This document shows, one piece after another, positions 1 to 64,000 of a stretch of 64,000 bases of DNA. Source of the DNA: Flavobacteriaceae bacterium (GTDB lineage: Bacteria; Bacteroidota; Bacteroidia; Flavobacteriales; Flavobacteriaceae); the NCBI GenBank assembly GCA_016744415.1, contig JADGEL010000001.1, positions 620,001-684,000 of the forward strand. Direction: 5' to 3'. Under the pieces are notes generated by a model. The model had not been told where the DNA came from, ran no database searches, and saw only the letters and a list, made by a program, of their open reading frames with translations. A program made the translations under genes and the position numbers. Position 1 is the first letter of the stretch. Every line of letters begins with the position of its first letter.

Positions 1-49
1 ACCTATTATGTTTGTCGTGTAAATGAGTCTTTGGGGTTGATTTATTTAT

Positions 50-87
50 AACTCGAATTTAACGAAAGTTGACTTCGAGTTTTTTTG
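50..87. terminator. Rho-independent terminator of an upstream gene
   Basis: The arms AACTCGAA (50-57) and TTCGAGTT (74-81) pair perfectly around a 16-nt loop and are followed by a run of T on the plus strand. It probably ends a plus-strand gene left of the window. Confidence 0.6.
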
Positions 88-374
88 TTCAATTTTTAAA
101 AGGGCTTTACTCAATTTAGAATTGTAATATTTAAGAGGTTCCGTTACTTCTTCTACTAACTAATTTGGTTTTTAAAAAGTTTCATTATCTGAATTTAATT
201 CAACTTTGACTATTACTAGCCCCTATTTTCCATATTGAATTTATTAATTTCAAAAAGCGTGACTTACAGTTTCTACCTATTATCGTTTTTAACGATAGTT
301 TATTTATATAATGAAAGAAAAATGTTAGCATTTGATTATAAATATTATTTTTTGAGTTAAAATAATACCTTTTA

Positions 375-401
375 TTGTTACGTTATTATTAAATATCTTT
401 G
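375..401 (+). promoter_or_regulatory. Promoter of the porZ-recO-TonB receptor operon
   Basis: TATCTTTG at 394-401 matches the Bacteroidota -7 consensus TAnnTTTG. A TTG at 375-377 sits about where the -33 element belongs. The expected transcript start is near 407, giving a short leader. Confidence 0.6.
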
Positions 402-423
402 AACGAAATTAATAATGTTAAGA

Positions 424-2757
424 ATGAAGAGAATCATTAGTGTAGTAACTTTTTTATTTTTTATTGGTGCTTGGTCACAAACTGATTACTCTAACAATTG
501 GGAAGATTTTTATTCTTATAATAATGTTAAAGATTTTGTGAAAGTTGACACAAAAATTTATGCATTGGTAGATAATGCCATTTTTATTTATGATGTTTCT
601 ACAAATGAAATTAATAAAATGTCTTCTGTTAATGGATTGTCTGGAGAAGTAGCCACGAGTATTCATTACAACGCAACCTTTCAAAGGTTAGCAGTTGGGT
701 ATGCAAATGGGTTGCTCGAAATTGTTGACGTAAATGGAGAGATTACAATCGCTCCAGATATTGCCAATTTCCCTTTAGCTGCTGAAAAAGAAATTACTAA
801 CATTACAGAATACAATGATATTTTATATCTATCAACTTCCTTTGCAATTGTAGTATATGATATTGGCAACTTAGTTTTTGGAGACACTTATTTTATAGGA
901 GACCAATCATCAGAGGTAAAAGTGAATGAAACAATTGTTTTTAATGAAACGATTTATGCCGCAACTGAAAATGGAATTTATTCTGCTGATGTTAACAACC
1001 CAAATTTGATTGACTTTAATAATTGGACTAAATTCGATACAAGAAACTTCACATCAATTGTAACTTTTGACAATGAAATTTATATTTCTTTTGGAAGAAA
1101 TTTTTATAGGTTTATATCAACAGGTTCTTTGCAATTAATTCAAAGACTGCCAAATACAATTTTAAGATTAAAGGCTTCTAACGAGTTTTTATCAATAGCA
1201 ATTAAAAGAGAAGCATTTATTTATGATACAGGCTTGAATTTGGTGTCTAATATTATTTCTGATGATACTTCAGATTTTTATTTCGAATTAAATGCAGTTT
1301 TTACAGAAGGGAATACTGCATATCTCTGCACAAAAGAATTCGGAATATTACAAACAGATTTAATAGCTACACAGCCTTTTGTTGAAATTCACCCAGATGG
1401 TCCAACCTCAAATATTGCCTTTTCTATTAGTGTATTAAACGATAATTTATGGGTAGTTTATGGTGGATACTCTTCTTCATATACTCCTTTGAATAATAGG
1501 TTGGGATATAGTCATTTTAATGGAGAAAATTGGGTAAACATTCAGTATGATACAAATTTTCCAGCAAAAAATTTAGTACATGCTACAATTGACCCAAATG
1601 AAGAAAATAAAGTGTATTTGAGTTCTTGGGCAGCAGGAAATAGTGCTCCTTTATCAGGAAATGGTGGGATATTAGTTGTGGAAAATAACGAGCCAATAGT
1701 ATTGTTAGATCAAACCAATAGCGAATTGGAAGATGCAGTTCCAGATAATCCGAATTATAATAGTGTCAGAGTTAACGGATCTGCTTTTGATAGAGAAGGA
1801 AATTTATGGGTTGCCAATGCATGGGTTGATAATATGGTAAAAAAAATGTCACCAAGTGGTGCTTGGTCTAGTTTTAATATTAGTGAATTATTAACTACTG
1901 GAGCAAGAGGTTTAAACGAATTAATTATTGATAAAACAGGGAGTATTTGGATTGGAACTAGAAGAAATGGAGTATTAGTTTTTAATGAAAGAGGAGAACG
2001 AAAACGAGCATTAATTACTGAGGCTACAAAAGGATCTTTACCTCATTTAAATGTACGAACAGTTGCAGTTGATAATAGCAATAGAATTTGGATTGGTACA
2101 CAAGCAGGAATGGTAGTATATTATAATGCCGCAGGACTTTTTGATGCTGATATTTATGATGCCGAACCTGTTATTATTTTAGATGATGGAATTCCAAAAA
2201 AATTATTAGGAGATCAAGTAATTAATTCTATTTCAGTTGATGGAGCAGATAATAAATGGTTTGGTACAGAAAGCGGTGGTGCATTACAAGCTTCACCAAA
2301 CGGAAGAGAAACATTAAATATTTTTAACACATCTAACTCACCTCTTCCTTCAAATACCATATTAAAAGTAAAAGTCGATACCAGCACAGGAAAAGTTTAC
2401 TTTGCAACAGACAGAGGCATAGTTGCTTTTAACAACAAAATTGCTGCTTATGGTGATATTTTAGATGAGGTTTATGCTTATCCAAACCCTGCTAAAAAGC
2501 AACATGAATTTATTACGATTGATGGTAGAAACGGCACTCATTTACCACAAGGCACTAATGTTAAGATTTTAGACTCGGCAGGATATTTAGTATATGAAAC
2601 TAATGTTGTAGAAGGACAGGAGTTGCAAGGGGGTAAAGTTGTTTGGAATAAAACAAACCTTGCAGGACGCAAAGTAGCATCTGGGATTTATATTGTTTTA
2701 TTAACTACCAAGGATAATGAAGAAGTGTCATCAACCAAAATCGCGATTATTAACTAA
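424..2757 (+). CDS. porZ: PorZ-like type IX secretion protein
   Basis: This is a secreted protein of about 777 residues with an N-terminal signal peptide ending at WSQ. Two-component-regulator-type beta-propeller repeats fill most of the chain (for example DREGNLWVANAW, DKTGSIWIGTRR, DNSNRIWIGTQ, DGADNKWFGTES). A C-terminal sorting-like domain follows from about residue 690 (YPNP...ASGIYIVLL...IAIIN). The double propeller plus CTD is the layout of PorZ, a surface component of the T9SS attachment complex involved in cargo processing and A-LPS-type anchoring. Location directly before recO fits what I know of Flavobacteriia. I chose the ATG at 424; an in-frame ATG at 415 adds three residues. The T9SS cargo genes downstream are plausible clients. 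Confidence 0.8.
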   Translation: MKRIISVVTFLFFIGAWSQTDYSNNWEDFYSYNNVKDFVKVDTKIYALVDNAIFIYDVSTNEINKMSSVNGLSGEVATSIHYNATFQRLAVGYANGLLEIVDVNGEITIAPDIANFPLAAEKEITNITEYNDILYLSTSFAIVVYDIGNLVFGDTYFIGDQSSEVKVNETIVFNETIYAATENGIYSADVNNPNLIDFNNWTKFDTRNFTSIVTFDNEIYISFGRNFYRFISTGSLQLIQRLPNTILRLKASNEFLSIAIKREAFIYDTGLNLVSNIISDDTSDFYFELNAVFTEGNTAYLCTKEFGILQTDLIATQPFVEIHPDGPTSNIAFSISVLNDNLWVVYGGYSSSYTPLNNRLGYSHFNGENWVNIQYDTNFPAKNLVHATIDPNEENKVYLSSWAAGNSAPLSGNGGILVVENNEPIVLLDQTNSELEDAVPDNPNYNSVRVNGSAFDREGNLWVANAWVDNMVKKMSPSGAWSSFNISELLTTGARGLNELIIDKTGSIWIGTRRNGVLVFNERGERKRALITEATKGSLPHLNVRTVAVDNSNRIWIGTQAGMVVYYNAAGLFDADIYDAEPVIILDDGIPKKLLGDQVINSISVDGADNKWFGTESGGALQASPNGRETLNIFNTSNSPLPSNTILKVKVDTSTGKVYFATDRGIVAFNNKIAAYGDILDEVYAYPNPAKKQHEFITIDGRNGTHLPQGTNVKILDSAGYLVYETNVVEGQELQGGKVVWNKTNLAGRKVASGIYIVLLTTKDNEEVSSTKIAIIN

Positions 2758-2760
2758 GAG

Positions 2761-3480
2761 ATGATTGTTAGCACAAAAGCGATTGTAATTAGTTCAATTA
2801 AATATGGCGACAACCATTTAATTGTAAAATGTTATACTGAACAGGAAGGAACGAAATCGTATTTACTTCGTGGAATTTTATCTTCCAAAAAAAAGCAAAT
2901 AAAAGCAGCATATTTTCAACCGCTAACGCAATTGAAAATTGTTGCAAATCACAAAACCAATCAAACACTTCATTCTATTAAAGAAGTTGAAATAAGTAAT
3001 CATTACACTTCTTTATCAATTGATATTTACAAACAATCAATCGTATTATTTTTATCAGAGGTTTTAAATTATTCCATCCAAGAAGAGGAAGAAAACACAC
3101 ACTTATATAACTATTTAGAATCAGCTTTTGTTTGGTTAGATACTCACAAAAGTATTTCAAATTTTCATTTGGTATTCTTATTAAACCTGACGAAATACTT
3201 AGGGTTTTATCCAGAGCTAAATAATCCAGATTATAATTACTTTGATTTATCTGAAGGAATTTTCAGCAATCAATTGCCAAAATTTAATTTCATAAAAGGA
3301 GGTGATTTAATAGAATTTAATAAGCTGTTAGGCATAAATTTTGATACAATAGATATTGTAAAATTTAATTCAAAAAGCAGACAGCAAGTATTGTCTATTT
3401 TAATTCAGTATTATGAATTACATTTGAACGGATTTAGAAAACCAAAATCTTTAGAGGTTTTAAAAGCTTTATTTCATTGA
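2761..3480 (+). CDS. recO: DNA repair protein RecO
   Basis: The product is 239 residues, the usual RecO length. The N-terminal OB-fold motif is visible (STKAIVISSIKYGDNHLIVKCYTEQEG, shown here as residues 3-29), followed by an all-helical C-terminal part (LTKYLGFYPEL near residue 145). RecO works with RecR and RecF to load RecA onto SSB-coated single-stranded DNA. It lacks an obvious zinc-finger cysteine set, as is common in Bacteroidota. The gene starts three bases after the porZ stop and its TGA overlaps the ATG of the TonB receptor gene, so the three are probably co-transcribed. Confidence 0.92.
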   Translation: MIVSTKAIVISSIKYGDNHLIVKCYTEQEGTKSYLLRGILSSKKKQIKAAYFQPLTQLKIVANHKTNQTLHSIKEVEISNHYTSLSIDIYKQSIVLFLSEVLNYSIQEEEENTHLYNYLESAFVWLDTHKSISNFHLVFLLNLTKYLGFYPELNNPDYNYFDLSEGIFSNQLPKFNFIKGGDLIEFNKLLGINFDTIDIVKFNSKSRQQVLSILIQYYELHLNGFRKPKSLEVLKALFH

Positions 3481-5927
3481 TGGTGCGGAATATTATATTT
3501 TTACTTTTTACTTTTTTTACTTTATTAACAATGGCTCAGGAGGTCATAGTTATTGATTTTGATACTAAACATCCAGTTTTAAACTGTACGATTTATGGAG
3601 AAGATAATATCAGCTTTGTAATAACGGATAAAGAAGGAAAAGCAAACCTTGCTGTTTTTGGACACAATGAGGTCATTTATTTCAATCATATATCTTATGT
3701 AGAGGTCGAAATACTTAAACGTCAAATTGCTAAAAATCAAATTGTTATTCATAAAAAGGCAGAATCCTTAGACGAAGTTGTTTTGTCAGTGAGCAGACAT
3801 AAAGAGACTTTGAGTAGAGTAGCCGAATATGTTGACATTAGTCAGTCAAATCAAATCAAAAAAATTGCGCCACAAACTTCAGCGGATTTATTAGCAAACT
3901 TACCTGGAATAAAAGTGCAAAAATCTCAGGCAGGAGGAGGAAGCCCTGTATTAAGAGGTATGGAGGCGAATAGAGTTTTATTAGTTGTAGATGGTGTTAG
4001 AATGAATAATGCTATATACAGGTCTGGACATTTACAAAATTCTATTACAGTTTCTCCTACTACTTTAGAGCGTACTGAAGTTATTTTTGGACCTTCTTCT
4101 GTTACCTATGGGTCTGATGCCCTCGGAGGAGTTATCCATTATTATACTAAAACTCCTAAAATTTCTGAGGAAGCAGCATCTTACGTAAATTTTTTATCAA
4201 GATATAGTTCTATCAACAATGAATTTACAAATCAAGGCGGAATAGAATTTTCATTTAAAAAATGGGCATCTTATACAAGTTTTTCATATTCAAAATTTGG
4301 AGATACACAGATGGGAAAAAACCGAAATCATAGATTTGATGATTGGGGTAAAGTATTTGAATATTCAAATAACACCCCTGATTTTTATAACCCGAACGCT
4401 GTATTAAATACAGATCCATCAATCCAAAAAAATACAGGTTATGAACAATACGACTTTTTACAAAAGTTTTATTTTCAACTTTCTAAAAAGACACATTTAA
4501 CTCTAAATTTTCAGCGTTCTAATTCATCTGATGTACCAAGGTTTGATAAGTTAACAGAATATAAAGACGGTAGTTTAAAGTATGCTGAATGGTATTATGG
4601 GCCTCAAGAAAGATTACTGTTAAGTACCCAATTAGCCATTAATCCAAATAATAAATGGATGGAATCTGGAGTAATAACAGTGGCTTATCAAAAAATAAAA
4701 GAATCAAGAATAGACAGAAAATTTAATAGTCTTGACAAAAGCTATCAAAAGGAGGCTGTTGATGTTTTTAGTATGAATGGTGATTTTTTTGTACCACTTT
4801 CAAAAAAATCAAATAGGAATGTGTCGTATGGTTTTGAAGTAGCACATAATGAAGTAAATTCAAATGCTTATGGAAAAACATTGTCTGTCAACGGAAGTGA
4901 AATTATTGGCTCTTCGGGAGATTTTGTGGTACAATCTCGTTATCCAGACGGAGGCAGTACCTATACAAGTTCGGCAGTATATGCTAGTTATAGACAAGAC
5001 ATCAATCAAAAATCAACTTTAAACACAGGTTTAAGATTTACAAATACCCACCTCAACGCCAAATGGATAGACACCACATTTATTACCCTTTCAGATATGA
5101 ATATTCATTTAAAAAATTCTGCATTAACGGCAACGGTTGGCTATGTTTTTAAACCAGGTGAAAGCTGGAAACTAAGTTCCATACTATCTTCAGGATTCAG
5201 GTCTCCAAATATAGATGATATTGGAAAAATTAGAGAAAAAAAGGGAGACCTAACCGTACCTAACATTAACTTAAAACCTGAGTATGTTTATAATGCAGAA
5301 ATAGGAATTCAAAAATATCTAAATAATAAAAAATTTAATATTGGGTGGAACCTTTATTACACCCTTTTGAACAATTATATTACTAGAGAAGCTTTTCCTA
5401 TAAACGGGAGCCCAACCATTATTTATGGAGGAGAAGAAGTTGAAACCTATGCAAATGTAAATCATAAAAATGCCTACATTGTTGGAAGTACCTTGAGTTT
5501 GAGAGGAAATATTTCTACTTTTTGGAATATATCTGGAAGTATTACATTTACTAAGGGAGAAGGTTATGATACAAATAAACCTTTATCATCTATTCCCCCT
5601 CTATTCGGGAATTTTGAGGTTGGCTATTCTAAAAATAAATTTGAAACAGCACTAAATTTTAGATTCAACGCAGCAAAGCAATTAGAAGATTATAACTTGG
5701 TAGAAGGGATTGACAATATTGAAGAAACACCAATTAATCCAACAACAGGAGAATATTATGGTACACCAAGATGGCAAACCCTTAAATTTTATTCTAAATA
5801 TCAAGTAACAAATAATATAGCTGTTCAATTTATGGTCGATAATATTTTCGACCAACACTACAAAGAATTTGCTTCAGGAGTAAGTGCCCCTGGGCGTAAT
5901 TATGTAGTTTCAATTTTAATAAACTAA
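3480..5927 (+). CDS. TonB-dependent outer-membrane receptor
   Basis: The product is 815 residues with a signal peptide (residues 1-20, ending in MAQ). A carboxypeptidase-regulatory-like beta-sandwich follows at about 21-95. The plug is at about 125-225 (ADLLANLPGIKV, SPVLRGMEANRVLLVVDGVRMNN, VIFGPSSVTYGSDALGGVI). A beta-barrel ends in the typical aromatic-rich tail (NIFDQHYKEFASGVSAPGRNYVVSI). The plug resembles CirA/heme-type receptors, so the substrate may be a siderophore or heme; this is inference. The ATG at 3480 overlaps the recO stop (TGATG); a TTG one codon earlier is possible but less likely. No SusD partner is next to it. Confidence 0.85.
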   Translation: MVRNIIFLLFTFFTLLTMAQEVIVIDFDTKHPVLNCTIYGEDNISFVITDKEGKANLAVFGHNEVIYFNHISYVEVEILKRQIAKNQIVIHKKAESLDEVVLSVSRHKETLSRVAEYVDISQSNQIKKIAPQTSADLLANLPGIKVQKSQAGGGSPVLRGMEANRVLLVVDGVRMNNAIYRSGHLQNSITVSPTTLERTEVIFGPSSVTYGSDALGGVIHYYTKTPKISEEAASYVNFLSRYSSINNEFTNQGGIEFSFKKWASYTSFSYSKFGDTQMGKNRNHRFDDWGKVFEYSNNTPDFYNPNAVLNTDPSIQKNTGYEQYDFLQKFYFQLSKKTHLTLNFQRSNSSDVPRFDKLTEYKDGSLKYAEWYYGPQERLLLSTQLAINPNNKWMESGVITVAYQKIKESRIDRKFNSLDKSYQKEAVDVFSMNGDFFVPLSKKSNRNVSYGFEVAHNEVNSNAYGKTLSVNGSEIIGSSGDFVVQSRYPDGGSTYTSSAVYASYRQDINQKSTLNTGLRFTNTHLNAKWIDTTFITLSDMNIHLKNSALTATVGYVFKPGESWKLSSILSSGFRSPNIDDIGKIREKKGDLTVPNINLKPEYVYNAEIGIQKYLNNKKFNIGWNLYYTLLNNYITREAFPINGSPTIIYGGEEVETYANVNHKNAYIVGSTLSLRGNISTFWNISGSITFTKGEGYDTNKPLSSIPPLFGNFEVGYSKNKFETALNFRFNAAKQLEDYNLVEGIDNIEETPINPTTGEYYGTPRWQTLKFYSKYQVTNNIAVQFMVDNIFDQHYKEFASGVSAPGRNYVVSILIN

Positions 5928-6043
5928 GAGATTTGTAATCCCAACACTTTCTCTTAAATCTAGAGTAATAAAAATTAAAACAGTAAATCTCAAATTGTTA
6001 AAACATCAACCAATTTTCAATTGATAGTTTAAATATTCTTTTA

Positions 6044-6051
6044 TATATTTG
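6044..6051 (+). promoter_or_regulatory. Candidate promoter -7 element of the first phosphoesterase gene
   Basis: TATATTTG matches TAnnTTTG and lies 112 bases before the start codon. The rest of the 236-base gap (5928-6163) is AT-rich with no other recognised signal. The -33 element is not clear. Confidence 0.4.
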
Positions 6052-6163
6052 ATAATATTTGCTTAATACAGTATTTTATTAGTAAAGTGAAAATTACTAT
6101 CTCCAATTAGTGCAAGGTATTAGTGACAAATAAACCAACTAACTTAACTAATATCGATCTGCC

Positions 6164-9100
6164 ATGACTAAAATGTTTTTTCAAAAAGGAGTTTCAACAT
6201 TATTTAGAAATTACCAACTATTCTTATTTTTAACACTTTTATTTTCTACCACAATTTTTTCACAAACTATTATTGATGTTCAAGTATCTAGTGGAAATGA
6301 TGATGCAGAAGAGAGGTTGAGTAATGGAAAAATAAGTAGAGGAAGTAGTGATTTAGAAATTTACAACGATCGAAGTGACCAAGAAATTGGAATTCGATTT
6401 CAAAATGTTTCAATTCCTCAAGGAGCAACTATTACAAATGCATATATTCAATTTTCGGTTGATGAGACTAATGAAAGTGGAGCGATAGTGATAGGTGTAG
6501 CAGGTGAAGATATAGACAATTCACCTGGGTTTTCATCAGCATCATTTAACATCTCTACTAGAACAAAAACTTCTGCTTCTATCGAAAATTGGTCTCCACC
6601 TAATTGGTCTCCAGTTGATGCAAGGGGCCCAGATCAAAGAACACCAGACCTAGCAGCTATTGTTCAAGAAATAATAGATAGAGGTGGATGGAGTTCTAAT
6701 AACTCAATGTCTTTTATTTTATACAAACCTTCCTCAGTTTCTTCTACTTCAAAGAATAGAACTGCTAGATCATATAATAAATCGGCATCTAAAGCACCTA
6801 CATTACATGTAGAGTTTACAACAGTCCTTCCACAAGAAATAGATATTACAGGAAATGGTGTTTCAATTACCAGTGGAGATTCAACACCTATCATTTCAGA
6901 TGATACAGATTTTGGAAGTTTAGATGTTGCATCAGGTATAGCGTCACATACATTTACTATTAATAATACAGGTACAGCAGATTTGACATTGAGCAATCCA
7001 GTATTAACTGGAGATATCTCAGATTTTATTATAACAGCAAATCCAAGTTCATTAGTTATTCCCTCAGGTTCAACCATATTTACTGTTGAATTTGATCCAA
7101 CGGTTATTGGAACACGAACCGCTACAATAAGTATTGCAAACAATGATTTAGATGAGAATCCATATACATTTACTATTCAAGGAGTAGGAGTGGACACATC
7201 AATATATCCGTCTTCAATTTCAGCTGGTGATGATTGGTCTTATTTAGACAATGGTTCAAATCAAGGTACATCATGGTCTCAACTTGGCTATGATGATTCT
7301 TCATGGTCATCAGGATCAGCAGAATTAGGTTACGGCGAAGGTGATGAAAGCACCACACTTAGTTTTGGAGCTGATGCCAATAATAAACACATTACTTATT
7401 ATTTTAGAAAACAATTGACTATTGCTGATCCTTCAATTTATGAGAGCATTGACTTAGAAGCTATCAGAGATGACGGAATGATAGTTTATGTAAATGGAGT
7501 TCTAGTTTGGAGTGATAATATGCCAGGAGTATTTGATCATACTACCTTTTCTTCAGCAATCATTTCTGGGGCAGCTGAAACCACATGGATTACTACAAAT
7601 ATTGAAAACAATTTAGTTGTTGGTACAAATGTAATTGCAGTTGAAATTCATCAAAGAGACGGTACTAGTTCAGATTTAAGTTTTGATTTTAAACTTTCCG
7701 GTGTAGTACCTGCTACCGAAATGGATATTCAAGGACTTGGAGTAAGTATTGCTAATGGCGATTCCACCCCTTCATCTTCAGATGATACTAACTTTGGCTC
7801 AGAGAATTTCAATACAGGATTAGCATCTCATACATTTACTATTGAAAATACTGGAGCTTTAGATTTGAATTTGACAGGTGTAAATCCTTATGTAGTAATT
7901 ACAGGCGACACTTCAGAATTTTCATTGAGATCAAATCCATCTACACCAATTATTTCTTCAGGAAGTACAACTTTTACGATTGATTTTGATCCAACTAGTT
8001 TGGGTATAAAAACCGCAACTATTTCTATTTTGAATGATGATTCAGATGAAAACCCATATACATTCTTAATTCAAGGAACCGGAATTGATAACACACCAAT
8101 TTTTCCTTCATCAATTTCTTCTGGAGATACTTGGACCTATTTAGACAATGGTTCAAATCAAGGAACAGTATGGTCTCAACTCGGGTTCGATGATTCGGCT
8201 TGGAGTCAAGGAGATGCAGAATTAGGATATGGAGATGGTGGAGAAACAACAGTTGTTAGTTATGGCCCGAGCAGTACAAATAAATATATAACTACTTATT
8301 TTAGAAAAGAATTGACAATTTCCGATCCTTCTATTTTTACTAGTATTGATTTAGAGGCAATTCGTGATGATGGTATGGTAGTTTATTTAAATGGTGTTGA
8401 GGTTTGGAGAGATAACATGCCAACAGGAACTATTTCTAGTACTACTTTTGCCAATGGTGCAATAGGTGGATCAGACGAATCGACTTTTATTAGCAATAAT
8501 ATTACAAATAGTTTTGTAGTTGGAACAAATGTTATTGGAGTAGAAATTCATCAATCTAATTTAACAAGTTCCGATATAAGTTTTGATTTTACATTAACAG
8601 GTGTGTCTGGAACATCACCCGAACCTTCATCTATAGTTGCGGGTGATTTATGGAAATATTTAGACGATGGATCTAATCAAGGTACTTCTTGGACTTCAAC
8701 TGCTTTTGACGATAGTTCTTGGATAGTAGGAAATGCAGAGATGGGATATGGTGATGGTGGAGAAAACACAGTTGTGAGTTTTGGACCGAATAGTAGTGAT
8801 AAATACGTTACTACTTATTATAGAAAATCCTTTTCAATATCTGACCCTTCTGTCTTTACTAGTATTGATTTAGAAGCAATACGTGATGACGGTATGGTTG
8901 TTTATTTGAATGGTTCAGAAATTTGGAGAGACCATATGCCAACGGGCACTATTTCTAACACTACATTGGCATCCTCTCCTGCAATTGCTGGTACTGATGA
9001 GACAACATGGATAACCAACAATATAAGTTCATCGGGCTTGGTTGTAGGAACCAATGTGATTGCTGTAGAGATTCATCAACAATCAGTAACAAGTTCAGAT

Positions 9101-10729
9101 ACAAGCTTTGATTTTAAACTAACAACATCTACAGTTCCTGTTGGTGCAACCCAAGTAGTACGAGGGCCTTATTTGCAAACCGGAACCGATACTAGTATAA
9201 TTGTAAGATGGAGAACATCTGTAGCTACTGATACGAAGGTTAATTATGGAACTTCATTGGCAAGTTTAAGTGCTTCAGTTTCGGATGCTTCGCTAACAAC
9301 TGAACATGAGATTCAAATTTCGGGCTTAACTGCAGGTACAAAATATTATTATAATATTGAAGACACTAATGGAGTGTATTTAATTGAAAATAATGATACG
9401 TTTATTCAAACCGCACCAACTCCTGGTGATGCAACAACTTTTGTCCGTGCATGGATTTTAGGAGATGCTGGTACATCTGGTAACGATACGTATGGAGACG
9501 ATCAAGAAGAAGTAAGAGATGCTTATTACAATTATGTATCAACTACGTCACAATTTCCTAACCAAACAGACATGATGTTATTTTTAGGAGATAACGCTTA
9601 TAATAGTGGAACAGATACAGAATATCAAAAAGGGTTATTTGATATTTATGACACGCAATTAAGAAAAACAACGGCATGGTCTTGTATTGGAAACCATGAT
9701 GCGGGCTCTGCATCCTCAACTTCTCAATCGGGAGTATATTATGATATATTTTCTTTTCCAAAAGAGGCAGAAGCAGGAGGCTCAGCATCAAGTACAGAAG
9801 CATATTATTCATTTGATTATGCCAACATTCATTTTATAGTTCTTGACTCTCAAACTACAGACACAACGTTTAGAAATATACAAGAAACATGGGTAACCAA
9901 TGATATTGGTGCAACTACACAAGATTGGATAGTGGCTATATTTCATCACCCTCCTTATACAAAAGGATCTCACGATTCAGATACTGAATCTCAATTAGTA
10001 TATATGAGAGAAAACTTTTTACCAATTTTAGAAGCTGGTGGCGTAGATTTAATTATGAGCGGACATTCGCATTCGTATGAAAGGTCTAAATTTATTAATG
10101 GTCGTACTGGTAGCAATAATAATGATGCTTTAAATTCTGGACAACCAGGGGCAGGAGTTACTGTTGGTGTAAACGGAAACCTATCAGGTAGAGGAGATAC
10201 TACAGACGGTGCATATATTAAAACAACTTCAGATCCAGCAGGAGCAGTTTATATCACAACAGGTTCTGCTGGAAAAGCAACAAGTGGAAATGTAAACCAT
10301 GCAGCAATGTATTATTCTGTATTAGATATTGGTTCAACTATCTTAGAAATTGAAGCTGACGGAAGTGGAGGTCAAAATATGAATGTTAAGTTTTTGAGTG
10401 ATGACAACCATGATTATAATTTTGCAATAAATGATCACTTTACTATTAATAAACCTGGAGGAAGCTCTAGTCGAGAAGCTGCGAATGATGTAAATATAAA
10501 TGATGAAGAATCATTTAATTTATACCCTGTTCCAACACCAGATATTTTGAATGTTGTAATTAAAAATGATGAAAAATTAATGAGTGTTAATTTTTATAAC
10601 AAAACAGGTTTACTAGTTAAAGAAAGCAAACATGATAAGGTCAATGTTAATAAAATGAAACCTGGAATGTATGTTGTTGAAATAGTGACAGATAAAAATA
10701 AATACTATCAATCTATTATTATTGAGTAA
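6164..10729 (+). CDS. Giant secreted purple-acid-phosphatase-like metallophosphoesterase, T9SS cargo
   Basis: This 1521-residue protein has a signal peptide ending at FSQ (about 34). An Asp/Ser-rich beta domain lies at about 35-220 (DDAEERLSNGK). Choice-of-anchor-D (ASH-like) domains lie at about 224-340 and 520-640. Three jelly-roll modules lie at about 345-515, 645-815 and 818-990, each with the WxYLDxGSNQG and DDGMVVYxNG motifs. A purple-acid-phosphatase N-terminal Fn3 domain (about 1000-1090) precedes the phosphoesterase. Metal ligands are visible: D1101 (GDAG), D1143 (GDNAY), N1177-H1178 (GNHD), H1261-H1262 and H1301/H1303 (GHSH). A type A sorting domain ends the chain. It probably hydrolyses phosphoesters at the cell surface; substrate unknown. 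It is a paralogue of the gene at 11725. Confidence 0.85.
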   Translation: MTKMFFQKGVSTLFRNYQLFLFLTLLFSTTIFSQTIIDVQVSSGNDDAEERLSNGKISRGSSDLEIYNDRSDQEIGIRFQNVSIPQGATITNAYIQFSVDETNESGAIVIGVAGEDIDNSPGFSSASFNISTRTKTSASIENWSPPNWSPVDARGPDQRTPDLAAIVQEIIDRGGWSSNNSMSFILYKPSSVSSTSKNRTARSYNKSASKAPTLHVEFTTVLPQEIDITGNGVSITSGDSTPIISDDTDFGSLDVASGIASHTFTINNTGTADLTLSNPVLTGDISDFIITANPSSLVIPSGSTIFTVEFDPTVIGTRTATISIANNDLDENPYTFTIQGVGVDTSIYPSSISAGDDWSYLDNGSNQGTSWSQLGYDDSSWSSGSAELGYGEGDESTTLSFGADANNKHITYYFRKQLTIADPSIYESIDLEAIRDDGMIVYVNGVLVWSDNMPGVFDHTTFSSAIISGAAETTWITTNIENNLVVGTNVIAVEIHQRDGTSSDLSFDFKLSGVVPATEMDIQGLGVSIANGDSTPSSSDDTNFGSENFNTGLASHTFTIENTGALDLNLTGVNPYVVITGDTSEFSLRSNPSTPIISSGSTTFTIDFDPTSLGIKTATISILNDDSDENPYTFLIQGTGIDNTPIFPSSISSGDTWTYLDNGSNQGTVWSQLGFDDSAWSQGDAELGYGDGGETTVVSYGPSSTNKYITTYFRKELTISDPSIFTSIDLEAIRDDGMVVYLNGVEVWRDNMPTGTISSTTFANGAIGGSDESTFISNNITNSFVVGTNVIGVEIHQSNLTSSDISFDFTLTGVSGTSPEPSSIVAGDLWKYLDDGSNQGTSWTSTAFDDSSWIVGNAEMGYGDGGENTVVSFGPNSSDKYVTTYYRKSFSISDPSVFTSIDLEAIRDDGMVVYLNGSEIWRDHMPTGTISNTTLASSPAIAGTDETTWITNNISSSGLVVGTNVIAVEIHQQSVTSSDTSFDFKLTTSTVPVGATQVVRGPYLQTGTDTSIIVRWRTSVATDTKVNYGTSLASLSASVSDASLTTEHEIQISGLTAGTKYYYNIEDTNGVYLIENNDTFIQTAPTPGDATTFVRAWILGDAGTSGNDTYGDDQEEVRDAYYNYVSTTSQFPNQTDMMLFLGDNAYNSGTDTEYQKGLFDIYDTQLRKTTAWSCIGNHDAGSASSTSQSGVYYDIFSFPKEAEAGGSASSTEAYYSFDYANIHFIVLDSQTTDTTFRNIQETWVTNDIGATTQDWIVAIFHHPPYTKGSHDSDTESQLVYMRENFLPILEAGGVDLIMSGHSHSYERSKFINGRTGSNNNDALNSGQPGAGVTVGVNGNLSGRGDTTDGAYIKTTSDPAGAVYITTGSAGKATSGNVNHAAMYYSVLDIGSTILEIEADGSGGQNMNVKFLSDDNHDYNFAINDHFTINKPGGSSSREAANDVNINDEESFNLYPVPTPDILNVVIKNDEKLMSVNFYNKTGLLVKESKHDKVNVNKMKPGMYVVEIVTDKNKYYQSIIIE

Positions 10730-10740
10730 TTAATAATTAG

Positions 10741-10778
10741 GGAACGAAACTTTAACATATCAAAATTTCGTTCCTTTT
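10741..10778 (+). terminator. Terminator after the first phosphoesterase gene
   Basis: GGAACGAAA (10741-10749) and TTTCGTTCC (10766-10774) form a 9-bp perfect stem with a 16-nt loop, followed by TTTT. It lies 11 bases after the stop codon. Confidence 0.75.
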
Positions 10779-10824
10779 CCTATACTTTTTTTGTGTAAAA
10801 GAGAATTAGTTATTGTAATAAAAC

Positions 10825-10854
10825 TTTGATTTCTCATAAATTTCATTAGTTTTG
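10825..10854 (+). promoter_or_regulatory. Promoter of the TPR-phosphoesterase operon
   Basis: TTTG (10825-10828), 18 bases, then TAGTTTTG (10847-10854) fit the Bacteroidota promoter. Downstream, TAACCCCTA at 10862-10870 resembles a motif in the leaders of the two giant genes further on. Confidence 0.55.
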
Positions 10855-10882
10855 CCTTCATTAACCCCTAGAAATCATTGAT

Positions 10883-11728
10883 TTGATACGATATTTTAAC
10901 CCCAAATGCGCTACAGTATATGTACTTATATTGTTGTTTAATTCAAATGCTCTCTTCGCCCATGGCGAACTGACAGCACGTATTAATGAAAAAACATCTC
11001 AAATTTCTAAAGATCCTCAAAATTCTAATTTATACTACGCTAGAGGGTTTTTGTACCAACAGCACGAAGAGTACAAAAAAGCATTAAAAGATTATAGTAA
11101 AGCCAAAAAGTTAGGGTATAACAATAAAGTTATTTATTATAGAATTGCAGAAACCCAAAAGGTTATTGGAAATTATAATAAAGCAATGGAAGCTGTAGAT
11201 TCATATTTTGAGATTGACTCTAGCGACATTAAAATCCATAAAATAAAAGCTCAGATATTAGTCAATCAAAAAAAACACAAGGAGGCTTTAAATTCTTATG
11301 ATTTTGTTTTAAAAAATACGATTGATTTAAGACCTGATAATATCATTGAATACTGCAATATCGTGTTAGCAATAAATCCAAATAACTTTTCGGATGCTTT
11401 AAACACTATTGAATTTGGCCTTGAAAAAATTGGTCCTCAAAGCTTTGTTTTACTCGATAAAAAAATAGAGTATTTATCTGCTCTTGGAGAAACTGATAAA
11501 GTCCTAGAGCAGTATAATATTTTTATAGAGAACTCAGAAAGGAAAGAAAATTGGTACTATAAAAAAGCAGTTTTTTTGTCAGAAATTAATAGAAAACAAG
11601 AAGCGAATATTGCTCTACAACAAGCAAAAATGGCAATTCAAATATTAAACCCACGATTTCAACAAACACCAACAATAAAAAAATTAACTACTAAAATTAA
11701 CGAATTAGAAAAATCCTTTAAAAAATGA
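10883..11728 (+). CDS. Secreted TPR-repeat protein
   Basis: The product is 281 residues with an N-terminal hydrophobic segment and likely signal peptide (VLILLFNSNALFAHG, residues 14-28). Tetratricopeptide repeats follow from about residue 38 (NLYYARGFLYQQHEEYKKAL, YYRIAETQKVIGNYNKAMEAV, HKIKAQILVNQKKHKEAL). No catalytic domain is visible. The only in-frame start candidates after the promoter are TTG at 10883 and the rare ATT at 10877, so the start is uncertain. The stop overlaps the ATG of the second phosphoesterase by four bases (ATGA), which implies translational coupling. It may be a periplasmic protein-binding partner of that phosphoesterase; this is inference. Confidence 0.75.
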   Translation: MIRYFNPKCATVYVLILLFNSNALFAHGELTARINEKTSQISKDPQNSNLYYARGFLYQQHEEYKKALKDYSKAKKLGYNNKVIYYRIAETQKVIGNYNKAMEAVDSYFEIDSSDIKIHKIKAQILVNQKKHKEALNSYDFVLKNTIDLRPDNIIEYCNIVLAINPNNFSDALNTIEFGLEKIGPQSFVLLDKKIEYLSALGETDKVLEQYNIFIENSERKENWYYKKAVFLSEINRKQEANIALQQAKMAIQILNPRFQQTPTIKKLTTKINELEKSFKK

Positions 11729-14700
11729 AAAGAATTAAAAAATTACAAGCCTCATTATTAATCTTATTTGTATTAATCGTGACAAACTCTTTTTCACAAA
11801 CAATTGTTAATACAGCAATAAATGTTGGTGAAAATGATGATGCAGAAGAAAGAATAAGTGACGGAGTTATGGATTTAACAAGTTCAGATTTAGAATTTTG
11901 TGTTGATGATGATGGAGATCAATTAGTTGGTATTCGTTTTCAAAATGTAAATGTGCCACAGGGTGCTGCCATCTCTAATGCCTATATTCAATTTCAAGTG
12001 GATGAAAGTATAAATCAAGGTGCAATTACAATTGATATTGAAGGAATAGATGTTGATAATGCTTCGGTATTTACCGGGGCTAATTTTAATATTTCTCAGA
12101 GAGTTGATGGTACAATTTCTTCTGGTACTTCAGCCACTTCAAGTTGGAGTCCTGTAGATTGGGCTTCAGTAGGTGCTCAAGGCACAGACCAACAAACATC
12201 AAGCTTAACAACTATTGTTAAAGAAATTGTCGATAGACCAGGTTGGAGCGCTAATAACGATATGGCATTTGTGTTTTCGCCAAATTCAGGATCTCCTGCA
12301 AGACGTTATGCAGAAGATGGGGATGTTGCCAACGAAGGAGCAATACTCCATATAGAATACTTAACAGGTCCTCCGGAAATAGATATAACCGGGAATAGTG
12401 TCTCAATCACAGATGGAGATACTACACCAGACTTAGCAGACAATACACAATTTGGAACCGTTAGTGTTGGTCAATTTAGAGATCATACGTATACAATTAT
12501 AAATGAAGGAACAGGAGTAATTAACCTTACAGGTTCTGTTTTATCCGGAGATTCAGAATTTACGGCAGTAAACCCTCCAATAGTTCCAGTAGCCCTGTCT
12601 TCTGGAGAATCATTAGATTTTACAATAAGATTTACACCAACTACAACAGCTACATTTAACGGACAAATTTCAATCACAAATGATGATTCAGATGAAAATC
12701 CATATACTTTTGATATACAAGGTACAGGCGTTACTCCAGATGTTGAAATTGACGTGTTAGACACTTATTCGAATGCGATTAATGATGGTGGTGGTAATAG
12801 TCCATCAATTATTAATAGTACAGAATTTGGAGGTACAGATGCAACCAACCCTATAGCTGTTAATTTTAGAATTGAAAATAATGGAACTACTGATTTAACA
12901 ATAGGAACACCATCAAGCTCTAATTCAGACTTTGCAATTACATCAAGTCCTTCAACAACAATTTTAGGAAGCAGTTTTTCTATATTTGAAATTACGTTTA
13001 CGCCATCAAGTGCAGGATTGATCTCATCAACAATTACAATTACGAATGATGATACTGATGAAAATCCATATACTTTTACTGTTCAAGGAACGGGTTATTT
13101 GAGTCAATCATATATTTCTAGTGGTGATAGTTGGAGTTATTACGATAGTAGTCAACAACCACCAGACGATGCGCAGGGAGATACTTGGGTAGAAAATGAT
13201 TTTAATGATGGCGGATGGAGTTCTGATAATGCACCTTTAGGATATGGAGATATGAATGGTGTTGGTTTAAGCAATATAAATGCAAGTACAGAGGTCGCAT
13301 ATTTTAGAAAAACATTTAACGTTATTGACCATTCTCTTTATAACAGTTTAGCATTGGAAGCAGTTAGAGATGATGGCATGGTCGTTTATATTAATGGAAC
13401 AGAAGTATGGAGAGACAATATGGATGCGGGGGCTGTTTCATACAGCACTTTTGCAAATACAGTTGTTGGCGGTACCGGCGAAGGTGCATGGATTACACAA
13501 TCTCTTTCAAACGTATTAGTAACGGGGAGTAATGTGATCGCAGTTGAGGTGCATCAAGAAAATGCAGGAAGTTCAGATATTAGTTTTGATTTTAAATTAG
13601 ATGCTTCTGCAGCACCAGTATCAAATAGTGTTTCTAGAGGGCCATACTTACAATCGGGTACAGATACAAGTGTAATTGTAAGATGGAGAACAGATGTTGC
13701 TACAGACACCAAAGTAAATTATGGATCTTCTTTAGTAAGTTTAAGTTCATCAGTTTCTGACCCTACACTAACAACGGAACACGAAATTCAAATAACAGGA
13801 TTAACCCCAAACACAAAATATTATTACAACTTAGAAAATGCAGGTGGTGTATATCTTACAGAAAATAATAATATGTTTATTTATACTGCACCAACAATTG
13901 GGACAAGACAATTTGTTAGAGCTTGGATTTTAGGAGATGCAGGTACTTCGGGTAATGATACGTATGGTGATGATCAGGAAGAAGTGAGGGATGCTTATTA
14001 CAATTATGTTTCAAATACAGCTCAGTTCCCAAATCAAACAGATATGATGTTGTTTTTAGGAGACAATGCATACAATTCAGGGACAGATACAGAATATCAA
14101 AAAGGACTTTTTAATATTTATGATGATATGTTAAAAAAATCTGTTGCTTGGTCTTGCCTAGGAAATCACGATGCAGGTTCAGCAAATTCACTAAGTCAAT
14201 CAGGAGTTTATTACGATATATTTTCTTTTCCTAAGGCTGCAGAAGCTGGAGGAACAGTATCATCAACAGAGGCATATTATTCTTTTGATTATGCAAATAT
14301 TCATTTTATTGTATTAGAGTCTCAAACAACAGATGGCACTTTTAGAGGGGCTCAAGAAACTTGGGTAACAAATGATATTGCTGCTACTACACAAGATTGG
14401 ATTGTTGCTTTATTTCATCACCCTCCATATACTAAAGGATCACATGATTCTGATACAGAATCGCAGTTGGTGTATATGAGAGAAAACTTTTTACCACTTC
14501 TAGAAGCTGGTGGAGTTGATTTAACTTTAAGTGGGCATTCACATTCATATGAACGCTCAAAATTTATTAATGGTCGTACTGGTAGCACTAATTCTGATGC
14601 ATTAGACTCTGGGCAGCCAGGAGCAGGAATTACTGTTGGTGCAAATGGGAATTTATCTGGTAAAGCAGATACTGCAGATGGTGCTTATGAAAAATCAGCA

Positions 14701-15186
14701 TCTCCAGATGGAGCAGTTTATATCACTACTGGATCAGCAGGTAAAGCAACTACAGGAAGTATTAATCATGCCGCCATGTATTATTCAGTATTAGATATTG
14801 GCTCTACCATTTTAGAAATAGAAGAAGATGGTTTAGGAGGTCAAAATATGAATGTCAAATTTTTAAGTGATGACAATCACGATTACACTTTTGCTATTAA
14901 TGACTATTTTACAATTCACAAGCCATCAACGGCATTAACAGTAGATTCTATCGATGATAATAGTAGAGATGTAAATATTTATCCTGTTCCAACAAATGGT
15001 TTTATAAACATTAAGCTAGCAAATAATGAGCAGTTACAAAACGTAAAGTTTTACAATACTATTGGTGCCTTAGTTAAACAAAGTACCAAAGAACAAATTA
15101 ATGTTAATGGGTTAAAATCAGGGGTATATATGATAGAAATTACGTCTGATAAGAGCACCTATTATAAGTCCATTATTATTGAATAG
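11725..15186 (+). CDS. Secreted purple-acid-phosphatase-like metallophosphoesterase, T9SS cargo (second copy)
   Basis: This 1153-residue paralogue of the protein at 6164 has a signal peptide ending at FSQ (about 25). The Asp-rich N-terminal domain is at about 28-215, and two choice-of-anchor-D domains are at about 218-455. A single jelly-roll module lies at about 460-625 instead of three. The Fn3 domain is at about 632-725 and the phosphoesterase at about 730-1070. Ligands are D738 (GDAG), D780 (GDNAY), N814-H815 (GNHD), H898-H899 and H938/H940 (GHSH), so the active site is intact. The sorting domain (YPVPTNG...SGVYMIEI) ends the chain. It is translationally coupled to the TPR gene before it. 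The catalytic domains of the two copies are nearly identical in protein sequence. Confidence 0.85.
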   Translation: MKRIKKLQASLLILFVLIVTNSFSQTIVNTAINVGENDDAEERISDGVMDLTSSDLEFCVDDDGDQLVGIRFQNVNVPQGAAISNAYIQFQVDESINQGAITIDIEGIDVDNASVFTGANFNISQRVDGTISSGTSATSSWSPVDWASVGAQGTDQQTSSLTTIVKEIVDRPGWSANNDMAFVFSPNSGSPARRYAEDGDVANEGAILHIEYLTGPPEIDITGNSVSITDGDTTPDLADNTQFGTVSVGQFRDHTYTIINEGTGVINLTGSVLSGDSEFTAVNPPIVPVALSSGESLDFTIRFTPTTTATFNGQISITNDDSDENPYTFDIQGTGVTPDVEIDVLDTYSNAINDGGGNSPSIINSTEFGGTDATNPIAVNFRIENNGTTDLTIGTPSSSNSDFAITSSPSTTILGSSFSIFEITFTPSSAGLISSTITITNDDTDENPYTFTVQGTGYLSQSYISSGDSWSYYDSSQQPPDDAQGDTWVENDFNDGGWSSDNAPLGYGDMNGVGLSNINASTEVAYFRKTFNVIDHSLYNSLALEAVRDDGMVVYINGTEVWRDNMDAGAVSYSTFANTVVGGTGEGAWITQSLSNVLVTGSNVIAVEVHQENAGSSDISFDFKLDASAAPVSNSVSRGPYLQSGTDTSVIVRWRTDVATDTKVNYGSSLVSLSSSVSDPTLTTEHEIQITGLTPNTKYYYNLENAGGVYLTENNNMFIYTAPTIGTRQFVRAWILGDAGTSGNDTYGDDQEEVRDAYYNYVSNTAQFPNQTDMMLFLGDNAYNSGTDTEYQKGLFNIYDDMLKKSVAWSCLGNHDAGSANSLSQSGVYYDIFSFPKAAEAGGTVSSTEAYYSFDYANIHFIVLESQTTDGTFRGAQETWVTNDIAATTQDWIVALFHHPPYTKGSHDSDTESQLVYMRENFLPLLEAGGVDLTLSGHSHSYERSKFINGRTGSTNSDALDSGQPGAGITVGANGNLSGKADTADGAYEKSASPDGAVYITTGSAGKATTGSINHAAMYYSVLDIGSTILEIEEDGLGGQNMNVKFLSDDNHDYTFAINDYFTIHKPSTALTVDSIDDNSRDVNIYPVPTNGFINIKLANNEQLQNVKFYNTIGALVKQSTKEQINVNGLKSGVYMIEITSDKSTYYKSIIIE

Positions 15187-15214
15187 AAAAAGAAAATTTA
15201 ACTAGAAAAAGAAC

Positions 15215-15289
15215 AAAGCAAACATACTAAATAGCTGATTTTTAAATATATATTTTGAAATTGTTAATAACTTTTAGTATGTTTGCTTT
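15215..15289. repeat. 17-bp perfect inverted repeat overlapping a promoter
   Basis: The left arm at 15215-15231 (AAAGCAAACATACTAAA) is the exact reverse complement of the right arm at 15273-15289, with a 41-base spacer. The right arm contains the -7 promoter element of the following gene. No T-run follows, so a terminator is unlikely; an operator or a recombination footprint is possible. Confidence 0.85.
15254..15285 (+). promoter_or_regulatory. Promoter of the 2133-residue secreted protein gene
   Basis: TTTG (15254-15257), a 20-base gap, and TATGTTTG (15278-15285) fit the Bacteroidota -33/-7 promoter very well. The predicted transcript start near 15291 leaves a leader of about 18 bases before the ATG at 15309. 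Confidence 0.65.
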
Positions 15290-15308
15290 AATAATAACCC
15301 TAATTGCT

Positions 15309-18300
15309 ATGATACCTACTATCCCCAATAAAAGTATAAAAGTTTTAATATGCTTTATATTTTTAAATTTAGCTTCATTTAATTCATTTTCACAAACAAT
15401 AATAGATATACCTATTACTAGTGCTGCAGCTGATTTTGGTGATGATGCAGAACAGAGGATTAGTGATGGAGTTATGGATATTGGGAGTTCAGATTTAGAG
15501 TTTTGTGAAGATATAGACGATGGCGTTAATGGTAATCAATTGGTTGGAATTAGATTTCAAAATGTTAATGTACCACAAGGGGCAATAATTACCAATGCAT
15601 ATGTTCAATTTGATGTAGATGAATCAACTACCGGTTTAGTAACAATTGACATTGTTGGTATTGATGTTGATAACGCAGCTCAATTTACAACAAGCAATAG
15701 TAATATTTCTGACCGTACAGATGGCACCCTTTCTTCTGCAACAACTGCTACAACCAGTTGGAGTCCTCCAGATTGGAATACTATTGGGGCAAATGGGCTT
15801 GATCAAAGGACATCAGATATTAGTACAATTGTAAAAGAAATAGTAGATAGAGGAGGATGGAGTTCTGGTAATGCAATGGCATTTGTGTTTTCGGCAAATT
15901 CTGGAGCCCCCAATAGACGTACTGCTGAAGACGGAGATAGTGCAGGGCATAAGCTAGAACTTCATATAGAATATACAGTACCCATTGGGCCAGAAATTAA
16001 TCTTCTTGGTAACAGTACAGCTATACAAAGTGGAGATGTAACACCAACTAGCTTAGATGATACCAGGTTTACAAGTACAGGAATAGGGATTCCTATTACT
16101 CATACCTTTACAATTCAAAATATAGGGACTACACTATTAAACTTAACAGGAGGAACTCCTTTAGTTGATATAAGTGGCGATCCTGAATTTACAATTACTG
16201 TACAGCCACCAGCTTCAACGATTGCAGCTTCTGGAAGTACAACATTTACCATACAATACAACCCAACAGATTATAGCACAAAAACAGCGACAATATCAAT
16301 TGATAATGATGATGGTACACCAGCAGAAATGCCATATACATTTACAATTGAAGGCTATATACCAAATGTTGATAATTTTGGTCCAGGGGGAGAATGGAAA
16401 TATTTAGATGATGGTATTGACCAAGGTACCGCTTGGCAAGCTTCAGCTTTTGATGACTCTACATGGGCATCAGGTGATGCTGAATTAGGGTTTGGTGATG
16501 GTGATGAAACAACTACTGTTGCTGATGTAAATCAAATAACAACGTATTTTAGAAAATCCTTTATAGCAACAGCTACAGATGTAACTTTTACTGATTTAGC
16601 TTTAGACCTTACTTATGATGATGGAGCAGTAGTATATTTAAATGGCATTGAAATTTGGCGAGTAAATATGCCTGGAGGAGTAATTGGATATGGGACGTTT
16701 TCTTCTGCAGATAGTGGAGACAATGCTTTTGCAACAACAACAATGACAAACCCACTAGTTTTAGGCACTAATGTAATAGCTGTAGAGATACATCAAAGAA
16801 CTGCAACTAGTTCAGATATAAGTTTTAATTTAGATATTGAATTAGCTAATATTATACTTGCTGCAGATGGCGTATGGAGTTATTATGATCAAGGATCAGA
16901 ACCTGCAGACGTTGGCGCTAATAATTGGAAAGAATTGGCCTATGTAGAATCTTGGCCAACAGGTAATGCGGAATTTGGATATGGAGAAGGGGATGAAACT
17001 ACAATTATTGGATACGGAGGCAATGCTTTGGATAAATACATAACAACCTATTTTAGAAAAACAATAACAGCGAGTGGTACAGATGTTACAAATTCTACAT
17101 TACAAATAAGCGCAGTAAGAGATGATGGTATTGTAATTTATGTAAATGGTGTAGAGGTTTTAAGAAACAACATGCCTACAGGCACAATTGGTTATAGCAC
17201 AACAGCTTTTGGAAACGTATCTGATGTAACTGAAGATTTTGAATCTTTTTGGAATATATATAAAGTGGCAAATACCTTAGTTTCTGGGTCAAATGAAATT
17301 GCAGTAGAGATTCATCAATATAGTAATACAAGTAGTGACCTTAGTTTTAATTTAGCTCTTGAAACGAATAACGATTTTATTATTGTGCCATCTATAAAAC
17401 CAGATAAAGATACCGATGGAGTCGAAGATTATTTAGACGCAGATGATGATAATGATGGAATACCAGATGTTGTAGAGGGTTGCTATACCTCATTACCAGA
17501 AACGTTAGAAACAGATGGTGATGGAGAAACAACGCTAACGAGTTTTCCAATTACAACTCCATTAAATGATGGAAATAGCATTACTTATAGCGTAAACAAC
17601 TTTTCAAACTTTGGGTATATCCATTCTTATGATGCCGGTGAACACGGTTATGGATTACGTTTAGGAGGGCCAACTACAGATGGTCAGTTAACCTTAGATT
17701 TTGCAACACCAGTTTCAAATCTATTTTTTAAATTGATTGATTTTGACGAAAGTGAGGAAATCAAAATTGATGTTTATGACGAATTTGGAGTTATTGTAGA
17801 TTTAAGTACTGAAGAAGGTATTTATCATTTGGGGAGCTATATAGATTTTATAGGAAGTAATACCATAGAAGATAAATATGATGCAGCAGCACCAAACAAT
17901 AATCGTCCTGAAAATAGAGCTGATGACATTTATGGTGCTGCCTATTTTTATTTTCCTAGTATTAATGTAAGCAAAGTTGTTTATACAGTAAATTATACTG
18001 GAGGAGGCACTATTAGAGTAGTGGGTGTCCAATATTGCAGTAAAGACACGGATAGTGATGGTATTGATGACTTTTACGATTCAGATAGCGATAATGATGG
18101 TATTCCTGATATTGTAGAAGCAGGAGGTACAGATACTGACGGTGATGGTGAAGTTGATACTTTTGTTGATATTGATGGTGATGGTGTTTCTAGTATTTAT
18201 GATACAGATGATAGCACTTACTTTATTGAAGAAACAGGAAAACTAACCAATTTTGATTTTGATGGAGATGGTATTAACAACCAAGTTGATTTAGATAGTG

Positions 18301-21300
18301 ATAATGATGGTATTCTAGATATTATAGAAATTAGCCTTCCTGATATTAATGGAGATGGTCAAATTGATGGTTTTACAGATGTCAATAATGATGGTTATCA
18401 CGATAGTTTTGATGGAGCTGGGAGTAAATTGATAACTGGAGCTGATACAGATGCCGATGGGCTTCCAAACTCATATCCAAATGCAAATAAAGATCTAACA
18501 GGAGCCCCTAATTTTAAAGATATAGATTCAGATGATGACGGAATCACAGATCATACAGAGGCACAAAATACAACAGCAACTTTTGTTAGTTTTAGTGGTG
18601 TTGATACAGATGATGATGGTATTTTAGACGTCTTTGACAATTTTGTTGGTTTTGCAGGGAATGGATTAACTCCTGAAGATTCAGATTCAGATGGAACACC
18701 AGATTATTTAGACGACGATTCTGATAATGATGCGGAAGATGATATTTTAGAAGGACATGATTCTAATGGAGACGGTGTTATTAATGTGAGTGATTTAGGC
18801 GCATGTTTATCTTCAATAACATCAAATAACGGAGACATAGTAGGAACAGATACAGATGGAGATGGTTTAGATGATGGTTTTGACAATGACAATATTTCCT
18901 ACGACCCTTCTAATGGAGGAGTTGCCCCAACTGATCACCCTAATATTGATGACATAGCTACTGATGAAAGAGATTGGAGAGAACCAAGCACAGAATATAA
19001 TTTAATAGATTTTGATGGTGTAAATGACTATATAGATTTTGCAGATAGCCATAATATGACCTCTTCATTTACCTTTCAAACTTGGGTAAAGCAAGACGCA
19101 ACCTCAACAGGAAATGGAATGCTAGTCTCTAAAACAGATTGTAATAAAGGCATGAATTTAGGATATAGATTTAGTTTAATAAGTCATTTTCCAAATATTA
19201 AATGGTATGATAATACTGGCACATTAATACTAGATTTAACCTCAGGACATGCTATAGGAACTGATAGATGGTATCACCTTTCTATAACCTATGATGAGCC
19301 TTCTACAACAGCTAAAATTTATATAGATGGTGTTCAAGTAGCCATAGATAATACTGTAACTGAAGCACCGAGCACTACTAATGAGTCGTTCTTAATTGGA
19401 GCTAAGTTTGATGATGCAGATTTAACAAATAAATTATCCAATCAATATAAAGGATGGATGGATGAGGTTAGAATATGGAGTGTAGCCTTAACCGAAAATC
19501 AAATAAGAGAAACAGTATATCAAGAAATTGAAATTAGTGGACCTGGAATAAAAGGTAAAATTGTGCCAACCGATATTCTAGGATTAAATTGGACAAATGA
19601 CCTTAAGGGGTATTATACGTTCAATAATATAGCTTCTGGAGATTTAATAGATGATTCTAGCAATGCAAAAAATGGAAGAATTAGAAATATTACAACCACT
19701 GAATCGCAAACAGCTCCAATACCCTACACTACAATTAGAGATGGTAACTGGACAGACAATACGGCAACAACACCATGGACATATGGCGATTCCGTATGGG
19801 ATATTCCAAATAGTTTAGGAATTGATGGCAGTACTAAAGTAGATTGGCCCATTGTAGTAATTAATAAAAACATTGTAGATGTTGATGTAAGTGTAAACAC
19901 TCTGGCATTAATTTCTTATTCAGATGCATTAGTATCAGCCGAAGAGATTACAGATTCACAATTAATTATTGGTACAGCTGGAGGATCACATGAATTAAAT
20001 GTCTCAAAATATTTAAAGCTGGATGGTAAAATTGATTTAGAAAACGAATCACAACTAATTCAGAGCAATGGAAGTCAATTGGATGTTAGTAGTAAAGGAT
20101 ATGTAGAAAGAGATCAACAAGGAACCGAAAATGCTTATACTTACAATTATTGGTCATCACCAGTAAGTTTAAGAAATATTAGCTCAAACAATGCTGCATT
20201 TACTGTGGCAGATGTTTTACGTGGAGGTACAAATCCAACAACACCTAAAACTATTCTTTTTAACGACTCATATTCTTATGCTGATGGAGCATTATCAGAC
20301 CCACTTAAAATTTCTACTTATTGGATTTGGAAGTTTGTAAACCTATCAAATGAATATGCCAATTGGCAACATGTGAGGGAAGATGGTATACTGAATGTAA
20401 CTGAAGGATATACTATGAAAGGAACCTCTGGCGCTAGTGCCATTACCGATGAACAAAACTATGTGTATAGAGGCAAACCAAATAACGGAGACTTAACGCA
20501 CACAACTTTTCCTGGATTCTTTGATACTGACGGAAATCCATTTGTATCCTTGACTGGGAATCCATATTCTTCAGCTTTAGATGCAGATGCATTTATTGAT
20601 GACAATATTGATGCTGGAGGTACGGATGCAATCACAGGGACCTTATATTTTTGGGAACATTGGAGTAATAATACCCACTATTTGTCATCATATCAAGGGG
20701 GGTACGCTCTTTATACAAAAATGGGGGGCACTGTCGCAACATCACACCCAAATATTGATCAGGGAGGCTCAGGAAATAAAACTGCTCCAGGGCAGTATAT
20801 TCCAGTAGCACAAGGATTTTTTGTAACGCAAGAACATGATTTAGATGGTAGTAGTAATCCAATAAACCCATCGTCAGGAAGCGTAGTATTTAAAAACAGC
20901 CAACGTGTTTTTGAGATTGAAAACGGAAATTCAGAATCAATATTTACAAGATTAGAGGCATCAAAAGGCAATTTGGATACTCCGCCAAAGTCAGACCCTT
21001 TTGAACCTACAGATATTAAGAAAAGAATTTGGTTAGGATTTGAATCACCAACAGGATTCCATAGACAAATATTAGCTGGATTTATAACAGGAGCATCTGA
21101 CGCTATTGATAGAGGGTATGATGGGAGAATGATAGACTTATTGCCAAATGATGCTTATTTTATACAAGAACACCAACCATTTAGTATTGTTGCTTTTGAA
21201 AAGTTTGATGTAGAACGAGAGATTCCAATTTCAGTAATAATAGATGAAGAAAATGATGGTGGCACACAAAAAATCATGATAGACGATATAGACAATATAG

Positions 21301-21707
21301 CTGAGGATGTACATATCTATATTAAAGATAATATTACTAATGTTTATTATGATTTAAGAAAAGAAGCTTGTGAAATTCAATTGGCAGCAGGCACTCACGA
21401 AGGGCGATTTTCATTGGTGTTTAAAGTACAAGAATCTCTTTCAGTAGATGATGATGAAATATTAAAAGACAACCTTATAGTATTTATGAACAATGCTACA
21501 TCCGAAATTCAAATCAGGAATAATGGTGATGCTATTGTTGAAAAAGTAATACTATATAACTCCTTAGGGCAAACAATGAATACTTGGAAGCAGACTAATT
21601 TCAAGACTGAAATCAACCTACCAGTTTCAAAATTATCAACGGGAGTATATATTGTTAATTTAGAAACGGATAAGGGAATGGTTACTAAAAAAGTAATTAT
21701 TGAATAA
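15309..21707 (+). CDS. Giant adhesin-like protein with thrombospondin type 3 repeats and LamG domain, T9SS cargo
   Basis: This gene encodes about 2133 residues. Signal peptide: residues 1-29, ending at FSQ. The Asp-rich N-terminal domain shared with the phosphoesterases is at about 30-225. One choice-of-anchor-D domain and two jelly-roll modules follow (WKYLDDGIDQG, WSYYDQGSEP). Asp-rich thrombospondin type 3 calcium-binding repeats lie at about 698-1215 (DxDxDGIxD). A LamG/concanavalin-like domain lies at about 1230-1420. A long unassigned region then leads to a type A sorting domain (LSTGVYIVNLETDKGMVTKKVIIE). No enzyme motif is seen; a calcium-stabilised surface adhesin or matrix protein is likely. 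A longer reading frame starts at TTG 15255, but that TTG is the -33 element of the promoter, so I use ATG 15309. Confidence 0.82.
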   Translation: MIPTIPNKSIKVLICFIFLNLASFNSFSQTIIDIPITSAAADFGDDAEQRISDGVMDIGSSDLEFCEDIDDGVNGNQLVGIRFQNVNVPQGAIITNAYVQFDVDESTTGLVTIDIVGIDVDNAAQFTTSNSNISDRTDGTLSSATTATTSWSPPDWNTIGANGLDQRTSDISTIVKEIVDRGGWSSGNAMAFVFSANSGAPNRRTAEDGDSAGHKLELHIEYTVPIGPEINLLGNSTAIQSGDVTPTSLDDTRFTSTGIGIPITHTFTIQNIGTTLLNLTGGTPLVDISGDPEFTITVQPPASTIAASGSTTFTIQYNPTDYSTKTATISIDNDDGTPAEMPYTFTIEGYIPNVDNFGPGGEWKYLDDGIDQGTAWQASAFDDSTWASGDAELGFGDGDETTTVADVNQITTYFRKSFIATATDVTFTDLALDLTYDDGAVVYLNGIEIWRVNMPGGVIGYGTFSSADSGDNAFATTTMTNPLVLGTNVIAVEIHQRTATSSDISFNLDIELANIILAADGVWSYYDQGSEPADVGANNWKELAYVESWPTGNAEFGYGEGDETTIIGYGGNALDKYITTYFRKTITASGTDVTNSTLQISAVRDDGIVIYVNGVEVLRNNMPTGTIGYSTTAFGNVSDVTEDFESFWNIYKVANTLVSGSNEIAVEIHQYSNTSSDLSFNLALETNNDFIIVPSIKPDKDTDGVEDYLDADDDNDGIPDVVEGCYTSLPETLETDGDGETTLTSFPITTPLNDGNSITYSVNNFSNFGYIHSYDAGEHGYGLRLGGPTTDGQLTLDFATPVSNLFFKLIDFDESEEIKIDVYDEFGVIVDLSTEEGIYHLGSYIDFIGSNTIEDKYDAAAPNNNRPENRADDIYGAAYFYFPSINVSKVVYTVNYTGGGTIRVVGVQYCSKDTDSDGIDDFYDSDSDNDGIPDIVEAGGTDTDGDGEVDTFVDIDGDGVSSIYDTDDSTYFIEETGKLTNFDFDGDGINNQVDLDSDNDGILDIIEISLPDINGDGQIDGFTDVNNDGYHDSFDGAGSKLITGADTDADGLPNSYPNANKDLTGAPNFKDIDSDDDGITDHTEAQNTTATFVSFSGVDTDDDGILDVFDNFVGFAGNGLTPEDSDSDGTPDYLDDDSDNDAEDDILEGHDSNGDGVINVSDLGACLSSITSNNGDIVGTDTDGDGLDDGFDNDNISYDPSNGGVAPTDHPNIDDIATDERDWREPSTEYNLIDFDGVNDYIDFADSHNMTSSFTFQTWVKQDATSTGNGMLVSKTDCNKGMNLGYRFSLISHFPNIKWYDNTGTLILDLTSGHAIGTDRWYHLSITYDEPSTTAKIYIDGVQVAIDNTVTEAPSTTNESFLIGAKFDDADLTNKLSNQYKGWMDEVRIWSVALTENQIRETVYQEIEISGPGIKGKIVPTDILGLNWTNDLKGYYTFNNIASGDLIDDSSNAKNGRIRNITTTESQTAPIPYTTIRDGNWTDNTATTPWTYGDSVWDIPNSLGIDGSTKVDWPIVVINKNIVDVDVSVNTLALISYSDALVSAEEITDSQLIIGTAGGSHELNVSKYLKLDGKIDLENESQLIQSNGSQLDVSSKGYVERDQQGTENAYTYNYWSSPVSLRNISSNNAAFTVADVLRGGTNPTTPKTILFNDSYSYADGALSDPLKISTYWIWKFVNLSNEYANWQHVREDGILNVTEGYTMKGTSGASAITDEQNYVYRGKPNNGDLTHTTFPGFFDTDGNPFVSLTGNPYSSALDADAFIDDNIDAGGTDAITGTLYFWEHWSNNTHYLSSYQGGYALYTKMGGTVATSHPNIDQGGSGNKTAPGQYIPVAQGFFVTQEHDLDGSSNPINPSSGSVVFKNSQRVFEIENGNSESIFTRLEASKGNLDTPPKSDPFEPTDIKKRIWLGFESPTGFHRQILAGFITGASDAIDRGYDGRMIDLLPNDAYFIQEHQPFSIVAFEKFDVEREIPISVIIDEENDGGTQKIMIDDIDNIAEDVHIYIKDNITNVYYDLRKEACEIQLAAGTHEGRFSLVFKVQESLSVDDDEILKDNLIVFMNNATSEIQIRNNGDAIVEKVILYNSLGQTMNTWKQTNFKTEINLPVSKLSTGVYIVNLETDKGMVTKKVIIE

Positions 21708-21726
21708 TCTTAAATTTAAAAATAAA

Positions 21727-21761
21727 CAAAAAAGCTGTCAATTTTATTGACAGCTTTTTTG
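21727..21761. terminator. Strong rho-independent terminator
   Basis: A 15-bp perfect stem is formed by 21727-21741 and 21747-21761 with the 5-nt loop TTTTA. The A-run on the left and T-run on the right allow termination in both directions; the plus-strand giant gene ends 20 bases before it. Confidence 0.9.
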
Positions 21762-21866
21762 TTTTAGGGCGTAAATATGAAATATTTCAAACTCAAACCA
21801 GAACCATTTATTGCCCTAAAAGTGTATTTTATTGTTAAAAATCAACTATTTATAAATGAAATATTG

Positions 21867-21874
21867 TATGTTTG
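21867..21874 (+). promoter_or_regulatory. Candidate promoter -7 element of the second giant adhesin gene
   Basis: TATGTTTG is identical to the -7 element of the paralogous gene at 15278-15285, and the sequence after it is similar for about 30 bases. A leader of about 80 bases follows, ending in ATAATAACCC eight bases before the ATG. Confidence 0.55.
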
Positions 21875-21961
21875 TCTTTTAATAGAGTCCCTAATACTTA
21901 TAATAGTGCCCTACTATTTTAAATTTAGTAATTAATTCAATTCATAATAACCCCACTAGTT

Positions 21962-24900
21962 ATGGAACGAGTAATACATTTTAAAGGAATTTTAGTACTA
22001 GTATTTATTTTTAGTGCTTCTCTTTTTATTCAAGGTCAAACTACAATTTATACCGAAGGTTTTGAAACTAATTTTGATTCAAATACTAATGGTTGGGCTT
22101 TAACAAGCCCAACAGGAAATATGAATTGGGAAGGAGATAACAACAACACTCCATCATCTAACACAGGACCAAACGGACCAAATTCAGGTACTTATTATAT
22201 ATATGTAGAATCTTCTGGAGCAAATACTTTTTTAAAGGAAGCTGTTATGACAAGCCCTTTAATTAACCTAACAGGTTATACAAGCCCTACTTTATCATTT
22301 TATTTCCATATGTATGGAAATAATATTGGAGATTTAGAGATTGAAATTAATAACGGAAGTGGTTGGACAAACCTTTTGACAATATCAGGAGAGCAACATA
22401 CAAGCATAGGTGATGCTTGGACGAATCAAAGTATAAATTTATCAGCTTATACTGGAGACACAATACAAATTCGATTTCATGGTACAACAGGAAATATTGG
22501 AGATTATTATAGAAGTGATTTTGCAGTAGATGATGTTTTAATAGAAGGATTTTTAGGTCCTCCTGCTCCAGAAATTAATATTTCTGGATTGGGTATATCA
22601 ATTATTGGCGATGCAACAAACACACCAAGTGTATTAGATGACACTAATTTTGGAACTTTAGATATTGGTTCAGGACCTACAACCCATATATTTACAATTG
22701 AAAATTTTGGTTCACAAAACTTATTGTTAACAGGTTTAAGCCCTTTTGTTACAATTACAGGAGATACTAGTGATTTTATCTTATCAACAATTCCAAATTC
22801 TACAATTGTAAGTTCAGGAAGCACAACATTTTCTATTGCTTTTAGCCCAACATTAACAGGATCAAGGTCTGCGATGGTAAGTATTGCAAATAATGATTCA
22901 GATGAAAACCCCTATAGATTTAACATTTCTGGTACAGGAACAATAATTGCTTCAGGTGGAGTATGGTCTTATTTAGATGATGGTTCCAATCAAGGAACTG
23001 CATGGTATGGTACAGCCTTTAATTATACCGGATGGGTTACAGGGAATGCTGAGTTAGGCTATGGAGATGGGGATGAAGTTACTGTAGTAAATGATGGTAG
23101 AACCAATGATGCAAATAGTAGAACGACCTATTTTAGAAAATCATTTTCTATTTCGGCAGTTGATGTGGCTAATTCAACTTTAGTAATGAATGCGATTAGA
23201 GATGATGGTATGGTAGTTTATATTGACGGCGTTCAAATTTGGACTAACAATATGCCTGGAGGGATAATTAACTACGATACAGATGCTTCAGGAACAATAG
23301 GTGGAGCAAATGAATCAACATGGATTTCAAACAAGATAGTTAACCCATTTTTAACTCCAGGAACTTATGAAATTGGAGTTGAAATTCATCAAAGAGATGG
23401 TTCAAGTTCAGATATTAGTTTCAATTTTGAAATGTATACAAATAATGATTATGTATTTGTGCCACCACCAGCACCAGATGTTGATGCCGATGGAGTAGAT
23501 GATTATATAGACTCTGATGATGATAATGATGGAGTGCCTGATATTATTGAAGGATGTTATACCTCAAATTTTGAAGGGTTAAATACAGTTGGAGGAGTTA
23601 GCGGACCTGAAGAAGAAATCTCAGGAACATTAAACGGAACTTCATTAACAATGGATGATGGAAATGTTATCAACTTTTCCGTTACAGGAACCTTTAATAG
23701 TATTACAAGTTATTATGCTGGTGAACATGGATGGGCAGTTAGAACCAAAGGAAATAACACCCTTGGAACATTAACATTTGATTTTGCATCAGATGTTACA
23801 GGCTTGTTTTTTAAACTGGTCGATTTTGATGAGAATGAAACATATACTGTAAATGCTTATGATAGCACAAATACATTAATTGATTTAACAGTCAGCAACA
23901 ACGTATATCATTTAGGAACTTATGTTACACAAGTTGGTAACACATTTAACGATCATTTTTTAGGATTAGCATCAAATAATAATGGAGACGTTGTTGCAAG
24001 TGATACCTATGGATCGGTATATTTCTATTTTCCTTCAACTGCAATAAGTAAAATTGACTTTGTTGTAGATCAACCTGACGGCTCTACCATTAGAATCGCA
24101 GCAATGCATTTTTGTGGTTTAGATACTGATAGTGATGGAGTAGATGATTATTATGATTCTGATTCAGATAATGACGGAATTCCAGATTTAGTAGAAGCTG
24201 GAGGAACTGATATTGATGGTGATGGAATAATTGATGTATTAACCGATACAGATATTGACGGATTAGTTGACATGTATGATAGCACACCAAATGTATATTT
24301 TGCTGAAGAAATTACAACCTTAGCCGATTTAGATTTTGACGGAGATGGATTTAAAAACCGAATTGATTTAGATAGTGATAATGATGGAATAGTAGATTTA
24401 ATAGAAGCAGGAGGTCTTGATACTGATGGTAATGCGAAGCTAGACGCTTTTGTTGATACTAATTCTGATGGATATCACGATAGTTTTGATGGAGCAACAG
24501 GAATATTAATTACCGGTGCAGATACAGACTCTGATGGTGTTCCTAATTCTTATCCAAATGATGATGCCGATGCTACTGGATTACCAAATTTTTTAGACAT
24601 TGATTCTGATGATGACGGAATTACAGACAACACAGAAGCACAAGCTACAGGTTCTTATATTTCTCATGCAAATTCTGATACAGATAGTGGCGCGTTTATA
24701 GATGGAATTGATGATAATTATGACAATGACCCTGTTGGTTTTGGCGGAAATGGATTAACTCCAATTGATACTGATTTTGACGGAATTCCAGATTATTTAG
24801 ATACAAATTCAGATGAAGGAGAAGAGGATGATATTATCGAAGGTCATGATACTGATGGTGATGGTATAGCAGATGCTGGTTCAAGTTCAGATATGGGAGT

Positions 24901-27667
24901 ATTTGTTGGTACTGATTCTGATGGTGATGGTTTAGATGATGGGTTCGATAATAATGATGCAGGATTCGATTCAACAAACGGAAGTTTAAATGCCTCTTCT
25001 CACCCAATAGTGGATGCAGGGACTGACAGAGATTGGAGATATACAGTAATCTATCTTGATTTTGATGGCATAAATGACCATATAGATTTTGGAGATGAAC
25101 ATAGAATTAATGGATCATACTCTTTTGAATCATGGATTTTACAGGAAGCAACTCCTTTATCAGGATACGGAACAATTATTTCTAAAAGAGATGTAAATGC
25201 AGGAAATTTAAGAGGCTATCATATGGCTATTCGCACAGATAATAGGCCAAATGTAATGTGGTATGACAACTCTGGAGCACAAGTATTAAATATGACATCA
25301 CCTTATGCTATATCAAATAATAGATGGCATCATTTAGCTTTTGTCTATGATGGGAGCGATGCAATTATGTATATTGACGGAATTGAAGTCATAAGAGCAA
25401 CACCTTCTGGATTACCATCAACAGGAACAGAAAAATCAATAATCGGAGCGATGTATGACAGTAGCACTCCTACTTTACCAAAATACTTTTTTGATGGGTC
25501 TATTGATGAGGTAAGGTTTTGGAAAACGGCTTTATCTGAAGACCAATTGCAACAAATGATGAATCAAGAGATTCAACAAAACGGAACAGCTGTTATCGGG
25601 TTAGTTGTACCAAATAACATAACTGGAGGTTTGCAATGGGCAGATTCTGATGGTTATTATAATATGAATGCAGATAATGCTATTGATATATCTTCAAATA
25701 CGTATAATGGTGTTCCTAAAAACAGCACAACTTTGATGGTGCAAACAGCCCCTTTACCTTATACTACCATTAGAGATGGTGATTGGGAGGACACTTCTGG
25801 AACTACACCATGGACGTATGGTGATTCTGTTTGGGACGCACCTAACAGTGTCGGAATAGATGGTGTTACTAAAATTGACTGGAATATTGTATCGACTTCT
25901 CATAATGTAACAGCAGATACCAATGTAAAACTTCATGGTTTAATTTCAAACTCAACTTTTACATCAACAACAAATGAAAATATTACAGATTCTAAATTAA
26001 CAATGGGTGCAGACGGAAACAGTTATGAACTTAATGTTTCTGGGTATTTAAAACTAGATGGTAAAATTGATCTAGAAAATGAATCACAGCTAGTTCAAGG
26101 AGATGGAAGCTTGTTAGATGTTGATAGTAGTGGTTATGTAGAAAGAGATCAACAAGGAACAGAAAATGCTTTTACATATAACTATTGGTCATCGCCCGTT
26201 GCAAAGAGAAATATCACCACAAACAATCTTGCATTTAATGTAATTGATGTTTTGAGAGATGGTACTAATGCTACAACTCCAACCACTTTAGATATTGACC
26301 TTACAGATTCTGATTATTATTATGCTGATGGTGCTTTGACCTCTCCGCGTAAAATAGCTTCTACTTGGATTTGGAAATTTGTTAACCTTGGTAATGCGTA
26401 TGCCAATTGGCAATTTGTAGGGAGTACAAATAATTTAAATGTAACAGAAGGATATACTATGAAAGGAACTTCTGGTGTAAGCGCAGTTTCTAGTAAACAA
26501 AATTATGTTTTTAGAGGGAAACCGAATAATGTTTTAAACGGAGCTACAGAATTAGTTCATACCACTTTTGGTGTACCTGCAGATCCAACAAACCCTTATA
26601 TTTCATTAACAGGAAACCCATTTTTATCTGCTATTGATGCAAATGCATTTATAAATGATAATGCAACTTCAACAACTCAAACCATCTATTTTTGGGAGCA
26701 TTGGGGAGGAGGAACACATAATTTAGGAGAATACATGGGAGGTTATTCTACTTATACAAAAGCAGGTAGCACTCCTACTCCAACCTTGGCAAGTTCACAT
26801 CCAGATGTTGACCAAACGGGTTCTGGAGGAATTCTTCCAGGGCAATATATTCCTGTCGGACAGGGATTTTTTGTAGCGTCTAGCGCAACAGGAGGTGATG
26901 TCGTGTTTAAAAATAGTCAACGAATTTTTGAGGTTGAAGGAGGTAACCCAAATTCAAATTTTTCAAGAACGGTTCCTGTTGAAAGAATAAGGATAGGGTT
27001 TGATTCGCCAGATCATTACCACCGCCAATTAATGGTTGCTTTTATTACTGGTTCAACCGATGGAATTGACACTGGCTATGATGCCTCATCTTTTGGTGCT
27101 TTAGTAAATGATTCTTTCTTTTTGCAAGAAGACAAGCGATTTGTGATTCAAGCTTTCGAATCTTTTAATGAAGAAAGAGAAATACCTATTGTTGTAATTA
27201 TTGATACAGATGAAGATGGAATGGTTCAAAAATTTATGATAGATAGTTTAGAAAACATATCTGCCGATAAAAATATTTTCTTGAAAGATAATATTACAAA
27301 TATTACACACAATCTAAGACAATCTAATTACGAAGTAGCTTTACCTGCAGGAGAACATAAAAATAGATTTTCCTTAGTTTTTAGAGAAGCACAAGTTTTA
27401 AGTGTTGATGATGAGCTATTACCAGAAAAAAGTATTGCGATATTTATGAACAACCCTACATCTGAAATTGTAATTAAGAACATAGGATCAACAGTGATAA
27501 ATAAAACAATGCTTTATAATGCATTAGGTCAAACTATTAATACATGGACCCATAAAAATCTGCAACAAGAAATTAATTTACCAATTAATGATTTAAGTAC
27601 GGGTGTTTATATTGTAACAATTGAAACTGCTAAAGGAAACTTATCTCAAAAGATAGTTATTGAATAA
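21962..27667 (+). CDS. Giant adhesin-like protein with MAM-like, thrombospondin type 3 and LamG domains, T9SS cargo
   Basis: This 1901-residue protein is a paralogue of the one at 15309 with a different front end. Signal peptide: about 1-26 (ending at IQGQ). A MAM/carbohydrate-binding-like domain spans about 28-200 (EGFETNFD...FAVDDVLIEG) where the other has the Asp-rich domain. One choice-of-anchor-D domain (about 203-320) and one jelly-roll module (about 325-495) follow. Thrombospondin type 3 repeats lie at about 503-1015 and a LamG domain at about 1030-1200. The long unassigned C-terminal region is conserved between the two paralogues (YVERDQQGTENA, NYWSSPV, ISLTGNP) and ends in a type A sorting domain. 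It is likely exported by T9SS and surface-attached; the ligand is unknown. Confidence 0.82.
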   Translation: MERVIHFKGILVLVFIFSASLFIQGQTTIYTEGFETNFDSNTNGWALTSPTGNMNWEGDNNNTPSSNTGPNGPNSGTYYIYVESSGANTFLKEAVMTSPLINLTGYTSPTLSFYFHMYGNNIGDLEIEINNGSGWTNLLTISGEQHTSIGDAWTNQSINLSAYTGDTIQIRFHGTTGNIGDYYRSDFAVDDVLIEGFLGPPAPEINISGLGISIIGDATNTPSVLDDTNFGTLDIGSGPTTHIFTIENFGSQNLLLTGLSPFVTITGDTSDFILSTIPNSTIVSSGSTTFSIAFSPTLTGSRSAMVSIANNDSDENPYRFNISGTGTIIASGGVWSYLDDGSNQGTAWYGTAFNYTGWVTGNAELGYGDGDEVTVVNDGRTNDANSRTTYFRKSFSISAVDVANSTLVMNAIRDDGMVVYIDGVQIWTNNMPGGIINYDTDASGTIGGANESTWISNKIVNPFLTPGTYEIGVEIHQRDGSSSDISFNFEMYTNNDYVFVPPPAPDVDADGVDDYIDSDDDNDGVPDIIEGCYTSNFEGLNTVGGVSGPEEEISGTLNGTSLTMDDGNVINFSVTGTFNSITSYYAGEHGWAVRTKGNNTLGTLTFDFASDVTGLFFKLVDFDENETYTVNAYDSTNTLIDLTVSNNVYHLGTYVTQVGNTFNDHFLGLASNNNGDVVASDTYGSVYFYFPSTAISKIDFVVDQPDGSTIRIAAMHFCGLDTDSDGVDDYYDSDSDNDGIPDLVEAGGTDIDGDGIIDVLTDTDIDGLVDMYDSTPNVYFAEEITTLADLDFDGDGFKNRIDLDSDNDGIVDLIEAGGLDTDGNAKLDAFVDTNSDGYHDSFDGATGILITGADTDSDGVPNSYPNDDADATGLPNFLDIDSDDDGITDNTEAQATGSYISHANSDTDSGAFIDGIDDNYDNDPVGFGGNGLTPIDTDFDGIPDYLDTNSDEGEEDDIIEGHDTDGDGIADAGSSSDMGVFVGTDSDGDGLDDGFDNNDAGFDSTNGSLNASSHPIVDAGTDRDWRYTVIYLDFDGINDHIDFGDEHRINGSYSFESWILQEATPLSGYGTIISKRDVNAGNLRGYHMAIRTDNRPNVMWYDNSGAQVLNMTSPYAISNNRWHHLAFVYDGSDAIMYIDGIEVIRATPSGLPSTGTEKSIIGAMYDSSTPTLPKYFFDGSIDEVRFWKTALSEDQLQQMMNQEIQQNGTAVIGLVVPNNITGGLQWADSDGYYNMNADNAIDISSNTYNGVPKNSTTLMVQTAPLPYTTIRDGDWEDTSGTTPWTYGDSVWDAPNSVGIDGVTKIDWNIVSTSHNVTADTNVKLHGLISNSTFTSTTNENITDSKLTMGADGNSYELNVSGYLKLDGKIDLENESQLVQGDGSLLDVDSSGYVERDQQGTENAFTYNYWSSPVAKRNITTNNLAFNVIDVLRDGTNATTPTTLDIDLTDSDYYYADGALTSPRKIASTWIWKFVNLGNAYANWQFVGSTNNLNVTEGYTMKGTSGVSAVSSKQNYVFRGKPNNVLNGATELVHTTFGVPADPTNPYISLTGNPFLSAIDANAFINDNATSTTQTIYFWEHWGGGTHNLGEYMGGYSTYTKAGSTPTPTLASSHPDVDQTGSGGILPGQYIPVGQGFFVASSATGGDVVFKNSQRIFEVEGGNPNSNFSRTVPVERIRIGFDSPDHYHRQLMVAFITGSTDGIDTGYDASSFGALVNDSFFLQEDKRFVIQAFESFNEEREIPIVVIIDTDEDGMVQKFMIDSLENISADKNIFLKDNITNITHNLRQSNYEVALPAGEHKNRFSLVFREAQVLSVDDELLPEKSIAIFMNNPTSEIVIKNIGSTVINKTMLYNALGQTINTWTHKNLQQEINLPINDLSTGVYIVTIETAKGNLSQKIVIE

Positions 27668-27710
27668 ATTTACCTACAATCTATACAAGGTACTAACTAA
27701 CTAACTAACT

Positions 27711-27745
27711 TTAAAAAAGGGCTTCATATTAAAGCTCTTTTTTAA
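27711..27745 (+). terminator. Terminator after the second giant adhesin gene
   Basis: TTAAAAAAGGGCTT (27711-27724) pairs with AAGCTCTTTTTTAA (27732-27745), with one G-T pair and a short loop, ending in a T-run. A short ACTA tandem repeat at 27692-27710 lies just before it. Confidence 0.75.
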
Positions 27746-27777
27746 TAATAAAAGATTAATTAGTATTAAAACTTCAT

Positions 27778-27785
27778 TATCTTTG
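27778..27785 (+). promoter_or_regulatory. Promoter -7 element of the oxidase-subunit-like operon
   Basis: TATCTTTG matches TAnnTTTG and lies 67 bases before the start codon. A perfect inverted repeat (separate entry) lies downstream of it in the leader. Confidence 0.55.
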
Positions 27786-27813
27786 CCCCTTATAAATACA
27801 GACATTTATTTAG

Positions 27814-27839
27814 TCAATCTAAAAGATATTAAAGATTGA
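27814..27839. promoter_or_regulatory. Inverted repeat in the leader, possible operator
   Basis: TCAATCT (27814-27820) and AGATTGA (27833-27839) are perfect inverted copies separated by 12 bases. The repeat lies between the predicted promoter and the start codon, a location suited to repression. The cognate regulator is unknown; the Rrf2 protein nearby is a candidate. Confidence 0.4.
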
Positions 27840-27852
27840 TTTTTTTAAATAA

Positions 27853-28434
27853 ATGATAATAAATAGTATCTTGAATAAAAATATTTACTACCCTCCAGGA
27901 GGCATATTATTGTGGATTATCATTTTTTTAGAATTGATAACCTTTGGGATGGCATTGGTTGCCATGGTATATTATGATACTCTAGAACCTGAAGTTTTTC
28001 ATACTTCTCGATTGCAATTAAATAGTACAATTGGAACAGTAAATACTATTTTTTTAATTGTAAGTGGTTATTTTATGGCAGTATCTGTTCGCTATTTTAA
28101 AAACAATAAAGTGAAAAAATCATCATTGTTTTTAAAACTCACCATGCTAGGAGGGCTATTATTTTTGATTTTAAAATCGTTTGAATATTCACATAAAATC
28201 GAGTTAGGATTAACAATTGGCTACAACACTTTTTATACATTTTATTGGTTGCTAACCCTCTTTCATGTAATTCATGTCATAGTAGGCTTAGTGATTTTAG
28301 TATCAGTTCATATTGGAATCAACAAGAAAAAAACAAGCACTAATATTGAAGATGTTGAAGCTAGTGCTGCCTTTTGGCATATGTGCGATTTGATTTGGCT
28401 ATTGTTATTCCCTATAATCTATTTATTGTTTTAA
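27853..28434 (+). CDS. Heme-copper oxidase subunit III family protein (NorE-like)
   Basis: The product is 193 residues with about five membrane helices. Features of the subunit III family include the opening KNIYYPPGGILLWIIIFLELITFG (residues 9-32), YYDTLEPEVFHTSRLQLN, the FEY motif near residue 113 and FHVIHVIVGLVIL near 135-148. Short five-helix members of this family are called NorE when they accompany nitric oxide reductase. No cytochrome oxidase subunit I or II is adjacent, which argues against an ordinary aa3 operon and for an accessory, NorE-like role. The next gene starts three bases after its stop and encodes the small partner. Confidence 0.75.
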   Translation: MIINSILNKNIYYPPGGILLWIIIFLELITFGMALVAMVYYDTLEPEVFHTSRLQLNSTIGTVNTIFLIVSGYFMAVSVRYFKNNKVKKSSLFLKLTMLGGLLFLILKSFEYSHKIELGLTIGYNTFYTFYWLLTLFHVIHVIVGLVILVSVHIGINKKKTSTNIEDVEASAAFWHMCDLIWLLLFPIIYLLF

Positions 28435-28437
28435 GAA

Positions 28438-28671
28438 ATGAAAAAGCTAAATATCATATTATCAGTATTAATTCTTCTAACAGTTATAGCTGCAGTTACA
28501 TCAGAATTAGAAATGAAATATGCAGTATTTGCTTTAATAGGTTTTGCTATAATTAAATTTATTGGAGTCACCTTTTTTTTTATGGATTTAAGAAAAGCTC
28601 ATACTTTTTGGAAAGTTGCAATTCTTATTTTTTTATTGATATTCACTACTTCAATCCTTTTAATAGGTTAA
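28438..28671 (+). CDS. Small membrane protein, oxidase subunit IV/NorF-like
   Basis: The product is 77 residues with three predicted membrane helices (about 4-22, 28-50 and 55-76). The segment IKFIGVTFFFMDLRKAH between helices two and three is typical of prokaryotic cytochrome c oxidase subunit IV / NorF-like proteins. It is encoded immediately after the subunit III-like gene and is probably co-translated with it. NorF helps assembly or activity of nitric oxide reductase in denitrifiers; assigning that role here is inference from family and context. Confidence 0.7.
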   Translation: MKKLNIILSVLILLTVIAAVTSELEMKYAVFALIGFAIIKFIGVTFFFMDLRKAHTFWKVAILIFLLIFTTSILLIG

Positions 28672-28734
28672 ATAAATCACAAAACAAAAATAACAGCACT
28701 GATAAATAGGTAGTTATGGTATTAGTTGTTTAGT

Positions 28735-28754
28735 AACATGATAAATGTCATCTT
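28735..28754. promoter_or_regulatory. Imperfect palindrome, possible NsrR-like operator
   Basis: AACATGA (28735-28741) and TCATCTT (28748-28754) are inverted copies with one mismatch and a 6-base spacer. The outer halves resemble the AAGATG/CATCTT ends of proteobacterial NsrR sites, but the spacing between them is 8 rather than 11 bases. It lies 67 bases before the start of the 603-residue protein gene. Confidence 0.35.
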
Positions 28755-28821
28755 GTAAAAAATTGAATCAAACTAACTTGCGGGCTTTATAAATAAGATT
28801 TAATAAGATAAATATAAATAC

Positions 28822-30633
28822 ATGAAAAAAACACATTCATTTCATATTCCAGTAATGGGAATTGGATTTACAATTGATACACCTTTAAAGGTGGCTCAAT
28901 ACGGAATGGATTCTGTAATCTCTTTGGTAGATGACATTTTACTAGAAAAATTACGAAAAATGTACAGTGAAAAATTTGAGATGCCGTATAAAGAAATCAC
29001 CAATAGGATGGATGACTTTAGAGCAAAGCGTATCACATCATATTTAAATATGATGAATGATTTAGCAACTCAAAAGTTTGAAACATTAAAGAATTCTACC
29101 CTAGAAAAAAGTAGTGAACTTAAAAATTACATCAGCATGTTACCTGATAGCTCTACGATTAAAGAGGAGTATAAAAAATTAACAGCAAAGGAAATAAGTT
29201 TTGCCGAGATCAAAAAATGGGCATCAAAAAACCTCTCAATGGGGAGTATTGATGTAAATATTATGACCAAAGTTGATAAAGATAACTACAAAAAAAGTGA
29301 GAAGTTGCCAACAGAATTTAACGATGCACACGCGGCATTGAGAGGTTTTGCAAATAGTAATTTGGCATCTTCAGTAGTTTTATCAGCTGGGATGAATCCA
29401 AGATTGTATTCGTACATCGCTCAGTTTGATGATTTCTTTCCAGATTCAAAAGGAGAGATTAAAAAGAAGATAATTTTAAAAGTTTCTGATTATCGTTCGG
29501 CTTTAATCCAAGGAAAATTTTTAGCTAAAAAAGGGTTATGGGTTTCGGAATATAGAATTGAATCTGGATTAAATTGTGGAGGTCACGCTTTTGCAACTGA
29601 CGGATTTTTATTAGGGCCCGTATTGGAAGAATTTAAACAAAACCGAAATGACTTTAAGCAATCTATCCAAGAATTGCTATACCAAGTATTAGAAAACTTA
29701 GGTAAAGTTATACCAAAAAACACAATGTCATTAGATATTACAGCACAAGGTGGTGTAGGTACCGATGAAGAGCATGAGTTTTTAATTGACCATTACAATG
29801 TGGATTCTGTTGGTTGGGGTTCTCCATTTTTATTAGTTCCAGAAGCAACAACTGTTGATAAAAAAACTTTAGACCAATTGGCAAAAGCCAAAGAAGAAGA
29901 TTTGTATTTGAGTGATATTTCGCCATTAGGAGTTCCGTTTAATAATCTTAGAAAGAATACAAAAGACATAGAAAAGGAAATTGCTATTAACAATGGTAAA
30001 CCTGGATCTGCGTGTCCAAAGAAGTTTGTTGCTCTAAACAAAGAGTTTAATGAAAAAGGAATTTGTACAGCATCTAGAAAATACCAAACTCAAAAAATTG
30101 AGGAATTAATAGCTCAGAATTTATCCTCAAATGAACATAAATTTCAATACAATAAGATTATTGAAAAGACCTGTACTTGTGTAGGTTTAGGGACTTCGGC
30201 TTTATTGGCGTATGACTTAGACACCAAAATAGAAGGCACAGGAGTTTCCGTTTGCCCAGGCCCAAACATGGCTTATTATTCTGACGTAATGAGCTTAAAA
30301 GATATCACAAATCATATTTATGGCAGAGCCAATATGATGTTAAGAAAAGATAGACCAAATATGTTTATCAAAGAATTGGATATTTATTTAGAGTATCTTA
30401 AAAATAAAATTGACGAAACAAAAGGTGCTTTAAATAGAAAGCAAGAAAAATATTTTTCAACTTTTACAAACAATTTAAAAGAAGGGATTTCTTATTATGT
30501 TGATTTGTTTGAAGACATGAAAGAAATTTCGGGTAGCATAAAAAGTAATATTTTAAAAGAATTAGAAGACAGTAAAGAAGTTTTATATATTCTAAATTTT
30601 GAATTAGCAAAGTTGAAAGCTATTCCAGTATAA
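28822..30633 (+). CDS. Unrecognised 603-residue protein with six cysteines, possible TIM-barrel flavin/Fe-S protein
   Basis: I do not recognise this protein with confidence. It has no signal peptide or membrane helix, so it is cytoplasmic. The opening (HIPVMGIGFTIDTPLKVAQYGMDSV, residues 7-31) and later GLNCGGHAFATDG (C252) and VGWGSPFLLVPEAT (about 335) resemble FMN-dependent TIM barrels such as nitronate monooxygenase or the glutamate synthase FMN domain. Five further cysteines cluster toward the C-terminus: C398, C415, C451, C453 and C478 (ETCTC-type KTCTCVG and SVCPGP). These could bind a metal or Fe-S cluster. The last 90 residues are helical. Its neighbours (NorE/NorF-like proteins, a three-Cys Rrf2 regulator) suggest a role in nitrosative or redox stress. 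Function is unproven. Confidence 0.6.
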   Translation: MKKTHSFHIPVMGIGFTIDTPLKVAQYGMDSVISLVDDILLEKLRKMYSEKFEMPYKEITNRMDDFRAKRITSYLNMMNDLATQKFETLKNSTLEKSSELKNYISMLPDSSTIKEEYKKLTAKEISFAEIKKWASKNLSMGSIDVNIMTKVDKDNYKKSEKLPTEFNDAHAALRGFANSNLASSVVLSAGMNPRLYSYIAQFDDFFPDSKGEIKKKIILKVSDYRSALIQGKFLAKKGLWVSEYRIESGLNCGGHAFATDGFLLGPVLEEFKQNRNDFKQSIQELLYQVLENLGKVIPKNTMSLDITAQGGVGTDEEHEFLIDHYNVDSVGWGSPFLLVPEATTVDKKTLDQLAKAKEEDLYLSDISPLGVPFNNLRKNTKDIEKEIAINNGKPGSACPKKFVALNKEFNEKGICTASRKYQTQKIEELIAQNLSSNEHKFQYNKIIEKTCTCVGLGTSALLAYDLDTKIEGTGVSVCPGPNMAYYSDVMSLKDITNHIYGRANMMLRKDRPNMFIKELDIYLEYLKNKIDETKGALNRKQEKYFSTFTNNLKEGISYYVDLFEDMKEISGSIKSNILKELEDSKEVLYILNFELAKLKAIPV

Positions 30634-30641
30634 CGATATAT

Positions 30642-30704
30642 AAAATTAATTCAAACAAAAAGGGGAAACACTAAATGTTTCCCCTTTTTGTTTGAATTAA
30701 TTTT
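30642..30704. terminator. Perfect 29-bp hairpin between convergent genes, bidirectional terminator
   Basis: Bases 30642-30670 and 30676-30704 are exact reverse complements separated by the 5-nt loop CTAAA. The stem contains AAAAAGGGGAAACA and its complement, giving a T-run in both directions. It separates the 603-residue protein gene from the Rrf2 gene and overlaps neither. Confidence 0.92.
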
Positions 30705-30716
30705 TTAGAAATTCCA

Positions 30717-31181
30717 TTAAGAATCTTCATTTTCAAAAAGATCTAAATCTTTTAATGAAATTACACGGTTTGTATTTTTGATTTCAACAACATATTCATC
30801 AATCGTTTTATCTCTAAAACTACTCAGAATCTTATCTTTAAAAGGAGATACAATAAAATGAACAGGGCAAGGGTTTCGATCATCGCACTTTGCTAATCCT
30901 AAAAAACAATTGTCAAATTTACTTGTTCCATCAATGCTAATGATAACATCCCAAATGGCATTTTTTCTATTTTTTGAATCAAGATAAAACCCACCATTAG
31001 GGCCTTTTGTAGAAGAGACTAATTTATCTCTTGTAAGCTGCTGTAACAATTTAGCCAAAAATGGTTGAGGCGTCTCTAGTTCTTCGGCAATGATTTTAAC
31101 TCCAATCTTATTGTCTTCGGAAGAGTTAATTGCTAAATATAAAATTGAGCGAATGGCATATTTACAAGCGTTTGATAGCAT
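30717..31181 (-). CDS. Rrf2-family transcriptional regulator, NsrR/IscR-like
   Basis: The product is 154 residues. The winged helix is at about 1-75, with recognition helix PQPFLAKLLQQLTRDKLV and wing KGPNGGFYL, both typical of Rrf2. Three cysteines, C92, C99 and C105 (C-x6-C-x5-C), occupy the position where NsrR, IscR and RsrR bind an Fe-S cluster. The protein should therefore sense NO, oxygen or cluster status and repress target promoters. NsrR is more likely than IscR because the neighbours are NorE/NorF-like and no isc/suf genes adjoin. It lies downstream of the 12-helix membrane protein gene but has its own promoter. Confidence 0.85.
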   Translation of the reverse strand: MLSNACKYAIRSILYLAINSSEDNKIGVKIIAEELETPQPFLAKLLQQLTRDKLVSSTKGPNGGFYLDSKNRKNAIWDVIISIDGTSKFDNCFLGLAKCDDRNPCPVHFIVSPFKDKILSSFRDKTIDEYVVEIKNTNRVISLKDLDLFENEDS

Positions 31182-31195
31182 AGAAAACTTTTTAA

Positions 31196-31203
31196 CAAAT
31201 ATA
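31196..31203 (-). promoter_or_regulatory. Promoter -7 element of the Rrf2 gene
   Basis: On the minus strand the bases read TATATTTG, matching TAnnTTTG, 14 bases before the start codon. Confidence 0.55.
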
Positions 31204-31210
31204 ATAAAAA

Positions 31211-31226
31211 AAGAGATTCTTGTCTT
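31211..31226. promoter_or_regulatory. Possible autoregulatory operator of the Rrf2 gene
   Basis: The imperfect palindrome AAGAGATT-CTTGTCTT lies just upstream of the -7 element, around the -33 position. Outer positions AAGAnA and TnTCTT are symmetric. This is where a repressor would block its own promoter; the match to a known site is weak. Confidence 0.3.
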
Positions 31227-31248
31227 AAACTCGGAGACTACTTTTAAT

Positions 31249-32475
31249 TTAAGATGTTTTAGGAGATTTTACTGTTTTAAAAAATTTAATTTTTAGTTGA
31301 ACCCAAAAGATTAAAATAATTGAAATCAGAAGAAAAAAACTAGCAATTGTTAAGTATAAATCAAAATTTTCAATTAAATTTTCTTTCCTCCATCGGATAT
31401 ATCCTTTGTAAAAAATAAGCCCTTCAGTTAAAAAGAACCCAATGACATATAGTGATATTGTTATTTTTGAGAGTCTAATAAACTTAAAATATTGCAAAAA
31501 CATCAACAAGGGAATACTTACAACACCTAAAAATGTCCAATGTATATAACCAATCACCAAATCTAAATTGGTGGCAATACCATCTGCAAAAAAAGGAATA
31601 GAACCAACAAGTTGTAAGCTTATTTTAATAACAAATAGGAATCCAATGAGTATTAATAAATTCAAAAATTGTTTTGAAAAAAATGAACCAAGCTTAATGG
31701 GCTTTAAGATTTTTAGAAAACACCAAAAAGAGAAGAGGTGTAAGACTGCACCTAAAGCGCCAATGATATAGAAAATGATATGGGGTTTGGCCCATAAAAC
31801 AGAAAGCGAAAATGTAAGGACTATACTTACAGTTAATAACCAATAAAATTTATTGAATAGCTTTTTTGAAACATCAACATTATGTTGCTCTAAAATGTAA
31901 AAGAAGATTCCGAAAAGCGCAACAATAAACCAACCATTGTATTGAAAGTGAAGGTAAAAATAAATAGAGGTTCGGTACCAAATGGAAGCTCCACCTAAAG
32001 TATTCATAATGATTCCTAGAGCCCATGGTCCTAAACTTGAAAGTACCATAAACCATAGCCCCACTTTAACCAACCTAAAAGAATTTGAGGATTTTTGAGC
32101 AGGTGAAATATGTTTGTTGACAAATCCAAAAAACCAATAAGATGCAAATAAAAACAGCGTAGAAAATATAATTGAGAATAAGGCATACCCAGTTATTGGA
32201 AAAGAAATTAGCATCCCAATTAAAGTAAATTGTGTAAAAAAGAATAAGCTTATATATTTTTTAGAAATTGGTTTTTCTCTTAAATAAGCATAATAAATGA
32301 GAGTTGTTAATGCGGTATAAATCCAACCTAGTAAAGCGATATGAGAATGTGTATGTACAATATGTTTAAAATTAACAGGTACATCAACCACATGAAATAG
32401 TCTTAATAACACTCCTAAAAAAGCAATGATTAAAAAGTACCCTAAGGCAATTATACTGTGATTTTTTAAATTCAA
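31249..32475 (-). CDS. Polytopic membrane protein with histidine cluster, heme-copper oxidase I/NnrS-like
   Basis: About 408 residues form roughly 12 membrane helices. Counting from the longer frame (TTG at 32499), histidines cluster in HIVHTHSHIALLGW (H46, H49, H51, H53) at the start of helix 2, with further intramembrane or edge histidines H184, H240, H254 and H320. Such a pattern suggests heme or copper binding, as in heme-copper oxidase subunit I and NnrS, but not all six canonical ligands can be assigned. The TTG at 32499 is the last triplet of a TATTTTTG promoter element, so I start at TTG 32475. The Rrf2 regulator is downstream, and a role in NO handling is inferred from the neighbourhood. 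Confidence 0.6.
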   Translation of the reverse strand: MNLKNHSIIALGYFLIIAFLGVLLRLFHVVDVPVNFKHIVHTHSHIALLGWIYTALTTLIYYAYLREKPISKKYISLFFFTQFTLIGMLISFPITGYALFSIIFSTLFLFASYWFFGFVNKHISPAQKSSNSFRLVKVGLWFMVLSSLGPWALGIIMNTLGGASIWYRTSIYFYLHFQYNGWFIVALFGIFFYILEQHNVDVSKKLFNKFYWLLTVSIVLTFSLSVLWAKPHIIFYIIGALGAVLHLFSFWCFLKILKPIKLGSFFSKQFLNLLILIGFLFVIKISLQLVGSIPFFADGIATNLDLVIGYIHWTFLGVVSIPLLMFLQYFKFIRLSKITISLYVIGFFLTEGLIFYKGYIRWRKENLIENFDLYLTIASFFLLISIILIFWVQLKIKFFKTVKSPKTS

Positions 32476-32496
32476 TGAATTGGAATTTATTAAAGG

Positions 32497-32504
32497 CAAA
32501 AATA
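32497..32504 (-). promoter_or_regulatory. Promoter -7 element of the histidine-rich membrane protein gene
   Basis: The minus strand reads TATTTTTG, an exact TAnnTTTG match. It overlaps the first codon of the longest possible reading frame, which argues for a later start. Confidence 0.5.
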
Positions 32505-32535
32505 AGTAATTAGTTGATTGGTTTTAATCTTAAAA

Positions 32536-32566
32536 CGAATTCTAATTAGTTAGCATCGAATTCTAA
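32536..32566. repeat. Two direct CGAATTCTAA repeats 21 bp apart in a divergent intergenic region
   Basis: CGAATTCTAA occurs at 32536-32545 and again at 32557-32566, a start-to-start distance of 21 bases, or two helical turns. Each copy contains the palindrome GAATTC. The pair lies between the divergent membrane protein and VIT-VWA genes and could be a tandem operator. Confidence 0.6.
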
Positions 32567-32641
32567 ATCTACCTTATTTAAAGAATAAAGTGAAAGTATT
32601 TTTACTTAGAAAATAATATTCAATCTTTAAAAATCACAATC

Positions 32642-35600
32642 ATGAAATCATTTCACATTCTTATTGCACTCCTATTTTCTGTTACTTTTTATGCACAAGA
32701 AACAGAAAGTCCGTATTTAAAAGTTCTCACCAAAAATGCTCAGATTCCTTTAAAAGAAACATCTGTTGATGTGCAAATAACAGGAATTATTGCTCATGTT
32801 AAAATTTTGCAAGTATATAAAAATGAGGGAAACACTCCTATAGAGGCTAAATATGTTTTCCCATTATCTACACAAGCTGCCATTCATAAAATGGATATGA
32901 GTATTGGAAATAGAACGATACATGCCAAGATATTTGAAAAAAACCAAGCTCAAAAAGTATATAACAAAGCTATCAAAGAAGGTAAACGAGCAGCGAAGTT
33001 AGATCAAGACCATCCAAATGTTTTTCAGATGAATGTTGGTAACGTAATGCCTAATGATGAGATAAAAATTGAGATATATTTTACTGAAATGCTAATTCCA
33101 GTTGAAGGTGAATATCAGTTTGTTTTTCCAACTGTTGTTGGCCCTAGATTTGTTGGTGAAACAGTAAAATCAGAAAAAGTGTTTAATACCCCCTACACTA
33201 AAAAGGGAGTTAATACAGTTTTCGATTTTAATTTAAATGTTTGCATTAATGCAGGGATAATGCTGCAGAGTGTTACTTCAAACTCACATAAGATTGATAT
33301 AAATTACCCAAGTGCCGAGAGTGCTGAAATTTTTTTATCAAATGAAAATAAGAACCCTTCTAACAGAGATTTTATATTGAAGTATAGTTTAAGAGGAAAT
33401 AAAATTCAGTCTGGATTATTACTTTATGAAGGAGAAAAAGAAAATTTTTTCACTTTTATGATGGAGCCTCCAGCTAAAATAGTTGAAAATCAAATTTCTC
33501 CAAGAGAATACATATTTATTTTAGATGTTTCTGGCTCTATGACAGGATATCCATTAGATGTATCAAAAAAATTATTACAAAATCTGATTGGGAATTTACG
33601 CAATACAGATTCTTTTAATATTCTTTTATTTGCTGGAGGCTCTACAATTTTTAAAGAAAAATCTGTAGTTGCTAATCCAGAAAATATTGAAAAAGCAATC
33701 AAATTTTTATCAGGAAATTTTGGAGGAGGCTCTACATATTTGCTTGATGCTTTATTAAACGCTTATAGTATTCCAAGAACAGACAAAAAGAACTCGCGTT
33801 CAATGGTTGTGATTACAGATGGATATGTGAATGTAGAAAAAGAAGCATTCCAATTAATTAAATCCAACTTACATAATGCAAACGTGTTTACTTTCGGAAT
33901 AGGCTCTAGTGTAAATAGATATATAATTGAAGGAATGTCGAAAGTCTCAAATACGGAAAGCTTTATTGCTACAAACGAAGCCGAAGCTTACGAGGTTGCT
34001 AAAAAATTTAAGAAATATATTGAGTTTCCTTTACTTACTCAAATTAATTTTAAAACAGAAGGGTTTGATGTTTATGATATTGCGCCAACAAGTATTTCGG
34101 ACATATTGGCTTCTAGGCCACTCATGGTTTATGGTAAGTGGAGAGGCAATCTAACAGGAAAAATAATTATTACAGGCAATCAAGGTTTAGAAGAGTATAA
34201 GAGTGAATATAATGTTGTAAATGGGAACTTTTCCAAAACAAATAAGGCTTTGGAATACTTATGGGCAAGGAAAAAAATTGAATTGTTAGACGATTTAAAT
34301 CTCAATTCTAAAGATTCTAAGCAGCAAGTAATCGATTTGAGTTTAGAATACAATCTATTAACAAAATATACATCATTTGTTGCAGTTGATGATGAACTTG
34401 TGAATGAAAAAGGAAATTCAAAAACTGTAAAGCAGCCATTACCATTACCTTTTAATGTTGAAAATGTTGCAGTAGGAGCATCAGCTGAAATAAATGAATC
34501 ATTTGTTGCAAGGGCACAATATACTTTAGAGTTTTCAGTAGAAAATGAAATTTCTAAAAGCGCAGAGCGAAAGTTTAAAATTTGGTTTAAAGCAAATTAT
34601 TCTGATGTAGCTTCATACTATTTAAAACATAAAGAAAGTTTAAAAATTTATTTTAATCAGTATGGAGAGTTAGATGCAGTTGAGGAAATGTACGATGGAA
34701 AATGGAAAGTAAATAAGACTATTACTACTGAGTTTTTAAAGCAAACATCTCATAAATTTTCAGGTAATACAAAATCAATGAGTATCACAGTTTATGCTCC
34801 CATAAAACCTAAAAAAGCAATAGTATTTATTACAGGAACAGATGAAGGAACTAATAACTATTTTAAAAATGCCTTGGGTTATTTTAAAAATAAAAACGCG
34901 GTAATTGTTGAAAATGTAACTTCGCTAAACAAAATTATTATATGGTTAAATAACAACTATAACAGACAACTTTATGAGGATATTCATATTGTAAGTCATA
35001 GTAATTCTTGGAGAGGAATGTCATTAAAAAATACAATTTCAGGAGAAAGAATTACAGAAGAGTCCTTAAAAAAATCAATTTCTAGAAAAGAAGTTTCAAC
35101 TCTGAAAAATATTTTTTTTGAGGAGACCAAAATCATATTTCACGCCTGTGGCCTAGGAAAAAATAAAGAGTTGATGCAATCGTTAAAAACAGTTTTCACA
35201 GCAGATTTCCCCCCAAAATTATATGCATCAAAACTCTTTAGTGTTTTTGGAGAAAATAAATCGAAGCATTATTTAGCAGATGTTTATTATGGTTATTATC
35301 CAACAGCAAATTCTCCTGGCAAAGTAGATTTATCAAAAGAGTTTAAAAAAGAATACCCAAAAACTGAGGTTAAATGGTTAGCAGCCTTATACAAAAAAAC
35401 GGAAGAACAAATAGGTGAATCTTTTTCGTATAAGTTCAATGTGCCAGTGACATGGAATATTCAATTTTTGGATTTAGAGGATATCCCGAAATTTAAAAAT
35501 AATGATGATTTATTAGATTTTATCAGTGAAAATGATAAGATGGCAAGTGAATTATATAAATTAAAAATACCAATTGAAAAATTTAGATGGTCAAGTAAAT

Positions 35601-35734
35601 CTAAAAATAATATGCTTCAGATAAAAGGAAAAGTAACTGTTGTTTGTGTGTTAAAACCTAAAATGAGTTTAGAAAACCCAAAGAACTATATGAGCCTAGA
35701 TATTAATAATTCGATGTTATACGAAAAAATTTAA
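32642..35734 (+). CDS. Secreted VIT-VWA protein with C-terminal clan-CD-like domain
   Basis: The product is 1030 residues with a signal peptide ending at FYAQ (about 19). A VIT (vault/inter-alpha-trypsin) domain spans about 25-150. A von Willebrand A domain spans about 287-460, with MIDAS residues D295-x-S297-x-S299 (ILDVSGSMTG) and VITDGYVN further on. A middle region (about 475-725) is unassigned. From about 730 a separate alpha/beta domain carries IHIVSHSNS (H786) and IIFHACGLG (C836). That is a strand followed by His-small and a strand followed by Ala-Cys, the clan CD signature of caspases, CHAT and DUF4347 domains. No sorting tail is present. The VIT-VWA part likely binds protein through metal; peptidase activity is inference. 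Confidence 0.75.
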   Translation: MKSFHILIALLFSVTFYAQETESPYLKVLTKNAQIPLKETSVDVQITGIIAHVKILQVYKNEGNTPIEAKYVFPLSTQAAIHKMDMSIGNRTIHAKIFEKNQAQKVYNKAIKEGKRAAKLDQDHPNVFQMNVGNVMPNDEIKIEIYFTEMLIPVEGEYQFVFPTVVGPRFVGETVKSEKVFNTPYTKKGVNTVFDFNLNVCINAGIMLQSVTSNSHKIDINYPSAESAEIFLSNENKNPSNRDFILKYSLRGNKIQSGLLLYEGEKENFFTFMMEPPAKIVENQISPREYIFILDVSGSMTGYPLDVSKKLLQNLIGNLRNTDSFNILLFAGGSTIFKEKSVVANPENIEKAIKFLSGNFGGGSTYLLDALLNAYSIPRTDKKNSRSMVVITDGYVNVEKEAFQLIKSNLHNANVFTFGIGSSVNRYIIEGMSKVSNTESFIATNEAEAYEVAKKFKKYIEFPLLTQINFKTEGFDVYDIAPTSISDILASRPLMVYGKWRGNLTGKIIITGNQGLEEYKSEYNVVNGNFSKTNKALEYLWARKKIELLDDLNLNSKDSKQQVIDLSLEYNLLTKYTSFVAVDDELVNEKGNSKTVKQPLPLPFNVENVAVGASAEINESFVARAQYTLEFSVENEISKSAERKFKIWFKANYSDVASYYLKHKESLKIYFNQYGELDAVEEMYDGKWKVNKTITTEFLKQTSHKFSGNTKSMSITVYAPIKPKKAIVFITGTDEGTNNYFKNALGYFKNKNAVIVENVTSLNKIIIWLNNNYNRQLYEDIHIVSHSNSWRGMSLKNTISGERITEESLKKSISRKEVSTLKNIFFEETKIIFHACGLGKNKELMQSLKTVFTADFPPKLYASKLFSVFGENKSKHYLADVYYGYYPTANSPGKVDLSKEFKKEYPKTEVKWLAALYKKTEEQIGESFSYKFNVPVTWNIQFLDLEDIPKFKNNDDLLDFISENDKMASELYKLKIPIEKFRWSSKSKNNMLQIKGKVTVVCVLKPKMSLENPKNYMSLDINNSMLYEKI

Positions 35735-35816
35735 CTTTCTCTAAAAAGTATCTATTGGCTTGTATAAATCGTTTACATTCATATAATATATATCTTTAGA
35801 TTTAATTTAAAATAGT

Positions 35817-36413
35817 ATGGAGCGTTCTAAAACTGTTGATGAATACATTTCTAATCATCAAAATTGGAAAAGAGAAATAGCTTATTTAAGAGCCATTGCT
35901 TTAAAAACTAGTTTTACCGAAACCGTTAAATGGGGTGTACCTACTTACACAATTAATGGTAAAAATGTTGTTGGAGTTGCAGCTTTTAAAAATTATGTTG
36001 GGTTGTGGTTTTTTAATGGAAGCTTTTTAAAAGACCATCATAAAAAATTAATAAATGCCCAAGAGGGTAAAACAAAAGGTTTGCGACAATGGCGATTTTT
36101 ATCTTTAGATGAAATGGATGAAGCTTTAATTTTAGAATACTTAAATGAAGCCATTAAAAATCAAATAGCAGGGAAAACAATCAAAATTTCTAGAAATAAA
36201 ACAGTTGTGATTCCACCAGAATTGCAGAAAGTACTTAATGAAAATAAAGAATTTAAAACTTCTTTTGAAGGATTCACAAACTCGAAACAGCGAGAATTTT
36301 CTAACTATATTGAAGATGCTAAACGTGATACAACTAAATTAATTCGATTAGAAAAAATAATTCCGTTGATATTATCAGGAGTGGGGTTACATGATAAATA
36401 TAAAAACAGGTAA
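35817..36413 (+). CDS. YdeI/DUF1801 family protein
   Basis: The product is 198 residues. The N-terminal DUF1801 domain (about 10-115) shows LRAIALKTSFTETVKWGVPTYTING and the conserved KNYVGLWFFNGSFLKD segment. The C-terminal YdeI/OmpD-associated part contains PPELQKVLNENKEFKTSFEGFTNSKQREF, followed by a helical region. DUF1801 proteins resemble frataxin-like iron chaperones, and B. subtilis Fra is a member; the role here is unknown. A weak promoter (TATCTTTA, 35791-35798) precedes it. The next gene follows after five bases, so the two may be co-transcribed. Confidence 0.8.
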   Translation: MERSKTVDEYISNHQNWKREIAYLRAIALKTSFTETVKWGVPTYTINGKNVVGVAAFKNYVGLWFFNGSFLKDHHKKLINAQEGKTKGLRQWRFLSLDEMDEALILEYLNEAIKNQIAGKTIKISRNKTVVIPPELQKVLNENKEFKTSFEGFTNSKQREFSNYIEDAKRDTTKLIRLEKIIPLILSGVGLHDKYKNR

Positions 36414-36418
36414 AAGCT

Positions 36419-36769
36419 ATGGAAGGTCAAAAGTGTTTGGAATGTGGAGATTCGTTTAAAGGAAGAATAGATAAAAAATTCTGTTCAGATTATTGTCGAA
36501 ATACGTTTAACAATAAAGTTGACAAAGAGAGTAAGAACATGATACGGAATGTAAATAACCGTTTACGAAGAAATTACAAATCTTTGTGTGAACTCAACAA
36601 GACAGGGAAAACAAAAGTAACACGTGTAAAATTATTGAGTGCTAATTTTGATTTTAATTTATTTACTTCAATATATACAACTAAAACAGGAAACACCTAC
36701 TATTATGTATATGATCAAGGGTATTTAGCTTTAGAAAACGACTATTATTTATTAATAAGAAGAGAGTGA
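36419..36769 (+). CDS. Small zinc-ribbon protein of unknown function
   Basis: The product is 116 residues. The N-terminal metal-binding finger has CLECGDSFKGR and FCSDYCRNTFNNK (C-x2-C ... C-x3-C, about residues 6-27), a pattern found in many short Bacteroidota proteins. The rest forms a basic helix (NRLRRNYKSLCELNKTGK) and a beta-rich tail with many tyrosines. The zinc finger and basic charge suggest nucleic-acid binding. It probably shares a transcript with the DUF1801 gene and ends four bases from the converging CBS protein gene. Confidence 0.65.
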   Translation: MEGQKCLECGDSFKGRIDKKFCSDYCRNTFNNKVDKESKNMIRNVNNRLRRNYKSLCELNKTGKTKVTRVKLLSANFDFNLFTSIYTTKTGNTYYYVYDQGYLALENDYYLLIRRE

Positions 36770-36773
36770 TTTT

Positions 36774-37265
36774 TTAAAAAAGTCCTGCTCTTTTAAAGTT
36801 GATTTTCCAGGTTCTTCCACTCATATCTAGTGCAGCTTTCAGTACGTCTTTTTGGCTAATTTGCCCAACTAATTTACCGTTTTCAATGATTGGAAACCTT
36901 CTGCGTCTAGATTGTAAAAACTTATTGGCTGCATCAAAAATATTCATATTACCGTCAATGGTTTCAACATCTTTTACCATGTGCTTTTCTACTGAGGTTT
37001 GGTGCATTGGCATATTAAAATAACGACTTTCAGAAATTTGTTTCATACAATCTCCTTCCGAAATAATACCCATTAATTCACCCTTATTATTTACTACAGG
37101 TCCACCAGAAATCTTCTTTTTAATTAGAACAGCCATTACATCTAAAACAGATTGCTCAGGTTTAAAAGTGATTAATTTTTTAGTCATGTAATCAGAAACT
37201 AAAATAGGGTTTGTAGTATCTTTTTCTGATTGTTTTCTCGCTGCTCTAAAGTTCTTAATTGCCAT
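36774..37265 (-). CDS. CBS-domain protein
   Basis: The product is 163 residues and consists almost entirely of a tandem CBS pair (Bateman module). The first CBS is at about 22-80 (VSDYMTKKLITFKPEQSVLDVMAVL...GGPVVNNKGELMGIISEGD) and the second at about 92-150 (HMVKDVETIDGNMNIFDAANKFL...RRFPIIENGKLVGQISQKDVLKAAL). Such stand-alone modules bind adenine nucleotides and regulate partner proteins. No partner is fused or obvious nearby. It is transcribed toward the zinc-ribbon gene. Confidence 0.85.
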   Translation of the reverse strand: MAIKNFRAARKQSEKDTTNPILVSDYMTKKLITFKPEQSVLDVMAVLIKKKISGGPVVNNKGELMGIISEGDCMKQISESRYFNMPMHQTSVEKHMVKDVETIDGNMNIFDAANKFLQSRRRRFPIIENGKLVGQISQKDVLKAALDMSGRTWKINFKRAGLF

Positions 37266-37348
37266 GGTAGTAGGTTTTATAGGAACTCTAAATATAGTAA
37301 ATTATTTTTATTTTTTAGATTAATGGCTTAAAATCAGCTTTATCCATT

Positions 37349-37382
37349 AAAAAAACTACCTAAATTTTAACAATAAAGGTAG
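37349..37382 (-). terminator. Possible terminator of the pyk operon
   Basis: On the minus strand a CTACCT/AGGTAG stem (37377-37382 and 37356-37361) with a 15-nt loop is followed by seven T residues. The stem is short, so confidence is moderate to low. Confidence 0.4.
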
Positions 37383-37412
37383 CTGTATTTTTATAATGAT
37401 GCTAGATAAAAT

Positions 37413-38840
37413 CTAATTTACTTGTGTTACGCGTAAAGTGTTAACCTTTCCTTTTTCTTTAACAGGCATTGAGGTAAGATTAATTACAAAATCATCTTTT
37501 TCTAGGAATCCTTTTTCGCAAGCTATTTTATTGATTTCTTTAATTGTCGTATCTGTATCAACTAAATTATTATAGTAAAATGCTTTTACACCCCAAAGAA
37601 GGCTCAACATGTTCAAAATTCTTTTATTAGAGGTAAATGCGATAACATGTGCGTGTTTAGGTCTCCAAGCTGAAATTTGAAATGCTGTATATCCAGAATT
37701 TGTTAGTGTCGAAATTGCTTTAGCATCAATATCATTTGCTAATAAAGCAGCATGATGACAAATTGCTTTTGAGATATAGCGATCTGTTTTAATATGTGGA
37801 GCAACGCGAGGAACTTTAATAGAAGGTGAATCTTCTACACTCACAATAATATCTGACATGTGCTTAATTACATTAGCAGGATCTATTCCAACAGAAGTTT
37901 CTCCAGAAAGCATAACAGCATCAGCACCGTCCATAATTGAGTTAGCAACATCATTTACTTCGGCTCTAGTCGGCACCAAATTTTCAATCATAGATTCCAT
38001 CATTTGTGTAGCAATAATTACAGGAATTCTGGCTTGCTTAGCTCTAAGAACTAATTTTTTCTGGATAATTGGTACTTCGTTCATCGGAATCTCTACTCCT
38101 AAATCTCCACGTGCAACCATTAACCCATCACAAAAAGGAATAAGGTCATCTATGTTTTTTACAGCCTCTGGCTTCTCAATTTTAGCAATTACAGGAATTT
38201 TATGAGAAGAATGTTTTTTTATTAAATTGTGCAACATTTGTAAATCTTCACCAGTTCTAACAAATGATAATGCAAACCAATCTACCTCTAAAGTCATTGC
38301 AAAAATGGCATCTTCAATATCTTTTTCTGTTAATGCTGGTTGAGAAATATTTGTATTGGGTAAGTTTACTCCTTTTTTAGATTTTAATTCACCTCCACGA
38401 ATTACTTTAGTTGTAACTTCTGTCTTGTTGTCTGATTTAAGAACTTCAAACATTAATTTACCATCATCAACCAAAATGTTTTCTCCTACTTTTACATCTT
38501 GAGGAAATGTTTGGTAAGTCATAAAAGCTCTTTTACTGTCTCCAGTACATTTTTCTGTAGTAAATATAAAGGTATCACCATTGGTTAGATGTGCATCTTT
38601 CATGACTCCTACACGTAATTTAGGTCCTTGTAAATCTGCTAAAAGAGCAACATTTCTACCTGTTTCTTCATTCAATTCGCGAATGATTTTCACCTTTTTA
38701 GTCACATCACTATAATCGGCATGTGAAAAATTGATTCTAAAGACATTTACTCCTGCAAAAATCATTTTTCTTAAACTCTCTTTATCGCTACAAGCTGGCC
38801 CTAGGGTGGCAACTATTTTTGTTTTTTTGTATAATGGCAT
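37413..38840 (-). CDS. pyk: Pyruvate kinase
   Basis: The product is 475 residues, a full-length pyruvate kinase converting phosphoenolpyruvate and ADP to pyruvate and ATP. It opens with KTKIVATLGPACSDKESLRKMI, then shows FRINFSHAD and ALLADLQGPKLRVG. The active-site signature is IPVIAKIEKPEAVKNIDDL, followed by DGLMVARGDLGVEIP and MDGADAVMLSGETSVG. The gene follows the IPExxxVDY gene with two bases between, a pairing common in Flavobacteriia as far as I recall. It probably ends the acpP-fabF-rnc-IPExxxVDY-pyk run of minus-strand genes. Confidence 0.96.
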   Translation of the reverse strand: MPLYKKTKIVATLGPACSDKESLRKMIFAGVNVFRINFSHADYSDVTKKVKIIRELNEETGRNVALLADLQGPKLRVGVMKDAHLTNGDTFIFTTEKCTGDSKRAFMTYQTFPQDVKVGENILVDDGKLMFEVLKSDNKTEVTTKVIRGGELKSKKGVNLPNTNISQPALTEKDIEDAIFAMTLEVDWFALSFVRTGEDLQMLHNLIKKHSSHKIPVIAKIEKPEAVKNIDDLIPFCDGLMVARGDLGVEIPMNEVPIIQKKLVLRAKQARIPVIIATQMMESMIENLVPTRAEVNDVANSIMDGADAVMLSGETSVGIDPANVIKHMSDIIVSVEDSPSIKVPRVAPHIKTDRYISKAICHHAALLANDIDAKAISTLTNSGYTAFQISAWRPKHAHVIAFTSNKRILNMLSLLWGVKAFYYNNLVDTDTTIKEINKIACEKGFLEKDDFVINLTSMPVKEKGKVNTLRVTQVN

Positions 38841-38842
38841 AA

Positions 38843-39304
38843 TTAAAATATTAAAAAATCCTTCGATTTTAATTCCGACGGATTGATACTATATGATGTT
38901 ATTATTTGATGAATATCATTCAGTTTTTCTACTATTTTTTTGATTTCGTCTGGCAAAGTGCCTCCTTCAATTTTTAAAAAAAAATCTACTCTTTTCTTTT
39001 CAGGGATTAAATAGATCGTTGTGCTATATGAAATATTGTCAGAAAATAAATTAGCATTTGCGACTTGCGTATAATTTCCAATAAATTTATTAGAAATTAA
39101 GAAGTTATCTTGTTGTTTACTTTCGTCAAAAAACTCATATATTGAAAAAGCTGCATTGTTATTTTTGAAATCTAAATGCAGATGATGTTTAGAAAATGAC
39201 GTATTTAAATTTTTGTTTAAAAGATATGCTAAACGATAATCTTCTTCAGAAGTATGAATTCCAATTAATGAGTAATCTTCTAATTCTTCAAGTTCTAAGA
39301 GCAT
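38843..39304 (-). CDS. IPExxxVDY family protein
   Basis: The product is 153 residues. It contains YLIPEKKRVDFFLKIEG (about 100-116 of the chosen frame), which fits the IPExxxVDY motif that names this Bacteroidota family (here VDF). The start SLIGIHTSEEDYRLAYLLNKNL is also typical. Function is unknown. I use the ATG at 39304 rather than 39322, because a TAAATTTG promoter element (39327-39334) ends only five bases before the earlier one. The gene sits between rnc and pyk and is two bases from pyk. Confidence 0.85.
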   Translation of the reverse strand: MLLELEELEDYSLIGIHTSEEDYRLAYLLNKNLNTSFSKHHLHLDFKNNNAAFSIYEFFDESKQQDNFLISNKFIGNYTQVANANLFSDNISYSTTIYLIPEKKRVDFFLKIEGGTLPDEIKKIVEKLNDIHQIITSYSINPSELKSKDFLIF

Positions 39305-39326
39305 AACTACAATTAAATGCAAGCTG

Positions 39327-39334
39327 CAAATTTA
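39327..39334 (-). promoter_or_regulatory. Promoter -7 element for IPExxxVDY-pyk
   Basis: The minus strand reads TAAATTTG, matching TAnnTTTG, in the 76-base gap after rnc. It would let pyk be expressed apart from the acpP-fabF-rnc genes. Confidence 0.45.
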
Positions 39335-39398
39335 CGGATTGTTTTGTTATCTTTTGGTGTGATATGTGTAAAAACACAGGACGATAATTGTATATAAC

Positions 39399-40136
39399 TT
39401 ACTTTTTGGATATTTCTTTTTGATTTGCAAAATAGGCTCGCTTTGCTGCAATCTCTTCGGCTTTTTTCTTTGAAGTGGCACGACCTTTGCCAATTAATCT
39501 ATCTTCCAAAAACAATTTAACACTAAAATGTCTGACACTATCATTACCGGTATCATCATAGACTTCAAATCCAAAAGTTTTCTTTTCTTTCTGACACCAT
39601 TCAATAAATAAACTCTTATAACTCGTAACCTTTCCTTCTAATTTTGCAATATCTACATAAGGAAGAATGACTGCTTTATGAACAAATTTTTTGCAGTATT
39701 TATAACCTCTATCTAGATAAATTGCCCCTATTAAGGCTTCAAATATATTACCGTTAATATTTTCTCCAAACTTAGATCTAGACACATTACTCTTTACAAA
39801 TCTGATAAGATTTAAATCTCTTCCCAATTCATTGAGATGTTCACGACTTACTATTTTAGATCGCATTTGAGTTAAATAACCTTCGTTACCAGACGGAACT
39901 TTTTTAAACAAGTAAGAGGCGATAACTGCATCTAACATCGCATCACCCAAAAACTCTAATCGCTCATAATTTCTTGGGTTTCCAGAGTCATCTAGTTCTT
40001 TAATAGATCTATGTACAAAAGCTTTGCGATACATACGTAGATTGTGTGGAGAAAACCCTAATAGTAACTTCATTTCAGCGTAAAAATCCTCATCCTTTTT
40101 TGAAAGAGGCTTTATTATTTTACGAATAAAATTCAT
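39399..40136 (-). CDS. rnc: Ribonuclease III
   Basis: The product is 245 residues. The RNase III catalytic signature NYERLEFLGDAMLDA lies at about 56-70, with acidic residues E61 and D65, and the second acidic motif GNIFEALIGAIYLDRGY is near 130. A double-stranded RNA-binding domain follows (about 165-240, KLEGKVTSYKSLFIEWCQ ... GRATSKKKAEEIAAKRAYF). It processes rRNA precursors and structured mRNAs. It starts 9 bases after fabF stops, forming the usual acpP-fabF-rnc order. Confidence 0.95.
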   Translation of the reverse strand: MNFIRKIIKPLSKKDEDFYAEMKLLLGFSPHNLRMYRKAFVHRSIKELDDSGNPRNYERLEFLGDAMLDAVIASYLFKKVPSGNEGYLTQMRSKIVSREHLNELGRDLNLIRFVKSNVSRSKFGENINGNIFEALIGAIYLDRGYKYCKKFVHKAVILPYVDIAKLEGKVTSYKSLFIEWCQKEKKTFGFEVYDDTGNDSVRHFSVKLFLEDRLIGKGRATSKKKAEEIAAKRAYFANQKEISKK

Positions 40137-40145
40137 ACTAAAAAA

Positions 40146-41396
40146 TTAATCTAATTTTTTGAACAGAACACAAGCATTGTGCCCTCCAAATCCAAAGGTG
40201 TTACTCATCGCAACTTTTACATTGCGTTTTTGAGGTTTGTTTAGAGTAAGGTTAAGTTTATTATCAATAGCATCATCATCAGTAGAGTGATTGATAGTTG
40301 GTGGGATAATACCATTTTTAATAGACAGAATAGAAGCAATCGCTTCAATTGCACCAGCAGCACCCAATAGATGCCCTGTCATTGATTTTGTTGAGTTGAT
40401 GTTTAGTGTATAAGCATGCTCTCCAAAAACTTCGGTAATTGCTTTTGTTTCGGCAATATCACCTAATGGGGTTGAAGTACCATGAACATTTACAGCATCA
40501 ACATCTGTTGGTTTTAAATTAGCATCTCTTAAGCAGTTCAACATCACGTTTTTAGCACCCAATCCTTCAGGATGTGGAGCTGTAATATGATGTGCATCTG
40601 CAGATAAACCTCCACCGCCAACTTCGGCATAAATTTTTGCACCACGTGCAATAGCGTGTTCGTATTCTTCTAAAATTAATGCTCCAGCACCTTCTCCTAA
40701 AACAAATCCGTCACGATTTTTATCAAATGGTCTTGATGCCGTTTTTGGATCATCATTTCTGGTTGATAAGGCATGCATTGCATTAAACCCTCCTATTCCA
40801 GCCATAGTAACAGCTGCTTCTGAACCACCTGTAACAAACATGTCAGCTTGCCCTAATCGGATGTAATTATAAGCATCGATAATAGCATTTGCTGAAGACG
40901 CACAAGCTGATACCGTTGTAAAGTTTGCACCTCTAAATCCGTATTTGATAGAGATATAACCAGGGGCAATATCTGCAATCATTTTAGGAATAAAAAAAGG
41001 ATTAAATCTCGGAGAGCCATCACCATTAGCAAAATTCAACACTTCATTTTGAAACGTTTCCAATCCGCCAATTCCTGCACCCCAAATAACACCAACCCGA
41101 TCTTTATCTAATTTCTCCAAATCAAAACCTGCATCTAAAACAGCTTCATCAGCGGCAACCATAGCATACTGAGTAAATTTATCCATTTTACGAGCATCTT
41201 TTCGATTGATAAAATCAGTGACCTCAAAGTTTTTTAATTCACAAGCAAATTGCGTTTTGAATTTAGAAGCGTCAAAATGAGTTATCGAATTTGCACCGCT
41301 AACACCATTAATTAGTCCGTTCCAATATTCTTCAATATTGTTACCAATAGGGGTTAATGCACCTAAACCTGTTACTACAACGCGTTTTAATTCCAT
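40146..41396 (-). CDS. fabF: Beta-ketoacyl-ACP synthase II
   Basis: The product is 416 residues, full length. The Cys-His-His catalytic triad of chain-elongating condensing enzymes is present: C165 (TVSACASSANAI), H305 (NVHGTSTPLGD) and H342 (STKSMTGHLLGAAGA), with K337. The glycine-rich end NTFGFGGHNACVLFK is typical of FabF. It elongates acyl-ACP with malonyl-ACP in fatty-acid synthesis. It lies just after acpP, its carrier-protein substrate, with a hairpin in between. Confidence 0.97.
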   Translation of the reverse strand: MELKRVVVTGLGALTPIGNNIEEYWNGLINGVSGANSITHFDASKFKTQFACELKNFEVTDFINRKDARKMDKFTQYAMVAADEAVLDAGFDLEKLDKDRVGVIWGAGIGGLETFQNEVLNFANGDGSPRFNPFFIPKMIADIAPGYISIKYGFRGANFTTVSACASSANAIIDAYNYIRLGQADMFVTGGSEAAVTMAGIGGFNAMHALSTRNDDPKTASRPFDKNRDGFVLGEGAGALILEEYEHAIARGAKIYAEVGGGGLSADAHHITAPHPEGLGAKNVMLNCLRDANLKPTDVDAVNVHGTSTPLGDIAETKAITEVFGEHAYTLNINSTKSMTGHLLGAAGAIEAIASILSIKNGIIPPTINHSTDDDAIDNKLNLTLNKPQKRNVKVAMSNTFGFGGHNACVLFKKLD

Positions 41397-41424
41397 GTGA
41401 ATTGGTGTGTTTTACTAAAAACAA

Positions 41425-41457
41425 CTACGAGCTCAAAACTTAGCGTTGAGCTCGTAG
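41425..41457. terminator. 12-bp hairpin between acpP and fabF
   Basis: CTACGAGCTCAA (41425-41436) and TTGAGCTCGTAG (41446-41457) are perfect inverted copies with a 9-nt loop. On the minus strand the hairpin is followed by TTGTTTTTAG, a weak T-rich tract. It may act as a partial terminator or an RNA-stabilising or processing hairpin, giving more acpP than fabF transcript. Confidence 0.7.
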
Positions 41458-41473
41458 ATGATATATTTTTAGA

Positions 41474-41710
41474 TTACTTTTTTGCTTCTTCAATATAGCT
41501 TACTGCTTGACCAACAGTACCAATATTTTCTGCTTGATCATCTGGAATTTGGATATCAAATTCTTTTTCAAACTCCATGATTAACTCAACAGTGTCAAGT
41601 GAATCAGCTCCTAAATCATTTGTGAAGCTTGCTTCTGTAGTTACCTCATTTTCGTCAACGCCTAATTTATCAACGATGATAGCTTTTACTCTTGATGCAA
41701 TGTCTGACAT
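41474..41710 (-). CDS. acpP: Acyl carrier protein
   Basis: The product is 78 residues, highly acidic. The phosphopantetheine attachment site is S37 in [17 protein letters not shown], and the rest matches ACP helices ([23 protein letters not shown]). It carries growing acyl chains in fatty-acid synthesis. It is the first gene of the acpP-fabF-rnc run and has its own promoter. Confidence 0.97.
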
Positions 41711-41741
41711 AATTTTCTAATTTTAAATTTTAAATTTGATG

Positions 41742-41749
41742 CAAAAATA
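41742..41749 (-). promoter_or_regulatory. Promoter -7 element of acpP
   Basis: The minus strand reads TATTTTTG, an exact TAnnTTTG match 31 bases before the acpP start. The divergent purN gene shares this 181-base region. Confidence 0.6.
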
Positions 41750-41891
41750 AACAACTTATTTAGTTAAATATAATTTCACATTAAAAATGTGATGACTAAG
41801 TTAAAAAAAACACTTCAATTTTTAAATGATTCTTGTCTTTTGTTAATAATTATGCTTTTTTTTGTTCTTTCATAATAACACTTTTTTATAA

Positions 41892-42458
41892 ATGAAACGT
41901 ATTGTAATTTTTGCTTCTGGATCTGGTTCTAATGCCGAAAACATATGGCATTATTTTAATGGTGAAAATGTTGAGGTTACTGGGATACTCACCAATAATA
42001 AAAATGCAAAGGTGCTAGAGCGTGCAAATCGATTACAAATAGAGAGTGCTGTTTTTAATAGGATTGATTTTTTATCTGAAGAGTTTTTAAACCAGCATAT
42101 ATTAAAGGATATTGATTTAATTGTGTTGGCTGGTTTTTTATGGAAAGTGCCAGAATATTTGATTGCTGCTTTTCCAAATAAAATCATCAATATTCATCCT
42201 GCATTATTGCCAAAATATGGTGGAAAAGGAATGTATGGAATGAATGTTCATAAAGCTGTTGTCGAAAATAAAGAAACAAAAACAGGAATTACCATTCACT
42301 ATGTTAATGAAAATTATGATGAAGGAGCTATTATTTTTAAGGCAACAACTCTAGTTTTAAAGAATGACACTCCCCAAGATGTAGTTGCTAAGATTCATGA
42401 GTTAGAGTTTAAACATTTTCCAAAAATTATTAAAAAAGTTTTGTTTGATAATGAGTAA
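41892..42458 (+). CDS. purN: Phosphoribosylglycinamide formyltransferase
   Basis: The product is 188 residues. The N-terminal substrate-phosphate motif FASGSGSNAENI (about 7-18), LAGFLWKVPEYLI, and the folate-binding INIHPALLPKYGGKGMYG identify PurN. HKAVVENKETKTGITIHYVNENYDEGAII follows, containing the H and D residues needed for formyl transfer. It makes formyl-GAR from GAR and 10-formyl-THF in purine synthesis. Its stop overlaps the start of rnhA. Confidence 0.95.
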   Translation: MKRIVIFASGSGSNAENIWHYFNGENVEVTGILTNNKNAKVLERANRLQIESAVFNRIDFLSEEFLNQHILKDIDLIVLAGFLWKVPEYLIAAFPNKIINIHPALLPKYGGKGMYGMNVHKAVVENKETKTGITIHYVNENYDEGAIIFKATTLVLKNDTPQDVVAKIHELEFKHFPKIIKKVLFDNE

Positions 42459-42933
42459 AGAGCAAATTCATATTTACACCGATGGTGCTTGTAGCGGTAA
42501 CCCTGGAAAAGGTGGTTATGGTATTGTAATGGAATGGGTAGGCAAACCTTATAAGAAGGAGTTTTATGATGGATATAAATTAACCACTAATAATAGAATG
42601 GAATTGTTAGCGGTGATTGTTGCTCTAGAAAAAATCTCGATGGATAATGTTGCTATTACTGTTTTTACTGATTCTATGTATGTAGTAAATGCTGTAGAAA
42701 AAAAATGGATTTTAGGATGGGTAAAAAAGCGTTTTAAGGATGTAAAAAACCCTGATTTGTGGAAACGCTTTTTAGTAGAATACAAAAAGCATTTGGTAAA
42801 ATTTGTTTGGATTAAAGGACACAACGACCATCCGCAAAATGAACGCTGCGATCAATTAGCAGTTGCAGGAACCAAAAAGAAGGATTTAAAAGTGGATGAA
42901 GGCTACGTAAATAAACCCAAGGGGTTGTTCTAA
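42451..42933 (+). CDS. rnhA: Ribonuclease HI
   Basis: The product is 160 residues. The RNase H fold shows the four acidic catalytic positions: IYTDGACSGNPGKGGYG, NRMELLAVIVALE, VFTDSMYVVNAV and GHNDHPQNERCDQLA. It cleaves RNA in RNA-DNA hybrids. I chose ATG 42451, which overlaps the purN stop (ATGAGTAA). A TTG two codons upstream is less likely. Confidence 0.95.
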   Translation: MSKEQIHIYTDGACSGNPGKGGYGIVMEWVGKPYKKEFYDGYKLTTNNRMELLAVIVALEKISMDNVAITVFTDSMYVVNAVEKKWILGWVKKRFKDVKNPDLWKRFLVEYKKHLVKFVWIKGHNDHPQNERCDQLAVAGTKKKDLKVDEGYVNKPKGLF

Positions 42934-42963
42934 TTCAATAGCCAAACAAATCAGAATATATTA

Positions 42964-44298
42964 TTACTCAATACTTTCTATAACACCTTTAAGCAATTCA
43001 TTATAATCAATATTTGTAAGACCTGTTCTTACAATTACCAAATCTTTGGTTGGTAAAATAAACACACGTTGTCCTTGAAATCCATCTGCAAAATACATAG
43101 TAGTTGGTACATCAGGTAACTCACCTCCAGCATTCAACCAAAATTGCGCTCCATATTTTTTATCCGAACCATTAGTCGGAGTTTTTACATAATTAATCCA
43201 CTCTTGATTCAGAACCTGATCGCCATTCCAATTTCCGTTATGTAAATAAAGCAACCCAAACTTTGCCCAATCTCTTGTGGTTGCCCAAGCATAAGAGGAG
43301 GCCACATAATTACCAGCTAAATCAGCCTCAATAACCATGGAGTTCATCCCAATTCTATCGATCAAATCAGAATACCAAAAATCTAAATATTCTTGATGTG
43401 TATCAAACTGATTTCTTAAAACTCCAGACAACAAATTACTTGTTCCAGAGGAGTAATTCCAATTATTATTTGGCTCACCAATCAACGGTTTGTCAATTTG
43501 AGATTGAGTCATATCGGTTTCTAAAAACAGCATTTTTGTAACATCAGAAATGGTGTTGTAATTTTCTTCCCACTCCAAGCCGCTATTCATTTGTAATAAA
43601 TTAGTAATTGTAATTTTAGAACGTTCATCATTTTTCCAAGCATCAATTGGCGCCGGTTTTTGTACATCTATTTTACCTTGTTGCTCCAAAACACCAAACA
43701 TCGTACTCATCACACTTTTAGTCATTGACCATCCTAAATGCAGTGAGTTTTTATCAAATCCAGTAGCATTTTTTTCGGCAATAATTTGATCTTTATAAAT
43801 CACTAAAACTGCTCTTGTTTTCAACGAATCCTTTTCATCCACATCAAAAGCTATTTGAATAGCCGCATCCAATTTTTTATAATCTATATTTGAAAAGAGT
43901 GTATCTGTTTGCGGTTGGTTTCCATAAGGATATGGCAACTTTGAATCTATAAAATTTCTTTGTGGGACTAAATATTTTGCGTCAGCATCATAATCATCAT
44001 TAATTAAGACAGCACCCAATCCTTCTCTATAAATAGCTTTGTTTTCTTTAAAACTAGCCACTGTTGCTATTGCAGATTGACTAGTTTTATTTACTGTAAC
44101 ATCTGCCCAATTTATCGGCGGAAAATTATTGTCTTGCTTCTCTGCTGATTCAGCAGATCGATGAGCTAAAAACACAACAGATGCAGAACTTTTTGCTGAA
44201 AATCCGGAGATAATGTCTAAACGTCCGTAATAGGAATAAAGCCCATAAATAATACTTATAAGTAAAAAAAGTAAAAATAATTTGATAATTTTTTTCAT
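42964..44298 (-). CDS. Serine hydrolase of the beta-lactamase class C family
   Basis: The product is 444 residues with an N-terminal membrane anchor or signal (about 3-20). The catalytic S191-M-T-K194 tetrad lies in LHLGWSMTKSVMSTM, and the second motif is Y282-S-S in WNYSSGTSNLLSG. The family includes esterases, penicillin-binding-like DD-peptidases and class C beta-lactamases. The tail (FADGFQGQRVFILPTKDLVIVRTG) lacks a standard KTG but has the usual final strands. It follows the M14 carboxypeptidase gene with seven bases between, so the two hydrolases are probably co-expressed. The substrate is unknown. Confidence 0.85.
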   Translation of the reverse strand: MKKIIKLFLLFLLISIIYGLYSYYGRLDIISGFSAKSSASVVFLAHRSAESAEKQDNNFPPINWADVTVNKTSQSAIATVASFKENKAIYREGLGAVLINDDYDADAKYLVPQRNFIDSKLPYPYGNQPQTDTLFSNIDYKKLDAAIQIAFDVDEKDSLKTRAVLVIYKDQIIAEKNATGFDKNSLHLGWSMTKSVMSTMFGVLEQQGKIDVQKPAPIDAWKNDERSKITITNLLQMNSGLEWEENYNTISDVTKMLFLETDMTQSQIDKPLIGEPNNNWNYSSGTSNLLSGVLRNQFDTHQEYLDFWYSDLIDRIGMNSMVIEADLAGNYVASSYAWATTRDWAKFGLLYLHNGNWNGDQVLNQEWINYVKTPTNGSDKKYGAQFWLNAGGELPDVPTTMYFADGFQGQRVFILPTKDLVIVRTGLTNIDYNELLKGVIESIE

Positions 44299-44305
44299 GT
44301 AGCTA

Positions 44306-45538
44306 TTATTTTAATATTAATAATTTCATCATTTCTCTCGCAGCAACTTCGGCTTTTAATTTGATAAAATCTCTCGGGGTTTCATCACCAATTTCATAAG
44401 TAATTGATTCTGCATTAAACTGATTATAAAACCAAGCTTTTGAAATGGGGTCTCCTATAGCATAAGGTTTATCATTTGGCATGTAGTTTTCTAATGCCGA
44501 ATTAATACCATCCATCCAATAATCTTTAAACGGATAAATAACCGAATGAATATCATCGGTAAAACTGTAATACAAATCCTCTTGAGTAGAATGAAAATCG
44601 AGACCTAGAATTACATGATTATCCATTTTGTTAGCAGTATCAACAATATGATTTACAACTGTCTTCACTTCGGTTTGTCGGTAATATGCCCAATCTCTGT
44701 TTAAATCGATTCCGCCGGTATTGTGTCGCCAATGCCCTAAATCTACTCCATCAGGATTTACCATTGGGTATACTAAAATGCGGTATTTTTTTCTAAAATC
44801 ATTAGACAGTTTTGTGTCTTTTAACAGCTCATCAATAAAAAATTGCATTGCAAAATATCCTGTTAATTCTGGGGGATGTTGGCGACTTAAAATGACTAGT
44901 ACTTCTTTTCCTTTAGCTTCTCCATTATAAATATCGAGCCCTATTAAATCACGATTTTGTTTGCTCTTACCAACAACACTATATTTCACATCTTTATGGA
45001 TTGCAATTTGAGTTGCCCAATTTTTAGCATCGGTAGATGTATGTATTTCCTGAGCTGCAATCCATAGTTTATTTTCGTTGATTGATAGTTTTAACTGAGC
45101 AATAGAATCTCCATTAAACAACTTAAAACTGGTGCTATCTATCGGTTTCCAATTTTTACCATCGTCACTAATCTTTGGCCAATAGCGGTGTGTTGTTGTT
45201 GGATAATTTAGTTGTAAATTAATTTCTTTATCTTCTGATGACCAAATTCGAAAGGCAAAATAAGGACTATTATTAATGGGTTCATTTTCTGGTAGAATTG
45301 TTATTTGATAAGTAGAATCATTTAACTTTAAAAAGCCATTTAAACGAGCCGCATCAAATTCATTATCAGCAAAAACAAGATTATCAAGTGTATATGTTTT
45401 TTTTTCTTGATATGATATTTCTTTTGTTGAAGTGTCCTTTGGATTTGGTAACTCATAGCTTTTTAACTTATAATTTCCACAGCCAATTACAGCCAGGGAT
45501 AGAAAGAATAGCAGAATGATTTTTAATTGATTTTTCAT
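44306..45538 (-). CDS. M14 family zinc carboxypeptidase lipoprotein
   Basis: The product is 410 residues. A lipoprotein signal ends at the lipobox AVIG-C20. An N-terminal beta-sandwich (about 45-185) precedes the M14 domain. Zinc ligands H221 and E224 (RQHPPELTG) and H316 (LDFHST), the substrate-binding N280-R281 (GIDLNRDW) and the catalytic Glu near E382 (ITYEIGDETPRD) are all visible. This layout matches cytosolic-carboxypeptidase-like bacterial M14 proteins. It likely trims peptides at the envelope. It leads a two-gene operon with the serine hydrolase. Confidence 0.88.
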   Translation of the reverse strand: MKNQLKIILLFFLSLAVIGCGNYKLKSYELPNPKDTSTKEISYQEKKTYTLDNLVFADNEFDAARLNGFLKLNDSTYQITILPENEPINNSPYFAFRIWSSEDKEINLQLNYPTTTHRYWPKISDDGKNWKPIDSTSFKLFNGDSIAQLKLSINENKLWIAAQEIHTSTDAKNWATQIAIHKDVKYSVVGKSKQNRDLIGLDIYNGEAKGKEVLVILSRQHPPELTGYFAMQFFIDELLKDTKLSNDFRKKYRILVYPMVNPDGVDLGHWRHNTGGIDLNRDWAYYRQTEVKTVVNHIVDTANKMDNHVILGLDFHSTQEDLYYSFTDDIHSVIYPFKDYWMDGINSALENYMPNDKPYAIGDPISKAWFYNQFNAESITYEIGDETPRDFIKLKAEVAAREMMKLLILK

Positions 45539-45582
45539 AAATGATTAATTATCCAAAAGCATCTTTCAGAATTTAATAAGAA

Positions 45583-45590
45583 CAAAAATA
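45583..45590 (-). promoter_or_regulatory. Promoter -7 element of the carboxypeptidase-hydrolase operon
   Basis: The minus strand reads TATTTTTG, 44 bases before the carboxypeptidase start. It lies back to back with the sufS promoter. Confidence 0.5.
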
Positions 45591-45602
45591 GCACTTATTT
45601 CG

Positions 45603-45610
45603 TAGTTTTG
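45603..45610 (+). promoter_or_regulatory. Promoter -7 element of sufS
   Basis: TAGTTTTG matches TAnnTTTG and lies 29 bases before the ATG at 45640. Confidence 0.5.
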
Positions 45611-45639
45611 TAGCAAGAATATTTTTGAAGAAAAAGAAC

Positions 45640-46854
45640 ATGTTAGATATAGATAAAATTCGTGCTGAATTCCCAATTTTAAAGAGAGAGGTAAACGGAA
45701 AACCTTTGGTGTATTTTGACAATGCTGCTACCTCACAAACACCTCAAATAGTAATTGACGCCATTGTTGATTATTATTACAATTACAATGCAAACATTCA
45801 TCGTGGTGTGCATACATTGAGCCAAGAAGCGACGGATAAATATGAAGAGGCGCGATTAAAAATTCAAAAACATTTTAACGCAAAAAAATCATTTGAGGTT
45901 ATTTTTACTTCAGGTACAACGCATAGTATTAATATTGTTGCAACAGGGTTTGCATCGTTATTAGATAAAGGCGATGAAATTATTGTTTCGGCATTAGAAC
46001 ATCATTCTAACATTGTGCCTTGGCAAATGTTGTGCGAAAGAACTGGAGCTATTCTAAAGGTGATTCCAATGAATGAAGAAGGAGAATTAGTTATGTCAGC
46101 TTATGATAAAATTCTCTCTGACAAAACAAAACTTGTTTTTGTAAATCATGTTTCAAATGCCTTAGGAACCATCAATCCAATCGAAGAAATTATTAGAAAA
46201 GCACACAATGTAGGCGCTGCTGTTTTAATAGATGGAGCTCAGGCTTGCCCGCATATTAAACCTGATGTGCAAAAATTAGATGCTGATTTTTACGTGGCTT
46301 CGGCTCATAAAATTTATGGACCAACAGGAGTTGGAATTTTATACGGAAAAGAAGAATGGTTGAATAAATTACCTCCGTACCAAGGAGGTGGAGAAATGAT
46401 AAAAGAAGTGACGTTCGAAAAAACTACTTATGCAGATCTACCTCATAAGTTTGAAGCGGGTACGCCAAATATTTGTGGGGGTATTGCTTTTGGAGTTGCT
46501 TTAGATTATGCGAATTCAATCGGATTTGATGAAATTGAAAAGCGAGAAATGGAGTTGCTAAATTATGCAACAAAAAAATTACTTGCCATTGATGGGCTTA
46601 AAATCTATGGTACATCTAACAATAAAACAGCAGTGATTTCTTTTAATATTGATAAAATTCATCCGTATGATATCGGAACCATTGTCGATAAATTAGGGGT
46701 TGCAGTTAGAACAGGTCATCATTGTACACAGCCTATAATGGATTTCTATAAAATTCCAGGAACTGTTCGTGCATCATTTTCATTTTACAATACTAAAGAA
46801 GAAATTGATGTACTGGTTAATACAGTAAAAAAGGCTAAAATGATGTTGAGTTAG
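45640..46854 (+). CDS. sufS: Cysteine desulfurase, SufS type
   Basis: The product is 404 residues from the ATG at 45640; a TTG at 45625 would add five residues. It is a PLP enzyme of fold type I. The PLP-binding lysine is K224 (VASAHKIYGPTG), and the persulfide-bearing cysteine is C362 in RTGHHCTQPIMDFY. The short loop before this cysteine and the start FPILKREVNGKPLVYFDNAATSQ mark group II (SufS/CsdA). It provides sulfur for Fe-S cluster assembly. The other suf genes are not adjacent in the window, so CsdA-like use is possible. Confidence 0.92.
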   Translation: MLDIDKIRAEFPILKREVNGKPLVYFDNAATSQTPQIVIDAIVDYYYNYNANIHRGVHTLSQEATDKYEEARLKIQKHFNAKKSFEVIFTSGTTHSINIVATGFASLLDKGDEIIVSALEHHSNIVPWQMLCERTGAILKVIPMNEEGELVMSAYDKILSDKTKLVFVNHVSNALGTINPIEEIIRKAHNVGAAVLIDGAQACPHIKPDVQKLDADFYVASAHKIYGPTGVGILYGKEEWLNKLPPYQGGGEMIKEVTFEKTTYADLPHKFEAGTPNICGGIAFGVALDYANSIGFDEIEKREMELLNYATKKLLAIDGLKIYGTSNNKTAVISFNIDKIHPYDIGTIVDKLGVAVRTGHHCTQPIMDFYKIPGTVRASFSFYNTKEEIDVLVNTVKKAKMMLS

Positions 46855-46863
46855 CATCGAATT

Positions 46864-47559
46864 TTACAATGCAAAATGCGCTTCTAATTCTTTTAAGGTT
46901 TCTGGTGATGTTTTGATATCTTTAATCACATCTCCTTTTTCTAAAACCACAATGCGTTCACAAACTTCGGTTACATGCCCTAAATCGTGACTAGAAATTA
47001 AAATTGTGACCTCTTTATTATTGGCATGAGATTTTAATAATTGCTTTAATCTAATTTGAGTTGATGGGTCTAAATTAGCAAAAGGTTCATCTAAAATAAT
47101 TACTTCAGGGTTTCCAATTAAAGCAGCCACAATACCTGCTTTTTTCTGATTTCCTTTTGATAAATCTCGCAAGTATTTTTTCTTTCCTAAGATTTCATCA
47201 TTAAAAATTTCCTCAAACTGACTTATAAAAGAATCGACATCAGCTTTGTTTTGACCTCTTAAATCTCCGATAAAATAAAAGTACTCTTCAGGAGTTAAAT
47301 ATCCAATTAGAAAACTTTCATCAATAAAAGAACCTGTAAATTGTTTCCAATCTTCGCTTTTATCAACCTGAATATCATTTGTTGTAATGGTACCAGTAGA
47401 TGGTTTAATTAAATCTAATAGCAAGTTGAAAAAGGTTGTTTTTCCTGCACCATTATTACCAACCAACCCAAAGCTTTGACCTTTAGGAATGTCTAGATTT
47501 TCTATATTTAGAACAGTAACCTCGTTGTATTTTTTGATAATTTTTGATGTTTGTATCAT
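46864..47559 (-). CDS. ABC transporter ATP-binding protein
   Basis: The product is 231 residues. Walker A is GNNGAGKTT (about 34-42), the signature motif is a variant, LSKGNQKK, and Walker B is VIILDEPFANLDP, followed by the H-loop ISSHDLGHV. It energises the membrane protein encoded just upstream, from which it is separated by ten bases. The variant signature is frequent in the NatA/CcmA/BcrA branch of exporters. The substrate is unknown. Confidence 0.9.
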   Translation of the reverse strand: MIQTSKIIKKYNEVTVLNIENLDIPKGQSFGLVGNNGAGKTTFFNLLLDLIKPSTGTITTNDIQVDKSEDWKQFTGSFIDESFLIGYLTPEEYFYFIGDLRGQNKADVDSFISQFEEIFNDEILGKKKYLRDLSKGNQKKAGIVAALIGNPEVIILDEPFANLDPSTQIRLKQLLKSHANNKEVTILISSHDLGHVTEVCERIVVLEKGDVIKDIKTSPETLKELEAHFAL

Positions 47560-47569
47560 AGTTTTTTAA

Positions 47570-49048
47570 TTAGTTATCTTGACTAAATGCTTCAATCATT
47601 TTATATTTGGATGCAACATATTTCTTGGTAATTGTAGTCATTATTTTTTTATGCAATAGAATCCCTATTAAACCTAAAGTAATCAAAACAGCAACAGCAA
47701 TTTCAAACCCGATGAGCCAATTTATGAGTCCGAATATACCCATAGGAATTACCATTAACGGAATACCTATAAGCCATTGTACAGCACCGGTACCTTGAAA
47801 ATTAAAAGCAGCACGTTCATCTAAATTTATTTTTTTCCTATTATAAGAACCACCTAATAAAATGACATGAGTGTTTACTCCAATATTATAAATAGCTGCG
47901 GCAAAATGTACTATTAAAATTTTCGATCCAAAATAAACATATGGAATTCCGAGCAGAAATAAAATAACCACACTTATCGCCATCAGTGTAAATTTTGACT
48001 TTAAATATTGTTCATATTTAAAGTTTTGACTCATCAACATTTTATAATAGCTACTATCCCAAGCAGGAATAAATTGACCGTAATTGATTAAAAAAGTACC
48101 CGTAGAGAAAATACCTATGAATGCATACATAAAAACGATATCTCTATACATTGGTTGAGGGTAAAAAAACAACCCGTAAAACAACCCAACTACTAAAATT
48201 AAAAAGGTAGATTTTGCTCTTTTATTACGCATCATTAATTTTAAATCTAATTGCATAAAGGGAGCAATATCACCAAAACGTTTAGTCCAAGATAAATTGG
48301 TTGTTTTTGCATCTTTACTCTTAGATTGCACTGAAATATCAATAAATAATTTACTTTTTAAAATTTTAAAATTATAATAATAGAGCCCAATTAAAATTGC
48401 AATTGGAGCTACTATAAATACAGGGTTTTCTGTAATGCTTAAAACTCCATTTGAAATTAGATCAGAAAAAGAAATAATTTCAAAATAATTAAGCCCATAC
48501 AAAATTGCAATAACAGCTATAAGAGGTAAAAAAGATAAGTCTGTTTTCGAGGTTAAACTTTCAATTATAAAGTTTAAGAAATTAGTAATTAATGTAATTA
48601 TAATTAGTGTAAAAATCCATACTAAAACTACAGAGGTATCATACTTGTTTTTTAAAAGCATTAATGAAAACGGAATTATTGCAAATAAGGGTAAAAAGTT
48701 AAATGCTGAAATTCCTGATTTACCCAATACATAATTTACAATCTGACTTCTTTTAATTGGCAAGGTTAATAATGGCTTTACAGACATTACTGGTAGTTTT
48801 TGAAGAAAAAAACGCATCATTAAATCAACTAAAATCCAATAAAACACAAAACCATTTACCATTAAAAAAGGATCGCTATTTGGAAACTGATCTTTTAAAA
48901 CAGGAAAAATAGCAAGCCCCATAATTAAAAATGAAGCTATAATCCAAAGACCAAAAAAGCCGATTATAATTTTTAATCCAATACCTCTTTTCCAATAAGG
49001 AGAACGAAAATACTGTTTCCATTCGAGTGAAAGAAAATGTTTGATCAT
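47570..49048 (-). CDS. DUF5687-type ABC transporter membrane protein
   Basis: The product is 492 residues with about ten to twelve membrane helices. It opens with the cytoplasmic motif FLSLEWKQYFRSPYWKRGIGLKIIIGFFGLW, typical of the DUF5687 family from Bacteroidota. A second copy of such a motif (DLKLMMRNKRAKSTFLILVVGLFYGL) begins the second half, so the protein looks like a fused pair of permease units. It forms an ABC exporter with the ATPase encoded downstream. Confidence 0.85.
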   Translation of the reverse strand: MIKHFLSLEWKQYFRSPYWKRGIGLKIIIGFFGLWIIASFLIMGLAIFPVLKDQFPNSDPFLMVNGFVFYWILVDLMMRFFLQKLPVMSVKPLLTLPIKRSQIVNYVLGKSGISAFNFLPLFAIIPFSLMLLKNKYDTSVVLVWIFTLIIITLITNFLNFIIESLTSKTDLSFLPLIAVIAILYGLNYFEIISFSDLISNGVLSITENPVFIVAPIAILIGLYYYNFKILKSKLFIDISVQSKSKDAKTTNLSWTKRFGDIAPFMQLDLKLMMRNKRAKSTFLILVVGLFYGLFFYPQPMYRDIVFMYAFIGIFSTGTFLINYGQFIPAWDSSYYKMLMSQNFKYEQYLKSKFTLMAISVVILFLLGIPYVYFGSKILIVHFAAAIYNIGVNTHVILLGGSYNRKKINLDERAAFNFQGTGAVQWLIGIPLMVIPMGIFGLINWLIGFEIAVAVLITLGLIGILLHKKIMTTITKKYVASKYKMIEAFSQDN

Positions 49049-49080
49049 AGTTTGTTAGTTGATTACAAGAAGTTAGTATA

Positions 49081-49088
49081 CAAAGTTA
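49081..49088 (-). promoter_or_regulatory. Promoter -7 element of the ABC transporter operon
   Basis: The minus strand reads TAACTTTG, matching TAnnTTTG, 32 bases before the permease start. Confidence 0.45.
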
Positions 49089-49121
49089 TCAAATTGTTAC
49101 AAAAAGATATAGGGCATTTCT

Positions 49122-49129
49122 TATTTTTG
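49122..49129 (+). promoter_or_regulatory. Promoter -7 element of the reductase gene
   Basis: TATTTTTG, an exact match to TAnnTTTG, lies 19 bases before the ATG at 49149. Confidence 0.55.
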
Positions 49130-49148
49130 CAGTCTAATTACGAATCAC

Positions 49149-50186
49149 ATGTCACAATTCCATAAACTTACAATAAAAGAAATTATCAAAGAAACAGCAA
49201 ATGCGGTTTCAATAACCTTTGATGTTCCAGAAAAATTGAAAAATGAATTTCAATTTAAAGCAGGTCAATATATCACTATAAAAAAGGAATTAAACGGTAA
49301 AGAGGTTCGTAGAGCTTACTCTATTTGTTCAGATCCAAATACTGATATTCTTAAAGTAGCCGTGAAGGCTGTTGATGGAGGAACCTTTTCTATTTACGCT
49401 ACAAAATCACTGCATGCTGGTGACAAATTAGAAGTGTCTAAACCTGAAGGACGTTTTGTTCTGGAGCCCAAAAGCGGTAAAAATTATTTAGCAATTGCAG
49501 CAGGTAGTGGTATTACACCTATCATGGCAATGTTGAAAGCATCCTTGCATGACGATTCTACCTTTACATTAATTTATGGTAACAAATCTGCCGAAGATAC
49601 CATTTTTAAAGAACGATTAGAAGTCTTAAAAAAAATGTACTCAACACGATTAAATGTGCATTATATATTTAGTCGCAAAGAAACAAAAGGTGAATTATTT
49701 GGTAGATGTGATGCAGGAAACATTAACTATATTTTAAAAAACAACTACAAAGATGTTTCTTTTGACCAAGCTTTTTTATGCGGGCCAGAAAGAATGATTC
49801 GCGATTTAACCGAGGCTTTAAAAAGTAGCATTGCTGAAGAAAATATTTATTACGAATTGTTTTCTGTTCCTGTAACTGCAAATGAAAGAAATGATATTCC
49901 TGATGGAAATACTAAAATCACCATTATGTTAGATGATGAAGAAACTACTTTTGTAATGTCTCAAAAGAAAACCATTTTAAATGCTGCACTCAACAACGAT
50001 TTAGATGCACCTTATTCTTGTCAAGGTGGAATTTGCAGTAGCTGTTTAGGGCGTGTTACAGAAGGTGCCGTGACCATGGAAAAAAATGAAATATTGACTG
50101 ATGATGAAATTGAAGAAGGATTAATTTTGACCTGTCAAGCACATCCAACTACACCAATAATCAAGATTGATTTTGATGATGTTTAA
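49149..50186 (+). CDS. Ferredoxin-fused flavoprotein reductase (PaaE/HCP-reductase-like)
   Basis: The product is 345 residues. The FAD-binding domain has RAYSICSDPN (about 57-66), and the NAD-binding domain has AAGSGITPIMAML (about 117-129) and FLCGPERMI. A C-terminal plant-type 2Fe-2S ferredoxin follows with CQGGICSSC and a distant fourth Cys (LTCQAHP). This order, FNR module then ferredoxin, is that of PaaE and similar oxygenase reductases. No phenylacetate genes are nearby, so the electron acceptor is unknown. The LysE-type gene follows after 17 bases and may be co-transcribed. Confidence 0.85.
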   Translation: MSQFHKLTIKEIIKETANAVSITFDVPEKLKNEFQFKAGQYITIKKELNGKEVRRAYSICSDPNTDILKVAVKAVDGGTFSIYATKSLHAGDKLEVSKPEGRFVLEPKSGKNYLAIAAGSGITPIMAMLKASLHDDSTFTLIYGNKSAEDTIFKERLEVLKKMYSTRLNVHYIFSRKETKGELFGRCDAGNINYILKNNYKDVSFDQAFLCGPERMIRDLTEALKSSIAEENIYYELFSVPVTANERNDIPDGNTKITIMLDDEETTFVMSQKKTILNAALNNDLDAPYSCQGGICSSCLGRVTEGAVTMEKNEILTDDEIEEGLILTCQAHPTTPIIKIDFDDV

Positions 50187-50203
50187 AATCATATCTTAGC
50201 AGG

Positions 50204-50875
50204 ATGATTGAAGATTTCTTCAAAGCAATCCCCATTGGTTTTGGCCTCGCATTTATGATTGGCCCCGTTTTTTTTATGCTTATTCAAACAAGTATTTTAA
50301 AAGGAGCAAGAGCCGCTATCGTTTTTGATTTGGGAGTTGTCATTGCCGATATTGTCTTTATTCTATTCGCTTATTATGGTTCTCATCAATTTTTGATGCA
50401 AGTAAAAGACGATCCGAATTTGTATTTTATTGGAGGAGGTATTCTTTTTATTTATGGATTGGGAATGTTTTTAAAAAAGGAAAAACAAATCCATCAAAAG
50501 CAAAAATTAGATATCCCAGAAAAAAATAATTATTTCGGACTTATTGCCAAAGGTTTTTTTTTAAACTTTATAAATGTTGGAGTGTTAGCATTTTGGTTGC
50601 TACTAGTAATCGGAATTGGACCTTCATTAGAAATGGATGAAAGTAGAATTTTTCGTTTTTTTTTCGCTATAATTATAGCTTATTTTATTACTGATTTAGG
50701 TAAAATAATTCTTGCCAAACAGTTAAAAAATAAGCTAACTCCAAAAGTTATTCACAGAATAAAACGAGGAATGGGAATTGCACTTATGTTATTTGGAATT
50801 GCACTTATCTCTAAAGGATTTTTACCTCCTGAGAAAATGAATATTGACTCCGTTTTTGAAAAAGTTGTAGATTAA
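50204..50875 (+). CDS. LysE family exporter
   Basis: The product is 223 residues with six membrane helices. The opening AIPIGFGLAFMIGPVFFMLIQTSILKGARAAIVFDLGVVIADIVFI matches the LysE/RhtB signature, with the GP pair in helix 1. Members export amino acids or similar small molecules; the substrate here is unknown. It follows the reductase and converges on the YgiQ gene. Confidence 0.85.
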   Translation: MIEDFFKAIPIGFGLAFMIGPVFFMLIQTSILKGARAAIVFDLGVVIADIVFILFAYYGSHQFLMQVKDDPNLYFIGGGILFIYGLGMFLKKEKQIHQKQKLDIPEKNNYFGLIAKGFFLNFINVGVLAFWLLLVIGIGPSLEMDESRIFRFFFAIIIAYFITDLGKIILAKQLKNKLTPKVIHRIKRGMGIALMLFGIALISKGFLPPEKMNIDSVFEKVVD

Positions 50876-50901
50876 TTTTAATCTTTTATTGTTAAATTCT
50901 T

Positions 50902-52851
50902 TTACCTCTTTTTATTTCTCCTCTTGTATTTATTTTTTCTTCTTGGAGCTTTCTTTTCAGTAATGGTCTCATCAAAAGTATTTCTGACCTTGTCTCCTTT
51001 ATTTTTTTTCCAGCTATTGTTTTCTGGAAGTAGAATATCTAATAAATCTGTTCGCCCAAGTTTGTTAAGCGTGTTTTTAATCCACGCTTTGTTTTCCTTT
51101 TTATACCAAAAGAAAAAACGGTGCTGATCTTCTTTTTCCTTTCTTGATTTTGGCGTGTGCATACGCTTCATCGTATAAGGATGATAACCACTATAATAAA
51201 TTACTGTTGCAACGGTCATTGGTGTTGGAGTGAACCCCTGAACTTGTTCTAATTGAAAGCCCATATTTTTAGTTTCGGCAGCCAAATTTGCCATATCTTC
51301 AACCTCACATGCTGGATGGTTTGAAATAAAATAAGGAATCAATTGTAATTTTAATTTGTTCTTTATGTTGATTTTATCAAAACGCTCTTTGAACTTATGA
51401 AAATAGTTAAACGAAGGTTTTCGCATTAACTTCAATACAGGATCAGAAGTATGTTCGGGAGCGACTTTTAATCGACCAGAAATATGATTTTTCATCACCT
51501 CTTCGGTGTAATCATCTAATTCTTTTGGGTCAGCATTTTTATTAAATTCTGGCACCAACATATCGTGTCTTATTCCGCTACCAATAAATGATTTTTTTAT
51601 TTTAGGATGCTTGTCAACCGCTTGATACAACTTGGTTAATGGTTTATGTGATGTGTCTAAATTACTACAAATTACGGGTGATATACAGGAGGGAGCAACA
51701 CACTTATCGCAAATGGATTGTATCTTCCCTTTCATCTTATACATGTTGGCAGATGGGCCACCAATATCAGATAAATATCCTTTAAAATCAGGCATATTTG
51801 CAACGGTGTCAACCTCTTTTAAAATAGATTCTTGACTGCGACTCGCAATGAATTTTCCTTGATGTGCGGATATGGTACAAAAACTACACCCTCCAAAACA
51901 ACCTCTATGAATGTTAATAGAAAACTTAATCATTTCATAAGCTGGAATCGGTCCTCGCTTGTTATATTTAGGATGAGGTAATCTAGTATATGGCAACTCG
52001 AACGAAGCGTCAATTTCATCCTCAGTCATAGTTGGGAATGGTGGATTAATTACTAAGGTTTTGTTTCCAACATCTTGAAATATTCGTTTTGCAAAAATTT
52101 TATTTGATTCTTGCTCTATGGTTTTAAAGTTTGATGCAAACGTTTTTTTATCCTTTAAACAGGCTTCATGTGAGTTGATAGTTACATCTTCCCAATTTTT
52201 ATTTTTAGGAATATCTTCATCTTTATTAACAAATACCGCAGTTTGTTTGATAGTTTTGATACTCTTAAATGGGATTCCTTTTTGTAACAATTCAACCAAT
52301 TCTCGCAGAGGTTGTTCGCCCATTCCATAAATTAGCATATCGGCTTTAGAGTCTTCTAAAATTGAAGGTTTTAATTCGTCGCTCCAATAGTCATAATGTG
52401 TAACCCTACGGAGTGATGCTTCAATTCCGCCAATTAAAACAGGAACATCTGGAAACTTTTCTTTTAATATTTTTGAATATACTTCCGTGGCATAATCTGG
52501 TCTAAATCCTTTATCACCATTGGGTGTGTAAGCATCTTTATCGCGACGTTTTTTGCTAGCAGTATAATTGCTCACCATAGAATCCATACACCCACCAGTA
52601 ACTGCAAAAAATAATTTTGGAATACCTAGTTTTTCAAAGTCTTGAAGATTATCATGAACACTCGGTTGAGGTACAATCGCAACTCGTAAACCATAGTTTT
52701 CCAAAATTCTCCCTAAGACAGCAGGCCCAAAAGAAGGATGATCTACATAGGCATCTCCACTAAAAAGAATTACATCTAATTTATCCCAACCTCGAATTTT
52801 TACTTCTTTGTTCGTTGTTGGTAGCCAATCTGAAAGTTTGTGTTCTTGCAT
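50902..52851 (-). CDS. YgiQ family radical SAM protein
   Basis: The product is 649 residues. The radical SAM cluster motif is C318-x3-C322-x2-C325 (RGCFGGCSFCTISAHQGK). The N-terminal domain (LPTTNKEVKIRGWDKLDVILFSGDAYVDHPSFG) and C-terminal segment GFTPTPMTVATVIYYSGYHP are typical of UPF0313/YgiQ. A cysteine cluster near CDKCVAPSC is present too. The reaction is not established for the family. The C-terminus is highly basic (KKAPRRKNKYKRRNKKR). Confidence 0.93.
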   Translation of the reverse strand: MQEHKLSDWLPTTNKEVKIRGWDKLDVILFSGDAYVDHPSFGPAVLGRILENYGLRVAIVPQPSVHDNLQDFEKLGIPKLFFAVTGGCMDSMVSNYTASKKRRDKDAYTPNGDKGFRPDYATEVYSKILKEKFPDVPVLIGGIEASLRRVTHYDYWSDELKPSILEDSKADMLIYGMGEQPLRELVELLQKGIPFKSIKTIKQTAVFVNKDEDIPKNKNWEDVTINSHEACLKDKKTFASNFKTIEQESNKIFAKRIFQDVGNKTLVINPPFPTMTEDEIDASFELPYTRLPHPKYNKRGPIPAYEMIKFSINIHRGCFGGCSFCTISAHQGKFIASRSQESILKEVDTVANMPDFKGYLSDIGGPSANMYKMKGKIQSICDKCVAPSCISPVICSNLDTSHKPLTKLYQAVDKHPKIKKSFIGSGIRHDMLVPEFNKNADPKELDDYTEEVMKNHISGRLKVAPEHTSDPVLKLMRKPSFNYFHKFKERFDKINIKNKLKLQLIPYFISNHPACEVEDMANLAAETKNMGFQLEQVQGFTPTPMTVATVIYYSGYHPYTMKRMHTPKSRKEKEDQHRFFFWYKKENKAWIKNTLNKLGRTDLLDILLPENNSWKKNKGDKVRNTFDETITEKKAPRRKNKYKRRNKKR

Positions 52852-53181
52852 GCGGCAAAGATAGGGAGAAAATTAGTTGATTTGTTTCTTAATACAAAAT
52901 TCACTTAACTCTCTATTTAACTAATTGAAACGATTTATATGAAATTCCTGAACTTCTTAAGTTTTTATATTGCAATGCCAATGGGTAATCATATTTCTTA
53001 AACAATCCTTATTAGCGTTTGATTAGATCACCTTTAATTTAATATTTTTTACTAAAACACAAGGTGCTATCGAAACAATGAAATGTAAAAGATAAGTTAA
53101 AAACCATGAAGTCAATAAAATTTTGTAGAGAAAGTATTGTAGTAAAAGTTACGCATAACCTCTTTCAATTTTTACAAACAA
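52852..53181. other. Intergenic region between YgiQ and the small cytochrome gene
   Basis: This 330-base stretch holds the YgiQ promoter at its left end and otherwise shows nothing convincing. I found no ORF of useful length, no tRNA-like fold and no strong hairpin. It lies downstream of the cytochrome gene, so the latter's terminator may be here unseen. Confidence 0.5.
52856..52863 (-). promoter_or_regulatory. Promoter -7 element of ygiQ
   Basis: The minus strand reads TATCTTTG, an exact TAnnTTTG match four bases before the start codon. The transcript would be leaderless or nearly so, unless a later start is used. Confidence 0.5.
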
Positions 53182-53646
53182 CTATTTAATATTTGTTTGT
53201 ATTTTAAAAGATTGATGACACACAGTGCAATTATAAAGCAATGAATTTAATTGTCTTTGAGTTTGTTTAGGGTTAAAATTTTCTTTGGCATTTTTTGCAA
53301 TTTCATCAAACAAATCATGTGTAGAAAACCCTAATTGTTTAAATCCAACAGGTAATGTTTTCAATAATCCAGGAGGGGCATGGTCAATTACTGAACCACC
53401 TGATATTTCACTTGCTTTAATTACTTGCTCTGGATCATTATTTAAAATCCCTTCATTAATATCTTTTATACTTTCTAAAAAAACACGCATCTCATCCATT
53501 ACAAACTCTCTGTTGCTTTCAGTCATAGCAATGTTGATTCTGATATCGTTTGATTCAATTGTAGCTCCTTTTAAAATAAACATATATACTAAAGCTATGT
53601 TTAATAAAACAGAAGCAATTGCAAGAATTAATATTCCTTTTTTCAT
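53182..53646 (-). CDS. Small membrane-anchored c-type cytochrome
   Basis: The product is 154 residues. An N-terminal helix (about 4-25) serves as signal or anchor. The mature part is mostly helical and ends with a heme c attachment site C140-T-V-C143-H144 (LLYNCTVCHQSFKI) only ten residues from the C-terminus. A C-terminal CxxCH in a four-helix protein is the layout of cytochrome c' and related NO- or electron-binding proteins. It lies 57 bases after thioredoxin on the same strand. Function is inferred from the motif. Confidence 0.7.
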   Translation of the reverse strand: MKKGILILAIASVLLNIALVYMFILKGATIESNDIRINIAMTESNREFVMDEMRVFLESIKDINEGILNNDPEQVIKASEISGGSVIDHAPPGLLKTLPVGFKQLGFSTHDLFDEIAKNAKENFNPKQTQRQLNSLLYNCTVCHQSFKIQTNIK

Positions 53647-53664
53647 TTGTACATATTTAAAATA

Positions 53665-53697
53665 AATAATCCTACTTATAATTAAAGCAGGATTATT
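53665..53697 (-). terminator. Terminator after thioredoxin
   Basis: AATAATCCTACTT (53665-53677) pairs with AAGCAGGATTATT (53685-53697) with one mismatch and a 7-nt loop. It lies between the thioredoxin stop and the cytochrome start on the minus strand. Confidence 0.55.
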
Positions 53698-53703
53698 GTA
53701 TGC

Positions 53704-54066
53704 TTATTGCTTTTCTACTTTCAAAACTTCTTTAATAACACGTTCTAGCTCTACTTTTGGCAATGCTCCTTGTGCCATTTGTGGTTGCTCTCCTGCAGGA
53801 ATAAACAACATTGAAGGAATACTACGGATAGCAAATGCAGCAGACAATTCTTGTTCAGCTTCGGTATCTACTTTGTAAATATCAACTTTTCCTTCGTACT
53901 CATCGCTCAACTCTTCTAGTATGGGAGCTACCATTTTACAAGGGCCACACCAATCTGCATAAAAATCTATAATTGCAGGTTTGTCACCTTCAAATTTCCA
54001 CTCTTTATTTTTTTCGAAATTAAAAACTTTTTCTAAAAACGATTCTTTTGTCAATAACTCAGTCAT
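53704..54066 (-). CDS. trxA: Thioredoxin
   Basis: The product is 120 residues. The active site is W39-C40-G-P-C43-K (YADWCGPCKMVAPILEEL) and the cis-proline lies in IRSIPSMLFI. It reduces protein disulfides in the cytoplasm. A short N-terminal extension with a basic/aromatic helix (EKVFNFEKNKEWKFEGDKP) is common in Bacteroidota homologues. No signal peptide is seen. Confidence 0.93.
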   Translation of the reverse strand: MTELLTKESFLEKVFNFEKNKEWKFEGDKPAIIDFYADWCGPCKMVAPILEELSDEYEGKVDIYKVDTEAEQELSAAFAIRSIPSMLFIPAGEQPQMAQGALPKVELERVIKEVLKVEKQ

Positions 54067-54097
54067 AATATTTTATTTTAAACTTCTTATTAGACAT

Positions 54098-54105
54098 CAA
54101 AATTA
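54098..54105 (-). promoter_or_regulatory. Promoter -7 element of trxA
   Basis: The minus strand reads TAATTTTG, matching TAnnTTTG, 31 bases before the start codon. Confidence 0.45.
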
Positions 54106-54137
54106 CAACATCCTTACATTGGTTATTGTAACATAAG

Positions 54138-54587
54138 TTACGCTATGTTTTCTATGGTAATTTTTGAATTATTAAAGGCGATGTGCTCACCTTTTTTCTT
54201 TCCTAATAATAATTTCCCGATGGGTGAGCTTGAAGAAATCACAAAGTAATCTTCTGAATCAATGGCAACTTTACCAATACTAACTGCTAGATAATAATTG
54301 TGAGAATTAGTAGTGATGAGACTCCCTAAACATCCGATTGAGTTTTTTGAGTTTACATCAATTCTAGAGATTTGTTCTTGCATTTGCTGTACAACTTTTA
54401 ATTGTTGACCTGCTTTTTCCATTTCTAATTGCAACATTGCTCTGCCTGTTTCGTGCTTGTCTCCTGCGGATGATTTGGTTTCAGAATTCAATGCTTCTTT
54501 GTTTGATTTAATCGTTTTTTCAATCAATTGTAACTTATTACTCACAAATTCTTGGCAGTGATTGTATAGCTTTTGTTTGATGTTCAT
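54138..54587 (-). CDS. GreA/GreB-like protein
   Basis: The product is 149 residues. An N-terminal coiled coil (about 1-75) carries ETKSSAGDKHETGRAMLQLEMEKAGQQL. The C-terminal part (about 85-145) has the FKBP-like Gre domain pattern: YYLAVSIGKVAI, FVISSSSPIGKLLLGKKKGEHIAF. True GreA tip acidic residues are not evident, so it may be a Gre-like regulator of RNA polymerase and not a cleavage factor. Similar proteins are sometimes mislabelled 3-oxoacyl-ACP synthase. Its start directly abuts the stop of the oxidoreductase gene. Confidence 0.7.
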   Translation of the reverse strand: MNIKQKLYNHCQEFVSNKLQLIEKTIKSNKEALNSETKSSAGDKHETGRAMLQLEMEKAGQQLKVVQQMQEQISRIDVNSKNSIGCLGSLITTNSHNYYLAVSIGKVAIDSEDYFVISSSSPIGKLLLGKKKGEHIAFNNSKITIENIA

Positions 54588-55691
54588 TTAGATTATTTCT
54601 GATATTTCTTTTCCAATTAAACTGCCAATTGCTACACCCATTCCGCCTAAACGAACGCCGCAATACACATTGTTAGAAACTTGTTTTACGATTGCCTTTT
54701 TCTGATTTCCAACACCCATTATTCCGCTCCATTTATGCGCAATTTCTACTTCTTGACTAGGAAGAATAACTTCTTTTAGCAAAGATTCTAATTTTTGTTG
54801 AACTAATTCAGTAGTCCCAAATGTTGTAGTTTCTTCTACTTTAAAATCGAGGTTTCTGCCACCACCTAATAAAATACGGTTGTCAATGTTTCTAAAATAA
54901 TAATAACCTTCGTCCAAATGAAAAGTTCCCTTTATATGTAAATTTTTTATGGGTTGGGTGATGAGAACTTGCACTCTTGCAGGTTGTAAGTTTTCTTCTA
55001 AAAACTCCTTTGCAAAACCATTAGTAGCAATAATGATTTTATCAGATTGGAACGAAAAATTATTTTCTATTGAAATTGTTCCGAAGTCATCTATATATGA
55101 AACCTCAGCATTATTTAGTATTTTGACTCCAGATGATTGTACTTTTTTAAGTAATGATTCCATCATCTTTCCAGTATCAATTTGGCCTTCAAATTTATTG
55201 AGAATAAGTTGTGGATTAATATTATCAAATTTGAAAGAGTTTTCTATAATTAAAAAAATATCATCCTTAAAAACCGGCTCTAAATATTGATTAATTTCTT
55301 GCATTTTTGGCGCACATTTCTCAAACAACTCAGACGAATTATTAAAAAGCTCATATCCTCCCAATTGTTGAAAATCTATGTTTCTATCGCCCAAAGTTTT
55401 GCGTAAAAGATTAAGGCCATCATTACGTTTTTTAACCAAATCAATCACTTCTTGTATAGAATGATTTTTTAAATCATTTACAATTTCTGACAAACTACCA
55501 AAACAAGCAAAACCTGCATTTTTGGTACTTGCTCCGTTTGGAAGTTGCCCTTTTTCTAAAATCAAAATATTGCTTTTTGGGTATTTTTCTTTTAAATGGA
55601 AGGCCGTTGATAGGCCAACAATTCCACTACCAATAATGGTGAAATCTACATTTGTAAACCATGATTTTATTTCCCAATAACTATAGTTCAT
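54588..55691 (-). CDS. FAD-dependent oxidoreductase of the DAO family
   Basis: The product is 367 residues. The dinucleotide motif GSGIVGLSTAFHL lies at about 22-34, followed by ILILEKGQLPNGASTKNAGFACFG, typical of D-amino-acid-oxidase-like enzymes. The C-terminal FAD-contact segment is VYCGVRLGGMGVAIGSLIGKEI. Members oxidise amino acids or amines; the substrate here is unknown. It lies 26 bases after dinB and abuts the GreA-like gene, so an operon of the three is likely. Confidence 0.85.
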   Translation of the reverse strand: MNYSYWEIKSWFTNVDFTIIGSGIVGLSTAFHLKEKYPKSNILILEKGQLPNGASTKNAGFACFGSLSEIVNDLKNHSIQEVIDLVKKRNDGLNLLRKTLGDRNIDFQQLGGYELFNNSSELFEKCAPKMQEINQYLEPVFKDDIFLIIENSFKFDNINPQLILNKFEGQIDTGKMMESLLKKVQSSGVKILNNAEVSYIDDFGTISIENNFSFQSDKIIIATNGFAKEFLEENLQPARVQVLITQPIKNLHIKGTFHLDEGYYYFRNIDNRILLGGGRNLDFKVEETTTFGTTELVQQKLESLLKEVILPSQEVEIAHKWSGIMGVGNQKKAIVKQVSNNVYCGVRLGGMGVAIGSLIGKEISEII

Positions 55692-55717
55692 TTTGTCTAA
55701 TTTACTTTTGGATTTAA

Positions 55718-56812
55718 CTAAAATTCTAATTTTAATTGTATATCGATTACTTTCTCTTTTTTCTTGGTATTCACATTTAAATTGGTGACTGAAATTCCCA
55801 GCAACCTCACTGAGTTTTTCATTCGTTCTTTATACAATAATTCCTTAACTGTTTCTAATAAAATAGCTTTGTCTTTTACAAAAAAAGGAAGTGTTTTACT
55901 TCTGGTCTGTTGCGTAAAATCACTGTATTTTATTTTAAGCGTAACTGTTTTTCCAGCTAATTTAGATTTTTTTAAACGGCGCTCTAATTCGTCTGCAATT
56001 TTTTCTAAACGCTCCATCATAAAAATTTCTGAAGAAAGATTTTTTGGAAAAGTATGTTCAGCAGCTACTGATTTTGTGATATGATTAGGGTTTACTTTAC
56101 TGTTGTGAATTCCCCTTACAATCTTATAATAATGCCCCCCAGATTTTCCAAATTTTTTTGTAAGAAACTCTTCTGATTTCTCTTTTAAATCTTTGCCAGT
56201 GAAAATCCCGAGGTTATACATTTTAGTAGCTGTTACTTTTCCGACACCATAAAACTTTTTAATGTCTAAGTTTTCTAAAAATAAAATTACATCTTCTGGC
56301 GAAATTGTTTTTTGTCCGTTAGGCTTGTTAATATCTGAAGCTACTTTAGCAATAAATTTATTATATGAAATTCCTGCAGACGCCCTTAATCCTAATTGAG
56401 AATAAATTTTTTCTCTTATTTCTTTGGCAATTAAAGTTGCTGAAGGATTCCCTTTTTTATTGATAGTTACATCCAGATAGGCTTCATCTAAAGAGAGAGG
56501 TTCTACCAAATCAGTGTATTCAAAAAAGATGATACGAATCTGTTTAGAGATTTCTTTATATCTAGAAAATCGAGGAGGAACAAATATTAATTGAGGACAA
56601 TTACTTTTTGCAATTACTCCACTCATGGCAGAATGCACTCCAAATTTTCGAGCTTCATAACTTGCCGCAGAAACAACACCTCTTTCTCTACCACCACCAA
56701 CAGCAATAGGTTTGTTTCTTAACTCGGGATTGTCAAGTTGCTCAACAGAAGCATAAAAGGCATCCATATCTACATGAATAATTTTTCGAGCTGTATTTTT
56801 ATTTTCAACCAC
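55718..56812 (-). CDS. dinB: DNA polymerase IV
   Basis: The product is 364 residues. The Y-family polymerase motifs are IIHVDMDAFYASVEQLDN (catalytic Asp residues at about 15-17), VVSAASYEARKFGVHSAM and EPLSLDEAYLDVT with the D-E pair. Helix-hairpin-helix motifs and a little-finger domain follow. It does translesion synthesis. The start is GTG at 56812; no in-frame ATG exists until the DMDAF motif. The end KKEKVIDIQLKLEF resembles a beta-clamp binding motif (QLKLEF). The candidate promoter TACATTTG at 56817-56824 would make the transcript nearly leaderless. Confidence 0.92.
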   Translation of the reverse strand: MVENKNTARKIIHVDMDAFYASVEQLDNPELRNKPIAVGGGRERGVVSAASYEARKFGVHSAMSGVIAKSNCPQLIFVPPRFSRYKEISKQIRIIFFEYTDLVEPLSLDEAYLDVTINKKGNPSATLIAKEIREKIYSQLGLRASAGISYNKFIAKVASDINKPNGQKTISPEDVILFLENLDIKKFYGVGKVTATKMYNLGIFTGKDLKEKSEEFLTKKFGKSGGHYYKIVRGIHNSKVNPNHITKSVAAEHTFPKNLSSEIFMMERLEKIADELERRLKKSKLAGKTVTLKIKYSDFTQQTRSKTLPFFVKDKAILLETVKELLYKERMKNSVRLLGISVTNLNVNTKKKEKVIDIQLKLEF

Positions 56813-56816
56813 ATAA

Positions 56817-56824
56817 CAAATGTA
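56817..56824 (-). promoter_or_regulatory. Candidate promoter -7 element of dinB
   Basis: The minus strand reads TACATTTG, a TAnnTTTG match four bases before the GTG start. The spacing is tight, so either the transcript is leaderless or this is a chance match. Confidence 0.35.
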
Positions 56825-56880
56825 AGCTAAAAGTGGATTTTATTTATGTAACTTCGCCAGCTAATTTAAAAACACATATT

Positions 56881-57270
56881 ATGAAAAAAGTACTATTTAT
56901 TTTATCGATTGTTTGTTTTGTTGGATTTACAAATACTGTAAATGCACAAATTAAAATGCCCAAGTCTGTTGAATCTGTTAAGGTTAGTGATGATCAGATG
57001 AAAAAAATGTTTGATTCTCCTGATGTTCAAAAACAAGTTAAAGAGCAATTGATGAATAATCCAGAATTAAGAGATGAGGCAATCAATTATTTAAAAGATA
57101 ATCCTGAGACCAAAAAACAAATGGTTGAAGCGATTAAGAAAAATCCAGAAGCAAAAAATAAAATAATGAAATACATTCAGGACAATCCTGAGTTAATGAA
57201 AAAGGCGATGGATTACATTAAAAATAATCCAAAACTTTTGAAAAAAGCGATGAGTTTAATTGGAATGTAA
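56881..57270 (+). CDS. Secreted protein of tandem 14-residue helical repeats, function unknown
   Basis: The product is 129 residues with a clear signal peptide (1-22, ending at VNA). From residue 46 to the last residue the chain consists of six back-to-back 14-residue units. Five begin NPE or NPK and the first begins SPD; the rest of each unit is amphipathic and lysine-rich. A GTG at 56833 gives a longer frame, but it lies upstream of a likely promoter (TAACTTCG, 56849-56856), so ATG 56881 is preferred. I do not recognise the family. The regular NP caps suggest a helical solenoid or extended rod in the periplasm. Confidence 0.8.
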   Translation: MKKVLFILSIVCFVGFTNTVNAQIKMPKSVESVKVSDDQMKKMFDSPDVQKQVKEQLMNNPELRDEAINYLKDNPETKKQMVEAIKKNPEAKNKIMKYIQDNPELMKKAMDYIKNNPKLLKKAMSLIGM

Positions 57271-57285
57271 GTTCTAAATTTTCAT

Positions 57286-57324
57286 AAAAAAAAGGATGTA
57301 ATTTTAATTACATCCTTTTTTTTT
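57286..57324. terminator. Bidirectional terminator between the repeat protein and gdhA
   Basis: AAAAAAAAGGATGTAATT (57286-57303) and its exact complement (57306-57323) form an 18-bp palindrome with A- and T-runs on the outside. It separates two convergent genes. Confidence 0.9.
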
Positions 57325-57343
57325 AAAGTATTTTAAGCTTTTA

Positions 57344-58735
<1,392 letters not shown>

Positions 58736-58849
58736 TTAATTTGGTATTTACAAAATATTTTTTAAGCTTTTAATTCCTTTATAAAAGCACTAATTTTTAT
58801 AGTGGTAATTCTATTGTTTTCTTTGATGAACTTTCTCAACAAAAAAATG

Positions 58850-58857
58850 TAAATTTG
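58850..58857 (+). promoter_or_regulatory. Promoter -7 element of pheS
   Basis: TAAATTTG matches TAnnTTTG and lies 22 bases before the ATG. Confidence 0.55.
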
Positions 58858-58879
58858 CCGTCTAATTTCAAGAAAGAAT

Positions 58880-59899
58880 ATGTTAGACAAGGTTTCGAAA
58901 TTAATTGATGATGTTCAGGCATTTAAGACGACTTCAAAAGAAGAAATTGAAGTTTTTAGAATTAAATATTTAGGAAATAAAGGTTTGCTAAAAGGATTAT
59001 TTGCTGAATTTAAAACAGTTGACAATGCGATTAAAAAAGATTTAGGACAAGCCTTAAATAAATTGCGTAATGCAGCTACTGATAAAGTGAAGGAATTGAA
59101 TGAATCTATGGAAGGCTCTCAATCTTCTCAAAGTTTTTATGGCGATTTAACACGACCATCAGAGCCAATAGAGTTAGGTTCTCGACATCCAATTTCTATT
59201 GTTAGAAATAGAATTATTGAGGTGTTTTCTAAAATTGGATTCACGGTTTCTGAAGGGCCAGAAATTGAAGATGATTGGCATAACTTTACTGCCTTAAATT
59301 TACCGGAATATCACCCTGCAAGAGATATGCAGGACACCTTTTTTATTGAGCAAGATCCTGATATTTTACTACGTACGCACACAAGTTCTGTTCAAGTGCG
59401 CTATATGGAGAATAACAAACCGCCAATCAGAACCATTTCTCCAGGACGTGTTTTTAGAAACGAAGACATATCAGCTAGAGCACATTGTATTTTTCATCAA
59501 GTAGAAGGTTTATATATAGATACAGATGTTTCATTTGCCGATTTAAAACAGACACTTTTATACTTTACAAAAGAGATGTTTGGAAAATCTAAAATTAGAT
59601 TGCGTCCTTCTTATTTTCCTTTTACAGAGCCGAGTGCTGAGGTTGATATTTACTGGGGATTAGAAACCGAAATTGATTATAAAATTACCAAAGGAACGGG
59701 TTGGCTAGAAATTATGGGTTGCGGAATGGTAGATCCAAATGTGTTGAAAAATGCCAACATTGATTCAGAAAAATATACAGGATATGCTTTTGGAATGGGG
59801 ATAGAACGTATCGCAATGTTATTATATCAAATACCAGATATTAGAATGTTTTATGAAAACGACGTGCGTTTCTTAGAGCAGTTTAAGTCGGTATTGTAA
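58880..59899 (+). CDS. pheS: Phenylalanine-tRNA ligase alpha subunit
   Basis: The product is 339 residues. The N-terminal coiled coil (about 1-85) binds tRNA. The class II core has HPISIVRNRIIEVFSKIGF, motif 2 RTISPGRVFRNEDISARAHCIFHQVEGLYID and motif 3 GYAFGMGIERIAML. The phenylalanine-pocket segment FPFTEPSAEVDIYW is present. The beta subunit gene pheT is not in the window, as is usual in Bacteroidota. Confidence 0.97.
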   Translation: MLDKVSKLIDDVQAFKTTSKEEIEVFRIKYLGNKGLLKGLFAEFKTVDNAIKKDLGQALNKLRNAATDKVKELNESMEGSQSSQSFYGDLTRPSEPIELGSRHPISIVRNRIIEVFSKIGFTVSEGPEIEDDWHNFTALNLPEYHPARDMQDTFFIEQDPDILLRTHTSSVQVRYMENNKPPIRTISPGRVFRNEDISARAHCIFHQVEGLYIDTDVSFADLKQTLLYFTKEMFGKSKIRLRPSYFPFTEPSAEVDIYWGLETEIDYKITKGTGWLEIMGCGMVDPNVLKNANIDSEKYTGYAFGMGIERIAMLLYQIPDIRMFYENDVRFLEQFKSVL

Positions 59900-59901
59900 G
59901 C

Positions 59902-59952
59902 TTCATTGCGAGGAATGTAATGACGACAGTCTCATTAATCAGTTTGCCACAG
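59902..59952. repeat. Degenerate dispersed intergenic repeat
   Basis: The segment starts TTCATTGCGAGGAATG and continues through ACGACAGTCTC and TTTGCCACAG. It resembles a short dispersed element seen in many bacterial genomes (CATTGCGAGGA...GACGAAGCAATCTC...TTGCCAC), here partial and diverged. It fills the gap after pheS. Only one copy lies in this window. Confidence 0.5.
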
Positions 59953-59989
59953 TAAATTAACTTACTTGGCAAAAGCGAAAATTATTTCT

Positions 59990-60385
59990 ATGAAAAAAGA
60001 CATTGATATTCCTGAAGTTACTGACGTTTTTATGGCGGTTGTAAAAGAGTATAATGATATTTATAAAACCGAAGATTGGAATGTGTATATCATCAATAAT
60101 AAAATAATTGATTTAGAAATGGCCTTGATTGTTTCTTATGGGTATAACGAAAATGATACTACTTCTAAAATGCGTCATAAAATTGACAAGCTCCCTGCCA
60201 ATTCTTTTGCAAAAGTAGAGTTGATTCAACCAGAACTCTTTAAACTAAACAACGAATTTAAAGTTTCTTTTTTTGAAAACAATAGGATGTTTGATAAGAC
60301 ATTTTTATTCAAAAAAAACACCCTAAATGAGGATGCTTTAAGAATGATTTCTCTTTTAGATAAAAAAGGAATTTTATTGAAGTAA
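59990..60385 (+). CDS. Conserved hypothetical protein downstream of pheS
   Basis: The product is 131 residues from the ATG at 59990; a TTG at 59966 would extend it by eight. It opens with DIPEVTDVFMAVVKEYND and contains WNVYIINNKIIDLEMALIVSYGYNENDTTSKMRHKIDKLP (about 29-68). The compact alpha/beta protein has no signal peptide or membrane segment and no catalytic motif that I can name. Its position between pheS and gpsA is similar in related genomes as far as I recall, but the role is unknown. Confidence 0.7.
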   Translation: MKKDIDIPEVTDVFMAVVKEYNDIYKTEDWNVYIINNKIIDLEMALIVSYGYNENDTTSKMRHKIDKLPANSFAKVELIQPELFKLNNEFKVSFFENNRMFDKTFLFKKNTLNEDALRMISLLDKKGILLK

Positions 60386-60390
60386 TTTAG

Positions 60391-61386
60391 TTAATCTAAC
60401 AAATCAGTTAATTTTTTAAATTGTTTTTTAGGATTTTTACCTTCATATAAGATTCGGTAAATAGTATCAATAATTGGTGTTTTGGCGCCATTTTTTTGAT
60501 TGATTTGAAAAGCTGATTTAGTGGCATAGTACCCTTCGGCAATCATCACCATTTCCATTTGAGCAGACTTTACAGTATATCCTTTCCCAATCATATTTCC
60601 AAACATTCTATTTCTACTAAAAGTAGAATACCCCGTAACTAATAAATCTCCTAAGTAGGCTGAATCATTTATATTACGTTTCATTTTATGCACTTTTTTA
60701 ATATAGCGCTTCATCTCTCTAATTGCGTTAGACATTAGTACAGATTGAAAATTGTCACCATATCCCAAACCATGAGCAATGCCTGCTGCAATAGCATAAA
60801 TATTCTTTAACATAGCGGCATATTCGGTACCAATAATATCGTCAGAAACTTTGGTTTTTATATAATCACTGGATAGATGATTTCCAATAAAAACAGCCTT
60901 CTTTTCATCTTTACAAGCAATTGTTAAATATGATAATCGTTCTAAAGCAACCTCTTCTGCATGGCATGGTCCAGTAATAACGCCAATATTTTCAAAAGGT
61001 ATTTCCATCTTATTATGAAAATGCTCTCCCACAATTAATCCAGATTCTGGTACAATCCCTTTGATAGCTGAAAACAATATTTTACCATCAAGAGAGGTAG
61101 TAATTTTATCAATCTCATTTTTTACAAAAGCAGATGGAATCACAAAAATGAGGTAATCGGCATAATCAATCAACTCATTGATATTGCTAGACATTTTTAA
61201 TTGATTTGTGTCAAACTCTACAGAGGTTAAATATTTTGGGTTGTGTTTATTTTCTTGGATATATTCTAAAGATTGCTCACTTCGTACATACCAACCAACA
61301 GTTTCTAAATTTTCGCACAGCATTTTTACAATAGCTGTAGCCCAACTTCCACTTCCAAAAACAGCAATTTTAGCTTTGTTACTCAT
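60391..61386 (-). CDS. gpsA: Glycerol-3-phosphate dehydrogenase (NAD(P)+)
   Basis: The product is 331 residues. The NAD-binding motif is AVFGSGSWATAIVKML (about 8-23). VITGPCHAEEVA, the catalytic-lysine segment TEYAAMLKNIYAIAAGIAHGLGYGDNF and SAYLGDLLVTGYSTFSRNRMFG identify GpsA. It makes sn-glycerol 3-phosphate for phospholipid synthesis. The S-T/D changes around the motif are ordinary for Bacteroidota. Confidence 0.95.
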   Translation of the reverse strand: MSNKAKIAVFGSGSWATAIVKMLCENLETVGWYVRSEQSLEYIQENKHNPKYLTSVEFDTNQLKMSSNINELIDYADYLIFVIPSAFVKNEIDKITTSLDGKILFSAIKGIVPESGLIVGEHFHNKMEIPFENIGVITGPCHAEEVALERLSYLTIACKDEKKAVFIGNHLSSDYIKTKVSDDIIGTEYAAMLKNIYAIAAGIAHGLGYGDNFQSVLMSNAIREMKRYIKKVHKMKRNINDSAYLGDLLVTGYSTFSRNRMFGNMIGKGYTVKSAQMEMVMIAEGYYATKSAFQINQKNGAKTPIIDTIYRILYEGKNPKKQFKKLTDLLD

Positions 61387-61405
61387 ATTCGTTTTATTTG
61401 AATTT

Positions 61406-61413
61406 CAAAAGTA
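61406..61413 (-). promoter_or_regulatory. Promoter -7 element of gpsA
   Basis: The minus strand reads TACTTTTG, matching TAnnTTTG, 19 bases before the ATG. Confidence 0.5.
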
Positions 61414-61510
61414 CTATTTTTCAATTAATAAATGAATGAGCTTTGAGATTCAATAAAGAGCGATTGTTGAAAATTGTATTATTCTAATTAATAAACTTAA
61501 AAGGTTTTGA

Positions 61511-61963
61511 TTACATACTTTTTGATTGTCTATCATACATTACAATACTGCCGGCAACAGACACATTTAAACTCAATTGAGATTTGAACTTTACCAAGAA
61601 GTGCGCTTTATCTTTGGCTGTTTTTGAAAGGCCATGATCTTCAGCACCTAATAAATAAACACATCGTCTAGGGTGTTTAAAGATTTCTAGTTGTTCAGAA
61701 TTTTGATCCAATTCAACTCCCACCAACATTGCTCCTTTTGGCAAGTTTTTAAAGAATTCATCAAAAGTGTCATAATGAAAGTAAGGCATAGCACCTACAG
61801 CTTTGTGCGTATCGCAGGCTTGTTTTGCATAGCGGTTGCCAATGGTAAAAATAAAACTAGCACCCATATTTTGAGCTGAACGCCAAAGCACTCCTAGATT
61901 TTCTGGAGTCTTTCCATTTTGGATTCCTATTCCAAAAAAACCTTGCTCTAGATTGTTTATCAT
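61511..61963 (-). CDS. SpoU/TrmH-type RNA 2'-O-methyltransferase
   Basis: The product is 150 residues and is only a SPOUT catalytic domain without an N-terminal substrate-binding extension. Motif 1 is PENLGVLWRSAQNMGASFIFTIG (about 18-40). Motif 2 is YLLGAEDHGLS, and motif 3 is LSLNVSVAGSIVMYD, which together form the SAM-binding trefoil knot. It methylates ribose 2'-OH in tRNA or rRNA; the exact target cannot be read from the sequence. The gene has its own promoter. Confidence 0.9.
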   Translation of the reverse strand: MINNLEQGFFGIGIQNGKTPENLGVLWRSAQNMGASFIFTIGNRYAKQACDTHKAVGAMPYFHYDTFDEFFKNLPKGAMLVGVELDQNSEQLEIFKHPRRCVYLLGAEDHGLSKTAKDKAHFLVKFKSQLSLNVSVAGSIVMYDRQSKSM

Positions 61964-61994
61964 TATTTCTATTTAAAATAAAATATTTTTTTTA

Positions 61995-62002
61995 CAAAAG
62001 TA
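61995..62002 (-). promoter_or_regulatory. Promoter -7 element of the methyltransferase gene
   Basis: The minus strand reads TACTTTTG, matching TAnnTTTG, 31 bases before the start codon. It sits between the methyltransferase and the gene upstream. Confidence 0.5.
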
Positions 62003-62027
62003 AGCATTGAATTTAAATACAATTTAG

Positions 62028-64000
62028 TTAAAATTCTTCTTGATTTGTTTTATTCATGTGATGAATAAGTAACCCTTCTTTTGAAACACCATTGATAATA
62101 AATTGAAAATCGTTAGAAAACTTATTGCGAGGTACTTTAATAATTACCTCACCATTTTCATTTGTTTGCAGATTATTTTTCCAGTCTATTTCTATCCAAT
62201 TTAAATTTTCTTGCGAAAGATTATCGTACAGCGGTGTATAGTATTTTTTTGCCCTATCATAACCCGTTGTTAAAATAAGTTGTTGATACAAATCCTTTGA
62301 GGGTACTTCATAATATTTGTGATTTCCTTTTTTAAGATAAATTTTTATTACACCACCCATACCGTTCATTCCTTGTCCTGCGCCAGATTTATTTATAAGA
62401 ATTTCATCAACATCACCCATAGAAAGATTCTTTAAATATTGAATACTAGAGCTGCCTTGTCCTCCAATAATATTTGAATCACCTCCAGAAATAACAACTC
62501 CATCAATATAAATTGTTGGAGGGGTTGATCCATCAGGGTTTAAATTTGAGTCTCCAGAATCCCAAATAGAATATCTGGCTTTTCTAAGTGCAATATAATT
62601 CCCGCCTGTAGTTGTGGTTTTTACATATCCTTGCTGCATTAGGTAGTCTAATGCCGTTCTAAATGTAAATTCCATTTCCTCCGTCACTTTTTTATTTTGA
62701 TAAAAGCTAGCTGCAATTTCATGGTGTCTTTCAGCAATATTTGTTTCTTTATCGTAAATTGTTTCTTTTCTTTTAATGGTTACTTTTTTAAGAACAACCT
62801 CATCCAATTCTTCTGCTTTTAAATTTTTGTTATAATCTGATGTGGGAGTTGTTTTTGAATTACTATTAGATTCCGTTTTTAAAATATCAGATTCATTTGT
62901 TATTAAATAGCTATAATTTTTTGGGTAATCTTCTATTTTATTAAAAGATACTTTTGTAGGTTTTATTAGTGCTTTCTTTTTTTTAATGAAGGTCACTTTT
63001 GTTGATTCTCCTTTATATGCAAAAATATTTTTAAATGAAAACCCTTTTTGATCATCTATTTTGCTAACAGCAGCAATTTTATTTTGCTTAGATAACAATG
63101 CTATATCGTACCCTTTTGGTGTTTTTTTTGAAACCCCTTTTACAGAAAAGCCACTTTCAAATTCAAATTGTTGTTTAGGATTTGTTTTTTTCAACATTTC
63201 GGTTAATGAATAGGCAGCCCATCCTTGGTTTAATAGTAATAAATCTAAATACTCAGTTTTATATGCATTGGTATTTGTAAAATAATAGGATGGATTTTCG
63301 ATGTGTCCATTTACATAAGGTGACAATAACAAAGCACTTTTAATATTTTGAGTTTCCTTAAAAACCTCTGTTTCTTTAGAGAAAATTGAAACACTTAATG
63401 ATGAAGAAATAGGCTTAAATTTAGAATTGAAGGTATTTAGTTTAAAAACCAGGGAGTCCTTCTTTACATTTATTTTATCGATCATAACTGCAGTTTGCTC
63501 ATCAAATTTATCAATAAAAATTTTTCGTTCTGCCACTGGTTGATTATTTCTAAAAAGGGTGATGTGGTTAACACCTTGTAACATGTTGCTTTTGTCAAAA
63601 AACAACTCTTGATATAATTGTTTGTTATTATTCATTGTTAAATTAACAGCTTCACAAACATAATTGTTTCTATAAATCAAGATTGATAATTGATCACTAT
63701 TCAATTTGTCTAGTGACTTTTTATTTGTTTTAAGTGTTAACTTAATTTTTTTAGAATCAGAATTGTCAATGCTAAAAATGACTCCTGTTTTAAGAGCTTT
63801 TGGAAGTTCTATTTTTTTAATTGTATTGTTAATGTCAATAATTGCGGTATAAGTTTCATTGATAGCACAGTTGAATGTAGCTTTCGCCATCCCAAATAAA
63901 TTTCCATTAAAGATTGCTACTTCTTTCTTTTTTGAATTGATAATAGTGCCTTTAAATGGATTTCCTTTTCCGTTAATCAGAGATTTGATTCCTATGGTAT
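62028..64000 (-). CDS. Partial envelope protein with TonB-receptor plug-like domain
   Basis: The gene is cut by the right edge. An internal ATG lies at 63890, but the frame stays open to base 64000 and the upstream codons read LINGKGNPFKGTI, a regulatory beta-sandwich motif, so the true start is outside the window. Macroglobulin-like beta domains make up the first two thirds (QGVNHITLFRNNQPVAERKIFI). A plug-like segment lies near residues 470-540 (PPTIYIDGVVI, DVDEILINKSGAGQGMNGMGGVIKIYLKKG). No beta-barrel follows. Similar Bacteroidota proteins combine MG2-like and plug domains at the outer membrane; the function is unknown. Confidence 0.75.
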   Translation of the reverse strand, partial: TIGIKSLINGKGNPFKGTIINSKKKEVAIFNGNLFGMAKATFNCAINETYTAIIDINNTIKKIELPKALKTGVIFSIDNSDSKKIKLTLKTNKKSLDKLNSDQLSILIYRNNYVCEAVNLTMNNNKQLYQELFFDKSNMLQGVNHITLFRNNQPVAERKIFIDKFDEQTAVMIDKINVKKDSLVFKLNTFNSKFKPISSSLSVSIFSKETEVFKETQNIKSALLLSPYVNGHIENPSYYFTNTNAYKTEYLDLLLLNQGWAAYSLTEMLKKTNPKQQFEFESGFSVKGVSKKTPKGYDIALLSKQNKIAAVSKIDDQKGFSFKNIFAYKGESTKVTFIKKKKALIKPTKVSFNKIEDYPKNYSYLITNESDILKTESNSNSKTTPTSDYNKNLKAEELDEVVLKKVTIKRKETIYDKETNIAERHHEIAASFYQNKKVTEEMEFTFRTALDYLMQQGYVKTTTTGGNYIALRKARYSIWDSGDSNLNPDGSTPPTIYIDGVVISGGDSNIIGGQGSSSIQYLKNLSMGDVDEILINKSGAGQGMNGMGGVIKIYLKKGNHKYYEVPSKDLYQQLILTTGYDRAKKYYTPLYDNLSQENLNWIEIDWKNNLQTNENGEVIIKVPRNKFSNDFQFIINGVSKEGLLIHHMNKTNQEEF

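Follow-up and report, generated by a model that had tools for sequence, protein, structure and literature searches.

What do five neighbouring genes in a Flavobacteriaceae bacterium do together, if two of them look like companions of NO reductase, one encodes an Rrf2-family regulator and two belong to nameless families? The genes lie in a 64-kb stretch of contig JADGEL010000001.1 (assembly GCA_016744415.1), the whole of which is called the window here. An earlier note had tentatively combined a NorE-like, a NorF-like, a 603-residue (P603), an Rrf2 and a 416-residue protein (P416) into a set that together detoxifies NO. All five open reading frames are present (Table 1), and the occurrence of P603 homologues in 40 and P416 homologues in 44 of the 120 genomes of a family sample indicates real genes, not chance frames. 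The end coordinate 32475 given earlier for the last gene is inconsistent with its own length of 416 residues, the frame being 31249-32499; since most relatives start several residues later than this frame, the true P416 start probably gives a protein shorter than 416 residues. The five genes probably belong to those that Flavobacteriaceae use for denitrification and anaerobic growth, scattered in this genome, and they look like part of a toolkit for oxygen-free life rather than a complete new NO defence.

Table 1. Features of the locus, in window coordinates.
Feature	Position	Strand	Description
NorE	27853..28434	+	193 aa; Pfam COX3, E 4.2e-11
NorF	28438..28671	+	77 aa; Pfam COX4_pro, E 4.2e-8
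Operator-like palindrome ATGATAAATGTCAT (ATGAYN4RTCAT)	28738..28751	.	84 bp upstream of the P603 start
P603	28822..30633	+	603 aa; predicted flavin/Fe-S oxidoreductase of an uncharacterised family
Long inverted repeat	30644..30704	.	between the convergent P603 and Rrf2 genes; read from the sequence
Rrf2-family regulator	30717..31181	-	154 aa; Pfam Rrf2, E 2.2e-21; C92-x6-C99-x5-C105
P416	31249..32499	-	416 aa; heme-copper-fold membrane protein; start codon uncertain

The first two genes form a tandem of a COX3-type and a small COX4-type gene, and share with known NorE and NorF their families, their order (NorF follows NorE in most of the mapped nor clusters of relatives) and their co-occurrence with norCBQD. 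NorE orthologues (E<1e-30) were found in 13 of the 120 family genomes, all 13 of which also encode NorB, and in 12 of these at most 20 kb separate norE from norB, which bears out the earlier statement that NorE and NorF accompany NO reductase. The sole exception is the source genome itself, where the pair differs from its known counterparts in standing ~135 kb away from norC-norB-norQ-norD. A NorB/NorC or oxidase core had been described as missing, and this is right for the window but not for the genome, which has three COX1-family genes outside the window. One of these is NorB, with NorB of Pseudomonas as its best solved-structure match (E 2.4e-109); the NorC, NorQ and NorD genes adjoin it, and contig C2, on which this cluster lies outside the window, also encodes a Ric-type protein and nrdD. 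By analogy with NorE and NorF of other denitrifiers, the pair would help to build or run the cNOR encoded at this distance.

P416 had been proposed as a minimal heme-copper partner, a proposal that stands for the fold and falls for most of the catalytic ligands. Twelve long helices are predicted, as claimed, and the predicted model (pLDDT 85.8, pTM 0.88) has the 12-helix subunit I fold, matched by Foldseek to cbb3 CcoN (E 4.7e-6) and to NorB (E 6.3e-5); COX1 is weakly matched by five of 19 P416 members. Histidines 49, 51, 53 and 320 are invariant in all 19 and H184 is kept in 18. In both informative profile alignments H49 and H320, in helices II and X, pair with NorB H53 and H329, which we take to be the low-spin haem ligands. 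In contrast, NorB H238, H239 and H327, presumably the metal and high-spin haem ligands, have no counterparts when P416 is aligned jointly with NorB and CcoN: H238 and H239 stand opposite S/A/F/G and L/T/I columns and H327 opposite Y or F in 19 of 19 (S231, L232 and Y318 in the source genome). In this low-identity alignment, H184 alone is left for the three CuB/FeB histidines and that of the high-spin haem. A global alignment to NorB only (score 24.1) leaves H184 unpaired and puts NorB H187, H238 and H239 in gaps. A further difference from NorB and CcoN is that helix II of P416 holds three histidines, as HxHSH. Because most of the binuclear-centre ligands are gone in the alignment, P416 hardly suits the part of a "minimal" reductase. 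It would rather be a haem-binding membrane protein on a heme-copper fold, which seems to keep the low-spin haem pair and to have lost most of its catalytic centre.

The distribution of P416 nevertheless ties it to NO respiration. In the family sample it is present in 18 of the 19 genomes with a NorB match, compared with 26 of the 101 without one, and Ric and Rrf2 genes keep company with it; together with the constant pairing of NorE and NorB, this upholds the co-occurrence of the genes in other genomes. P416 is probably an accessory protein. A known case for comparison is NnrS, a membrane protein with haem and copper. The nnrS gene is named within denitrification regulons in PMC1274295. P416 resembles this denitrification-linked membrane protein in role only, for the NnrS profile (PF05940) matched none of the 19 members at E<=1 in a search that found eight families overall. 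The function of P416 may be to protect or service respiration with NO and with oxygen, in a role like that of NnrS and without reducing NO itself, a reading that we place somewhat short of even. A dyad search upstream of P416 gave nothing above background.

The Rrf2 protein has the three cysteines described earlier, which are invariant in 19 of 19 sequences. It scores above the NCBIfam cut-off for rrf2_super and shares family and cysteines with NsrR and IscR, but it falls below both equivalog cut-offs (29.5 bits against 182 for NsrR). It would probably sense Fe-S or NO status and control neighbouring genes. The inverted repeat that separates it from P603 is likely a two-way terminator for both.

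How, then, is P603 regulated? The palindrome upstream of it is the only exact match to ATGAYN4RTCAT within the window, and the same pattern precedes norC and the cco (cbb3 oxidase) operon in the same genome, from which 39 sites were extracted, 21 of them inside called ORFs. Across genomes it lies upstream of 40 of 111 distinct P603 genes (the exact palindrome being missing from the other 71), 11 of 23 norC and 10 of 37 nadA genes, against 28 of 1483 unlabelled genes; the backward-read pattern, used as a control, was found before none of the 111 P603 genes and one of the 1483. A single norEF-P603 operon in the source genome was considered and dropped, given the 150-bp gap with a palindrome of its own. 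The Rrf2 protein was likewise dropped as the binder of this site, which is also found in front of the cco operon and of metabolic genes and is unlike the NsrR consensus in PMC1274295. The palindrome common to P603, norC and the cbb3 operon suggests an oxygen-responsive regulon. P603 is also commoner than NorB (40 versus 19 of the 120 family genomes): 27 of the 40 P603 genomes are without a NorB match, while P603 occurs in 13 of the 19 NorB genomes. Since P603 outnumbers NorB and has its operator in common with genes for an oxidase and for other anaerobic metabolism, low oxygen and not NO appears to be the signal, and a putative CRP/FNR-type regulator at the palindrome would turn P603 on at low oxygen.

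Gene neighbourhoods point to the same setting. On the Flagellimonas contigs L164 and L176 the genes stand in one stretch, nrdD-norC-norB-nirK-(two genes)-norQ-norD-norE-norF-P603, followed by Rrf2, nadA-nadB and P416-Ric, and nrdGD, nirK, cbb3 and nos genes occur near P603 in some other genomes. Zobellia, too, carries P603. In the family sample, no more than 20 kb lie between P603 and NorB in two of the 13 genomes with both, and a genome of the same genus as the source (G113) has no match to NorB, P603 or P416. The best reading is a denitrification and anaerobic-growth cluster that is in pieces here and still whole in Flagellimonas. Among 56 hand-picked P603 neighbours, no Pfam family was seen in more than two (among the matches listed, 25 of 92 families), and no recurrent lipid-gene partner was found.

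The enzyme itself is nearly invisible to sequence profiles. P603 has no Pfam family at E<=1, and its only NCBIfam hit, PRK00420 at 27.9 bits where the cut-off is 162, is taken as chance; one sequence search of the PDB gave nothing and another four weak, unrelated matches. When 56 members were compared with Pfam, the matches listed (25 of 67) were coiled-coil-like or chance-looking families without PF03060, which is also unmatched by the window protein (E<=1), and P603 is absent from the PF03060 matches of its own genome. The AlphaFold2 model (pLDDT 86.6, pTM 0.90), on the other hand, has an FMN TIM-barrel fold, with FabX as the best Foldseek match (E 1.5e-9), albeit a modest one (TM 0.40 by query and 0.64 by target, rmsd 8.2, identity ~15%), PfaD and FabK as further top matches, and 2-nitropropane dioxygenase 2gjl at E 6.0e-5. 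An HMM-HMM comparison with NMO proteins gave a probability of 27%, with the FMN-phosphate region alone aligned. The six cysteines counted in the earlier note (252, 398, 415, 451, 453 and 478) are kept in all 111 sequences compared, as is H255, the presumed active-site histidine, which follows a GG pair (C252-G-G-H255) as in the superfamily; most glycines of the FMN loop are invariant as well. P603 therewith resembles a flavin-dependent oxidoreductase and, to judge from the cysteines, one with Fe-S as well, much as had been proposed. It shares the predicted barrel and the GGH motif with PfaD, FabK and nitronate monooxygenase, and differs from them in its invariant cysteines and the missing PF03060 match.

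FabX of Helicobacter pylori is a flavoprotein with FMN and a [4Fe-4S] cluster that serves the synthesis of unsaturated fatty acids. P603 shares with it a GGH-loop histidine, then an FMN loop, and cysteines after the barrel. In contrast to the ~365 residues of FabX, P603 has 603, with a helical insertion of ~100 residues after the second strand, and the spacing of the FabX cluster cysteines (C300, C304, C308 and C320) is not reproduced: five cysteines of P603 lie at 398/415/451/453/478 and one beside the catalytic histidine. Judged by model and conserved residues, P603 is perhaps an oxygen-independent, anaerobically expressed counterpart of FabX. Working like FabX and its anaerobic relatives, which we propose only tentatively, this soluble enzyme, with its predicted flavin and cluster, would pass electrons between FMN and the Fe-S centre while desaturating acyl-ACP, and so provide unsaturated lipids when oxygen-dependent desaturases cannot work. 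The source genome has two FA_desaturase-family genes.

Other roles for P603 come out as less probable. The high rank of PfaD and FabK among the structural matches would also suit an alternative, non-desaturating enoyl-ACP reductase of FabK/PfaD type, an unlikely reading, as FabK depends on NAD(P)H and a PF03060 protein (L218, motif EAGGH), which we take to be FabK-like, is already encoded in the genome. In addition, all six P603 cysteines are invariant, and FabX is described in PMC8626469 as the only characterised member of the family with an Fe-S cluster. We think it just as unlikely that P603 acts, in the manner of nitronate monooxygenases, on a nitrogen-oxide product of denitrification such as a nitronate, a nitroalkene or a nitrosated metabolite; 2gjl has the same flavoprotein fold and nor, nirK and nos genes accompany P603, but most P603 genomes in the family sample lack a NorB match, and the operator is common to the cco operon and to genes without a nitrogen-oxide link. 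A part in NAD synthesis, as partner of NadA and NadB under low oxygen, seems more doubtful again: in 20 of 116 rows, which include five duplicate proteins, the next gene on the P603 strand is nadA, which carries the same operator in the share of cases given above, yet 19 of these 20 rows have their gene order and divergent neighbour in common, and NadA was not found in the source genome, which has P603. Least credible is the unit first proposed, in which P416 as minimal NO reductase core, P603 as its reductase, NorE/NorF and an NO-sensing Rrf2 detoxify NO together: the heme-copper fold of P416, the flavin/Fe-S look of P603 and their proximity (8 of the 31 genomes with both in the phylum sample have them no more than 20 kb apart, ~0.3 expected, yet only 3 of 25 do in the family sample) speak for it, but NorCBQD is already encoded elsewhere in the genome, P416 lacks most catalytic ligands, and P603 occurs without NorB, as counted above, and is present in 81 of the 296 phylum genomes that lack P416.

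With the desaturase reading of P603 preferred, what would the locus mean for these bacteria? Among the literature matches listed, titles and abstract openings mention neither P603 nor P416 nor an ATGAYN4RTCAT operator in Bacteroidota, and for two widespread nameless families there is now a predicted fold, along with invariant residues and a regulatory or genomic setting. It is conceivable, though on balance improbable, that both parts of a broader proposal hold: P603 as founder of a Bacteroidota-wide group of FMN/Fe-S oxygen-free acyl desaturases, expressed alongside class III ribonucleotide reductase, cbb3 and denitrification genes, and P416 as a separate heme-copper-fold family turned to haem-based sensing of, or protection from, NO or oxygen. 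P603 would then supply the missing anaerobic step of unsaturated-lipid synthesis in bacteria that otherwise depend on oxygen-requiring desaturases. P416 would be a natural oxidase fold without a catalytic metal site, still tied to NO respiration by its presence in nearly all NorB genomes. A FabX-like P603 would account for the production of unsaturated lipids by facultatively anaerobic Bacteroidota in the absence of oxygen.

All five open reading frames listed in the earlier note are present as it described them; the start of the gene for the 416-residue protein (P416) probably lies a few codons later than 32499. The note also held that a NO reductase or oxidase core is absent, which stands for the window but not for the genome (3.13 Mb, 98.4% complete), where three COX1-family genes are encoded, all outside the window. 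A NorB of 445 residues, whose best solved match is Pseudomonas aeruginosa NorB (E 2.4e-109), has NorC (E 3.9e-25) on its upstream side; downstream come NorQ (CbbQ/NirQ/NorQ), a VWA protein taken as NorD and a Ric-type repair protein (152 bits, under the cut-off of 204.7). Upstream of norCB there are also nrdD and a small gene that we take to be nrdG. The class III ribonucleotide reductase adjoining norCB belongs to the Bdellovibrio type (TIGR02827).

Features of the five-gene region and of related loci in the same genome
Feature	Position	Strand	Profile matches
Inverted repeat TCAATCT...AGATTGA, directly 5' of norE	27814-27839
NorE, 193 residues	27853..28434	+	COX3 (Pfam)
NorF, 77 residues	28438..28671	+	COX4_pro (Pfam)
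Operator, sole exact site in the 64-kb window	28738-28751
P603, 603 residues	28822..30633	+	No Pfam family at E<=1; single weak NCBIfam match (27.9 bits, cut-off 162)
Long inverted repeat between the convergent P603 and Rrf2 genes	30644-30704
Rrf2 regulator	30717..31181	-	Rrf2 (Pfam)
P416, 416 residues	31249..32499	-	No Pfam family at E<=1; no NCBIfam match
VIT-VWA protein	32642-35734		Marine sortase-target family (374.7 bits, under cut-off 551.65); weak DUF4347-like stretch toward C-terminal side
Pyruvate kinase, ribonuclease III and FabF genes	37413-41396
NorB	C2:783192
Class III ribonucleotide reductase	L108:4655-6472		TIGR02827

NorB was found in 19 of 120 sampled genomes of the family and a true NorE orthologue in 13, each of which also has NorB (13/13). 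Because NorE always occurs with NorB and lies within 20 kb of it in 12 of these 13 genomes, the sole exception being the window's own, NorE and NorF are the usual helpers of the NorC-NorB NO reductase, relocated. In genome G061 (locus L104), in-frame stops interrupt NorE, and norC, norB, norQ and norD are all present.

The two unnamed proteins are also over-represented in genomes with NorB. By Fisher tests that disregard relatedness, P416 (44/120 family genomes) accompanies NorB in 18 of 19 genomes (p 1.4e-8) and P603, the 603-residue protein (40/120), in 13 of 19 (p 9e-4). Among family genomes having both partners, P416 is within 20 kb of NorB in 6/18, P603 within 20 kb of NorB in 2/13, and P603 within 20 kb of P416 in 3/25. 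Across 296 genomes of the phylum, P603 is found in 112, P416 in 41 and both in 31 (p 1.5e-7, relatedness again disregarded), and the pair lies within 20 kb in 8 of the 31, own genome included, against about 0.3 expected. GTDB contigs contain at least 590 stretches that encode relatives of P603; among the best 80 are records titled Bacteroidales, Chlorobiota, Ignavibacteriae and Calditrichota. The immediate neighbours of P603 vary and the gene is mostly solitary (116 rows; NorF before it in 4, NrdD before it in 4, nadA after it in 20). In genome G007 (L119), which has no match to the own-genome NorB at E<=1e-40, P416 adjoins a NorB-like protein whose 761 residues match a quinol-type NO reductase in size.

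Two Flagellimonas contigs (L164 and L176) carry these genes in a single stretch: nrdD, norC, norB, nirK, an FGE-sulfatase-like gene, a SCO1-like gene, norQ, norD, norE, norF and P603, followed by Rrf2 on the opposite strand, nadA, nadB, and then P416 and Ric on the opposite strand. On L164, nirK, the two genes after it and nadA were checked individually, nadB was checked as an FAD protein, and the L176 norC was confirmed individually; the remaining genes were assigned by similarity clusters. The window retains norE-norF-P603-Rrf2-P416 of this order, which we infer to be ancestral. Since NadA (quinolinate synthase) was not found in the own genome at 98.4% completeness, by a search that matches 12/14 control genomes, a loss of nadAB from the Rrf2-P416 interval is possible, and another route to NAD is probably present.

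The suggestion that P416 may be a heme-copper partner is supported as to fold: its predicted model (9 sequences, pLDDT 85.8) matches cbb3 CcoN (E 4.7e-6) and, among further subunit I structures, NorB. In profile scans of 19 members, COX1 was weakly matched by 5 (best 7.1e-6), DUF2871 weakly by 6 (best 0.005) and NnrS by none. A global alignment of the P416 profile with NorB and CcoN combined scored 59.6 (reversed decoys 2-7, rotated 20-47), pairing P416 H49, H184 and H320 with NorB H53, H187 and H329 and placing NorB H238, H239 and H327 opposite S231, L232 and Y318. Alignment with NorB only (score 24.1) pairs H49 and H320 in the same way and leaves H184 unpaired, and alignment with CcoN only did not succeed. 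From these histidine pairings, P416 seems to have kept the low-spin haem pair and mostly lost the catalytic centre.

A palindrome, ATGAYN4RTCAT, is enriched upstream of P603 and shared with several of these genes. It occurs exactly upstream of 40 of 111 distinct P603 genes versus 28 of 1483 unlabelled genes (93 more with too short an upstream were left out), and the backward-read control gives 0/111 and 1/1483; with up to one mismatch the counts are 62/111 and 99/1483. Before duplicate removal it was present at 43/116 P603 genes, a median of 76 bp 5' of the start. It also precedes norC (11/23), Rrf2 (10/32), nadA (10/37), Ric (4/21), nirK (3/13) and c22, the divergent neighbour of P603 (6/20, partly the same stretch as the P603 upstream), just 2 of 28 P416 genes and none of 16 norE genes. 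The unlabelled genes with the operator include CcoS-like and HemN-like ones. The own genome has 42 sites versus 22 for the backward control; one of the 42 is the P603 site, two belong to the norC region, and the other 39 divide into 18 intergenic sites and 21 that fall within a called ORF. The latter include a site 66 bp 5' of a CcoS-like gene and ccoN, where the ORF is a spurious reverse frame. Intergenic sites precede Sdh_cyt-like and indolepyruvate oxidoreductase alpha-like genes (both below cut-offs) and genes resembling those for OmpW, sulfur transport and rhodanese proteins, and several others lack a clear link. Its 5-4-5 architecture, together with its targets, makes an oxygen regulator of the CRP/FNR type the candidate reader of this operator; the published HcpR, NnrR and NsrR consensi (PMC1274295) are unlike it.

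Among the claims that are still unproven, the strongest is a FabX-like role for P603. Its predicted model (56 sequences, pLDDT 86.6, pTM 0.90) best matches H. pylori FabX (E 1.5e-9), then PfaD, FabK and nitronate monooxygenases, and its sequence fits the nitronate monooxygenase plan, with N146 in a VNIM strand, E247...C252-G-G-H255, QGGVGT (309-314) and GWGS (331-334). Across distinct sequences, H255 and the six cysteines never vary (111/111). FabX carries FMN with H182 as its catalytic residue, and C300, C304, C308 and C320 after the barrel hold a [4Fe-4S] cluster (PMC8626469), whereas P603 has five cysteines after the barrel, differently spaced, and additionally C252 beside the presumed catalytic histidine. 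The likeness is confined to predicted fold and motifs. In favour of the role we counted the fold and Fe-S-like cysteines of P603, its operator, the oxygen-independent enzymes in whose company it occurs, and the presence in the own genome of two genes of the oxygen-dependent desaturase family; against it we counted the low identity, the differing cysteine spacing and the lack of a recurring lipid gene adjoining P603. The region with pyruvate kinase, ribonuclease III and FabF, at a distance of ~7-11 kb, resembles a housekeeping locus and was not counted.

Taken as a whole, we judge the five genes to have accessory and regulatory parts in NO respiration and anaerobic life, and the two unnamed protein families within it, P603 and P416, are of real interest.
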